Assembly: GCA_947172415.1 (NCBI GenBank)
Contig: OX359201.1
Location: forward strand, 6,064,501-6,128,500
Reading direction: 5' to 3'
DNA: 64,000 nucleotides
Source: Chondrosia reniformis
Lineage: Eukaryota > Porifera > Demospongiae > Chondrillida > Chondrillidae
Shown here piece by piece: positions 1 through 64,000 of this stretch. Numbering within the stretch: position 1 is the stretch's first letter; each line of letters opens with the position of its first letter. The translations under genes were made by a program, and so were the position numbers. The notes beneath the pieces were generated by a model. That model saw only the letters and a list, made by a program, of their open reading frames with translations, did not search any database and had not been told where the DNA came from.

Positions 1-5779
<5,779 letters not shown>

Positions 5780-6133
5780 ATCTGTTCCGCGTGCCCGTCA
5801 TGTAGAAAGTGATTCGCCTGCTAGTATGACTCTAAAATTACAAAGAATGGAATATAGATACCGTTATATTCATTTGAAGGCACACTATTGACAAGGCAGG
5901 ACGACTTACCACTTTCGAGAGAATGTCCCACAAACGTATTTAAAATACAATAACAAGCTTCCTTTCGCCTCTTATGAGTTAGTAAGATAGTTGCAGTAGA
6001 GAAGAAATAAAGATTTTGTCGATTCTTCTACGTAGAAGAATTTTTGCAAATGGCGGCTTTTGCTAGGGAAAAAACAGCGAGGCGTGTCTAAGGAGTCAGA
6101 TCCATTTAGCTAGGGACTTCCTCCAAGGGGAAA

Positions 6134-6759
6134 ATGGTGAGTTGTAGCTGGGGCAGCATTATGAATCATAGCGTGCGATGCATCGACTATTTCTATGCAG
6201 GCTAGCATCTCAGATAAAATAGTTGGATCACTTCTTATGCTTTTGGCTTCAATAATCTTCGTCTATTATACAATCTGGGTGATAATACTGGTGAGGCAGA
6301 TCAGATGTAACCTAATTTGTACCTGTGATAGTCAGTATGGGTGTCCTTTGTTTGACGTAGCCCTTCATTGAACCAGACAATGTTCTTCATCAGCTGTTTT
6401 TACCAAGATACTATGCCGTAGCACTGCCAATAATTGCTGGAGCGCTTCTCTTACTTGCAATTGGTGAGCAGAATGCAATGCATAAACGTAATACATTGTT
6501 TATACGTACGTATGTATAGTTAGTATGAGAGGGGAAACATGAAGGAAGCATTACTTTGGTAATTATAGCTCAGTGGCAGAGCTCTGATCATAACCAGCTG
6601 TCCTGGGTTCAATTCCCAGCTATTACTTCATTTACTTGTGGTTTATCACTTTATATTTCTTTTCAAACAATAGGTATATTTGTAGTGATGGTTACAATTC
6701 AGGAGAACAGAAGAAAAAAGGCAAAACAGAAACTTGCTAATGCTAAAAAGATACAATAG
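6134..6759 (+). CDS. DPM2: Dolichol-phosphate mannose synthase regulatory subunit 2
   Basis: Four exons keep frame: 6134-6136 (the ATG alone), 6201-6290, 6361-6463 and 6674-6759, giving 93 residues. Two hydrophobic helices are present: [16 protein letters not shown] with WVIIL, then [16 protein letters not shown] with FVVMV. The loop [17 protein letters not shown] matches the DPM2 family. The tail is Lys-rich. DPM2 is an ER membrane protein that stabilises the DPM1/DPM3 synthase, which makes the mannose donor for N-glycans, GPI anchors and O-mannosylation. The first exon contributes only the initiator codon, with donor ATG|GTGAGT. Intron 3 holds a tRNA-like sequence. The length matches the family (about 84 in human). 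Confidence 0.93.
6556..6630 (+). repeat. tRNA-like sequence in DPM2 intron 3
   Basis: An A-box-like TAGCTCAGTGGCAGAGC is followed by a good B box, GGGTTCAATTCCC, at normal spacing. The acceptor stem has two mismatches. The anticodon arm, CTG..CAG around CAT, has a faulty loop length. I read it as a tRNA-derived remnant, such as a tRNA pseudogene or a SINE head, not a working tRNA gene. Confidence 0.6.
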
Positions 6760-7006
6760 GAGAGACCTGTTTTTACTCAATGATATTTGTACTTTTCCAA
6801 ATTGACAACTTTAAATTAAAAATGATAAAATTTATAACAAAAATATATGATTGGTTAAATGATTGATATATACATGTCTTTAGAGGGTTAAAATATTCTC
6901 AGTGTATAAATAAGGATACAACGGTGTGTGCTTTATAAAAAAAGAAAAATATCTGAAAAACAATTTAATTACAAACATGTATAATACATCATTGTTGTCT
7001 CCATGG
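6760..7006. other. Intergenic, convergent 3' ends of DPM2 and AKNA
   Basis: 247 bp of AT-rich sequence between the DPM2 stop codon and the AKNA stop codon. AATAAA-like and ATTAAA-like hexamers are scattered on both strands. No gene is seen. Confidence 0.6.
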
Positions 7007-10000
7007 TTACCACAATTTAGAAGCATCCTCCAATCGAGTAAGGTCCATTGTTAAGTCCCACTCCAAGTTCTTAGACTTCTTTTTCATGTTTTCTGCCAGT
7101 TTAAGTGCCTTGTTTAGTTTGCTCTCTTCCTTTTGGTTCCAGCTGCTTCTCCTACGTATGTACACAATTACACAACAAAGACATCAAGTTAAAAGATCAA
7201 AAACCTAGAATATTTGATTTAAATATTTGTGCATTAGCTGGAACACAGATTTTTACCTTTTGTGAGGGTTAAATTGAGTGCTCTTGCGCTCCACATGCAG
7301 TTGACCAGGGGTAATGTATGCTGCCTTAGCAAACACATTTATTCTGCTGCTGCCAGCCCCTTCAAAATGGCTGTATTCACTAACATGGCTGCTGGACACA
7401 CTTGCTTGACGGGCATGTTCCTTAGGATAATGAGAGTAAAGAGGGGGCGGCGGTTGGGGGTGTTCCTTATGGTAGTGGGCAGAATGGTGTCCATATGGGG
7501 TGAGTTCACGGCTGGGGTGGGCGTGTCTGCTACTTGGGAGTATATGTCCAGGTGGGTAATGACTGTACATGTCAGCATGGTGCATGGGGGCAGGGTTTAC
7601 AGGGTGGGAGTGGTGCCTATGATGGTGGTGCTTCTTAGAAGATCTTTTGCGCTGCCATCTTGTGTATTCATCAGGTAATTCTGAAGGAACCTTCTGACGC
7701 CCTTTGCTCTGAACAGAATCCTCACATGACGAATAGGAGCAGCAACTAGAGTATGTTTCATCGTCCAGATCTCTTTGATGCAACCTCTGGTAACAATGAT
7801 CAGTGTATCTAGGGGGGTGTGATGTCTCTGTAAACTGGTCAGTCTGATGGTTCTTGATTTTAGGAGTTGATGTATATTTCGGACTCGGGTGTGGGATTGT
7901 GACATCAGTCTGCTCAGGAGAAAGGGGTGGGTCCACTTCTTTTTGTCTTCTTGAGAAGTGAGAGTCATCACTAGCTTTACTTTCTGCAAATTTGACAAAG
8001 TGGGCATGGCCTGGTATTGAGTGTGGTTGCTCAAAAGGTATAGTTTGACTAGCTGTAGAAACACACCCTCTTTTAGAAGTAGTGGGAGTGGCAAAATGCA
8101 TCTGTGAACCAGTTGCAAATTCAGTGGCTGAAGTGGTGGGCTTTTGGTAATAAGGTTCTGATACCCATTTTTCAGTTTGGGAATGGGTAGTTGAAGTACA
8201 AGTCCCAGCTGGAAATGTGTCAGGCGTCCTTGGATGCTGAGTTGATTTTATCCCTGTGGAAGCTGACTTCCATTGTTTACCATTTAATTTGGACTCACTC
8301 TCACTCTTTACCAGTGGCTGAACACAAGCCTCTCTGTCATCCAGTATTAGAGAAGGAATGGCATCAATACCAATATTGATACCTCCTGGTAGCTTTCGAG
8401 TAACAGTTTTAACTTTCCATTGAAAGTTAGGGTCAGCTTGTTCACTATGCACACTGACCAATGGCACAAATTGGCTGATATCAAATTGACTGCAGCTCCC
8501 ATCTGATAGATGGCTGTGCCTGGGATGATCTGATTGGTGGCTCTGCTTGGGATGATCTGACTGGTGGCTGTGTTTAGGAAGATCTGATTGGTGGTTGTGT
8601 TTAGGAAGATCTGATTGGTGGCTCTGTTTGGGATGATCTGATTGGTGGCTCTGCTTGGGATGATCTGATTGGTGGCTCTGCTTGGGATGATCTGATTGGT
8701 GGCTCTGCTTGGGATGATCTGATTGGTGGCTGTGTTTAGGGCGATCTGATTGGTGGCTCTGCTTGGAATGATCTGATTGATGGCTGTGTTTAGGAAGATC
8801 TGATTGGTGGCTGTGTTTAGGAAGATCTGATTGGTGGCTGTGTTTGGGGTGATCTGATTGGTGTAGTGAAGCTTGGGACACTTCTTGAGATTCCTGTGGA
8901 TACACATGTTGTCTGAATTGAGACACAGGTGAGGTCAAAGGCTCTGGCTTCAAAATGTCATCTGGAACTCTACCAGAAGGAGGATGGATCTTTTGTCTTC
9001 TGCTTGCCCGTGAAGACTTTGGAGAACAATTGCTGAGCGTATCTTCATTGTGTGTTCCCCGAGATGACTCCATTGGAACATGAAGGCGGCCAACCACAAT
9101 CGGACTTCCACTGCAATCACCATTTAGGGATGAGTTGCAGGATTCTGTTAGCGTAGGCTGGTGCAGAGTACGGGACTCTTTGGCCATCCTCAGATGATTC
9201 AGCTCTTCCTGTAGCCGTGACATCTGCTCCTTCACGGCCTTCAATTCAGCACTGTAAGCAGGAGATATCATCATGTGTACATACATACATATGCTAACAA
9301 TGATACTGTTACATGTATAATATGTTATTATTATGTTAGCATGCTATATAATACCTATATAAAAAGAACAACATACACACATACGTATGTACCCATGTAT
9401 CTACGTACACATGTAAATACACATGTAGGTAATTAGGAAATAGAAATTCCAAGTGCAACTTTTACATAGCTTGGTTATGCCCAACCAATATATACATACG
9501 TATATATAATTTCTATAAGAACAGACACAGCCTCTATTTTCGGATTGGTAAATACATGGACTGTCAACAATAAAGGGAGTTTCCAGGGTTTCCCCCTATC
9601 ATTGTTGAGAGGGTCTTTTACAAACACTAACTCACCTTTCTGTATCAGCACATTCTGTTCTCAGCTCCCTTGAGGTGGGAGGTGACGGAAGGAGGTCAGC
9701 TGGAGAGCTATCTTCCTCCAAGGATTGGGACACTATAGGGCGACTGATACCTGAATTACCAGACCCAAATCTTGTGTGTGGTAGCCCTTCTTCTGATCCA
9801 GCAAAACCACTGTCCCGCTCCTGTACAGTTGAAAGGAAGGCTGACGGAGAATGGGCAGTTTTTGATTGGTTGACGTGAAGCTTAGAGGTGCGTATGGGAA
9901 TGCGTGATGGCCTCGGTTGAAACTCCTCATCATAAGATGGCAGGGAGAGAGAAGTGAGGACTTCACGGTTAACCAATGAATGAGGCTTATGCAAAGTTGC

Positions 10001-12760
10001 TCTCGGTAAAGGCAATCTTGTCTCCCTGGTTTGGTAAGATGGCGTAGCTGAACTGCATAATGAGAGATGGTGAAGAAACTAGCATAAGATGAAGGTAAAG
10101 AGAAATGTACTTAATAAAGTAATGTATGTATGTAATTAGAATAGAACAAGTGCATTTCTCTAATGTATGACACAGACCTGTGCATGACACTCACTTGGTC
10201 TCTCTTCCTGATTCAGTTCTTTTGAGTTCCTTTGAACTTCTGCCACTGGAAGACCTTGGCCACTTCTTACCTTGCACACTGGCAGACGTCACTGAGTTTT
10301 CCAACACCCCCTCATTAAGGCTAGGAGTAAGTGATAGACCTGATAGATCACTAGGGACATCCCCTCTGTTCTGCCTTGGGCCTGATAGATCACTAGGGAC
10401 ATCCCCTCTGTTCTGCCTTGGGCCTGATAGATCACTAGGGACATCCCCTCTGTTCTGCCTTGGGCCTGATAGATCACTAGGGACATCCCCTCTGTTCTGC
10501 CTTGGGCCTGATAGATCACTAGGGACATCCCCTCTGTTCTGCCTTGGGCCTGATAGATCACTAGGGACATCCCCTCTGTTCTGCCTTGGGCCTGATAGAT
10601 CACTAGGGACATCCCCTCTGTTCTGCCTTGGGCCTGATAGATCACTAGGGACATCCCCCCTGTTCTGCCTTGGGCCTGATGGACCAACATTTCTTCGGTA
10701 CTCAAGGTTAGTTTCATCCATTGAATGTGAGCCAGGAGATGAGACAGAGGAGAAACTGCTAATATTTGAGTCAAAATCACATTGGTAGTTGTCGTGAATG
10801 TGATTACTCTGTGGACTGCTCAATGGTCTCCAATTATGGTCATCACTTCTGAGGTGTAACGGCCCTGAGCCATGAACTCCATCTTTAGTAACCTACATAG
10901 GAAACACAGAGGGGATAAGTAAATATGGCCATGTACGTACGTATGTATGTACAGCATTATGCCGCACCATAGTCTTGTCCCCAACTTCCGCAAGACTAGC
11001 TACACCAGTGATGTACAATACATACAAATTTCTGCCCTTTGCTAGGAAGTTTAATCAAGGAGCATATGCAATGACACTTCATCTAAACACACACACACAA
11101 ACATAATATGTCTTCTGACACCTTCTATACACCATGTGATCAGATACACCTAGAAATTCTGATTTACCTGGTCGCCATTTTGTGTGTGTTGCAATGAGTC
11201 ATTCACCATTTCTTTAATTGCCAACATTTTCTGGGTCAGGTCACCAATCTACAAAAGACATTTTCTCAACTCTCAAAATCTATAACAGCTAAACGTCAGC
11301 TACAATTCTAATGAGTTCAATGCTCAAAAGTTATGCAAGAAAAGTGAACTACACTAAACAGTAGATGTGGTTTAGATAAATAATTACTTTAACTAATAAA
11401 ATTAATAAATTAGTCCTCTGCTATAGAACTTGTAATTGAGTAAACGAAGTATAAAGTATAAAGTTACATGATCAAGCAGACTTACGTATGCTACATCAAT
11501 TCTTGTGCATACGAATGTGTACATACAGCGAAATACACTTTCTTCACAAGTACGTAATATACATACAAATGGAAATATTATGAATCTACTGACACTTACT
11601 TGAGATTCTAATTCTTTATCTAACCCTTCACTTCCACTTCTATTTCCATTCTGCAAATTCAGTTTCTGTGTTACAGCACTTTGTTGAGCCTCCAGTGAGG
11701 CCAATGCTGACAGCAGATTGTCACAATTCTGGTCACTGCTCCTACTGGAAGACAAGTGTTCTGGGCTGGATGAGTATGTAATCTTCTTTTTCTGTCTTTT
11801 TCTCTTTTGACTAGCAGAACTTGAGACTCTAGAAAGCTGAAGGCTGCTATCTGAAGTGTCTCCCTCATGATGTGTGTACGAATTGGAAGGTGGTACCAGC
11901 CATTGTTGTCTTCCTCCACGACTGCCTTGCGGAAGAGTAGGACTCTCTGCCTCCTTCAACTGCTCAGTGTCTCCATGGCAATAGTCATGTCTCACACCAG
12001 GAGGGTAAGAATCAGTTATCCCTTCTTTGGATACTGAAGACTGGACTGGCATTGTTAATGGTAATCTTTCCTCTAAAGGAGCATTGCCTTCATTTTGCCC
12101 AACAGCAACGGGTATTAGCACATCGCTAGAGAGGTGACTTGACACAAAAGGGTCTGACAAGCCAGACCCTGAGGGAGAAAGTGCTCTCACTGGTGAACTA
12201 GAGGAGGCTACAGGCTCAGGAGTGTGTAACTGGGCAAATGGATGGGATGGGTCGACCGCTTGAACGACTGGTTTTTCGACTTCGTAAATCACTTTCAACT
12301 TTTTGTTTACAACATGATCATTAGAAGAGGAAAGCCGAAGTCGGTCGATGTGCAGTTCACATTGAGCTAGACGCTGTAAAACTCTCTCGTATTCTGATTG
12401 TAAATTTTTGTTAACTTCATTTGACTTCGCACCTTTTTCTTTCTCGTTCTTTAACTTGTCTCGAAGCCTCTTTAACAAGCCGTCTTTCTCAGCTAAAACT
12501 TGGTAGATATCTTCAGGAAGGGGGGAATCCTCGACATCTCCATCATTATATTCCTTAGCAACGTAATTCGACGCGACTGATTCTTCTTCTACGTCGTACC
12601 CATCTTCTACTGAAGCGTCGGAGAGATTGCAATCGGTGAGCGTGTTACTGAGAAATTCTTCGAGATCATCGCATTCTTCTTCGTTTAGTGAAGTGGCAGC
12701 ACTTTCGTCCTCCTCGTAGTCGAACTGCAGGCTCTCTGCACTACAGGCGTCCAACTCCAT
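7007..12760 (-). CDS. AKNA: AKNA homologue (centrosomal coiled-coil protein)
   Basis: Six exons keep frame: 12760-11600, 11248-11168, 10892-10195, 10052-9636, 9251-7257 and 7151-7007, giving about 1498 residues (human AKNA about 1440). Landmarks in AKNA order: an acidic N-terminus; LQSEYERVLQRLAQCE with DRLRLS, equivalent to the AKNA helix that includes IDQLRL; ERDSGFAGSE, equivalent to the ETDSGFVGSE motif; LKAVKEQMSRLQEEL, a late coiled coil; and the tail NKALKLAENMKKKS, equivalent to the last AKNA helix. Between these lie low-complexity Ser/Pro/His stretches with two minisatellites. AKNA organises microtubules at the mother-centriole subdistal appendages; the older name as an AT-hook transcription factor is disputed. 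I start at MELDACSAES because an AAAATGGCC-type leader precedes it; an in-frame ATG at 12928 is less likely. The TMEM115 stop is 165 bp upstream on the same strand. Confidence 0.8.
8508..8870. repeat. 27-bp coding repeat in AKNA (nine-residue unit)
   Basis: About 13 tandem units encode SDHPKHSHQ-like nonapeptides, with variants SDLPKHSHQ and SDHPKQSHQ. They lie in the long fifth AKNA exon. Units differ by a few bases, so the array is older or more diverged than the 42-bp array. Confidence 0.9.
10339..10674. repeat. 42-bp coding repeat in AKNA, eight exact-length units
   Basis: Eight units of 42 bp run without spacing. In the AKNA frame (minus) each encodes GPRQNRGDVPSDLS. Units are nearly identical; one has cccc in place of ccct. 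This indicates recent expansion and likely length polymorphism. Confidence 0.95.
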
Positions 12761-12924
12761 ACTTTGAGCAATGACGCTTTCTATAATCGCAAAAATCACC
12801 GCCAGGCGGCCATTTTGTTTCACACCTGCCACTTTTTCATTATTACCAGTAAGATCAACGTTTGTATTAATTAAATGAAAATCTCTTTGGTTAATAAAAT
12901 TTAATGAAAAATTGGCAATATATT

Positions 12925-15900
12925 TCATACAGTCTGTTCTTCATTGTTATTGCTTGTTTCGTTGACTGTAATTGACACAAAGTCTTCCTTCTGGGGAGGT
13001 CTTTCTGATGCCTGAGTGTTGCTTGTATTACTAACAGCAGCTACATCTGAAGGTGTGTCTTCTAGCGATGGCCAACTGGTAGTTTCTTCAATTTTATTCA
13101 GACGTTCATTCAATTCTTTAAGTGCCTTTTGCCTTAGTTTGAAGAGAGAAGTAAATGTCACATTCTGAAAGGCTAAAAGGTACATGTACAATGAATTATG
13201 TTTACTGGGAGCTATTAGTAAACAAAGACTATATACTAGGTCACTGCATGATGAAGATGGAATTTCCAGAAATAACAGTCCATTCCAGTGGATAAAGTAA
13301 AACAAATACAGTCATCCAAAACTCTACAGACGTATGTATCTTATATCATGAGTCTAGTAGAGTTGTGTTTTAAGAAATAAATTCATGTGTTTTTTCTTGG
13401 CCTCATATTCCTGTTAGTAAAAAGTTCAGGAAATGGATAATTATTCTTGTAACAGTGATGCATCTAGAGAATGTTTGTTATGATAGAAATTCTACTTTGT
13501 GTAGGATGGAAACCAAATTCAACTTTCAACAATAAAACAATTTGACAAGTAGACAACCTCAAATAGTTACAGAACAAACAGGACTCACTTTCTTCTCTGA
13601 GATTCTGCTGTTTCAGAACTTGTGGGAAGATGTACCATCATTGTAGAGGCTGACGAACTGACATCGTATGAACGTATCCACTTTGGACAGATATGGAATC
13701 TGACTAATATGCCATAAGTTAGCTCACTCAAGCGAAGAACTATAGGCCTATAGAAGCGAATAGAAATTTACAGATATCATATATTGCTTCTCATATACAT
13801 ATATAGAATCCAGGTACCTCCCCTTAAACCACATGACACCAAGTACATAATTATCTTAAGTTTCATCTTCCAAAATTCAGTATCTCCCGAAGGTTAGGAA
13901 AGTGAATCATTAGAAGGTATTGTTCAATTCACCAGTCTCAATATAATATAATTCCCAAAGTACCACAACACAGCATCTTGCAACACTTTGAAAATGAACT
14001 TACTGCATTACTTGAGGGAAAAATGTAGCCAAGGAAAAGGAATCTGATAAGTCTCCTTTACTTCCTTCTCGGAGCCTCTGATAAAACCGAAGGTAGACCC
14101 AACCAGCCAGCCCACCTGCCAGCACCAATGTCAGTGTCGACCATGATGTCACTCCAATTGCACAGATAAGTAAGATCATTGGAACAACAAACATTGGCCA
14201 GAACTATAAATGAAACGACTAACAGTTACAACTTTGTAGCTAAGGAACTAGATATTTATCATGCATATAGCGTGATACCGCATAGGCACACATTAATACA
14301 ACATTAAATAAAGCTGGTGTACTAAAAACGATTATGTCACCACAAGTATTTTCTTTATACATACATACATGGATAAATGCAAATAAAAAATAAAAAATAA
14401 AGAGTAAAAAGTAGAAAAAGCTCAAAAGCTAGTATAGAAGCTAACTTTAAATCTGAGCTGAGCAACATTAACTGGACTAAAGTCTGGCTTAACCTGCTTC
14501 AAAGCAACCAAGTTACCTCCAAGAAGTGGCCAAAATCCATGAAGTGGAGAAAATCTAAATAGAAGGACAGGGAAGTGGAGAACACTGATCCTAAAAATAT
14601 CTGTGCTATGTGAAAGATGTTACAATTTATTCTGGCAAGGGGGGAGAATAAAATATGGCAACCTAGTTAAATATATGTTTGCTTGTTTGTTTATAAAAAT
14701 TGGTAAATTGACCTTTTTCAAGGGAGGGGATGGTTTATTTTTATCAACCTGAGTAAGATCCTGCATACCAGTAGGCACACATAGGAGGAATATGCTGTTT
14801 TTCCTATTACATGAATGTGATAGTCTTGAGAGCCATGTCGCTAACCAAATACCCAAGTATGTTCGGGAGGTAAATGGAGGTACAATGTAAATATGAAAAT
14901 TGGAATAGAATAATTGAAGACGGCCGAGTTGTTAAGCTTAGAAACTAAATTGAACAATTCAGCTAACCAATTTATATGTAGAACATTAGACATTTCAGCG
15001 TGTGGGGTTAAAAGAAGGTTTTCTTTATAACAAAGTCACTGAAATAAGATACACCAGTTAACATAACCCCCTTTACAAGAACTATTGTGCATGACCTCAA
15101 AAGATTAGGAAATAACAGTAAAGCAACAGTGTCTAAATCATTGGGCCTATGGCTGGCCTTCTGGGTGGTCCTTCTGGGTGGTCCTTCTGGGTGGCCTGTA
15201 CTCTTCCCTTTGATAATTGAGTGAGGTCAGTTGTGATTCATATGTAAGATTTTTAATTTTAACAAATTAAGGTACCATAATACAGTATCAGGATATGAAT
15301 GGGAGAGTAAAAGATTGTGAATTACTGGTTTAAGTAAATATTGCGGTTAAAGAATGCGAGATACAAAAATTGACTGTTTGTTGAATATAAAATTGACACT
15401 CAAAAATACATGACCACTGACACTCACAGGAGTTCTTCACTACTGGAGATCATATAGAGCAGGAGATGTAGCAAGGTCACTGTTGCTGTACCAGAAACAC
15501 CTGCAATAGCCTGAAATATCTGAGGAACGCACAAGATCAGAGTACAGTAGGATTGCATAATCATAAACATCTGAAATGAGTATTTCCACATTATTCAAAT
15601 TATCTTTGTCTATTAAAATCAAGATACATACATACACCCTTAAATTGCCCAGGCGCTAAGCAATTTTTATCTTCAGAAAGGTAGTCATACATTGCTTACT
15701 TTGAAAGCAATTTGGGATCCTTTCAAGCTAAACTGATTAAACTGTAATTGCAGTTTCACTGCTAGAGAGAAATCTAACTCTACTTTCCTAAGAGTCAATG
15801 ATGTGTGAGATTGTGTATAAAATGCAAATGAACATTAGGAAACAACTCATGTTATTCTCATGTTGTGGAATAGTTGTTACTAGCTATTATACTTTTGAGC

Positions 15901-16666
15901 GCTGGATTAACATTCCTAATTCTCACCAGAAATTCCTTGCTGCCCCAAAGAGGTTCCATGACGACAGCTGAACCACTTATGATAACAATGCTAACTGGAA
16001 CCTATGAAGAAACAAACCACAGCATTAAGATATTAATATAGAGATTTATTGCTAAGTATCATGTTGGCATTATCGGGCAGATTCAATTAATAACAAGAGG
16101 TTTCAATCAGTATTATCTTCACCAGTTGTTAATGCTTCTTGTAAAGTAGGAGGTCAAACAAAATAGGTGTAATTGAGTGACATGACAGTGATTGATAGCC
16201 TATAAATTATTATTGACAAGACATGACAAGACGCAACACAACAGGTCAGGACAGGACAGGACATGACAAGACGCAACACAACAGGCCAGGTCAGGACATG
16301 ACATGATAATAAACAGTTTATTGGTTCACAGACTCACTAAAAGTATGTTGCTTTCATAGAAGGGAGCAGTAATGATTGTCCAAACTTTCATTCTAGCTGG
16401 AATTATACTACCAGGAAGAAATAGCTTAGATATTTTCAAATGTATAACAGTCTCATTACTACAGACTTACTATCCCGGTAACACTAGTACATTCTCTTCC
16501 ACAAGAGGTATTTTGCCCAATAAGTACAGCACTACTACTAACAAGCAGAGAGCCTTTGTTCCCGGCGATATCAAAGAGTTAAATTGAAGAAACTAAGCAA
16601 AACGAAATAATCAAAAATATAAAGACAGGAATGTCACTGTAATGGACATACCTTCTGGCTATACAT
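12925..16666 (-). CDS. TMEM115: TMEM115 (Golgi rhomboid-fold protein)
   Basis: Nine exons keep frame: 16666-16652, 16592-16471, 16407-16338, 16001-15927, 15510-15428, 14554-14446, 14203-14004, 13699-13589 and 13132-12925. They encode about 330 residues (human 351). Family signatures: KALCLLVVVLYLLGK (helix 1), VLPGY, VVMEPLWGS, HGFWPLLGGNLVALKQ, WVYLRFYQR with FATFFP-like SLATFFPQVMQ, and KALKELNERLNKIE near the end. TMEM115 is a Golgi multi-pass protein with a rhomboid-like fold lacking protease residues; it is tied to COG-dependent retrograde transport. The first exon encodes only MYSQK. The donor after exon 6 is GTTAGC, not the usual GTA/GTG. The gene is divergent from the Rieske oxygenase, with 123 bp between start codons. 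Confidence 0.93.
13133..13588. other. TMEM115 last intron
   Basis: 456 bp, AT-rich. The acceptor used is ...aaactaag|GC, chosen because it joins AGAAGAAA to G CAA AAG in frame with the family sequence. A second in-frame acceptor about 30 bases upstream (tttcag|AATG) would add residues not seen in relatives. No further gene is seen. Confidence 0.6.
16220..16310. repeat. Short tandem repeat in TMEM115 intron 3
   Basis: Repeats of gacatgacaagacgcaacacaacaggycagg, about 45 bp apart, two units, with shorter ggacagg iterations between them. Confidence 0.7.
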
Positions 16667-16789
16667 AGCTTTTCAGAAGACGGCCATTTTTTATCAAATT
16701 TTCGATCAATATTATTCATAGACAGTTTCCGCCTCAGGACACTCCTTTTTTGCATAAACTATCTGCTTGCCATCTGGAAGAGGTCGGTC
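16667..16789. promoter_or_regulatory. Bidirectional promoter TMEM115 / Rieske oxygenase
   Basis: Only 123 bp separate the two initiator codons. No TATA box is obvious. The sequence includes ggccattttttatc next to the TMEM115 start. A shared divergent promoter is inferred from position alone. Confidence 0.5.
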
Positions 16790-18652
16790 ATGAAAGTAAT
16801 CGCCCTCTCCTTTGTGTTCGCTTTGATTGTAGTCTCATACTCACAAGAGACTATACTTAGCAGCGTTCCGTCACTGTTTAATGGAATTCTCGATTCTCTC
16901 CAAGTTTCACCTTTAAGCGGTGTCTTGACTCCACTGCTGGAGTTTTTTGGCCCGATTTTTTCTTTCTTCTACCAAGGATTTTTATCCATTCTGTTTATCA
17001 TATTGGCCTTCCTGTGGCTGGGATATAAACTCCTTAAACTGCTGTTTGCGCCTTTGAATCTAGTACGACAACTCGGAGATGTCGGATATGCCGAGATGTC
17101 GGAACAGACGCAGAAGCAGACTGCAAATATAGTAAGGAAAATACGTAAAATTGGAGAGATGCCGCCGGTGTACCCAAACGGATGGTTTAGCTTATGCCAT
17201 GGCTCTGAAGTTCCAAAAGGAACGGTAACGTACGTACACGGCTTGGGGGAGCATTTTGCCGTATTCAGGGGAGAGGATGGACGCGTGAGCGTGCTGGATG
17301 CGTACTGCCCTCACATGGGAGCTAATCTAGCCATCGGGGGACGCGTTCTTGGCAACTGCCTCGAATGTCCCTTTCACGGATGGCAATTCAGAGGAGAAGA
17401 CGGAAAATGCACAAAAATTCCTTACGCTGAGAAAGTTCCAGAACAGGCGAAAATTAAATCTTGGAATTGTATTGAATGCAACGACCAAATCCTAGTGTGG
17501 TATCACGCAGAAGAGATGGAACCTTCTTGGATTCCAGATGAAATTGAGGAGATAGCTTCAGGAGAATGGTCATGCAAGGGGAAGACTACTCATTACATTA
17601 ACTGTCACATTGAGGTATCTAAATGTGCTATTATTTCTAGGGCTATTGTTATAATTACTAGTTTAATTGCTGAATTCCATGGTAACTTACCAGGAAATAC
17701 CTGAAAATGGTGCTGACATTGCCCATCTGGGCCAACTCCATGTGCCCTTCATTGGAGGAGGAACAGATTTGAGATACATTTTCAAGAAGTTGTGGCTAAT
17801 GTTTCCCCACAAATGGACAGCGCAGTGGGAGCAGAGAGAACCACCCAACGAACACGTGGGCAGGCTGCTACTCACTCATCAGTTGTGCTTCTACACTTGG
17901 CCTGTCCCCTTGACCAAGCTGGATGTGACAGTTGATCAAGTAAGATGAAAATTGCAAGCATTTTTGGCAATTTATCTCTCAATTTTCTTCCTTCAATTTT
18001 AATAGGTAGGACCAGGAATAGTCATTTTGAGATTTGAATCTTTTCTAGGCAAAGGAGCCTTTGTGCAATCTCTTACTCCTGAAGGACCCATGTTACAGAA
18101 GCTGATCCACAAGATGTGGGTCAGCAAATGGTATCCCACCTTTGTGGCAAAGCTTTTCCTCACTGCAGAGGCTCTGCAGGTATGTGTCTGCAGGCGTTGA
18201 AGGTTATTAAAAGAATTTTCAATTTTCATAATTACCATGACTTCATTAGGTTTCTTTGGAATGTGTATGCAGTATTTATTTTGGAGTACCTATATATAGA
18301 CTTATATATCAGGTGTACAATTCTGTAAGTATGTAAATATGATACCTATTTTGACTGCACTCTGAAAGGAACTCTGTTGGTATGTGTTAATTAGTGCTCT
18401 GGGGTAATCCATATACTACAAACATACAGGAGTGACTTAATTAAACTTAAGCTCTTTAGGTGTAAGCCAAACTGATTAATTGTTTAGGTTGATCGAGATT
18501 TGATGATTTGGAACAACAAGACATACAAATCAAAGCCTCTTCTTGTGAAGGAAGATCATCTAATTGCCAAGCACAGAAGATGGTATAGTCAGTTTTACTC
18601 TGAGAACAGCCCCAAGCTTGAAGACTTGAAAGGCAAAGATTGTGAATGGTAG
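16790..18652 (+). CDS. Rieske sterol 7-desaturase, neverland/DAF-36 family
   Basis: Four exons keep frame: 16790-17614, 17694-17939, 18006-18179 and 18488-18652, giving 469 residues. The N-terminus has a hydrophobic leader (1-18) and a membrane helix near 60-88 ([19 protein letters not shown]). The Rieske [2Fe-2S] site is C173-P-H175 and C193-x-x-H196 ([14 protein letters not shown]). The mononuclear iron site D-x2-H-x4-H is at [11 protein letters not shown], just after the first intron. This architecture is that of neverland/DAF-36, which convert cholesterol to 7-dehydrocholesterol at the ER using NADPH-derived electrons. The family exists outside ecdysozoans. The in vivo substrate in a sponge-like animal is unknown; a 7-unsaturated sterol pathway is plausible. 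All metal ligands are intact. Confidence 0.88.
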
Positions 18653-18925
18653 CCTCCCCTCTGACTGTCCTAGACCTAAAACTCTTTAGAGAATCATGCA
18701 AAATTGTACCTTTTTTGCTTTAAACACGCTTGTATACATTAGGCAATTGCAAGACTGTGAGTAGCTGTATTATTATGCCATTGAATACTTGTTTTATATG
18801 CAATTAGCTTAACTTTGTAAGAATTTAAGCTTTCTTAGCTTTTTATGTAAATTGAAATTACAATATTAATATAAAAATCATTTGTAGTTACAAAGGTACA
18901 TAGCAAAAAGGTAGTTTACAATGAG
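18653..18925. other. Convergent 3' ends of the Rieske gene and HMCES
   Basis: 273 bp, AT-rich, with aatataaaaatc-like 3' processing candidates. No gene is seen. Confidence 0.6.
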
Positions 18926-21616
18926 TCAGGAATCTAATTGGTCTTCTAGTTTTGCTTTCTTCCCAGGAGGGAGAGATGTCTCCTTTTCTTCTTTTGGAGG
19001 TGCAGACTTCTTGGGGCTAAAGTACTTTGTAAGAGTTTTCTGTTTAGGGTTTGTTGGCGTACAAGACCTTTGCATAAATGGAGGTAAAACAAAAAATGAT
19101 GGATCTGAACCACAGATTATAACTGAGTATGAGTACTGTATGTACTATTTTCCTATACATCTAGTCAACACTTATACCCCATTGCCAAGACAACGAGCTA
19201 ATAATGGGGGGCATTATCTACCATATACAGCCTGAATTGCTGATTAATAGGATACTGTAAAACCCTTAATATTAGTGCACCATTAATGTTAGCGATGCAA
19301 TATCATTTGCTAACCTTTATGGTCGCTAAAATGTTTATTATTACGCATTAGCGTTTCACCGTATATGACCTATTAATGTCCATTAAATTTAGCGTTTTGT
19401 TGAAAATACTTGCTCCACACAACTGTGCATGCTTACATAATGGACGTTAATATTAAGGGTTTTACAGTATACAGTGAACTAGTTAACAGGAGGTGGCTGC
19501 TCGAATGCCAGGGGCAATGGTCTGTGATAATAGCTTCATATACTAATGCAGTTGGAACTTATATACTTTTGACATACCAAATGATTTGGTATGTGATAAG
19601 TATATAAGTTACCATTCTAAACACAAGTATTCAAATACTATGTCTTTAGGATGTTATGCCAGCTGCTAATTGTAAGGATTCCATTGTTCAAATACCCTTA
19701 GACAAGTGTGGCAACGTTCCTCCCAACATGCTAGAGCTCTCAAAGCTTACAGAGGATCTATCTTGACCATGCATTCCGGTGACTTGTGCTTGACATTGTT
19801 GACCATTGTAGATACAGGGTACCACTGCAAACAGTCCTGGGGCCTCAATAGCCTCAGGGCCTAATTATGAAAGGTCACAAGTACAACTCATTAAAGAGAG
19901 ACTTTGATAATCTAAAAATAGTATATTTTTCCTACTTGCTGTGTTGGTACTGATTTGAAATCCAGCCACTTTTCTACACCTTCCCTGTCCAAAATTGCCT
20001 ACAGGAGAGTTCCTGTTGCAATGTACACATGTCATATGTGTAAGTGTGTAGTATATAGTAGACATAATAATGCAAAACAGCTAACCACAAGTTGTCCTAT
20101 GCCCTTTGATGTTTTTATATTTAAAATGAGGAATAGGAATTTAATAATTGCCTGGAAAGTTTGTCCCAGCAAGAGATGGCACTATCTCATGTGGTACTGA
20201 ACTGGCAGCCTGAAAACTGAGAAATGCACCCGTACAGTAGTGACTCACTGGCATTCTATCATGGATGTGTGCAAGGGAGGGGTGGGCATCTAGTGTTATG
20301 ACTGTAAAGGTGAAGAGAGTTTCCTTATCTTCCTGAAAGGGGAAGAGGAGGGAGAGAGGTAAAGTGGATTTACTTATCCCAAAGCTACCTTACAGAAGCC
20401 GGACTCCAAATGTCAAACAATCCAGCAAGCTGCATCATTCTTCCTTTTGTTGGGTGCCTCAGCTCCTCCTGGCTCCCCTCGAGCTGATCTTTGGGGAGAA
20501 CAGCCTGAGTCTCTTCTGTGAGGCTGTTGTTTGAGAGGTAGATAAAAAATGGCTGCTTGGAGCCAGGCTTTGTAGTTTGCCATTCATAGAATCTACAAAG
20601 AAAAGGTTAGAGCTTACTACTCAATCTCATGAATACTAGTAAGACATACCCATCGACCACTACAACACAGCGCTGGCCTTTCTGCAAAGCTCCTCTGAAG
20701 GATGGCTTTTCAGTAATGCCATCCAGGCGGCAGTTGTTAAGGAGTGTACTGAAAGGTTGAGGTCCTTTATGCCAGTTTGGGACCAGACCCCACTTCATTG
20801 CTTGAAGAACACGATCACCACCATCAGATACACACTCACCATCCTGGTCATCCATTTTCTTCAACAGAGCCACATGAGACTGCTGATTGGAAATCAGACA
20901 AGGTCTAGTGACAATGAAAATATTTGTTACAAGGAAACAAATTCCCTAAAATTCATAAATTTTGACATTAAAGTATATTAATGCCAGCTGTCTAACCCAG
21001 TGGAGAAGAAGATGAAAGAAGAAAGAAAAGACTCCTGTGTCTTCATCCAAAGCTCTCTTCAGGTTTAGTTCCCCTATAGGCTTTTTTACAGAATAGGCAT
21101 AGCATGTAGGAAAATGGTAAATTAGATTTTTCATATCTAAACTTCATGAATGACCATTTTGGCATTAATGCATATCTACATGCACTTATCTAAAGGTAAT
21201 TGTACTGATTATTTAAAGCAACCATTTCGTAGATTCCTTGTTCCTAGCTTTCATCGTAGCGAGTTGTAGTTACATCTATACGTTCTGCTTAACATGCAAA
21301 TTTTTGGCAGTTTGTTTCAGGACGGCCTACCGTTCACACATGGCACTACTCATAAACGTGCTAGTCTTACACATAAGTCTGGGGTCCGACGTTGTAAGAT
21401 GGCCAGTGTTGAATAGTGCCGACCCATTCAGGTTGCAATACTGCTGAAGCGGCGCCAGTCTTGTCCGAAGAAGAGGGTTTGTATGCACAGGCCACTGCGA
21501 CGCCTCGCCTGTCTCTGGTGCTGTAAAATAAGTAAGAATTTACACAGCTAACATTGCAACGAGTCCTTTTCAAAAGATTTACTGTTGCTCGCCTACCATG
21601 CACATCTCCCGCACAT
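18926..21616 (-). CDS. HMCES: HMCES, abasic-site SRAP protein
   Basis: Eight exons keep frame: 21616-21597, 21520-21371, 20904-20650, 20592-20394, 20332-20249, 19998-19936, 19860-19751 and 19067-18926, giving 340 residues (human 354). The start is MCGRC, placing the catalytic Cys2 correctly. Other SRAP landmarks: WPSYNVGPQTYV, MKWGLVPNWHK, NNCRLDGITEKPSF, GQRCVVVVDGFYEWQ, IHDRMPAIL and the late VSTMVNNVKHKSPEC. HMCES forms a thiazolidine crosslink with abasic sites in single-stranded DNA at replication forks. Near the C-terminus is QKTLTKYF, a textbook PIP box for PCNA binding. The start is 60 bp from the tRNA-Leu gene, which runs the other way. Two mobile-element copies lie in introns. Confidence 0.94.
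19247..19470. mobile_element. MITE-like element with terminal inverted repeats in the HMCES last intron
   Basis: The left end tactgtaaaacccttaatatta (from about 19252) is the inverse of ttaatattaagggttttacagta at the right end (to about 19469). The inside is AT-rich and non-coding, with gcgtt/aacgc echoes. The size and structure suit a MITE. Confidence 0.7.
20985..21140 (-). repeat. SINE-like repeat family R1, copy in the HMCES intron
   Basis: On the minus strand it reads cctataggggaactaaacct, then gagctttggatgaagacaca, then ctccactgggttagacagct. The same ordered blocks recur at 29790, 32030, 42310, 43945, 45635 and 53330. Confidence 0.85.
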
Positions 21617-21675
21617 TTTTGCAAGATTGACAACTTGCGCTATAAATACAGCAAAATTCACTGATAATTCAAGAT

Positions 21676-21784
21676 GTCAGGATGGCCGAGCGGTCTAAGG
21701 CGCCAGACTCAAGAGCGTATCTTGCATTCGGTGGAGTGTTCTGGTCCACGTATGTGGGCGTGGGTTCGAATCCCACTCCTGACA
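21676..21784 (+). tRNA. tRNA-Leu (CAA) with intron
   Basis: The acceptor stem GTCAGGA pairs perfectly with TCCTGAC, with discriminator A. The D arm TGGCCGAGCGGTCTAAGGC and the T arm GGGTTCGAATCCC are canonical, and there is a long type II variable arm. The anticodon stem CCAGA/TCTGG holds loop CTCAAG followed by an intron of about 25 nt after position 37, as is usual for animal tRNA-Leu(CAA). A run of T directly after the gene serves as the Pol III terminator. Confidence 0.96.
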
Positions 21785-21866
21785 TTTTTTTCTTTTTTTT
21801 TGCCTTGCTTTCAAATGTACATACATTATCGAAGAAATGGTGTGAATGTGTGGTTGTGTCAAAGCT

Positions 21867-24800
21867 TTACGAGTACTGAAAAGATAAGTTTCCTTCTTCT
21901 GGAATCTTAAAGTATTGTCTTGTTAATGGTGCACAGTGCTGAGCCTCAAAGTTTTCCATGTAGCTTTCAGCCTGGAGGTAAAAATACCATCATGTGAAAG
22001 GTATAGCAACTGTATTGCAGGTATGACAATTACCAGATAGAGAAGAAGTTGAGATTTCTGTTCGCTGGACAAATCATCTCCAATATGGAGAGGGTATTCC
22101 AGTTTTCCACTCACTCCTCTAATGTAGGCATTGAGTATGCCTTTACACCACGTAAGGTTGACCTGCTTGTCTCTTAGCAAGGCAGCTGTCAGGGAGAGAT
22201 TGAGGAGATGCGAGGTGGAGAAGCGGTGGCATACTGAGCCAGTATACATGCATACATACCTCTGTCAGGGTAATTGTAGCACTTGATCCACTGCCAAAGA
22301 CTGCCCAGACTGTCATTAGTTATCAACTTGGGGTACCTGGAAGGAAGGATGGATGGATGGAGGGAGGGAGGGAGGGAGGGATTGGGGGAGGGAGGGATGG
22401 AGGGATGGAGGGATGGGAGGGAGGGATGGAGGGATGGGATGGATGGATGGATGGATGGACGGACGGACGGACATACGGATGGATGGACATACGGATGGAT
22501 GGATGGACAAATCAAAGCCTACCTTGCTAGTAACAGTTTGACCAACAGATAATTGATACGATTTGATGAAAGATCTTGAGTGCTATAGGAAAGTGTAAAT
22601 CCAATTATAAGACAATATTAAGAACACATATCAACCCTACTTGGTGCATATCATCTCATCTCTAACTCTCCGTATCAGCTGAACTGGACCATGATAGCTA
22701 CGTACATATAAAGAAAGGAGATCTGAGCAATCATACAATATAGAGTGTAAGAGTCACTATGTGCTACAAATCTTTGGTGCGGTTAGAGGAAATCCCTATC
22801 ATCTAAGGCACTACAAAGATGTCCATGAACAGTTTATCAACTGAGAACAAACATCTCCATCTTACTGAGATATCTGTTCTGCAACATTGAGTTCAAAGTG
22901 TTCTTCGACCATATCTTCACAAAGAGACCCTGAAACAGAGAACAGCAAATGATCACAACATTACAGCAGATGATTTCCGGAGCAGTAGTAATAGACAAAG
23001 CTAGCTACAAATACGCCCCTCTATACACAGGTGCCACGCCCCTCTATACACAGGTGCCACGCCCCTCTATACACAGGTACCATGCCCACCCACTTAGCCA
23101 TCGATGTACTCTGGATACTGCAAGAGGCTTCATTTCATCAAAAGTGGCATCCAAGATGATGGCAGAGATGTCAGGGTAGCTCATCGCAGCCCAAGAAGCA
23201 GTGTATCCTCCTACATGTACCAGAGAACAGGCATCACAGGAATACTGGAGATTTGAATAATGCCACAACAAATTACAAGACTTTTCTAGAAATCTTAATG
23301 TGACTGGATAACCTACTTAATGGGGCTAGGGAATGGCTCAGGCCAATCAGACTATGGCATGATCAAGTTTAGATCTGGAATATTTATGTATGTACGTGTG
23401 TAGTGACAATTTCTGTATTCAGACTAAAATCATCTGAATGCAAATCAAATTTTCGAGCAGCCATGTGCAAATAAAACCACCATTTTATCAATAATCTATT
23501 ATGACTGTATCCCAGCATCTTAGTGTCTCTTTTATACAATATATACAGCATACGTACCTATACCATATATGTATATACATACCTATTGACCATGCATAAA
23601 TAATTATATCTTTAAAGGAAAATCCTAGCTCAGATACAGCATAGCGTACTACTACATCAATTGCATTGTTCTCCTGGCTTGGAAATGGTAACCCCTGAGA
23701 AGTGAGGAAGAGGGAGAGGGAGGAGAGAGAGAGGAAAGAGGGAGGAGAGAGAGAGAGGGAGAGGGGAGGGGGAGAGGGGGAGGGGAGAGGGGAGGGGGGG
23801 AGAGGGGGAGGGGGAGAGGGGGAGGGGAGAGGGAGAGGGGAGAGGGAGAGGGAGGAGAGAGAGAGAGAGGGAGAGGGGAGGGGGAGGGGAGGGAGAGGGA
23901 GGAGAGAGAGAGAGAGGGAGAGGGGAGGGGGAGGGGGAGAGGGGGAGGGGAGGGAGAGGGAGAGGAAAGATGACATGAATTTGAGACTATTAATTTGGTT
24001 AATTTGCTTCAAAAAACTAACTGAACTACCAGCAAATCCTGGATGGTTCCATCCCAACACTGAAAAACCAGCTGTGCAGTGAGTTAAGAAAACATTGTTA
24101 CACTTTAACAAGTTACAAACAGCTTGACAAATCCACCTTCTAAGGGAATGTTCATAGCACCAAATGCCTCATAAAAAGCAGCATTACCCTCACAACAAAT
24201 TACCTGTAAATACAAAAACAAAGCAACTAGAAGTCCAATACTTGGCTTGGATAACTGGAATCTTTCTCTCTCTCAAGCAAATATAAAGAGTTCTTATTAA
24301 GTTCTAAACCTCCTGACGTTAATCAGTTTCCTACCCCTCCCCATACCAGTGGGATAATAAGTTTTTAGATCTACCTACCAGTTTCCTGCCCCTCCCTGGG
24401 TCGGTGGAGTGAAAGACTTGTCTCCGGTCTACAAACATTGTATCTATATGATTTCCATCTGCAGCAACCAATTTAGCTCTGTCCCCACCATACTACAGTG
24501 GGGGAGGTCACGGCATTGAAAGGAACAGAAGCATACATTCATTGCCTACTCTAGATACCTTTCTAACCAACTTGGCTCTTCCCTCGGAGAGCAAGGTTTC
24601 TATTCAAGAGAAGGAGACGTGATACATGTCGTCATCCTTCTCACTGCAAACCTACCCATCGCCTTTTGAATGATTGATAGAGATCCGGGATAAATCATTC
24701 TTCGCCCTAGTGCATGAGCGCCTATGTAACTAGAGAACAGATTGATACAGTTTGTTTACCAGTAGCTGCAGGATTGTCAAGAGGACTTACCTTAAGAAAT

Positions 24801-25531
24801 AAGTCGGTATTTTTAAGAGCTGCTCTGTCAAAGGTAATCTTCTTGATGAAGACAGCACTCGAGGTCTGATTAGTAACACAAGTCAACATTGAGCCAGTTT
24901 TCAACCATTTTATCTAGAGACACACTCACTTCAAATCTGATTCACTGTAGACAAATCTGACTGGATAATGTGAAAATCCAAAGTCTATATCTCCCAATCC
25001 AGTGGATACTGCCTATACAAAAGGATTTGAATAATTTTTGTGTATTTATTTTATGATCGTAACATGCTGCAACCTTGTACCTGCAAATTGTTTACCTGTT
25101 GCTATAGCAACACAACTACAAATTTTAGCTATTGTTCCTGTGACTCTCCATCAACTTTAAAACTTTTATATAATTACCTTTTCTGCTGTAAATTTCCCTT
25201 TAACTTTTAAAGCCTCATTGTATGCTTTCAAAAAGATTTGATAGTCTGGGTTGCTATAGCGACCAATACCTCTCAAGATATATGCTACTGACAATACAAC
25301 TGGAACAAATGCATAACCAGACAATGTTGTCATGACACCGGTAACCGTTGGAAACCCTCTTCTTATAATATAATATACAGCATAGAGTGGAAAGACGTTG
25401 TAGAGGACATGAAAAGCCACGTATCCCTGGAACAACAAAAGTGTGTTGAACAGAAAGAGGAATGAATGATTATTGCATCTTTATATAGAACTACTCACAA
25501 ATAAGAGAACTTTATTAGAGTAGTCTTCCAT
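21867..25531 (-). CDS. ABHD16A: ABHD16A-like phosphatidylserine lipase (BAT5 family)
   Basis: Seventeen exons: 25531-25499, 25426-25178, 25012-24930, 24865-24791, 24729-24656, 24599-24559, 24492-24379, 24203-24137, 24071-24022, 23694-23583, 23210-about 23090, 22929-22866, 22697-22641, 22582-22523, 22336-22260, 22185-22034 and 21971-21867. Two N-terminal helices are followed by the family segments [48 protein letters not shown], the nucleophile elbow YAWSIGGYTASW (G-x-S-x-G) and [12 protein letters not shown] with the likely catalytic Asp. ABHD16A makes lysophosphatidylserine at the ER membrane, which ABHD12 (present at 45-47 kb) degrades. The donor of exon 11 is unresolved: the visible GTGGGC donor leaves the frame off by one relative to exon 12 ([14 protein letters not shown]). 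The stop codon is 83 bp from the tRNA-Leu 3' end. Confidence 0.9.
22337..22522. repeat. GGAT/GGAG simple repeat filling ABHD16A intron 14
   Basis: This 186-bp intron is almost entirely (ggatg/gaggg)n on the plus strand, hence (catcc)n in the transcript. It runs from within a few bases of the exon 15 acceptor nearly to the exon 14 donor. Reading frames through it give Met/Asp/Gly and Pro/Ser/His shadow ORFs only. Confidence 0.95.
23008..23082. repeat. 23-bp tandem repeat, three units
   Basis: acgcccctctatacacaggtgcc repeats three times between exons 11 and 12 of the ABHD16A-like gene, ending beside the unresolved exon 11 donor. Confidence 0.9.
23697..23968. repeat. 270-bp pure purine tract, pyrimidine in the ABHD16A transcript
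   Basis: A (gaggg)n/(gagaga)n tract with almost no pyrimidines on the plus strand ends next to the exon 10 acceptor at 23694. In the minus-strand transcript it is a continuous polypyrimidine tract. It includes mirror-symmetric blocks (for example ggagagagag repeated near 23850 and 23900). Confidence 0.95.
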
Positions 25532-25979
25532 CTTATTGGAAACATACGGTCTTCCCTAAGTGAAGGATAACACCAATAATGCATTATGACACAATAGAGA
25601 ATTAATAAAATAAATATAAATGGGAGACAGCAATCCTCTCGATGTCACACGCGAACTGTATCCCTTTAATTAAAATCTAGAGAGGGTACCGAAGTCTAAG
25701 ATATATAAATGTGGTCACTGTACCTCAATGGCGCCTCCATTTCGTAAAAAGAAGCGGTAGACTGGCGGTCCTTGAATTGACTGAATTAGACCCATATTAT
25801 TCAGTATGCGTGCTTTGGGGAGATTCCCTTTATATCAAGTGTTCAATTTCCAAATTAAATTTTTGTATCTCAAACGGATATTATCGTATACGTACGGTAC
25901 TCGGGACACCTCTCGAAATGAACAGATTAAAAGAAAAGACAAAGTTTACAATTTCCATGTAATAAGCACTTTGTGGATT
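25532..25979. other. Spacer between NELF-E stop and ABHD16A start (same strand)
   Basis: 448 bp with tandem minus-strand orientation. Small ORFs overlap on the plus strand but none resembles a gene. This should hold the NELF-E 3' UTR and the ABHD16A promoter. Confidence 0.55.
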
Positions 25980-28023
25980 TCAAAATATATCCACCTTTTC
26001 ATTGTCAATGTCATAATACTTCATTTTATTTCTTGTATGACTGGGAGCTGTAATGTATGAAATATAAACAAACAATGATGGGGCACACGTGTACACAAAC
26101 ACAGAGAGAGATCCATATGGACACATATAGAGAGACTCATCCAGGACTGCAGTGAATGGGTTAAGTTCACCAGTTGTGAACTTACTTGTTGATGCTACTG
26201 ATTCTTTGCTGGCAGCTGTAGAAGGTCAAAGGACAAAAAAGGGACATATTAAGAATGTATTACTATCTATGCCCATGGACAGTTGAAATGATAATCAAAC
26301 CACAACTCTTAAATCAAACTATCAAAAAACACATGAAAGAAGTACACATATATAAAATAGCAATTAACCTATATTTCCAAGTTTCTAATATAAAAATTAG
26401 ATATTGGTGATGATATATTTTTGGGAAGGGAAACTGGTAATTATAGGGACATCCCCTCTGTAATTATAAAACACTGACCTATCTAACATACCTTGTTTAA
26501 CCCACGGTACAGCCTCTAGCTCAGGAGGCAGTTCCACATAGCCATTCAAAGGTCCTGCCTTGGCCACCTTTATATCAATTGCTGACATACGACCTTCATT
26601 CATCTAGCATACAACATATATGAGCTAGAACACTTACAATTCAACATTAAAGATTGTAAGATATAAGTTCAACTCAGTTAGAAGAAATCCTAAAAATTGT
26701 ATGTATATATATTTTCATTTTTTAAACAAAGATATTTGAAAGTGCTCTGTACAGCAACTTTATGGATATTGCAAGCTTACTTCTAGCTGAGATTTGTCTG
26801 CAGCCAATTTATTATGAAAGGTAACAAAAGCTTTCTTCTTTGACTCATCAATGGAGATCTCCAATTTCCTGTGAGAATTGAATCTTCCCAGACCCCGTAT
26901 AATGACATCGTCGGTGAAGGATCCTTGGGTTGCCATGACGCACACAGTGCAGTCCTAACAGAAGAGAGAGCCTTTGAAGCATCTAGCCCAACACTCACTG
27001 AAGAGAATCTAACCTGCTTGCTGTCAATCGGCTCAGTGGCATCCAAGATAATTTCTGAAGTCATTTTGCTTTTCGGTATGTGAGCTTCATTAACAGTGTA
27101 TAACTACAGTTATATATGTTACATTCATTTTTGCTGACTCACTCTCATTTAACTGTTTCTGTTGTTCAGAAGATCTCACAAAGGTTTTATAGATTGAGGG
27201 AAGTTGAACAGGTTTCGGTTTGGGCTTTGGTGGGTGGGTGTCTCCCAACTGCTTCTCCTTGGCAGCACATGAAAGAACCATTATAACATATAGACTCAAG
27301 AAATCAAAAAATGGAAGACATTTACGGAGGCTAGGTCATATCCAAAAAATTATTTAAATTATGACTTATTTCCACTGAATCATTCTCACTGCTGACATGA
27401 TCTCTACCTTACAAAATGGTTGGTTGAATTTTGGATTTAAATGTGCTACCATTCCTTACATCTCCCTTCTGCTTTGGATGTTTCCTTTCAACAGTCCTTC
27501 CATCCTTCTTCTTTGCCGGGGATGATTCCTGCATGTTGCTTTGCCCAACCCTTTTGAAACCACACTTTTTGGATTCAATCTTTTTAATTTTTAAATTCTA
27601 AAAAGATACATATCATCAATTTCAATAAACTGACATTGTCCAACCATACTGCACACCACACCACAACCCTTACTCCACTGGCCAGCATCTTTCTAACCGC
27701 CTCTTTTGCATCTTTGGGATTTAGAGAATCTAAGTCAAATGTTCAGTACACCAGTAAATGACATAACAATTCATCAGATCAAAGAACACGTGACTAAACA
27801 AAAAGCTTCACCTTTCTTTTGGAGTAGTGAAGAAGAATTAGAACTTTGCGGTCGTTCAAGGGATCGTTTGAGTTGAACTTTCTAAAGACGTGCAAACAGA
27901 ATGCGTGTAACATCAGTAGTTGGCAAGGAATCCCTACTTGATCCTCACTTTTTCTCTCAACCTCTGAAATTTTTTCTTCAAATCTTTTTCTTCTTCAGTC
28001 AGTCCTGATGGAAAACGTGCCAT
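25980..28023 (-). CDS. NELFE: Negative elongation factor E
   Basis: Ten exons keep frame: 28023-27949, 27881-27812, 27729-27674, 27597-27460, 27257-27143, 27084-27014, 26954-26781, 26603-26492, 26215-26186 and 26047-25980, giving 302 residues. Family marks: GLTEEEKDLKKKFQRL at the start, GFKRV, LPSIYKTFV (equivalent to the SLYESFV motif), an RRM (VCVMATQGSFTDDVIIRGL to KKAFVTFHNKLAADKS) and the C-terminal HTRNKMKYYDIDNE segment equivalent to the human tail. The RD dipeptide tract of vertebrates is absent, which accounts for the shorter length. NELF-E is the RNA-binding subunit of NELF, which pauses Pol II near promoters. The gene is divergent from QTRT2, 173 bp between starts. The donor of exon 6 is GTTAGA. 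Confidence 0.9.
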
Positions 28024-28196
28024 AACATACTTATAGATAGATTTATTCTCCAAAGACTTCAAAGAATATTAGAGCACACGAGATATGTACGCACTAAGTA
28101 TGAAAAAGGAAAAAAAGGAAAAAAACCTGGCTCAATACGTATACAGAAAAAGAAAAAAAGATTAACAAATTGCGCAATAAGAACTATATATTAAAA

Positions 28197-31100
28197 ATGG
28201 AGTTTTTGCTAGAAGCAGTCAACAGTTTTGGCGTGAGAAGTGGCAAGCTTGCCTTAAAAAGCAACAGTTTTTCTACTCCATTCTTCTTGCTTCCTACACG
28301 AGGAGGATCTGTTCCTCACGTCACCCAGGATGTCTTGGAGAATTATTCAAATGTCAATTTTCCAAAAGCTGTTCAAATTCCTCTTCCAACTGTGTAAATC
28401 GGTGCTTCCTGAGCTGGGAAAATATTAACTCCCTTAGTTCATTACATATGGGTTACATGTATATACAATATCAATAAGGTTGTACGTTCGATATTAATGA
28501 TTATCTATAAACTGATCACATCTCAGCTTTGACCCCAATATATGTACATACCAAATATGGACATTTGGATGGAGATACAGTGTTCTGCTCTTTCTCCTTC
28601 ACCACTTCATCTGTTCTTGTTTAACTGTAGCTATGAGACACCAGGGACTGAGGTGTTGCAACATTATGGACATGGATTGCACAAGTTTGCAAATTTAGAA
28701 GCAAGTGATATGTTTGATATGTTATGAAAACAAGCTAAAAGTTATTTTAATAATTGTTTTTATATCTAAACATTTCTAAACTTTAATATTAATATAAGAT
28801 ATAGTCTCGTTTGTACACTATGTTCTAGAATGTTCCAGGAATTTTATTTAGTTGTGCTTTATTTATCAGTGTAGCTATACTGTGTACATAATCCATTTGA
28901 GAGTTTCTATATAAATGGTTGCTATATTGAAAATTGGCCTGTACCTTGCACAGGTGGTCAAGGGTATTAAAATGGCTGGACATGAAAGTGTAAAATGGCT
29001 ACCTGTACTGGTAGACTTTTAGTATACTTAAGAATCCTCAGATATTATCAATTTTATCAAATCAATTAGTCGATTGTGTTACTTAACTATTTAGTGAGTT
29101 TTGGGAATATCAGTTTGCCATACTGAAACTGAATGTATAATATTCAAAGTAATTTATACAGGCACTGTATCAATAAGTACATTGCACAACCATCAGTGAA
29201 GGAAGAGTGATTTACATATTTCCTTTGAAAGGAGTTGAATTTCCTTTACATCACCTTCCCTTTTAGAACAAACATCACATGACGCTTCCTTGGGGTTAAA
29301 ATGAATTTAATGATTCTCATATTTGGTTGGACAAGATCTGGACCTATCACTGCTTCCTAGTTCTTCCTGTCTCATGGTCTGTTGCTAGGCAACCCCGACC
29401 TTTCACATAGGAAGCAGTTGTAGAACTTCCACACCTCCAAGACTCAACATTCCCAATTCTGTAGTTTGGTACTGAAAAGTGTTACATTGTATAAATAGTT
29501 GGGTTGTGTTATAAAAATTGAACCTCTTGATAAGGCTTCTGGAGTTAGTATGTATTTTGGGGTGATATTTCATTTGTCTTTCTGATGGTCGTAAATACAC
29601 TTTGTTGCCCATTGCTATATACAGTAAATAAAACTGTATCAAGTTGCTATTCAACATTACCCCAAGCATTTCCGGATGAAATAGACATTCAAAAATATGA
29701 ATGAATGCTTCTATTAACGTTATCCTCAACCGTTTCTGCAGCCATAATTTTCAAAACACATGAATAATTAATACACTATATTTTTCTTACATGCTACATC
29801 TACTTTAGAGTTAAGGCCTATAGGGAACTAAACCTAGTAAGAGCTTTGGATGAGGATACAAGAGTTTTCTCTCCTTCTACTTCTCTTCTTCTCCACTGGG
29901 TCAGACAGCTGTTTCTGGGAATTCCACCCTCTCTCAGTGATCCTGGGAATTTTTGTCTTCTTCTTGATCTTTTGTGAGTCCATGGCTTCTTCCATGAGTG
30001 CCACAAGCTCTACCTATCATTTCCTACATTGTACATGTATCAAGTTTGCCTTGTTTGTCCTCACCTGTTGTTTAGTGTAATGTTTTGTTATAGAGGTACT
30101 TTATGTTCCTTTCGATTCAAGACGAGGCCACACCTCCCCGGCCGGGTTATAACGAGGAAAAGAGTGTCTCCATTTGGACAGGCAGTGGCAGACACAAGGT
30201 TAGCACACAAAACTAGAATTCCTTATATTTCACACTTTAGCTACCTGAAGATTGCTACATATGCTCCAATCATAGCCTAATTGATTATCATTTGATTCTA
30301 GATTTTGAAGATTAGCTCATTGTTATTTAAACTAAAACTGCTCCCAAATCATAGTCTAATTGATGCATCACCCTTTGATGAGATAATTCCTCAGGAGACA
30401 TGAGTAGGTGTAGTAAAGTCAAATGATGATGATAATCTTAGCTTTAAGATTGGCTTTAGATCTTATGTAATTGATGTATTGCATCACATTTTAATCAGAT
30501 AAGTCTTCATATATGCATGATGTACTGATGAAGTATATCATGATACTCTCTTATTGTGTGTATGACAAGCCATATATCCCACTTTTATGCACTGTCTTCT
30601 GTTGTCAATGATGTCAGGTAAATGTCAAGGATTACATGGACTTTGTGAAAGCAAGTCAGGTAGATTGTTTTGAGTCCCTTTGTGACACACCTCCAACAGA
30701 AGAAACAGCTGCCAAGAAGGTCAAGAAATCTGTGGACCGAACTGTCAGGTTTTTAGATGAATCACTTCTTCTTTTGAAAGATTTTGATCAAGTAAGTTTA
30801 GTAACAGTATTTCAGTTAAATTTCCCATTAAAATAAAAATTTTCTTAAAATACAAAAGAAAGTACATTTCCAGAAGCAAAGAATTTTTGCAACTTTTAAT
30901 GTCATTTTCATGTTAAGTAGTTTGTATATATATATATTGGGAATAGGATGAGTCACCATACATTGTCATTGAGTTTCAAGATGCATTGTTTATCAATTGT
31001 ACACATGTAAAAACGAACGCTAAAGACAAAGAAATCTTCACGCTCTTACAATTTCAAATATATACACTGAAAATCCCACACATTTCTTTTTTAGCAACTT

Positions 31101-33385
31101 AATATATTTGGAGCAATAGAAGGAGGCGATATTAAAGATGAAAGGAGACGATCCGCCATTGAGACTTCACAAAGACCCGTAGCAGGTGGGTGGGCAAGGT
31201 GGGCGATTTTCATTTTACCCAATCAATATGCAGTTTAGCCATCCGATTAATTAATTTTTACTTTTGCTGCAAATTTTGTAAATTTTAATGAACTAAATAA
31301 TTGAAATACAAACCCATTTTTAGAGACTATTAAATGAAGAGATATTTTATCATTTAACACAACTACAAGTTGAGTGGGAAATTACCTAATTGTGTAGTAT
31401 TATAGACCTTATCACACACATGGAGCATAGGTACGTACATCCAGGTGTACAAAAACTTCCTAATTATCTGTGAACACGATTATGACTCAGAACTGGAGAT
31501 ATATTGACTGTACCAGTATTTTGTTGTGTGATTTATTATCCCTTGAAAAAGTTCAAAGTTAAGTACTCTTTCAGAAGTTTCACTATTCCCATTGTCTTCA
31601 GAGGTTGTGTTGCTGGAGGTTCAGAGGTTGTGATGATAAAATGTTAGATTCTTTGTGTGTTCATTTATTAATGCATGACAATGTTTAAGAACTACATATA
31701 CATGGGAAAGTTTTCAAACTTTTGTTTTCCAGAATGAATGACACAAACCAGCCAATTGACCTATTTTTGTCTTGTCTGTCCTATGTAAGGATTTGTAATT
31801 GAAGGGGTCAACCAGAAGCTTGCCAAGCAATCAGTTAGAGTCATTACAATGGCTGCAACAGTAAGTTGGTTAATTACTAAACAAACAACCGCTCACCAAA
31901 TCCATTGAAGGCGTCCCCTCAAAGAATTCTACTCCTTCATCATAGAACTCACTCCCAGTGAACAAATTGCGGATTCTCCCAGGAGTAGGATCACCAGGTA
32001 GGCTGCAAGTGAACTTGTGATGGGTAAGGGTGGAATTCCCAGAAACAGCTGTCTGGCCCAGTGGAGAAGAAGAGAGGTAGAAGGAGAAAACTCTTGTATC
32101 CTCATCCAAAGGTTTAGTTCCCTATAGGCCTTTACTCTAAAGTAGATGTAGCATGTAAGAAAAATGGCGTGTTAGATTTTACTTTGTGATCCTAATTTGT
32201 GATCTAAATTTTAGTGTGTCTTTCATCATGAACTTGTAATCTAATTGAGGCTTTCCATTTTGTTATACAGAAGATATTTTCACAGCTATTGAATCTGGAA
32301 TTGATGTTTTCGATGGATCGTATCCTAAATTACCAAGTCTAGAATTATTAGAAACTCAGTTTAATAGAATTTGTGCTTGTTACTGATGTAGAGTTAACCA
32401 ACGCATGTGTCCTCCTGCACATCACTTGTGCATTAATGGAATACATTCTTTAGTTCATTATATTAGTGCATTCATGCTTGAAGTGGTGCAAATGTGCAAA
32501 CTTCCATAACATACACTTCTAAGGTATCCCCATGTGTGTACTGCTAGAGGTCACGCCATACACTGGTCTACTGAAGGAAGTTTGGCCAATGATCTTGATC
32601 CTCAGCTGGGTTGTTTCATTGACCTCAACTGTGAGAAGTTTTCAGATGATCTAACTCCTTTATTAGCTGGCTGCAGTTGCTATACCTGCACCAAATTTAC
32701 CAGAAGCTATGTCCATCATCTCTTAGCAACAAGAGAACTCCTAGCCTCTGTGCTGCTGATGATGTAAGAGTGCCAGTTATATCATTCCAATAGGCATGCC
32801 TATTAGCCATTTATGTTGCAGATACACTTAATTGGGCTGTCTTTATGAGCCATCCTATCCACCTCATCCCTGAAGAATGTGGCACAACAGAGATTATCTG
32901 ATTGCTTGTTATCTTAACATGAAACTCATCACTGTACAGTTCCTTCTATTCCTATAGCATGTTTACAGACATATTGACCTGGTATTTCATTGTTACACAT
33001 GTTCCCCTAATATTACCATTACTTATAAGCTCCCATTAGAAACTGCTCACTAATAATGCATGCCCTACATTACTCAGGTTTCACAGCTGTGTCTGGTATT
33101 TGTACACTTGTAGCTACAGCATAACATGAACCAATTTAATGTATCTTGCTGTTGTCTCTAAAGACTATGGTATTAATGCTGTAATCTAATTTTCTGTTTT
33201 GAATGCCCCTGAATTGAATATGTGTGAATTCTCTGATTGATCAAGATAATTTAATATTTTCTCTTTTCCTACTTCCATGCAGTCACAATCTTTATCAGTA
33301 CTCAACCTTCTTTGACCTTCTGAGAAGTGCTTTGAAGAATGATAACTACAGACAGTTTAAAAGTTTATATGTTCCTATGACCTAA
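28197..33385 (+). CDS. QTRT2: Queuine tRNA-ribosyltransferase accessory subunit 2, possibly defective
   Basis: Visible exons: 28197-28393, 28631-28700, 30094-30198, 30618-30791, 31095-31185, 31790-31860, 32271-32319, 32524-32763 and 33283-33385. Family segments: TPFFLLPTRGGSVPH, GHGLHKFANLE, EKSVSIW, KKSVDRTVRFLDESL, GAIEGGDIKDERRRSA, GCFIDLN and the zinc site C-x-C-x2-C...H in AGCSCYTCTKFTRSYVHH. QTRT2 pairs with QTRT1 in mitochondria or cytosol to exchange G34 for queuine in tRNA. Intron 2 has a GC donor (GAA|GCAAGT). Exon 6 ends in phase 0 but the next visible exon (DIFTAIESGIDVFDGS) needs phase 1, and the roughly 25-residue stretch that relatives have between them is not found. The 410-bp gap there contains a repeat insertion. 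All other junctions keep frame. Confidence 0.85.
29790..29990 (+). repeat. SINE-like repeat family R1, full copy in QTRT2 intron 2
   Basis: Ordered blocks: gctacatctactttagag, cctatagggaactaaacct, gagctttggatgaggatacaa, ccactgggtcagacagctg, ttctgggaattccaccct, cagtgatcctgggaat, tcttcttcttgatcttttgtga. Confidence 0.88.
30375..30435. repeat. Half copy of the hairpin MITE family
   Basis: attcctcaggagacatgagtaggtgtagtaaagtcaaatgatgatga corresponds to the right arm of the element at 34797-34918. Confidence 0.6.
31900..32190 (-). repeat. SINE-like repeat family R1, copy in QTRT2 at the missing-exon interval
   Basis: On the minus strand it reads tttagttccctatag in reverse order with ggaattcccagaaacagctg and cccagtggagaagaaga on the plus strand. 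About 120 bp of unrelated sequence (31880-32020) adjoin it. It lies between visible exons 6 and 7. Confidence 0.8.
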
Positions 33386-33535
33386 TTAATTGAACGCAGA
33401 GGTGATTCTAGGGTGACTAACCTCTCACGATGATTTAACCTTTCCGAATGTGTGGGTTAAGGTCACAAACTTTAGACCGCAAGTTAGCGCAGGTAAAGAT
33501 CGGCCCCAAGTCTGCCCACTCTGCTCACGTGATCC

Positions 33536-33542
33536 TATAAAA
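33536..33542 (+). promoter_or_regulatory. TATA-like box with adjacent E-box
   Basis: TATAAAA follows CACGTG by four bases, and both precede the inferred non-coding first exon. Placement is based on motif match only. Confidence 0.4.
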
Positions 33543-34674
33543 TGGAGGCCGTCTGACCTTTGCATAAATTAGTGTGTGCAAGAATAGAAGATGTGGCTCT
33601 TTTGACTAGTCCTTTTCACGCTTGATGAATTTCAAAGTAGATAATCTCAAGTAAGAACATCGACGACTCGTGTGTCTACAGCTGTGTCTGTCTGCAGTGT
33701 TACCTAGCTGTTCGTTGGCGTCATTTCAGACCGTTCATTTAGTCCTGTAATTGTTGCCCTAAGGCTAGAATCCTATTCATGACAAGCAGCAGAATCTAGC
33801 GTTCTGCTGTTACCTCTAATCGGATTGTTCTATTGTAAGCTGTGTTTCAAAGATTACTCTAAGTATGCTACTAGACCTGTCTTAGCGTTACATCGTTCCT
33901 CGGGCGATAGGCTAAGTGGTGTTTTGTCATTCAAAGTAGCGAACTCTTAATTGACTACACCATCTTCACGCGAATACACCTCTCTCTTTCGCGTAAGTGT
34001 TATTTTCTAGAGCGTCTAGGTCGCTTTCCTCCTCGCTAGAAGTAGGCACAGCTGATGATGGTGTACGCTGTACGCGGTTCGTTCTACACGGCACGTGGTT
34101 CATTAAACTTGAAAACGACGGCATGTGAATGGGTTTGTGTATAGTCGAGTAGGAAAGGCCCTTTGTCTTCTTTTGAAAGATAGTCTATTATAACATCTCA
34201 TTAGATTAGAGGTGAATTCTTTCTTTTATGATTCCCGACTTATAGTATTAGGCTTAAATAGCTCAGCTCTAATGCAAGAGAATCAGTTATCCAATGGAGC
34301 TTAGCTCAATTGTAAGAAGTTGCTGTAGATCACTTCATTTTTTTTACACACCATAAAATTTGATAGAATAAAGGCCATAAGATTAATTAGTGGATTGGTC
34401 ATGAAACCGTTTCTGTTGAGTGTAAACATCTTGTTTCACTTGTTGCACTGTGTCACATTGGGAATCACATCGTGGGATGTCACATGATCATTATACAGCC
34501 CTGTTTAGAGGTCAAATTCCTTTAAGAGAGAGAGGAATGATCCCTGTGTACGTGTGTCTCCAACCAGTGTAGTACCAACCTTTTTGTAATTGAGTGATTC
34601 ACATTTCTTGGCCAAGTCAATACTTAACAATGCCATATTCAACCTAGTAGATGAATAATAGGGGACTTTATACT

Positions 34675-34760
34675 ACTGTTATCGTGACTACTACCGTTAC
34701 CGTGACTACTACCGTTACCGTGACTACTATCATTACCATGACTACTACCCTTACTACTAT
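34675..34760. repeat. Trinucleotide-rich tandem repeat
   Basis: Iterations of gtgactactaccgttacc, three to four units with decay (accattaccatgactac). Confidence 0.85.
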
Positions 34761-34796
34761 TGTAAGATCTGAAACTAATCTTAGAGCTGTGATGTC

Positions 34797-34920
34797 TCAT
34801 CCTTTGATTCTGGATTTACCCCACCCACTCATGTCTCCTGAGGATTCAGTTCCATTCACTAGCTCATTGCACTCCTCTGGAGACATGAGTGGGCGGGGTA
34901 AATCCAGAATCAAATGATGA
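34797..34920. mobile_element. Hairpin MITE (complete reference copy)
   Basis: Left arm ctttgattctggatttaccccacccactcatgtctcc and right arm ggagacatgagtgggcggggtaaatccagaatcaaa are nearly perfect inverses around a 40-bp loop with cattcactagctcattgcac. Ends are tcatc/atgatga. No ORF of its own. Partial copies occur near 4130-4340, 30375-30435 and 48515-48545. Confidence 0.8.
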
Positions 34921-35438
34921 AAAATTCTATTAATGATTATTAATGAGAGATATTTCCATGTTGAAGGTGTTTTATGTGTGTAATCATATACAATTCTAAA
35001 CATTTAGAAGATGCTATTATTAAAGTACTTTGTTCTAGTTTTTGAATGGTTAGGGGTTTGGTTTAGTGTATTAAGTGTGTTTTTAATTCAAGCCTCCTTT
35101 TGTAAGCCAAGTTGTGATAACTTCAATTTCCCATCAATGGTATTTCCATGAATGTAATATTACAAAGGGTTAAATGTAGAAACCTTATACTGTAAAGGAG
35201 GCAGGGTGGTATTACTATTAACTATGCTAATTCATATACTTATTTAGTGCTTGTAGTTAATTTGTTAATCTTTCAAGTTATCAGCTCAATGTTTGTACTT
35301 ATTTTATCTGATCAAAAACTGTTTGAGTTAGGGAACAGAATGTATAGCTTCCTCTCCCACTGTGTAAATTTCTATAAATGGTGAGATTCTTTAAGAATTT
35401 CCCACATTTCTTTACAGTCTCTTTTGTCCATTTTGTAG

Positions 35439-36341
35439 GTTGCTACGTACATGTGTTCTGATTTGAGTATGGCTGTACCCCTCTGTGACAACCCACTAAG
35501 CCCCGAAGATCTGTTACCCAATGCTCCTCCTCCCAGCCCCGTTCTCCCTGATAGAAGATTTGAGTTGGATAAACTCCCAAACATCGTAGCCAATGCACGA
35601 TTGCAATTGGAGAGTGCCATTTTCAATCAGTCAATCCCTTCAATCAATGTCTCAAGTCAATCCGCTGACTCTGGTGATGAAATCAATCATGCATTCTTGT
35701 GCTCGGAACAAAGTAGCCGATCAGGAGACCTAGAGAGCAATTTTGAGGACGAGGATTGCATGGAGGTGACTGAATCACACCAGTTTCAGAGAGGTGAAAT
35801 GGTGTCTCCTCCTTTCAGTACACCAATCACTCCCTCGCTGGCCATCACAAGTGGCCCCTACCTACCTGCCAAGCAGGTGACACAGAAGAACTCTCACCTC
35901 CCCCATCAAATGGCCCACTCCTGGCAACCAGGCCACTACACTTCACCCAGAGAACACAAGCCCTTGTCCCAGTCCTGTTCTTTTGGAAGCACTGCTGAGG
36001 AGAAATCCAGACGTAGATCTTTTTCAAAGCGTCGTCACGGTGACAGATACAGTGAGTGTGGGCCAACAGATCTATGCCATAACTATGATGTCATGGATTT
36101 TGAAGTCAACGAAGTTAAAAAGTCATGTCAGGAGTTGGTTGCCGTCACTTCCCGTATAGCCTCACCTTTGGTCTCAGGAACAGCCCAGAATGGAATGCAG
36201 ACATGGAACAGTTCTCCAGGTAATTCTACCCACAGCTGCCTTCTACAACCTCCGACACAAAACAGTCCAGGACAGCACAGATTTAGTGAACCTTTTGCGC
36301 CCTCAACTGTCCCTGATCCCTCCCTGTCTAGGTCTTTATAA
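35439..36341 (+). CDS. Unrecognised Ser/Pro-rich protein, weak FAM53-like features
   Basis: A single coding exon after acceptor tttgtag at 35438. The first ATG in frame is 35451 and a second ATG at 35469 is also usable; 296 residues from the first. The upstream exon appears non-coding, since its short ATG frame ends soon after the junction. The protein is disordered: LSPEDLLPNAPPPSPVLP near the start, an acidic run NFEDEDCMEV in the middle, then a basic nuclear-localisation-like RRRSFSKRRHGD, followed by YDVMDFEVNEVK. The SxS-KRRH next to an MDF motif recalls FAM53 proteins, but I cannot confirm that. No enzyme motif is present. A single-exon CDS with high Ser/Pro fits a short-lived regulatory protein. 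Function unknown. Confidence 0.6.
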   Translation, partial: VATYMCSDLSMAVPLCDNPLSPEDLLPNAPPPSPVLPDRRFELDKLPNIVANARLQLESAIFNQSIPSINVSSQSADSGDEINHAFLCSEQSSRSGDLESNFEDEDCMEVTESHQFQRGEMVSPPFSTPITPSLAITSGPYLPAKQVTQKNSHLPHQMAHSWQPGHYTSPREHKPLSQSCSFGSTAEEKSRRRSFSKRRHGDRYSECGPTDLCHNYDVMDFEVNEVKKSCQELVAVTSRIASPLVSGTAQNGMQTWNSSPGNSTHSCLLQPPTQNSPGQHRFSEPFAPSTVPDPSLSRSL

Positions 36342-36579
36342 TATTTTCATAAGTATTTTTATAAGAGTTGTTCTTGGTTTCTTGGCAACAATCTGTATAT
36401 TTTGTACATGGTACTTGTGTATTTTACCCACGGTAATGAAATGCCACACTGACAGAGATTCTTGTCATTTCATCTTTAACACTTGTTTATATTTTAACAT
36501 GTTTAATTTTGACTTAACCTTTTTGATAGAATTTATGTTTTGTACAAACGTTTGCGTAATAACTCAACTTAGCAATAAA

Positions 36580-37926
36580 ATGGCGGAGTTAGCGGATGAA
36601 GTGAGTCACATTAGAGCGCGTTTGAAGCATGTCAGTACGAAAGTAACGAGAAGCGACGGAAAACAGGTACGACAATTATCTCACTTCACCCGAGTCGACT
36701 CGACACAATACTGCGCGACCACTTCAAAAGAATATATGGTATATCAAATAGTCGGTTATAGTACAATTGTGGAATTAATTTGAGAAAAGTATACATAGCT
36801 GTACATTGCTGTACATTAATATAGTACATAGAGCAATGGATAAATGGCGGAGCTACAGTCGATGAGACTTTACCAGATACACTTGGTTACCTTGTGGATG
36901 CACAGCCAGACGAGGTCGTGGGCACTGCCCTTGAAGGACTACTAATTTCATCACAAGATGTAGCCTTTGACAAGGACCTGATGACATCTCTTGGAGTAAC
37001 ACACATACTGAATGTTGGTTATGGAATAGAGAACGCATTTCCTCAGGTAGGGTATTTCCCTGGTCTCACATGGATATTAGCCAATATAAGTGTTTATATC
37101 TTTTGAATGCGATTGAAGAAGACCCTCGGGGTCGAAACATCCAGCAAACATTTGGAATCATTAGATGTTCAAAAGATAGATTGAGGCACTTTGAAGAATC
37201 CTTTATTAATTGTATTATTGATTATTCACGTGAGGTATTTCCATTGTGATGAGTAGAATTCTCCTAAATATTATATATATTTATATACCTATCAAACTGC
37301 TATAATGTACATGAAGATCCATCCTGTTATATAATAATGTCCTTTGAATATATATGTATGTAGCACTTTGACTACCTAAGAGTAGACATGCTTGATAACG
37401 AGGAGGAGGGTTTGATGCAGAAATATAAGCAATGTGAGGAATTCATCCATCAGGGAAGGATGTCTGGGAAAGTGCTCATTCACTGGTATGCCTCCATTTT
37501 AAAATGAATATTTCAGCTAATGTTGTTATGAGACTTTGAGTGATATTTTAATTCATACTTAGGACAAGTGTATGCTAAAATGTAACTATTAACAATGAAT
37601 ATTTCGTATCAACTGAATTCCTATTAACCAAGTGATTTAAATACATTCAAATGTAGTTTTCAGATTTTCTAAAATTCCTATTAACTGGAGTCATATATAT
37701 CATGTGTTTATTTTTACAAACATACCATAGCAATGCAGGCTGTTCCAGGTCGGTTTCCATAGCACTCTGTTACGTGCTGTACAATGATGATGTTGATCTT
37801 AACACAGCTTTGGAGAGATTGCGCAAGACGCGTCCATCAGCACGGCCTAACAATGGCTTTATGATTCAATTAAGAGAATTAGAACAAAGTCTGAAAGTGT
37901 TTGGCAGAAAAGATGGCAACCAATAG
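36580..37926 (+). CDS. DUSP19: DUSP19-like dual-specificity phosphatase
   Basis: Four exons keep frame: 36580-36666, 36825-37046, 37364-37485 and 37731-37926, giving 208 residues (human DUSP19 217). The N-terminal helix with VSTKVTRSDGK resembles the DUSP19 start. The core LGVTHILNVGYGIENAFP is nearly the DUSP19 sequence. The general acid lies in VDMLDNEEE. The P-loop HCNAGCSRS gives nucleophile Cys144 and Arg150, so the enzyme should be active. An exon boundary splits the catalytic Cys codon (TG|C). DUSP19 acts on MKK7/JNK pathway proteins and as a scaffold. The leader aaaATGGCGGAG is 238 bp from the preceding stop codon. Confidence 0.88.
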
Positions 37927-38421
37927 CACTGGAATGTAGTATATTACATTAATTTGTTAGTGATAATTTTTGTAAAAACAATTTTTATCTTATTTTCCAA
38001 TAGATTGACAGGTTAATTATTATTTGTAAATAATGTTTATAAGTTTGTTTCAAGTTTACTAGTATGTTTTTGATAAAAAAAAGTACCTGTCCATTGGAGG
38101 ATACACGCAAGAAAATGGTAATCCTGTCATTTTTGCACAGAACCTCTAATTTATAAATAGGACTGTGAAGTCAAATTCTAAACTTGAATACTTTTAGCAA
38201 GGCAAGAGTTTAGAGATGTCTTCACCAGATGTCTGTATGTTTAACTGAAGTGGGATGATCACGAATTGTTGTGACAACATTTGATGATTTGAAAGCCGAA
38301 GGCGTGTATACAGACTGGTTTGAATATATTCATTGTTTTATTAACGATATTCATGAGTAATTATGTGACCACACCTAATACACCCAGTGCAGTAATAGAA
38401 AGGAAGAGTAAAAGCTCCAGA
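37927..38421. other. Spacer between DUSP19 and the FN3 receptor
   Basis: 495 bp, AT-rich. It holds the DUSP19 3' UTR and the receptor promoter. An in-frame ATG at 38320 extends the receptor ORF upstream; see that entry. Confidence 0.5.
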
Positions 38422-40231
38422 ATGCGGCTTCCTTCAAATCTATTTCATTTAATAGTTTTACTGTTCTACGATCTAATCAGAGGAGCTACACTCTGTAGGT
38501 ATTAACTATTTTTCTGCGATCAATAAATAATTAATCTCCTTTGACTTTTCAGCAACTGAATACTCTATCTACGAGAAGACATTAGGGTCAACAGAACAGC
38601 TCAATCTGATAATCCGTTGGTCTCACTATCGTGAAAGAGACATATTTTCGGAAATGTTTCAATATGATATAAAGATCCAGTGCAGCAAGGTGTTTTCAAC
38701 AGTGAGTAAATGTTTAAGCGAAATCGCTCCATTTGCGGTCTAAGCTGATGGTTTTGCATGCATTTCGAAAACCTCTCCATTTTGCAGAGCTACACTATTG
38801 GAGAGATGGAAATAGTGGAACCTATACACAATGACACATATCGCTACAAGCTGGAACACGATGGGTTGCCATGCAATACTGCCTGCAATTATACCATCGT
38901 ACTTTCCCCCAACAGTTTAACAGTCAACCGAATCTTTACTACCACAACATTCGGTAAGCCATGTTATCAAATATCTGTGGTACAACCAGTGGTACCTACA
39001 AAAATTCAAGCCTTAAATTAGTTTATTTTCCAGGACAACCAGGAGGACAGAGACTAGATTTGAGTCGATGGATCTTTTCTATTAAAATATTATCTACCTC
39101 CTTATCTATCTATCTATCTATCTAAATTGGTATATAAATGATACTCTTGTACATTTAATTTTTATAGAAATGGCACCATCCTTTCCTCCTGACGTAAGCC
39201 AAAATGCTTATTATATCAGTGAGGATTCAAAACAGCTAGGTATACAATGGAGGGTAAGTGTAACTGTGAATTATTGAGTACTTTGTACTGGAATTATCTA
39301 TTTATCTTTCTCATCATTTCATAGAGAAAAGAAAGTGATATTCTGTGTGGACATGTTGGAATTTGCTTGAGTACCAAATGGGAGCGATTAGAAAATGAAA
39401 TTGCATGTAGTGACACAAGTAACAGAGGATCCCTTGATTTCAGAATTAATGTTCCACAAGGAGGCAATGAGAGCTTAGCACTAGAAATTCAAATGGCTTA
39501 TGTTAGAAATAATATAACAGGGCCATGGAGTGACCCACCAGGTAAGGACTGTCACCTCTCTTAGCATGCAGCACAAACCTATAACTTTATAAGAAGCTCT
39601 ATATTACTTTGCTAATCTAGCTGTCTACTTTGGAGTCTTATATATATATATAGTATATGTATACACTATTATTAATTAGATTGTTAATGTTACTTAGTTC
39701 ATAAGAGGATCCACCTATCTACAACAGTACCTCCGACTGGATCCACTCCAACAGGAACAAATGTTGATGGTAATGAGTGAACAATCCTTTCAAAAGTCTA
39801 AATAAACTTACTTCTTTCTTCTCATCTCTCCCCACAGGCCTATCTATTGGCATAACAGCAGCTAGCCTTACACTGGTTCTGATTCTGCTAACATCTTTGA
39901 CAGTAATTGTTTCTGCAGTAATATACACATGTAACAGGCACAGAAGACGAACAGTGGCTATACTTCAGGTTTGTCACTAATTTTAATGTCACCTGATTTG
40001 ATTATCTTAGCCTGCCATTTGTTTGTTGTTATTGTCTTGTTTACCTTAACTTATTTACTGCCTTATGATCTGAATGTACAGGACTTCAGTCAAATAGCAT
40101 CTCATCTAACACCAGATGATATTTCTACTGTAAACCAGGATGAAAAGACTAATTACACTGGGTCCTCTGTAGATCTCTTAGAGAAACAAAACATATTTAC
40201 CAAAAATAGCCTTTTAGTATTAGATGTGTAA
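38422..40231 (+). CDS. Single-pass FN3 cytokine-receptor-like protein
   Basis: Eight exons keep frame: 38422-38494, 38553-38701, 38788-38953, 39168-39253, 39325-39541, 39728-39769, 39838-39968 and 40082-40231, giving 337 residues. A signal peptide is followed by two FN3-type domains (one across exons 2-3, one across exons 4-5). The second ends NNITGPWSDPP, reminiscent of the WSxWS box of class I cytokine receptors. A short Pro/Thr stalk leads to one helix (LSIGITAASLTLVLILLTS), a CNRHRRR stop-transfer and a tail of about 60 residues. Cysteines are few. Almost all introns are phase 1, typical of extracellular-domain genes. No close family is recognised; it could be a lineage-specific receptor. 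An in-frame ATG at 38320 would give a longer N-terminus with a second hydrophobic stretch. Confidence 0.75.
39100..39125. repeat. (TATC)n microsatellite
   Basis: About six tatc units in an intron of the FN3 receptor gene. Confidence 0.9.
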
Positions 40232-40546
40232 ATTGCTTATTTCCCAATCTCTTTCCTATTTTTTATTGGTGAATTTTTATTAATGGATTAAGAAAGCATG
40301 ATTATTTCACAAAGTTGGTATATACTAATACTGTGGACTATATTTATATGTACTGCATGCCTACATATACCAAGCTAGGCCTAATAAATGAAGCATTTGC
40401 AGACCTACATACAGCATGAAATGATCATAAAGTCAACACATTTAATATATATAATTATAATTACTGTTTAAATTACGAATAGTTTTAAAATGTATATAAT
40501 TACTTGTTATATAAATGACATGTATAGAAAGCCCATAGGCATTGAT

Positions 40547-41865
40547 CTATATTAGATAATGTAACAATTTTGATACAACTTTTCTTCTACTTTTAGTCTT
40601 AGTTTTGCTCAAAAGCAATGATGTTTCAGATTCATCTTGATTGTCATCATTAATTGTCACAGTGTCCTTTAATTCTTCCTCCCTTTTCTTCCTTGTCTTT
40701 TCAGCCACTTCAGAAATGTTGAATGCAATAAAACCAAGGATAATTAGTGCAACTCCAATAAATGAGAACCAGGGAAGGATAGTGTGGTGGATAATGTAGT
40801 CTGTTACTACACCAACTGGAAGTGTTAATACCTGCCCTACACTGAAAAGGCAAAGGAACAGAGATCATGAGATTCTACAAGTCTTGGAAGTCTAGTATTT
40901 AAAGCCCAATTATAACAATTAAAACTTTTTAAAGCCCCTGGCACCTAAATTACAATAATTAAGGCTTTTTAAGGCCCCTGGCGCCTAAATTACAATAATT
41001 AAGACTTTTTAAAGCCCCTGGCACCTGAAGACTTTTTAAAGCAACAGAGTCTTTAAATTCATTTTTGTTCATATTCATAAAACAGTAGTCTATAGTGACT
41101 ATAACTTCACTCGTAAGAGCTTAATTTAGTCTCTAATGTACCATATGTAGTTCTGTCTAATTGTACTTTGCTAGGCTGTCTCCCACTCACCCAGCAAATA
41201 GAGGTGACACCATGGCAACGCACACTAGGAGTGCAACATTCAACACCACATCCAAAGCAGACGTAGCCAAGATAAATTCAAATTCACCTGTAGTGAAAGT
41301 CAAATATAGCAATATAGTGAGCCTTGATTAATAGAATACACCTGGGGGCCAATCAAAAATTAACAGTTATTTGATTATCAAAATGCCTTATACTGTTTTC
41401 GTTTGCGTTACACAACATTTCACGCTAACCAGTTAGTATTATAGACTCTCCAAAGAAATTCCAAACTAATTTCTTCACTTTTTAGAACCTTAGTATACGT
41501 ACATTGCTTGATTTCATATTTTTATACACAGTTTGCAGGAATAACATTTAATCTGGATATTGGAATAAAATTCAGTGATATTGAATCAAATTCATGATAG
41601 TAAGTAATAGTCATTGAGCAATCAATTTTATATTTGATGGTACGTATACAAATGAATTAGGGCAAGTAGAAAAATATTACTTTATCCAGAATATTCTTTT
41701 AAGTGTTATTAGATTTAGCAGGACCCACTGTAGTTATAAAATAGAGATTCTGAACAAAATAAAAGGATTACTATCTTTCTATACACATCCTCCAATGGAC
41801 TGATACTTATATACATGTGATACTATATAATGATAGAATACCTTTGAAGAGTAACAGAGAACACA

Positions 41866-41914
<49 letters not shown>

Positions 41915-44900
41915 ACACATACACACACACTTCCACTCACATATACAAGACACACAGGCTGAGAGACACTCACGTATAGGTGGCCATTCAAATCGCTGCA
42001 AACCTGAAAAATGTGCAATTGGTATGATGATCCTGCATGAGAGAAATCAAGCATTGCATAATCCTCCAACTTCAGTACACTACATAATGACTTGACTAAC
42101 CAGCCATATAGCAGACAATGTATTCCCATTAGTCCAATTATTCTGAAGCCATTTGGAATGTCAGCGGGATCGTCTTCAAAAAATGCAATCTTTTTGTAAA
42201 TAACGGTGTAAAGGCTGTATAAGACGATGCTGATTATCAAAGACTGAAAAAAGAAAAGGAGGAACATTGAAATCACTATACAAAACCACTGGAGGATACT
42301 CATAAATAATCTAATACACCATTTTCCTACATGCTATACCTATTCTGTAAAAAGCCTATAGGGGAACTAAACCTGAAGAGAGCTTTTGGATGAAGATACA
42401 GGAGTCTTTTCTTCCTTTTTTTCCCTTCTTTCATCTTCTCCACTGGGTCAGACAGCCGTTTCTGGGAATTCCACCCTTCATCAGTGATCCTGGGAGTCTT
42501 TGTCTTTTCTTTGTCTTGATTTTCTGTGAATCCTTGCATGCACTCAATGAATGGAGAATATCATCAGACTTTATTTCCACATGAAACACAGCAAAATGGT
42601 TTGTGTATACATTAACTGCAGCAGTTACCATTCCAACTATACGTGTTTAGTAAGAAGAGCCTTAATCCATAACAAATGTTAAGTACTGGCATTCCAATTA
42701 AATAGTATTTCAAATTAAGCAAAATTTGAAACGGGCTAAATTGTATTACCTTTCGTACATATTTCAAAATTAGCAAAAACCACCTTACCACGTATCCAAA
42801 CACAGTGTTTCTATCAGTACAGCTATTCTCATTGGGTGACAGGAGTATGCCGGCTGACGAATGATTGGTTGAATTGGGTGACCCACCACTCCCCCCTCCG
42901 CTGGTGCAAGGGTCCTTACCCAAGGCTACCATGACAACGCCACCAACTTGAAGAGCAACAGCACTAACTTTGAGGAGGGTCACCCTCTCTCTCAGGATGG
43001 GGATGGAGAAGATAAAGATAAAGGCAGGCATTGACATGTAGACAGCTGTATTTGCTGCAACACTGCAAGAAAAAAATAAAAAGTTCTTAAAGATCAGCTT
43101 CTCCCTCTATTCCTCAAACTTATAAGTACCTAGCAACCAGAAATAATAGTATACTAGTGTTGTTCAAGTCTTTTTTGCTTGAATCATCCTTGAAAACTGT
43201 CAACACTCAACCGCAAGAAACCTCTTATGCACTCTGTCAAGTCACTCTTCATTGTTTTTTTTTCAAAGTGTGCATACATATGTACCTACCTCGTTTGCTT
43301 CAGCGAAATGTACCAAAGCAATGCTCCAATTAAGGACACAATGTTTAATATTCCACTTGTAATAATACCTCTCCTATACAATCACACAACAGAAATGAAT
43401 ATATGGCCAAAAGTACATAGCTCCAGTTCACAAAACCAATCATTGCAACATATTTTATGTCAAATGTCCAATGTCAAGATCAGTAATAAATGCACTCTGT
43501 TGCTGGGGTAACCAAGACATCATATTCCACAACTGAAGTGTAACAATAATAAGAGGCACTTTGGCCTCTTATTATAGTTATACAATGCAATACCCCCCCG
43601 AAAACTCAGTAAACACCTATAAGCTTGTGTTATCCCATGAAAAGCCTAGGGGCGGAGTGTATAACTATTACTTATACTATTTTTAAAATACACCTGAAAT
43701 AAGGCTGTAAAACAGACCATTGGTAACTGCTGGCACGTTCTACTCAAGTTGATTGTATATTGTATATGATAGGGATTTACTGAAGTGGATTACGCTCACT
43801 TCCACGTTAGCTTGCCATCTTGAGCTTCATTACATTTGAAATTTCCGGGAAACACCCTACAGTAAAGGTCAGATTATGGTACAATGGACTAGGGCTAGTG
43901 AAGACATCTTTCAATTTAAAATAAATGAACACATTAGAATAAAAAGGTTAAGAAGAAGACAAAGATTCCCAGGGTCACTGATGAAGGATGGAATTCCCAG
44001 AAACAGCTATCTGGCCCATTGAAGAAGAAAGAGAAAACTCTTGTTGTATCCTCTTCCAAAGTTCTCATTAGGCTTGGTTCCCTGTGGAACTTTTATTACA
44101 AAGTAGATGTAACATGTTGAAAATGGTGTGTTAGATCATTATGATCCATACAGTTATAAACACTTATTTCTCTAGTACTACCAAACTGGTCATGTTAATA
44201 AAGACTGCAATGTTTAGGAGTCATGTTTACTTCAGGAAGTAAACTACTTTTTTTTACAAAACAAACATGACTAAGTTTGGCTTTATTGCATTTGCAGTTC
44301 AAATACATATTATACTCTAAATGCACATATATAGTAATGTCCTCTTACTTCCAGCTGATCCAAAGCACGTAAGACATTGCATAAAAGCTATGAACTATAT
44401 AAACACTGAAATATGGATTTCTGATGCCCTGCAGTACTTCAGCCATAGTAATCCCTGCAGGAAGGAATTCAAACATCACTAGTACTATATAGTAAAATGA
44501 TTCAAATTAAAAATAATTCTTGTAAGCAATTTGAAAAATACTCACTGCTAAAATAACTTCCAAGAGACGCATGTGAAATCAAAGTGACAACCAAACCACA
44601 AGTAAACACAAACATCATCTTGCGGGAAAAATAATAACCGACTACACTAACTAGGAATTGAGCCTAGAGTGAACGTCGATATATTCAACAGCAATCCGTC
44701 ATCAGACTAACTTCGATTTTAATAGTTTAAGGGAGTGAAGTAAGTTCATCCTACAAACACCCGTTCAACTAATATCATCCCCCATTGTTACAGCCAATGT
44801 AATAAAAAGTTATGATATCGATCATATATTATGTCTATTAGCGACAAAGATTGGATATAGTAATGCTAACCTGCTTAATATACGTAACATCTACTAAAAT

Positions 44901-45067
44901 AAATATGTATCGAAACGACATCGTACCACACCTGCGTACTGTACGTATACAAAGTTTACTTTAGAGGAGGAAAGAAAGAAGACGAATAACTCACATGGTA
45001 CTACAATCAGTACAATACAGAGACATGCTATTAGGTAACGAATAATCTTCACAGCAAGGCCAGACAT
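40547..45067 (-). CDS. SLC35F-type nucleotide-sugar/thiamine transporter-like protein
   Basis: Nine exons keep frame: 45067-44995, 44650-44546, 44454-44349, 43373-43290, 43062-42789, 42243-42101, 42032-41974, 41287-41191 and 40841-40547, giving 411 residues. Ten hydrophobic segments fit the drug/metabolite transporter superfamily. The order of motifs fits the SLC35F3/F4 branch: SLKQTSVAANTAVYMSMPAF, the EamA-like repeat PILRERVTLLKVSAV, a Ser/Gly-rich loop, VLYSLYTVIYKKIA, then RFEWPP and the late VGQVLTLPVGVVTDY. The cytosolic tail is charged (KTRKKREEE) with an acidic DDNQDESET. Human SLC35F3 is a proposed thiamine transporter; most relatives are orphans, so the substrate is unknown. Exon 6 uses a GTTAGT donor. 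The donor of exon 1 was chosen to join in phase with acceptor attcctag at 44651. Confidence 0.75.
40905..41045. repeat. Tandem repeat in an SLC35F-like intron
   Basis: ttaaarctttttaargcccctggcrcctaaattacaataa repeats three times with a truncated fourth unit; period about 55 bp. Confidence 0.85.
41866..41932. repeat. (CA)n microsatellite
   Basis: Uninterrupted CA dinucleotides followed by (tacacaca)n, in the intron after the exon at 41974-42032. Confidence 0.95.
42310..42545 (+). repeat. SINE-like repeat family R1, full copy
   Basis: cctataggggaactaaacct, gagcttttggatgaagata, ccactgggtcagacagccg, ttctgggaattccaccct and cagtgatcctgggagt appear in the family order. Located in an SLC35F-like intron. 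Confidence 0.88.
43945..44145 (-). repeat. SINE-like repeat family R1, full copy, reverse
   Basis: On the plus strand: agattcccagggtcactgatgaa, ggaattcccagaaacagct, then tcttccaaagttctc and gttccctgtgg, ending tagatgtaacatg; the reverse of the family order. Located in an SLC35F-like intron. Confidence 0.85.
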
Positions 45068-45246
45068 TTTCCCTCGATCTGGTCTCGCGCGAAGACTATA
45101 ATATTATTATACGATTAGCGGGTGATTGCGCAACCCCATGCAAGCAGCCCTAATGATGCAACTCAATGACAATAAAAATATTAGTTACAAAAAGGGTATC
45201 AAATATGAACATTTTTATACACATCATGGTCACTTAATGTTTTTGT

Positions 45247-46760
45247 TCACTCCTGTTTAATGAAGGAATTTAGTGCCTCATCAAACACGGGAGAGAGGTA
45301 GTTGTTTTTATGAAGTGAATTGCCACAGTCATGAAACAATACTTTACTACTTTTACCAGAAAGCAGAGCGGACTGATAGACTTGATAACCAAGGTGCCAT
45401 GGGATTATAATATCCTTACGTCCATGAAAAATGAGGATTGGACAGGAAATATTCCTGACATATCGAACAACTGGAAATTCTTCATGCAGCATATCCATGA
45501 CAAAGGGTTTCATGAAGATGGACATGACAGGCCAGTAGGGCAGGCCAAATGGATGGTAATACGCTGCTTCTCTTATGGTCGTGTAGGGAGCATCCAGAAT
45601 GACTCCTCCTAGCGACACACCTACAGGAGAGGTAGACATGAATAATCTAACACACTCTCTCTTTCTTACATGCAACAGCTACTTTAGAATAATGAGTGAG
45701 AGCTTTGGATGAGGATACAAGAGTTTTCTTCATTTACTCATCTTCTTCTCCACTGGGCCAGACAGCTGTTTCTGGGAATTCCACCCTTCATCAGTGACCC
45801 TGGGAATCTTTGTCTTCTTCTTGATCTTTTGTGAAATGAAAAGGGTATAAAATTGAAACAAGAAATCAATAAACAAACTTGGAACAATTTCAATTTACTT
45901 TGTAGCATCATTGACAAATAATTCATACATGCAATTACTGTGAGCTAAACATTAAAATACAACCTTGCATTCTAAATTCAGCATATTTAAGAATATATAC
46001 CTGAAGGTGTAAACATTATTTGAATGAGTAAGACATTAGGTGAAAATTGCCAAGGCTCACCATTTTGAGAGAGCTGGCTAGCTAGGTGAGACACAGGGGC
46101 GCTTCCAAGAGAATGTCCATATAAATAAATCTTTGATAAGGACACATTTTGTGTTAAAATCCAATCATACACCATTTTGAGATCTTCAGTGAGACCAGCC
46201 TCTGAAGGAATTCCTTTTGAATCACCAAATCCCCTATAATCAAATGTAACCACGTGATAGCCATACGAGGCCAGCCGCCCGTACAGATCAACTCTATGGG
46301 GCACGGCACGGGATCCAGTGTTCCCGTGGGAATACACAACAATGGGCGACCCGTCGCTTAATATTTCGCTGAATTGAGCTAGCTGCGATCCACTGTACTT
46401 AGCTGGTAAGACGTGCCACGCGCACAGGGAAGAGGAGTTAGAAGGAAAAAAGCAGAGATGACGCGTATTATTCAGTCCAAATTCTTCAGGAATAGACAGG
46501 TTACCGTGCATTGGCAGTGGTATAAAGTGCACATACACGATGAGCATCTGAAGCCACCGACTGTATTTCAAAGCGAAAGGAGGAAGTACATACAAAAAAA
46601 ATAAAAACAACTTCAAATACAGTGAACGATTCCTTTTAATACTTCTACTTTTGACTGATACTTTATTTTTTGGTTCTCCTGTTGATTTAAGATCTTTTCG
46701 TTTTTTCATTTCAGTCTTGTCAGAACGTTTTGCTGGATTTCTGTTTCTTACTTCGGCCAT
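45247..46760 (-). CDS. ABHD12: ABHD12-like lysophosphatidylserine lipase
   Basis: Two exons keep frame: 46760-46061 and 45620-45247, giving 357 residues (human ABHD12 398). A basic N-terminus precedes one membrane helix (LYLKLFLFFLYVLPPFAL). The fold markers are VVYSHGNTGSRAVPHRV (oxyanion region), GYHVVTFDYRGFGDS, the nucleophile elbow LYGHSLGSAP, the acid in FHGRKDIIIP and the His in GNSLHKNNYLSP, at the position of the family HKYIYKSP motif. Ser, Asp and His are all present. ABHD12 is an ER/lysosomal membrane hydrolase acting on lysophosphatidylserine, the product of ABHD16A, whose relative lies 20 kb away. MAEVRNRN is taken as the start; an in-frame ATG five codons upstream exists. Divergent from SURF4. 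Confidence 0.88.
45635..45840 (+). repeat. SINE-like repeat family R1, copy in the ABHD12 intron
   Basis: gaataatctaacacac, gagctttggatgaggatacaa, ccactgggccagacagctg, ttctgggaattccaccct and cagtgaccctgggaat lie in the family order. Confidence 0.88.
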
Positions 46761-46856
46761 TTTGTTAGCATGCATCCACCTTCCAAGTTTTGTGACGTCA
46801 CGACACGTGATAGGCTCACATGTGTTTGTGAGGTCAAAGCCTTTTCTTTTGTCAAA
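46761..46856. promoter_or_regulatory. Bidirectional ABHD12/SURF4 promoter with TGACGTCA and CACGTG
   Basis: Only 96 bp lie between the two initiator codons. The palindromic CRE/ATF site TGACGTCA is at 46793-46800, followed three bases later by the E-box CACGTG at 46804-46809. Both products act in the ER or early secretory pathway. Use by ATF6/XBP1-like or CREB-like factors is inference from the ACGT cores. Confidence 0.55.
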
Positions 46857-48093
46857 ATGTCAGAAAAGTTGTTGTCACAGCTCGAAGATACAGCCGATGG
46901 AATTATCCGCCACTCGAAGAGCTTTCTTCCCCACCTAGCTCGCCTCTGCCTAATATCCACCTTCCTAGAGGATGCCATTCGGATGTGGTTCCAATGGCAA
47001 GACCAAGCAGATTACGTTAACATTACTTGGCACAGTGGAAGCGTTTTGGCAAACCTTTTTGTGCTCTGGAATTTTGCGGGACAATTGGCCGGTTGCGTAA
47101 TGATTCTTATTCGTAAGAAAGTCCCCATTGCGGTGGGAATATTGAGTGCTGTAATAGTCATACAAGTAAGCAGTGAAGGAGACTTGAGTAGACTTACTAT
47201 AGTATATGAATATATATATAAATATAGTGTAGTTAATATTTTACAATCCAAAGGTAAAATATATTCACCACTTTACTATTCTGATGATCTTTAAGATTTG
47301 GTACATTGCCAGTGAACAATGAAGACTGTATTACTATTAATAAGTTGATTAATGTCTATATCTATACTCTCAAAGGTTTCATTTCCTTTCTTGTATACCA
47401 GATAATAGTATATTCTGTTCTCTGGGATGTAAAATTCTTTTTAAGGTGAGTAATCATGCATATACCTATGGTAGCTATTTCTATAGCTTTTTAATGGAAT
47501 GAGTTTAGTTGTTTATGGCAACAGCTATTTTATCAAAGGGAATATTTAATTAACCTGTACCACAATAAACAGGAAAATGGCTGATATTTGTACACCCAAA
47601 GCCAACACAGATATGTAATTTTAAGTTGTTAATGTTTTGCAGGAACTTTGCTCTTGGTGGGGCTCTCTTGCTCCTCTTAGCTGAAGTGTCGGGAGAGGCA
47701 AAGACCATGTTTGCAGGTATTCCCAGTACTGGAATCAACCAGAAACAGAACTACATGCAGTTGGCTGGAAGAGTTCTTGTGATATTCATGTTTCTGACTC
47801 TCTTCAACTTTACACTCAGTTTCTTTCAAGTCATTACTCTTGTTGTCTCATCCGTCTTCATGTCCGGAGTGGCCATCGGATATCGTACAAAGTTGTGTGC
47901 CTTCATTCTAGTTATTTGGCTCTCTATTACAAATGTCATCACCAACCCATGGTGGGCACACGGCCACAATCGGATAATGAGGGATTTCCTGAAGTACGAC
48001 TTTTTCCAGACAATGTCAGTCATTGGAGGTCTTATGTTTGTGGTAATACTGGGACCAGGAGGAGTGAGCTGGGACGAACGCAAAAGGGAATGA
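46857..48093 (+). CDS. SURF4: SURF4 cargo receptor
   Basis: Three exons keep frame: 46857-47165, 47402-47445 and 47643-48093, giving 267 residues (human 269). Family segments: LARLCLISTFLEDAIRMWFQW, a diagnostic block; VLWDVKFFLRNFALGGALLL; MQLAGRVLVIFMF; and the terminal DFLKYDFFQTMSVIGGL with GPGGVSWDE. Seven or eight hydrophobic helices. SURF4 (yeast Erv29) cycles between ER and Golgi and loads secreted proteins into COPII vesicles. The C-terminus is ERKRE, less lysine-rich than the KKKEW-type end of vertebrates, so the retrieval signal may be weaker or different. An in-frame ATG at 46770 would add residues not seen in relatives. Confidence 0.95.
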
Positions 48094-48616
48094 TGATACA
48101 GACAATGCCTTCTCTCTCTTGTTTCGGATTCTGGTAGACCTGCACTTTATTTTTTCATTGTATTAGGCTCGAATGATTTTCCCATATTGATCTTTTAGGT
48201 TCTCGTATTATATCTTAATTATATTATTATTATGTCATGTACCAGTAAATGGGGAACCTTGAGTTGTCCCTTTTAATCTTTTAAAGCTGCCAGGTAGTAT
48301 GAGTGTGAGTTTATCAGTAAATAAGGTGGTAAAATGTCTGACAGAAACCAACTGTCTCAAAAAGTTAAAGGATACACTATTCAAAAGATAACACAGTCAT
48401 TTTTATTAAACATGCTTTACAGAGAAGAGGTGTAACTGTTGCACATTTAGCTGGTACAAAATGACTCAAATACAAGAGACGCTTTTATAAAAGGTAATGG
48501 GGTCACATGACTTGGGATATACCCCACCCACTCATGTCTCTTGAATGCATGTAAGTGCATGAAGAGTGTTGTTTAATAAAATACTACAGTGGTCATCATA
48601 CTGATTTGGAAATACA
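48094..48616. other. Convergent 3' ends of SURF4 and EIPR1
   Basis: 523 bp. Near 48521-48545, accccacccactcatgtctctt is a fragment of the hairpin MITE family. No gene is seen. Confidence 0.6.
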
Positions 48617-51293
48617 TCAAATAGTAAATATGTTAAATTTTTCCTTGTTCGGCACATGGTTCAATACCAGTCGTCCATCGTAAGAGAGGGAGGCAAAGAT
48701 CCATGGATCCACTCCACTCCACTCGACACAATACACACTGTCTTCATGCTCCTCATATTCCTTTACCACGCAGTCAAGCACTTCTTTACGGCTACATAAG
48801 AAAGCGGATAGTTAATTGTACAGTTTATGTCTGAGAGAATATAAAATGATGCAGGGCTGCATAGAGAAATGCCTCCCCCCGCATGATTGATTTTGTCCCC
48901 ATATAGCTAGACTTTTGGGAACCCTCTAAACTGCTTCAACACCTCCATACCATTGCCCCCTTAAATTTTGAAAATTTTCATCTTGCCCCCTCTGGTCCCA
49001 AGTTAATAATGAAGCCCTGCTAAAGTAGATGCAGCATATCGAATAGTGGTGTGTTACATCTGTCATGCATTGGATACACAAATACAATATGGCTCTCACT
49101 TTCTACTTGAGTCATCATCTAAATCTCTCATCGGTTCTGAGGCCACTGAAGCTACTCGACAGAGGAAGACTTGACTGTCACTGCTGCCAGTTAAAACAAG
49201 CTGGTCGTAAGTGGGATTGAATCGCACACTCCACACCCTTTGTACAAGAAGATAAACTGGTAAGAGAATTTTAATTAAAACATTTTTGATAGTAATAGAT
49301 CACTTCAACTTCAATAGGTTAGACTTAGTATTTTAGGAAAAATAGTCAAAATTGGCCAGATTTTAATTAATAATATATTATTAACACTGGCTTTCCTTGG
49401 AAGAAGCTTAAGTAAGTAAAATGAGCTTGTTATTACAGCAGATTTATTTAATCTTGTTCACACACCAGTGGGAGTGGTCTCTCCTCGTTAGAAGTGGTTC
49501 CACAGTCTTCCTACTGTCCCAGAAATGGACTTGACAGTCATCTCCACAGGAAGCAAAATGGTACATCTTATTTGGGTTGAAGTCTATATCACGAACCTGC
49601 TGATCGTGGGCATGATCAATACTGAATACACTCCTAAGGGAAGGGAGAGTCCTTGAGTTAAGATTATATACAATTAATTGTATATATTGACATATAAAGC
49701 CCCCATGTACAGTACATATGTACAATACTACTTCTCATCTACATATATAGTCTTCAATTCCAGACCATTTCCATTCTCCATTTTATGAGGAGGAGGTGGA
49801 GGAGAGTGGGTACAAAAGTGATAGTTAGTGTGTGACACCTAAAATACAAAATACTCCTAAATACTTGGGCTCCAAAATAAAAAGCACTTTGGTCCACATA
49901 AAAGTCATTTTGGAGGCTCTAAAATAAGAAACACTTTGGTCCATATTAAAGGCATTATGGAGGCTCTAAAATAAGAAGCACTTTGGTCCATATTAAAGGC
50001 ATTATGGAGGACTTAATCATTGTGAGTTAAGCCTCACTCCTTTGATCGGATGTCCACTGCTCTAATTCCCTCTCCGCAACTCAATGCAATCTGATTGGCA
50101 TTGTGATGAGGGTTCCAGCTGCCACAAGTGAAACTGGTAAGTCCCCTATGGGATTGCTCGATCTCAGAGGAACACTACACAGGACATATCATAAATACCA
50201 CAATTATTGCACAACAGAGAATGACTTCTTATGTGGAACAACTGAAAATGGAAACTTCTTATATTACTAAATTAAATAATCCCTTAAAATGCAAATTTTT
50301 CTGATGTAACAAATTTGCTTACCGCCTTTTCAACAATATTCCCTTGGTAAAGTCTTATAACAATACAATGTTGCTATATGTAATGCCATATGTGTGACTA
50401 CTGCCAATAAGCTGCAAATCTACCTCAAGAGTACCATCATCCAGCCGCCAAAGCTTCATTTTTGAGCTGTCGAAGGTCACAAGTTGTTCTGTTCCATTCT
50501 GTGGGTTCCACAGGGTCTTGATGACATTTCCAGTGTAGGAGTGGTCAATGGGTGTGATCTTCCTAATGTTTGAGGGCAGCATGGCCTCTGAGGAGGGACC
50601 ATCTGGTTCTTCAAAGGACCACAAACCCACTCCATAAATAAGAGTGCCGTCTGACACTGAAATAAAACAATTTGATTGGTTGACTTGATTCAAACTAGCA
50701 GTTTCATTAGGGGAATCCCCATTGACAGACTACTGTATATAGTGTAGTTAAATGTATGCATGCATGCACACAAATAGTTGTCATGGCAACTGATACCTTT
50801 GGAGTAACTTGTTGTGAACATAGTACTCTGTACCACACTGCACCTTATATGCCAAACCTCCCCCTCCGGGTGGGGGAAGGATACCTTTTCTATGACATCC
50901 TCAGTATCATTATATTCAATCATGTGAATCTACCAACCGGAAGTAAACATGGAAAAACTAATAGATATTAGCAATTGTTTTATTTCACAAAGTGAACTGT
51001 ACACAACACTAGGGTGTTTGTAATACACCTTTTTGTGCAATAGTTAGCAGTGAGCGCTATTTGGATTAAATGACTCGTATTTACCTTATTTTCGTGTTGA
51101 AGAGTCTGAGAACCACACAGAAACTGTATTCTTTCAAAGTCATTAACCAAACTGCCTCTGTTGGCTAGGGATCGACCCTGTAATGCAAGGAAGCAGTGAA
51201 TACTTCTTCAATTATATCTGCTATCTTTTGTACAGTCTCAATTACCTGATATTCCATGCCATATATTATCGGTGGCTTTGACTGCTCTTCCAT
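48617..51293 (-). CDS. EIPR1: EIPR1 (TSSC1), EARP/GARP-interacting WD40 protein
   Basis: Eight exons keep frame: 51293-51246, 51177-51085, 50929-50797, 50656-50424, 50174-50038, 49633-49466, 49237-49100 and 48791-48617, giving 374 residues (human 387). The start [11 protein letters not shown] matches the human VIYGLEFQ. WD repeats include [58 protein letters not shown] and [15 protein letters not shown]1 binds the EARP and GARP tethering complexes and aids endosome recycling and dense-core vesicle biogenesis. The in-frame upstream ATG (51380) is less likely to be the start. Introns 5 and 6 contain short repeats. Confidence 0.93.
49860..50012. repeat. 47-bp intronic tandem repeat, three units
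   Basis: aggctctaaaataagaarcactttggtccatattaaaggcattatgg, repeated with the first unit diverged, in an EIPR1 intron. Confidence 0.9.
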
Positions 51294-52868
51294 TTTGTTC
51301 CCTTTACGAAGTGGGGCTGGGTACGAGACTAAAGGTGGTCTAATCCGCCATCTTGAGTTCTTGCATAATACTGCAATCAAAAATGGATTATTAATTTTTG
51401 CGATTATTCGGTTCAGATTGCAACATAAATCAAAGCATTAGTGGAAGCCTTATTGCCAAGAGGTCATGTACGGTAACCCACTCACAATTATAACACCACC
51501 AATTAGATGGCCTACGGCTCCCTTTGATGTTATCTTGGTGTAAGCACTACAAGCAAATTATTTATTTGCTGGCTTGCATGTAACTTCACTGAGCAGAATG
51601 GTAGGCAAATGTGTTCACTTGCACTTATCCTTATACAAATGCAGCATAAACGGAATATACGCAAATCGGAACAATTCTATCCACGGTAGTAAAAAAGTCA
51701 ATTGCTATCGAAATTGCAGACCGTGTTCGTAATGCAATAAAATTCGCAAAGTGATGCTGATCGCAGCAAAACGAGCATGCTGGCAGCTTTGCAGTGCTAG
51801 CTAGACACCCCCTATTACGAGCCATGGGTCGCATCAAAAGCACAACACCTTCAGATTAAACTGGAGGAGCATGACTTGGAGGAGTGGCCTGATTAATTTA
51901 GGACAGCAATCCAGCTGGAAGTTAGTCTTGAGTTTTGATAAGTATGAGGTGATATCCACCCCCGTGTGTGACCACCCGTCAACACAGACTAACCTGATGC
52001 CTAGCATTGACTTTGGATATAGTGCATGACTATCCCTAATAGATCAGAAAATTCAATTCAATATGCTGTCAGTTGCTCAAGACTGAGACACGTGGTACAG
52101 TGTAGGAAGTGGAGGAGTGGGGATAGACATACAAACAGTATATTCTCTTGTTACACATTATAACTATATAGAAATAGAAAGAAAGGAATTTGGGACTTGC
52201 ACAACAATTGAAAAAGGCCATTCAATAGGACTTTGGTCCACCCAAGGATGAGACTTCCATCACTGGGCTGGCTGGCATAATATTTTCCAATGATTATCTA
52301 TTTTTCCATCATACATAGCCTTTGCATGGATTTAGTGGAATTAGCTCTCATTTTTCACTGTATAAATTGAGTCAAGAGTGAATATATGCAATGTTAGTCC
52401 TTGATATACTGTGCGTCCTTATATACTGCATCATCACAAATTGACTGCTCATTTTTGTATGTGAATATATTTAACACCTGTACACAACTGTGTGACCTCT
52501 AGAAATTAAGCCTTTCTTTCCAAGACATTTGCCTGTTTGTGGAGAGGGTGGAGGGTTAGATCTTTATGTCTCATTTGGAATGGATCAGCCCTACTGAGTC
52601 AGCAACTTAAGAAAGAAAATTTAATAAGGTCAGATTTGGATCCACTAGGTTTGTTTAAAGAGTCTGAATAGCCCACACATACCACCAATCAATCATGCTT
52701 CTTTCACATGAAAACAATGAGCGGCTGCTGAGCTAAGTTGGGGTTTCTATTGGGCAAGGAAAGGTAACTCTATATGCTGTTAACTATGAATATCATTATA
52801 AACTTTTTCATCAAATTTGCTTCAACCATGCTCTGTGCATGTGCCAGTCAGCAGCTGCTGAGAAAAAG
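51294..52868. other. Intergenic region upstream of the giant repeat gene
   Basis: About 1.6 kb. Small ORFs exist (for example minus 51631-51843) but none has an acceptable context or a recognised sequence. Otherwise nothing is seen. Confidence 0.55.
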
Positions 52869-52876
52869 TATAAATA
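52869..52876 (+). promoter_or_regulatory. TATA box of the sequon-repeat gene
   Basis: TATAAATA is followed about 30 bases later by a likely transcript start and a short 5' UTR exon that ends at donor TTTCATTG|GTAAGT (exon end 52943). The next acceptor, taactttag, ends at 53069, just before the ATG. A sharp TATA promoter suits a highly expressed or cell-type-specific gene. Confidence 0.65.
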
Positions 52877-53074
52877 GCAGCAGCACCTTGCCAGCTAGCT
52901 CTAGCTTGCAATTCTACTAATCTGTGCTCACCAAGTTTCATTGGTAAGTAATATATGAGCTGCATTCTGCTAATATTTCTAGCTAAACGTATGAATGGTA
53001 ATGTCTGAATATATACAATAGCAGTTTCCTGTTCACATTGTTGCAATGCTTCTTTCTTTTTAACTTTAGTTGCA

Positions 53075-56000
53075 ATGGGAAAATCAGTTCTCTTTGCTGC
53101 AGTGCTTGCAGTTGCTATTGTGTGCAGTTTTTCAGCAACTTTATCAAAAAGATCTGAAGTTTTTTTAGAACCTGGAATACTTGGAGAGGCATCATATGGA
53201 GATAGTACAACTGTTCCACCTCCCACCTACCAGACAGAAACAGACAAACCAAAACCACCAGTTGTTATTCCTGCTCCCTCCCCAATCATTTTGATTCCTG
53301 AAGTAAGAAATAATATAGTAGATGGCATGAATAATCTAACACACCAATTTACTTACATGCTACGTCTACTTTAGAGTAAAGGCTTATAGGGAACTAAACC
53401 TAGTGTGACCTTGGGATGAGGATACAAGAGTTTTCTCCTTCTCCTTCTCTTTTTATCCTTTGGACAAGCACTATCTATTCTACTGATACAAATATATAAA
53501 GTCATATTCTATTGTACTAGTCCACTTGCACCACATATGTATAGTAATATTAACACAACAGATTGTATAAATATGAGTCTATAATAGTCTAAATATGAGA
53601 GATATAAATATAAATATGAGTCTTGAGGTGTATTTGTGTATCATGTTATGTTAATTTGTTGTGTACTTGACCTTTTAGGGTGCCACTATTGTTGAGCTAA
53701 AGGAAGGTCAGGAACTGATTCTACTAACTCTTGGAAATTGGAGCTATGAGCAAGGAGTTCTCCCTGATGGTGCTATAGAGAAGGACGGTGTTCTAATAAT
53801 TGCCCACCCCCTTCCTTCTCATACTGGCCTGTACATTGTTGAGCAGGAAACTGGAGTCATGATGATCTACTATATTTGTAAGTAAGCATCTGTTATCACA
53901 CTTAAAACTCTGCAGACACAACTGTTTGAACTGCAGTACTATGACTTTGTGGGCAGCACATTGGTTGATTGTGTCTCAAACCCCTCAATTATAATATTCA
54001 TACACTCCTGGTTACCTGTTCATATATTCAGTGGTTAGTTACTAATGCGTGGGTGTTAGTTTTGATAATTAAACTAACAGTACATTGTTTTTATGTAAAT
54101 AAATATGTATAAACAAGTTTTATTAATGACTTGCTTTTATTTAGATGTTTTGCCAATGGGATGTACTGAGTTGAAAATCAATGCCGATGATATTAATGGC
54201 ATTGTGTTTGAAAATGAATTTATCATCAATAAAGAAATTAAAGACATTTCAATTACTAATGTTGTTTTCAGAGATGTATTTCTCAATCGTGTCTGCTTCA
54301 ACAATGTAACCTTAGAGAATGTTACCTTCATCTATTCTGAGTCGAAGGTACTGCCATTCACTAATCTCATTCATGGCTCCAACCTCAGGAACGTTAGCTT
54401 TATCAATGCAAGCCTCATTCGCTCTAACTTTACTTCTTCTGAAATGTACAATGTCACCTTTGATAGGGTGAACATGTTTGAGGGGAACTTCACAGAAATG
54501 GTCACTGTTAATAACACTCTGGTGAACTCCACCGTCACTGACAACGTGTATTACAACTATACTCAGATCAACGGAACCTGGGTTGACAGTGTAGTTATCA
54601 ATGCTTCCTTTGGCAACAGCTCCTACGAGACCACGAGAAGAGAGGTACCCTGTGATGAGGTACATGATACAGTTAGAGACGGTCATTGTTACATCACCAT
54701 CCCTCTTCGTGAACCCAATTGGGCTGTTCTTTATAATGTTTCCATGGTGAATGTGACCTTTCTTAATGTCACTCTAGGAAATGCCACGCTTAGAAATGCA
54801 ACCATCAATAATTCTACTTTCATGAACATTTCCATAACCGAGAATGACTGGGTTAATGTCACCTTTGTGAACTCAACTTTTGGTAATGTCACTGAACGCC
54901 CTCTCAGAAGAGAAGTTAGCTGCTTAGGAGAATTTGATGTCTATGAGAGGAACCTTAGTCGCTGCTTTGTAGTCCTTCCAGTTGTTCCAGACTATGTTCT
55001 CCTAAATGATTCTACTCTTGTCAATGTCTCCTTTGTAAACACCACATTGAAGAACTTTACTCTATCCAGCTCCCAGTTACTGAACTCCACATGGATAAAC
55101 TCCACCTTCATAAATGCCACATTTTATAATGCAACCTTTGGAAATGAGACAAGGGAGTACTTCATCCAAACTGGATGCCATCGTGAACATGACATCAAGA
55201 TGAATGTCACAATCACCCACCAATATGGACAGAGAGTTAGAGAGAGATGCTTCAATGTCTTCTACACATCCTCTGACTTTTCCTTCTTCATTAATACAAC
55301 TTTCCTCAACTCCACCTGGGAGAACATTACCATGAGAAATGTGTCCCTTGTAAACACAACTTTGGTGAATGGATCAATAGTTAACACAGTCTTCCTGAAC
55401 AACACCTGGATCAATACCACCTTTGTTAATTACACGCTTGGCAACGAAACCTCAAACTTCACTGTTCCAGTTCCCTGTGAAGAGCCTCACGACATTCCTG
55501 GAAGGGTGTGCTATAATTGGACCACCACACCACCTACTTGGGTGTCCATTTTCAACTCTTCCTTCATCAATGTCACATTCTGGAATACAACTCTTAGAAA
55601 TATTTCACTTTTCAATGTCAACATCTCAAATTCAAGTTTTGTTAATACGACTATTGCCTACAATAACTGGGTCAATGTCACCTTTGTAAACTCAACCTTT
55701 GGTAATGTCACTGAACGCACTCTCAGAAGAGAAGTTAATTGCTCTGGAGAATTTGATTTCTATGACTGTAACCTTAATCGCTGCTTTGTATTCCTTGCAG
55801 TTGCTGTTCCAGACTACGTTCTCCTAAATGATTCTACTCTTGTCAATGTCTCATTTGTAAACACCACATTAAAGAACTTTACTCTATCCAACTCCAGGTT
55901 ACTGAACTCCACATGGATAAACTCTACCTTCATTAATGCCACATTTTATAACACAACCTTTGGAAACGAGACAAGGGAGTACTTCATCCAAACTGGATGC

Positions 56001-58841
56001 CATCAGGAATATGACATCAAAGTGAATGTAACTGTCATTGACAAGAATGGAACTGAAATTGAAGAAGAGGGATGCTTCGATGTCTTCTACACATCCAATG
56101 ACTTCTCCTTCTTCATTAATACAACTTTCCTCAACTCCACCTGGGAGAACATTACCATGCGAAATGTGTCTCTTGTAAACACAACTTTGGTGAATGGATC
56201 AATAGTTAACACAGTCTTCCTTAACAACACTTGGATCAATACCACCTTTGTTAATTACACGCTTGGCAACGAAACCTCAAACTTCACTGTTCCGGTTCCC
56301 TGTGAAGAGCCTCACGACATCCCTGGAAGGGTGTGCTATAATTGGACCACCACACCACCTACTTGGGTGTCCATTTTCAACTCTTCCTTCATCAACGTCA
56401 CATTCTGGAATGTAACTCTTAGAAATATTTCACTAATCAATGCCAACATCTCAAATTCAAGTTTTGTTAATACGACCATGATCTACAATAGCTGGGTCAA
56501 TGTCACCTTAAGCAATGTGACATTTGGAAATGTCTCCTATCCGGACAAAATGGTCGTACCCTGCACTGAGGCCTTTGATGTAGCATTGCAGACGGGGGTT
56601 GACTGCTTTACTTGTTACAACTACACTCAACCGCAGGTTAACGGATTCCTAAACTCTTCCCTCCTCAATGTTACATTTGTAAATGTGACCCTCTTCAATT
56701 CCTCCTTTGTGAACACAACCATCTACAACTCTACATTCATGAATGTCACTGCCCTTAATAATACATGGGTGAATGTGACCCTCGTTAATGTAACCTCAGG
56801 AAATTTGACAGAGAACCCATTTGTGTATAATTTCTTCAATGCTACTCTAAGAAATGTCACAGTACTAAATGTTACCTGGTGGAACAGTACTTTTGCGAAT
56901 GCCTCCATCTACAATTCTTCCTTTATCAATTCCACCTTTGCCAATTCTTCCTTCCTCAATGTCACCAACTTGAACAACACCTGGGTTAATACAACAGTTG
57001 TCAACAGTACTCTCAGTTTTGTCATCTTCAATAATGACACACTGAATAACGTTTCCTTTGTGAATGTTACTGGTAACAATGTCCAGTTTATCAACATTAC
57101 AATGATGAACTCCTCGTTCTACAATATGTCGCTTGTATCTGAAAGAGTGCTCAATGTTACATCAAACTTTACAGTGAGCATTCCCACATTTTTGAATTCT
57201 ACCATTTACAATACTACCTTCGTGAATGTCACTCTCGTGAATGCCACTTTTGTGAATGTTACAGTGTTCAATGGAACATTCATAAACACGACAATGATCA
57301 ACAACACATGGGTAAACACGACAATGAACAACAGTTCCTTTGGTAACTGGAGCATTTGGACCACATTTGCAAATCTTATCAACACGTCACTGGTAAATGT
57401 GACTTTCAACAATGTGACATTCAACAATGCCTCCTTTGTGAACACATCCTCCAACAATGTCACCTTCATCAACACCACCTGGGCCAATTCAACAGTCATC
57501 AATGGAACCGCTTTCAACCTCACCTTCATTGCCTCAAACATGACAAATGTCACCTTTGTGAATCTGGAAATGGTCGGAAATAAGACATGGTTCAATATTC
57601 CCATGTACATCTTCCAAAATTGTTCCCTTGTTAATGGTACCTTCCTCAATGTTACCATAAGAAATATGTCTTTGGCAAACTCCACTTTTGTTAATTCATC
57701 CATTGTTAATATGACAGCTCAGAATACACTGTGGAACAATGTCTCCTTTGTCAACACTACTCTGGGTAATGGAACAAATATCCCTCTTGCAATTCCAAAT
57801 AGCATCTCTATCATCCCTGGTGTGATTTTCTACAATACAACACTGAACTCCACTTTCTTCAGTAATGCCACCATCAATGCGACCATGTTTCTGAACACAA
57901 CCATATACAACACTACCTTTCTCAACACTACAATATTCAATACAACCTTTAGAAACATCTCAATTATCCAAAACCCTGATGGCATCACCATAAATATCAC
58001 CAACGATGAAAATATAACAGAAGTTTACATTCCCCCTCCAATTCTGTTTGTGAATGTCAGCCTGTTTAATGTCTCCTTGACAAATGTGACTTTCGCAAAT
58101 GTTTCCATCGTCAACACAACCTGGGGCAATCTCACAATTCTCAATGTCACATTTGACAATTCTACCATAGTCAACACCACTTGGACTAATTCCACCATCT
58201 TTAACCTTAATGCTACAAGAAGCAATTTCACCAATGTCTTTATTAACAACACTGACATTCACTCCAGTAATTTCAGCTCTCCAATTCTAGTTAATGTCAC
58301 ACTAAACTATACCAATTTAATTGAGGTAAATATGACTAACGCGTTTTGGAGTAATTCAGTATGGAATTACACTTTCGTGAAGAAGAGCAATTTCACTCAA
58401 GTTCAATTCAGGAACCTTACCTTCCAGAATACAAATTACCTGCGTTGTTCTGTGTTTTCGAATGTTTATTGGGAAATCTGCAATATTGAGGAGATTGACT
58501 TTACCGGAATGATCATTTCAGAAAATTACTTCCTCCAATCAAATATCTCCAGAATGAACCTGACGTATTCATCAATGGTGGATCCATTCCTAAATGAAAC
58601 CTTCATTAACACGACCAATTTGGTTGAATCCACTGTTAACAAACTTGAAAACATTACTCCCGGTTCCATGGACTATGTGGTTGCCAACCATTCCGTTATC
58701 ATTGCGGATCCTAAGGTTTATGAGGGGATTGAATTTGAATATTATATTTCAGTCATTGGACCCATTGATCAAAATCTAGAGAGAATTATCCGTATCTATG
58801 AAGAGACTGGATTCACTCGCTTTGGACTTTGCTACCGTTAA
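53075..58841 (+). CDS. Giant secreted sequon-saturated pentapeptide-repeat protein (SV2-luminal-like beta-helix)
   Basis: Three coding exons keep frame: 53075-53302, 53679-53877 and a 4.7-kb exon 54145-58841, about 1707 residues. Exon 1 gives a signal peptide (MGKSVLFAAVLAVAIVCSFS) and a Pro/Thr linker. Exon 2 resembles an Ig-like strand set (VELKEGQELILL ... SHTGLYIVEQ) without cysteines. Exon 3 is a run of pentads [FLWIV]-x-N-x-[ST], for example FVNTT LKNFT, so an N-glycosylation sequon occurs on nearly every pentad; I counted about 190. The pentads are interrupted every 60-100 residues by loops with a Cys pair, such as VPCEEPHD...GRVCYNW. Periodicity and Phe/Leu spacing match pentapeptide-repeat quadrilateral helices and the luminal domain of SV2. 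The Asn and Thr should project outward. No membrane helix or GPI signal is clear at the C-terminus (FTRFGLCYR). No close family is recognised; an adhesive or matrix glycoprotein is a guess. Confidence 0.85.
53330..53456 (+). repeat. SINE-like repeat family R1, 5' part only
   Basis: gaataatctaacacaccaatt, gctacgtctactttagagt, gcttatagggaactaaacct and tgggatgaggatacaagag match the first half of the family; the second half is absent. It starts about 27 bp after the exon 1 donor of the giant gene. Confidence 0.8.
54990..56510 (+). repeat. Internal duplication, period about 825 bp
   Basis: The block from VLLNDSTLVNVS through the PTWVSIFNSSFINVT module occurs twice. One anchor, ccttcttcattaatacaac, starts at 55282 and again at 56107 (825 bp apart). 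Long stretches are identical at base level, so the duplication is recent or homogenised. Confidence 0.9.
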
Positions 58842-61430
58842 ACTTTGAACCCGAATACACTTAGAGCAATAGACCAATACACTTTAGATGTACTACTTTT
58901 ATATTAGTACTCAGTTTTGTAGGAAAGATAAGCTAAAATAATTATGAGAGTGTTTAAAATGTGAAGTCTAAAATTCGCAAATACTTACTTATAAAAGAGA
59001 TACACGTACGTACGTCCTTTAGATTCTTGAAGAACGTTGCTATATATAGAATATGGTGCAATCTCAGCCAAAGCTAAGCACACTGCATGCTATATAATGT
59101 CTTCTTGAAAGAATAGAATATGGTGCAATCTCAGCCTTGTAAATTGACCATAGCTATATACCAAAGATGAATCTATAGATTGTCAGAATTACATGTATAA
59201 TGGATGAATATTTAATCATCATCCAACTTTAGATAATCCTTCAAGCACTATAATAATAATTATATACGTATATCTATAATAGGCTATTGCTAAATTGATT
59301 TTGGTACCATTCCTAATTTGGTAATAAGCTGTTACTATGGTAATAGTTGAGTAAATTGTTTTGCAAATGATCCTAAAAACATCCATTATTCTATAGTTGT
59401 AAGTTGACAGCCATTGAGAGGAATTAGATAATAGACTACATGAACCCATGTACTAGCTTAGCAATAACAACAACATCACATATGCACATTAAGAGGAATA
59501 TCCTCCTAAAGTCAGTTGCTATGGTTAACATGCACATGAACAGATAGACAGTCACATTATCTGTTTACACAAAATCGAGAAGATATACTTGTTCAAGCTA
59601 GGCCATTGCATCACTATTCACACTAATTTTAACCCAGTGCATGCAAAACTTTGAATAAAGTATTATACATTCTCTTTACAGAATGATAAAACAATTCCAG
59701 AAGCTTATAGTTTTTTTATAAACAACATTAGCTTATAGGAATGAACATGGCTAAAAGTACACTTTCTATAATGCCTTGTATGGACTGGTATAGACACTCC
59801 AAGAAGGAATATAGTCTAACAAACTGACATGCTATGCTTTGACTAAAAATAATTGAAACTTCTTACAGGCAATATCACAGAAGAAGACATTAAACAGAGT
59901 TTATCTAACACAATCAGCAACTTTTATTCTAGAGTAGCTCATGACTTAATTTCAGAAGGAATGAGGTAACAGTATATAAATGTGGGATTATACAGATTGT
60001 GTATACAAAGCTGCTTGACTTGGATCCATTAATGACTGCCTGTCTTGGGCTGTAATTATCTATAATAGCACATTTATGCATTGTTAACCTATATATAGAA
60101 CTTCAATTATGTTACTATGAAACTTAAATGGCTGGCTATACTTAACAGAAACAAACAGATACATGGCTCCAAGGAATATAGAAACACTTGTAAGGCTTGT
60201 AAGGACTATAGTAGAGAGAACTAACCTATTAAATGATTCATGATCAGTGTACATGACCAAGGAACTCTCCAGTTGAGCAATGCCACATTTCTGGTTTGTA
60301 TGGTGACCAAGGCAACCAAACTGTATAAGGAACACAATTAATTGGGCTTTCTTGGTTTATCCACCACAGCCAATTTAAAGGAACAAAACTTAAAAGCTAA
60401 CTAGTTCTAAAACTAAAACTTAGAATAGCAGGAATTACAGGAATAAACATGCCATTGGCTAAAAATGTACTTTTAATTGGCCTGGACTGATGTAGACAAC
60501 TCCAAGGTAGTTCAAATGGTCATTCTGATTTGAAGGAATATTATCTAATAATTTAAGAACAATACTTTCTGCTATATGTATAAATTACCATGGCAACCCT
60601 TGCCATAGCAACAGCTGTATTCAATAATTATTGATTAAACAGATGTGCTTGGCTCACAATTGTCCTAACTTAAACCTTATATGCCTACACTACTAACTTT
60701 ATAAAGTATATATACAGAAATATGTATAAGTTAAGACATTTAATTTGTTGCCATTTCCATGTACCAAAACTCACAAAGCTGCATACAGTCTCACAGAGCT
60801 GTGCATGCAACATCTCCCATCATCTTGTCCATATATCTGTTATTTCTCAGTCAAACTTTTCATCCAACAGTGTGCTATGAGACCATAAAGGAATAACAAT
60901 CAAAGTTATTAACATATATAGGCAAGTCAAACAAGCACATACAAAGTTGTGAGTGTGGTGCAAGTCTTAAAGTGAACAAGAAGAGAGCTAAGAACTTTAC
61001 AATCTTAGGCTTTAAATCTAACTATATCATAAAGTTTTGACTTCAACTTCACTGATGGCTGCCATTTTGTTCATCTAATTTGCCTGATCATATGCATGCA
61101 TATAGACATTGATTTATTGTACATTTCTCTTCATGGATTGCAAATTTACGTACATGCTATCCTGAACATTCCAGTTTGTAACTAATTAAATTAAATTCAA
61201 TTATATTCTAGATAGGTAATACAAGAAGTTGTACAGGCTTGCCTCCCCTGTGTAATAGAGCAAGGTTAGCGGATTAATATAATTTGCTGTATATGGACTA
61301 ACTGTAGTCGTGCAGTAGTTCAGCTGTACAACATATGCATCTTAGTTTAAAAGGTTCGCGTAAGGTAGCTATATACGTTCATACTTTACTGAATTGACAA
61401 CTGCTCCTTTAGCTTGAGGATAAGACAAAA
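58842..61430. other. Long AT-rich intergenic region
   Basis: 2.6 kb with no supported gene. A 22-bp phrase, agaatatggtgcaatctcagcc, occurs twice at about 59046 and 59115. Palindromic tacgtacgtac and many tatata runs are present. Small ORFs (for example minus 60084-60335) have no recognisable features. Confidence 0.6.
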
Positions 61431-61431
61431 A

Positions 61432-61439
61432 TGACGTCA
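61432..61439. promoter_or_regulatory. CRE/ATF palindrome
   Basis: TGACGTCA at the border where base composition changes from AT-rich to GC-richer. It may mark the promoter of the transcript unit at 61.5-62.3 kb. Confidence 0.4.
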
Positions 61440-61574
61440 CTTCAGAACGAAACTACAGCAGGGTCCGACTGTCCCGCCCAAAGTTTCAATAAAAGATCAA
61501 GAAAATTTTCAGTTGTACGGCTTACGAGCCTTCAACTCTGGAGGTCTATGCTTGCGTAGATCGACGCGAAAACC

Positions 61575-62149
61575 GTGGTAGGAGCACGACCATGGTACAC
61601 GTCTATCCGAAGGGTCATCGGTGTTCGTATAGTGGGGTGGTCTCTCTACCTATGGGTTAGTGCCTGGAGATGTATCTCACTATTAATCTTGCTTGTGTGT
61701 TAAATTGGCACTTGCGGATTCTTGCTATACGACCCGTACCTGGAGGTTGCGTGGATCCAGTGCCACTACGTAGTCGGTCAGGAAGCTATTGTAGGCTGCC
61801 ACATCAGGTTGGTTTGGAAGACAATTGCAATTGGAATTCTACTCAATGTTTATGTCATTATTATAGTATTCTCTACATCTTTTCTTGTAGTTCATCGATG
61901 GGTCCCTACTCTAAAGCAACCTGGCCGATCCCAATGAGCTAAAGTCTGTGTACAGTGCTCTCAAGCTGCGTTGTGTGCACATGATGATTCTCATTGGTGG
62001 GAGTTTGTGGTCCGCCAGGGTCGGGCTTGTTCTGTCCGTAGCGTGAGGCAGAGCAAGACTAGTAACTGGTCACAGGACGGTCAGGTACGCCGGATCGCTC
62101 CCGAGCAACTTCTCTTACGACGCCAATAGTGGAAGTGTCAAACAGAGTT
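61575..62149 (+). pseudogene. Interrupted open frame, unrecognised
   Basis: One plus-strand frame runs from about 61587 to a TAG at 62147-62149 with only two stops inside, a TAA near 61699 and a TGA at 61934-61936. Its translation has a hydrophobic span (KTIAIGILLNVYVIIIVFST) and, after the TGA, a Cys/His-bearing part (KVCVQCSQAALCAH, HWWEFVVRQ). GC content is higher than the flanks. A fragmentary gene, an unspliced gene whose exons I cannot resolve, or a chance open frame in a non-coding RNA are all possible. Confidence 0.3.
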
Positions 62150-62538
62150 GTAAACATTTTTTGGGGCACGAAGTACTTCCACCTCCTCGTGGTGTGCCCT
62201 GGGATCACCTTCTAAAGTGATGCGAAGCGAAGTACTGCAGCAACAATCCAATAACACTTGCAAAAGGAGAAGAAACAGCATGGTCTAATCACAGAGCAAC
62301 TAACTATACATTGTTTGAACCTTATTTAAATTTTAAATCATGTATTTTTCAAAATTGTCACTTGAAATAAATCTTTGTGCATTTAATGATTGTTTAGCTA
62401 TACAATCCCAATTCATAATGTATTACCCAGCTAATTTATAATTTAATGCATCCATCTAAGTATTTAGTATACTCTTGTAAATTTGTAAATTACTGTACCT
62501 ATAAGATATAGGGGACTGCCCCAGGCAAGACAAATAAA
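62150..62538. other. Spacer before ALG14
   Basis: 389 bp. The hairpin-prone segment ggggcacgaagtacttcc...gtggtgtgccc lies near 62160-62200; the rest is AT-rich and should contain the ALG14 promoter. Confidence 0.5.
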
Positions 62539-63201
62539 ATGGACGACCATATCATGCTGTTAATGTTAATGGTTACAATATCATTGTTTCTACTTATTTT
62601 AAGTCGTTTATATTATTTAATGTTTCTGAAGAAGAATACAACAATAAAGGAAAGGGTTACACCCGCGAAGACATTCATTGTGCTCGGATCGGGAGGTCAC
62701 ACTGCAGAAATGATTAAACTGCTTTCTGGGATGACGTTAAAGAACTTTTCTCCAAGAATCTACATTGCAGCGAATACAGATAAAATGAGTGAAGAAAAGA
62801 TTAAAGCGTTTGAGTCATCCTATAATCCAGACTCGGGGAAGGAATCTTTTGAGGTTCGAAGGATCAGCCGAGCTCGTAATGTTAGGCAGTCCTGGTTGTC
62901 TACGCCATTGACAACGGCTTGGTCAATAATAAAGACAATGCTGCTAGTTCTAAGGAACCAGCCTGACTTGATTCTGTGTAACGGGCCGGGTACTTGTATA
63001 CCTGTCTGTATCTGGGGGTTTCTTTTGAAACTACTGTACGTTAAGGAGACGAGAATAGTGTATGTCGAAAGCATTTGTCGAGTGAAACACCTCTCTCTCT
63101 CCGGCCGCCTGCTGTACTACTTTGCGGACGTGTTGGTAGTGCAGTGGCCACGTTTGAAAGAGAAGTACCCCAGAACAACATATTTAGGAAAAATTATGTA
63201 A
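62539..63201 (+). CDS. ALG14: ALG14, UDP-GlcNAc transferase membrane subunit
   Basis: An intron-less ORF of 220 residues (human 216). One N-terminal membrane helix (LMLMVTISLFLLILSRLYY) is followed by the family core: FIVLGSGGHTAEMIKLL, a GSGGHT nucleotide-fold loop; RRISRARNVRQSW; NQPDLILCNGPGTCIPVC; RIVYVESICRVKHLSLSG; and the C-terminal VVQWPRLKEKYP. ALG14 recruits ALG13 to the ER face and together they add the second GlcNAc of the dolichol-linked N-glycan precursor. It is 3.7 kb from the sequon-repeat gene, probably by chance. All motif residues look intact. Confidence 0.95.
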   Translation: MDDHIMLLMLMVTISLFLLILSRLYYLMFLKKNTTIKERVTPAKTFIVLGSGGHTAEMIKLLSGMTLKNFSPRIYIAANTDKMSEEKIKAFESSYNPDSGKESFEVRRISRARNVRQSWLSTPLTTAWSIIKTMLLVLRNQPDLILCNGPGTCIPVCIWGFLLKLLYVKETRIVYVESICRVKHLSLSGRLLYYFADVLVVQWPRLKEKYPRTTYLGKIM

Positions 63202-63788
63202 TTCATATTGTCAACCAGACACCTCTTAACTCATTATAGAAGATAATATGTATTTAAAATTTTTATTTACATTTTTATATACATTCATGTCAATTTGAGA
63301 TGAAAATTGTTATGATTGCATGCAGACAGAGTTATAGTTTTTCTCCACTTAACCCATGCTATAAGTAAAGATTTTTATGAACGCATGTGCATAATGTGCA
63401 GTAAGAAGAAATCCCTACCACATGTGCATAAATCTGATTTATAAGCCAAGACCACATAAAGACAGTTATCCCTGACTACACAACTTTCTAAAACACTCTA
63501 ACTCATGCTATAGCTGACTACAGCTTAGGATCAGAACTCCTGATAACTGTGTACATACAGATATGCCTTGATGCCATTCTTGTTAAAATGGGAAATTCCA
63601 ATAGTCCCTATATCAAAATGGTGTTCAAAGGTTGGAAACACAGTTTGGTTAAATGATCAAGAACACATAGCATTGAAGAGCGAAATGTAATTTGTTATGA
63701 ATAATAACAAGCTAATTAAATGATATTTACACAATATAAATAATCATAAATATCATATACCAATCAAAGTACATTCAAATGACATTCA
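63202..63788. other. Convergent 3' ends of ALG14 and the ABC transporter
   Basis: 587 bp, AT-rich, no gene seen. Confidence 0.6.
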
Positions 63789-64000
63789 CTAAACTGCTGT
63801 TTCTAAAGGGTATTTGAATCTGGCAAGTTCTCTCAAGCGTACTGATTCATTAGCTCCTGTGCTTTCCACCATCTTAGATAACAAAGAATTAGGGTCTTTA
63901 AGGAGAATGCAAGGCCGGTCAAACTCTCTCAAGTGACCAGCACTAAACACCATGATTCGATCAGAGTCCATGATTGTGTTCAGACGATGAGCTATTGTAA
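63789..64000 (-). CDS. ABCC-type transporter, C-terminal end (partial)
   Basis: The last 70 codons of a minus-strand gene, stop TAG at 63789-63791, continuing past the right edge. The frame opens with the NBD2 H-loop IAHRLNTIMDSDRIMVF, followed by AGHLREFDRP and SLLSKMVESTG, the usual end of ABCC/MRP proteins; the context resembles ABCC4. No PDZ-type terminus is evident. Substrate cannot be inferred from this fragment. Confidence 0.88.
   Translation of the reverse strand, partial: TIAHRLNTIMDSDRIMVFSAGHLREFDRPCILLKDPNSLLSKMVESTGANESVRLRELARFKYPLETAV

Follow-up and report, generated by a model that had tools for sequence, protein, structure and literature searches.

Our analysis suggests that a gene of the sponge Chondrosia reniformis probably encodes a secreted, rod-shaped scaffold for N-glycans. 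The gene was identified in the window, the whole 64,000-nucleotide stretch of chromosome 13 that was analysed, and its product contains 196 N-x-[ST] sequons (144 NxT and 52 NxS), most of them in pentads that are predicted to wind into a beta-helix. If these sequons are occupied, the protein would be a natural rigid scaffold carrying N-glycans at molecular-lattice density, and its geometry would test how close glycosylated sites may lie with folding retained. It would also point to a candidate class of matrix proteins that present glycans in sponges, a group whose adhesion through polyvalent glycans has long been studied.

Gene model and repeat architecture

The exon 3 region lies in a frame (54099-58841) that is open over 1580 codons. 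Joined to two upstream exons at GT/AG sites, it yields a product of 1707 aa with a single terminal stop. Twenty-four donor/acceptor combinations keep the frame open, from which GTAAG-type donors and pyrimidine-rich acceptors were picked. This choice is supported by two paralogues, since both allow introns of phases 0 and 1 as in the window gene, in which case [YF]-V-x-P stands at the second junction of all three genes. We infer that the following exons are spliced and that the product is secreted.

53075..53302, plus strand: exon 1, signal-peptide-like N-terminus (MGKSVLFAAVLAVAIVCSFSA) and Pro-rich linker, followed by a phase 0 intron
53679..53877, plus strand: exon 2, about 66 aa in which the motif spacing (DGxLxI..GxY) is Ig-like, followed by a phase 1 intron
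54145..58841, plus strand: exon 3, about 1564 aa of predicted pentapeptide beta-helix with 195 sequons, with a non-repetitive tail and the stop at its end

The signal peptide claimed in the initial annotation was recovered, as called by eye, as a signal-peptide-like start in the upstream exon 1, which the three-exon model joins to the repeat. For exon 2 the motif spacing is the sole sign of an Ig domain: Pfam gave no match and the profile of the exon matched the Ig regions of homologues at a probability of 2.5%, which leaves the Ig assignment unsupported. A DNA search of the sponge's own genome (117,379,552 bases in 15 contigs) with 1256 bases returned the gene with its internal duplication and nothing else; further Asn/Thr paralogues may exist.

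The number of sequons had initially been put at about 190, in good agreement with the 196 counted, against 54.0 ± 5.9 (maximum 74) in 2000 shuffles of the protein; a further 1000 shuffles agreed with the first set. Exon 3 consists of 16.6% Asn and 13.7% Thr. The pattern [FLWIVMY]-x-N-x-[ST] matched at 159 places and the spacing between sequons was exactly 5 in 119 of 195 cases. For 121 sequons another one follows 5 residues further on, and for 99 another one follows 20 residues further on, i.e. on the same edge of the next coil up. Pentad registers were set by a script favouring a hydrophobic residue at position i. The runs thus obtained reach 14 pentads, and of the 190 pentads that belong to runs of at least four, 183 carry F, L, I, W or M at i. 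The repeat array described in the initial annotation was confirmed, but it is not nearly unbroken, as pentad blocks in the N-terminal half alternate with eight Cys loops (residues 312-966). Such loops had been claimed at intervals, and the eight were placed by their cysteine positions as listed below.

54651..54689, plus strand: Cys-pair loop 1, residues 312-324, with coordinates computed from the reading frame
54921..54965, plus strand: Cys-pair loop 2, residues 402-416
55176..55250, plus strand: Cys-pair loop 3, residues 487-511, pLDDT <50
55476..55511, plus strand: Cys-pair loop 4, residues 587-598, pLDDT <50
55740..55784, plus strand: Cys loop 5 with three Cys, residues 675-689, pLDDT <50
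55998..56075, plus strand: Cys-pair loop 6, residues 761-786, pLDDT <50
56301..56336, plus strand: Cys-pair loop 7, residues 862-873, pLDDT <50
56562..56615, plus strand: Cys loop 8 with three Cys, residues 949-966, pLDDT <50

Predicted fold and relation to known proteins

A beta-helix had been proposed in the initial annotation, with structure prediction and a profile search for the pentapeptide and SV2 luminal families as checks. On exon 3 both Pfam models scored far over their cut-offs, namely Pentapeptide_4 with 189.5 bits (cut-off 38; 8.9e-57, 15 stretches) and LD_SV2 (PF23894) with 138 bits (curated cut-off 29; 1.4e-40, 13 stretches). AlphaFold2 placed pentad strands in the modelled repeat blocks with good confidence; loops 3-8 fell below pLDDT 50. 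The strand in the model is formed by [ST]-[FLIW]-x and the Asn is located in the turn. Solved pentapeptide-repeat proteins ranked on top of the structural matches of the model, phage tailspike beta-helices scored nearly as well, and in one comparison a three-sided tailspike helix tied with the best pentapeptide-repeat protein. At the level of prediction the proposal is thus borne out, and a right-handed quadrilateral beta-helix is the predicted fold of the exon 3 repeat.

In the scaffold reading that we prefer, a signal peptide would route the protein into the secretory pathway and most of the chain would form a right-handed four-sided pentapeptide beta-helix, for which we estimate about 48 coils and a length of about 23 nm. 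Each pentad would point a large hydrophobic residue inward and place an Asn at the corner turn, and a Ser/Thr would open the next strand, so that nearly every corner would be a sequon. If many of these are occupied, N-glycans would extend off each of the four edges as columns with a step of one coil (about 0.48 nm), which would make the rod a rigid bottlebrush. The Cys loops would protrude from the rod, where they may serve to staple it or to bind partners. The weakest step concerns the role, which would most likely be that of a strut or of a multivalent display of glycans, located in the mesohyl or glycocalyx of the sponge, in the way that polyvalent glycans serve sponge cell adhesion. By our own arithmetic, a coil of 0.48 nm that carries four Asn would leave each glycan about 1.9 nm2 at a distance of 2.5 nm from the axis. 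One sugar chain takes about 0.45 nm2, as known from chitin, and stems would therefore fit, but crowding would affect glycans that are large and branched. All sites could be occupied, though this is not assured.

In SV2 proteins the luminal domain sits within a major facilitator transporter with 12 TM segments. Transporter families were absent from Pfam matches to exon 3 at E<=1, and the window protein is therefore not filed as SV2. With the SV2 luminal domain (PF23894; SV2A/B/C) the window protein would share a pentapeptide-type quadrilateral beta-helix, the secretory lumen and N-glycosylation, and alignments with SV2A and SV2C (best E 1.3e-4 and 5.3e-4) matched its F-x-N-x-T register to theirs. 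SV2 is described as having one luminal domain of 4.5-5 coils inside the transporter (PMC8145042), whereas the window protein has an estimated 48 or so coils, 196 sequons and no transporter match. For SV2B, N-glycans are described at N441, N491 and N516 on the same kind of fold (PMC11814414). The dense N-glycan coat of the initial annotation is in line with this analogy and with the sequence statistics, but crowding may lower its occupancy. We consider the window protein a variant of the pentapeptide-repeat proteins that is related to the SV2 luminal domain but is not an SV2 protein, and this link bears on the origin of that synaptic domain.

A review gives the pentapeptide-repeat consensus as [STAV][DN][LF][STR][G], a majority consensus from which members vary; the window pentads fit it at i-2 and i and differ at i-1 and i+2. 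Compared with HetL, MfpA, QnrB1 and AlbG, the window protein has S/T for D/N at i-1 and N for G at i+2, which together form the sequon, and it is much longer, probably secreted, and equipped with Cys loops. The hyperglycosylated autotransporters TibA and AIDA-I offer an analogy only, as they are bacterial, heptosylated by a dedicated enzyme and free of N-glycan sequons. In the literature searched (titles and abstract openings, few subscription journals) a comparable protein was undescribed, and in the single paper found to pair pentapeptide repeat with Porifera the term belongs to a symbiont annotation method.

Protein-database searches, with about 8000 candidates scored in each, yielded two uncharacterised homologues, P0001 from Oscarella lobularis and P0002 from Corticium candelabrum, and further searches of this scope added none. 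P0002 passes the Pentapeptide_4 and LD_SV2 cut-offs and P0001 stays under that of Pentapeptide_4. Unlike the window protein, both have upstream Kazal domains over cut-off and Ig-type matches just under it. Their sequons amount to 5.9 (P0001) and 3.6 (P0002) per 100 aa, compared with 11.5 in the window protein.

Selection on the sequons

Four lines of sequence evidence, namely pairing, T preference, duplicate codons and enrichment in homologues, point to selection on the sequons. The main rival explanation holds that they are a by-product of fold and composition, with Asn suiting the turn and Thr/Ser the strand start, and that most sites are empty or their glycans incidental; we consider this rather unlikely. 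Asn occupies i+2 in 146 and Thr/Ser occupies i-1 in 132 of the 190 pentads in runs of four or more, and many sequons would therefore arise from composition alone (about 97 expected of 119). Yet Asn and the following S/T occurred together at 119 of 169 junctions in the 21 pentad runs, against 96.8 ± 2.4 (maximum 106) in 20,000 re-deals of the S/T positions, and at 112 of 128 junctions in the rod core (residues 286-1496), against 105.1 ± 0.96 expected (maximum 110). Leaving out the second duplicate copy, 95 of 139 junctions were paired (74.0 ± 2.3 expected), and a differently anchored test gave counts of 123, 17, 5 and 64 (odds ratio 93). In Oscarella and Corticium the homologues show this pairing less strongly (p 0.19 and 0.027; 0.001 and 0.008 with the other anchoring), a point in favour of composition. 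Sequon enrichment as such nevertheless recurs in these two homoscleromorph proteins, which contain 63 and 70 sequons where 23 and 35 would be expected. Within sequons of the window protein T:S is 144:52, compared with 80:90 elsewhere (p 3.6e-7); this preference also speaks against composition but is the weaker argument, because strands favour T as well.

The duplicate codons come from a tandem internal duplication, delimited by self-BLASTN and codon comparison, whose copies are 91.3% identical over 848 columns of the self-BLASTN alignment.

54843..55684, plus strand: copy 1 of the tandem internal duplication, about 280 aa
55662..56509, plus strand: copy 2 of the tandem internal duplication

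Among the codons for Asn and S/T of helix sequons (28 of each), the copies differ by 8 synonymous changes and no nonsynonymous one; elsewhere the counts are 16 and 35 (p 3e-4). Where a sequon position of one or the other copy did change nonsynonymously, in five cases, it belongs to a Cys-loop region. Helix i+1 codons likewise show 5 synonymous and 0 nonsynonymous changes, so it is the whole helix that appears conserved, and gene conversion between the copies is possible. Taken with the paralogues described below, both of which are sequon-poor, the pairing test argues against an origin of the sequons in fold and composition only; low occupancy remains compatible with these data.

Paralogues and possible roles

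Two paralogues on chromosome 13 were reached through LD_SV2 and Pentapeptide_4 genome searches followed by protein searches with the matches; counts from the LD_SV2 search are lower bounds, because the window gene was itself absent from that listing. The first (L036; C13:6207117-6208913, minus strand, about 84 kb downstream of the window gene) has 598 aa with 15.6% His, 11.5% Met and a single sequon. The second (L037; C13:5392266-5393870, plus strand, about 724 kb upstream) has 534 aa with 16.7% Tyr, 14.4% Phe and two sequons. L036 passes Pentapeptide_4 (58.6 bits, cut-off 38) and lies just under LD_SV2 (26.2, cut-off 29), and L037 lies just under both (34.9 and 28.2 bits). BLASTP pairs within the trio gave 8e-28, 4e-11 and 5e-10, the last one colinear at the N-terminus. 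In each paralogue an upstream exon begins like a signal peptide and is followed by a small second exon. Intron 1 is of phase 0 in all three genes, judged by eye, and phase 1 is possible for intron 2 in all three (junctions YVLP, FVRP and YVKP), where other donor/acceptor combinations are open in the paralogues too. Mutational bias is disfavoured as the source of the contrasting compositions, as third codon bases are broadly alike (A 0.17 each, T 0.32-0.35); G is higher in the Met/Trp-rich copy, as expected from the codons ATG and TGG. The contrast therefore lies in the protein.

The existence of these paralogues rules out a single-copy curiosity, and from sequence the window protein is part of a family with differing surfaces. 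The His/Met and Tyr/Phe copies suggest a family of animal proteins built on a single beta-helix scaffold that has been re-surfaced. Tentatively, one secreted beta-helix scaffold may have been duplicated on the chromosome and its copies recoated, each with a different and almost uniform chemistry: Asn-Thr sequons for N-glycans, His-Met-Cys for metals and Tyr-Phe for aromatic or cross-linking surfaces. The sequon copy would then be a rigid N-glycan bottlebrush whose glycans stand in columns at the spacing of beta-strands, about 0.48 nm. This spacing is close to the chain spacing in chitin, and chitobiose stems could therefore pack chitin-like. Such an N-glycan bottlebrush would be denser than any other known to us. 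That paralogues reach extreme compositions of other kinds also suits the composition rival.

The trio could alternatively be material proteins, each with one dominant chemistry (Asn/Thr, His/Met, Tyr/Phe), that co-assemble in the collagen-rich matrix, the Asn/Thr surface serving hydrogen bonding or hydration and not carrying glycans. This would agree with the location of all three paralogues on a single chromosome, with their matching exon phases and contrasting compositions and, apart from the extra G, with their similar third-base make-up. The paralogues are, however, only 18-24% identical to the window protein over the compared region and the Tyr/Phe copy is just under both Pfam cut-offs, and we regard this explanation as unlikely.

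Less probable still is that the window protein forms the core of a glyconectin-type (aggregation factor) glycoconjugate for sponge adhesion, in which polyvalent glycans bind to one another. The core domains of these molecules are Calx-beta, VWD or Wreath; Pfam gave no Calx-beta or VWD match in the window protein, and no family over cut-off except pentapeptide and LD_SV2. In sponges, polyvalent glycans carried by elongated protein cores are documented to mediate adhesion (PMC7828597), and the window protein would provide very high valency. The glyconectins described there, however, bear about 20 very large acidic glycans, and Chondrosia is absent as a word from the main text of that article. 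A viral or phage origin was rejected, since tblastn against phages was empty and neither of two pattern matches in a viral-contig scan encodes a relative.

Elsewhere in the genome, 63 Pentapeptide_4 matches were listed, 30 of them with loci, and several of these are the window gene or SV2-like loci. Most of the remaining loci inspected are minisatellite frames with 5-residue units (e.g. L006, L011, L016, L026 and L027), and three (L014, L030 and L033) gave no useful frame. A short pentapeptide stretch at L032 looks genuine. SV2-like segments are found at two loci on chromosome 1, L003 and L005, with LD_SV2 scores of 28.8 and 23.8 bits, under the cut-off; at L003, 103 residues matched SV2A at 3.4e-6.

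Paralogues and SV2-like segments in the same genome

Two loci on chromosome 13 hold paralogues of the sequon-rich window protein, and their large exons lie at:
G000:C13:5392266-5393870 (locus L037, 6266-7870), plus strand
G000:C13:6207117-6208913 (locus L036, 3117-4913), minus strand

The L037 exon, which lies ~724 kb upstream of the window gene, encodes two sequons and is rich in Tyr/Phe, and the Cys and Trp residues of exon 2 at this locus show an Ig-like spacing. The L036 exon lies on the other side of the window gene, ~84 kb downstream; it encodes one sequon and is rich in His/Met/Cys/Trp, and its product is possibly a metal-binding rod.

Gene segments resembling SV2 were identified on chromosome C1, about 15 kb apart:
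L003, 1189-2109
L005, 1315-2292

Both contain a stretch like the SV2 luminal domain with sequons, and the match to SV2A in L003 spans 103 residues. The animal that carries these SV2-like segments, a sponge, has no nervous system.

Other genes and repeats in the window

The sequon gene is followed about 4 kb downstream by a homologue of ALG14, a subunit of an N-glycan precursor enzyme (62512-63201; Pfam 1.7e-66); their proximity is probably coincidental. The same window also encodes a homologue of the cargo receptor SURF4 (47569-48093; Pfam 7e-59) and a Rieske-domain protein with a hydrophobic N-terminal stretch (16643-17704; Pfam 3.7e-22), which is similar to cholesterol desaturases of the DAF-36/Neverland kind.

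Frames of coding length at 1522-2478, 7253-9343 and 10171-10892 are built from tandem repeats, with units of e.g. the HQSDHPKHS or GPRQNRGDVPSDLS type, and in some both strands are open. Rfam gave two tRNA matches in the window (21676-21784 and 6559-6627), neither of which was found there by ARAGORN in its bacterial setting; the former is long enough to contain an intron.
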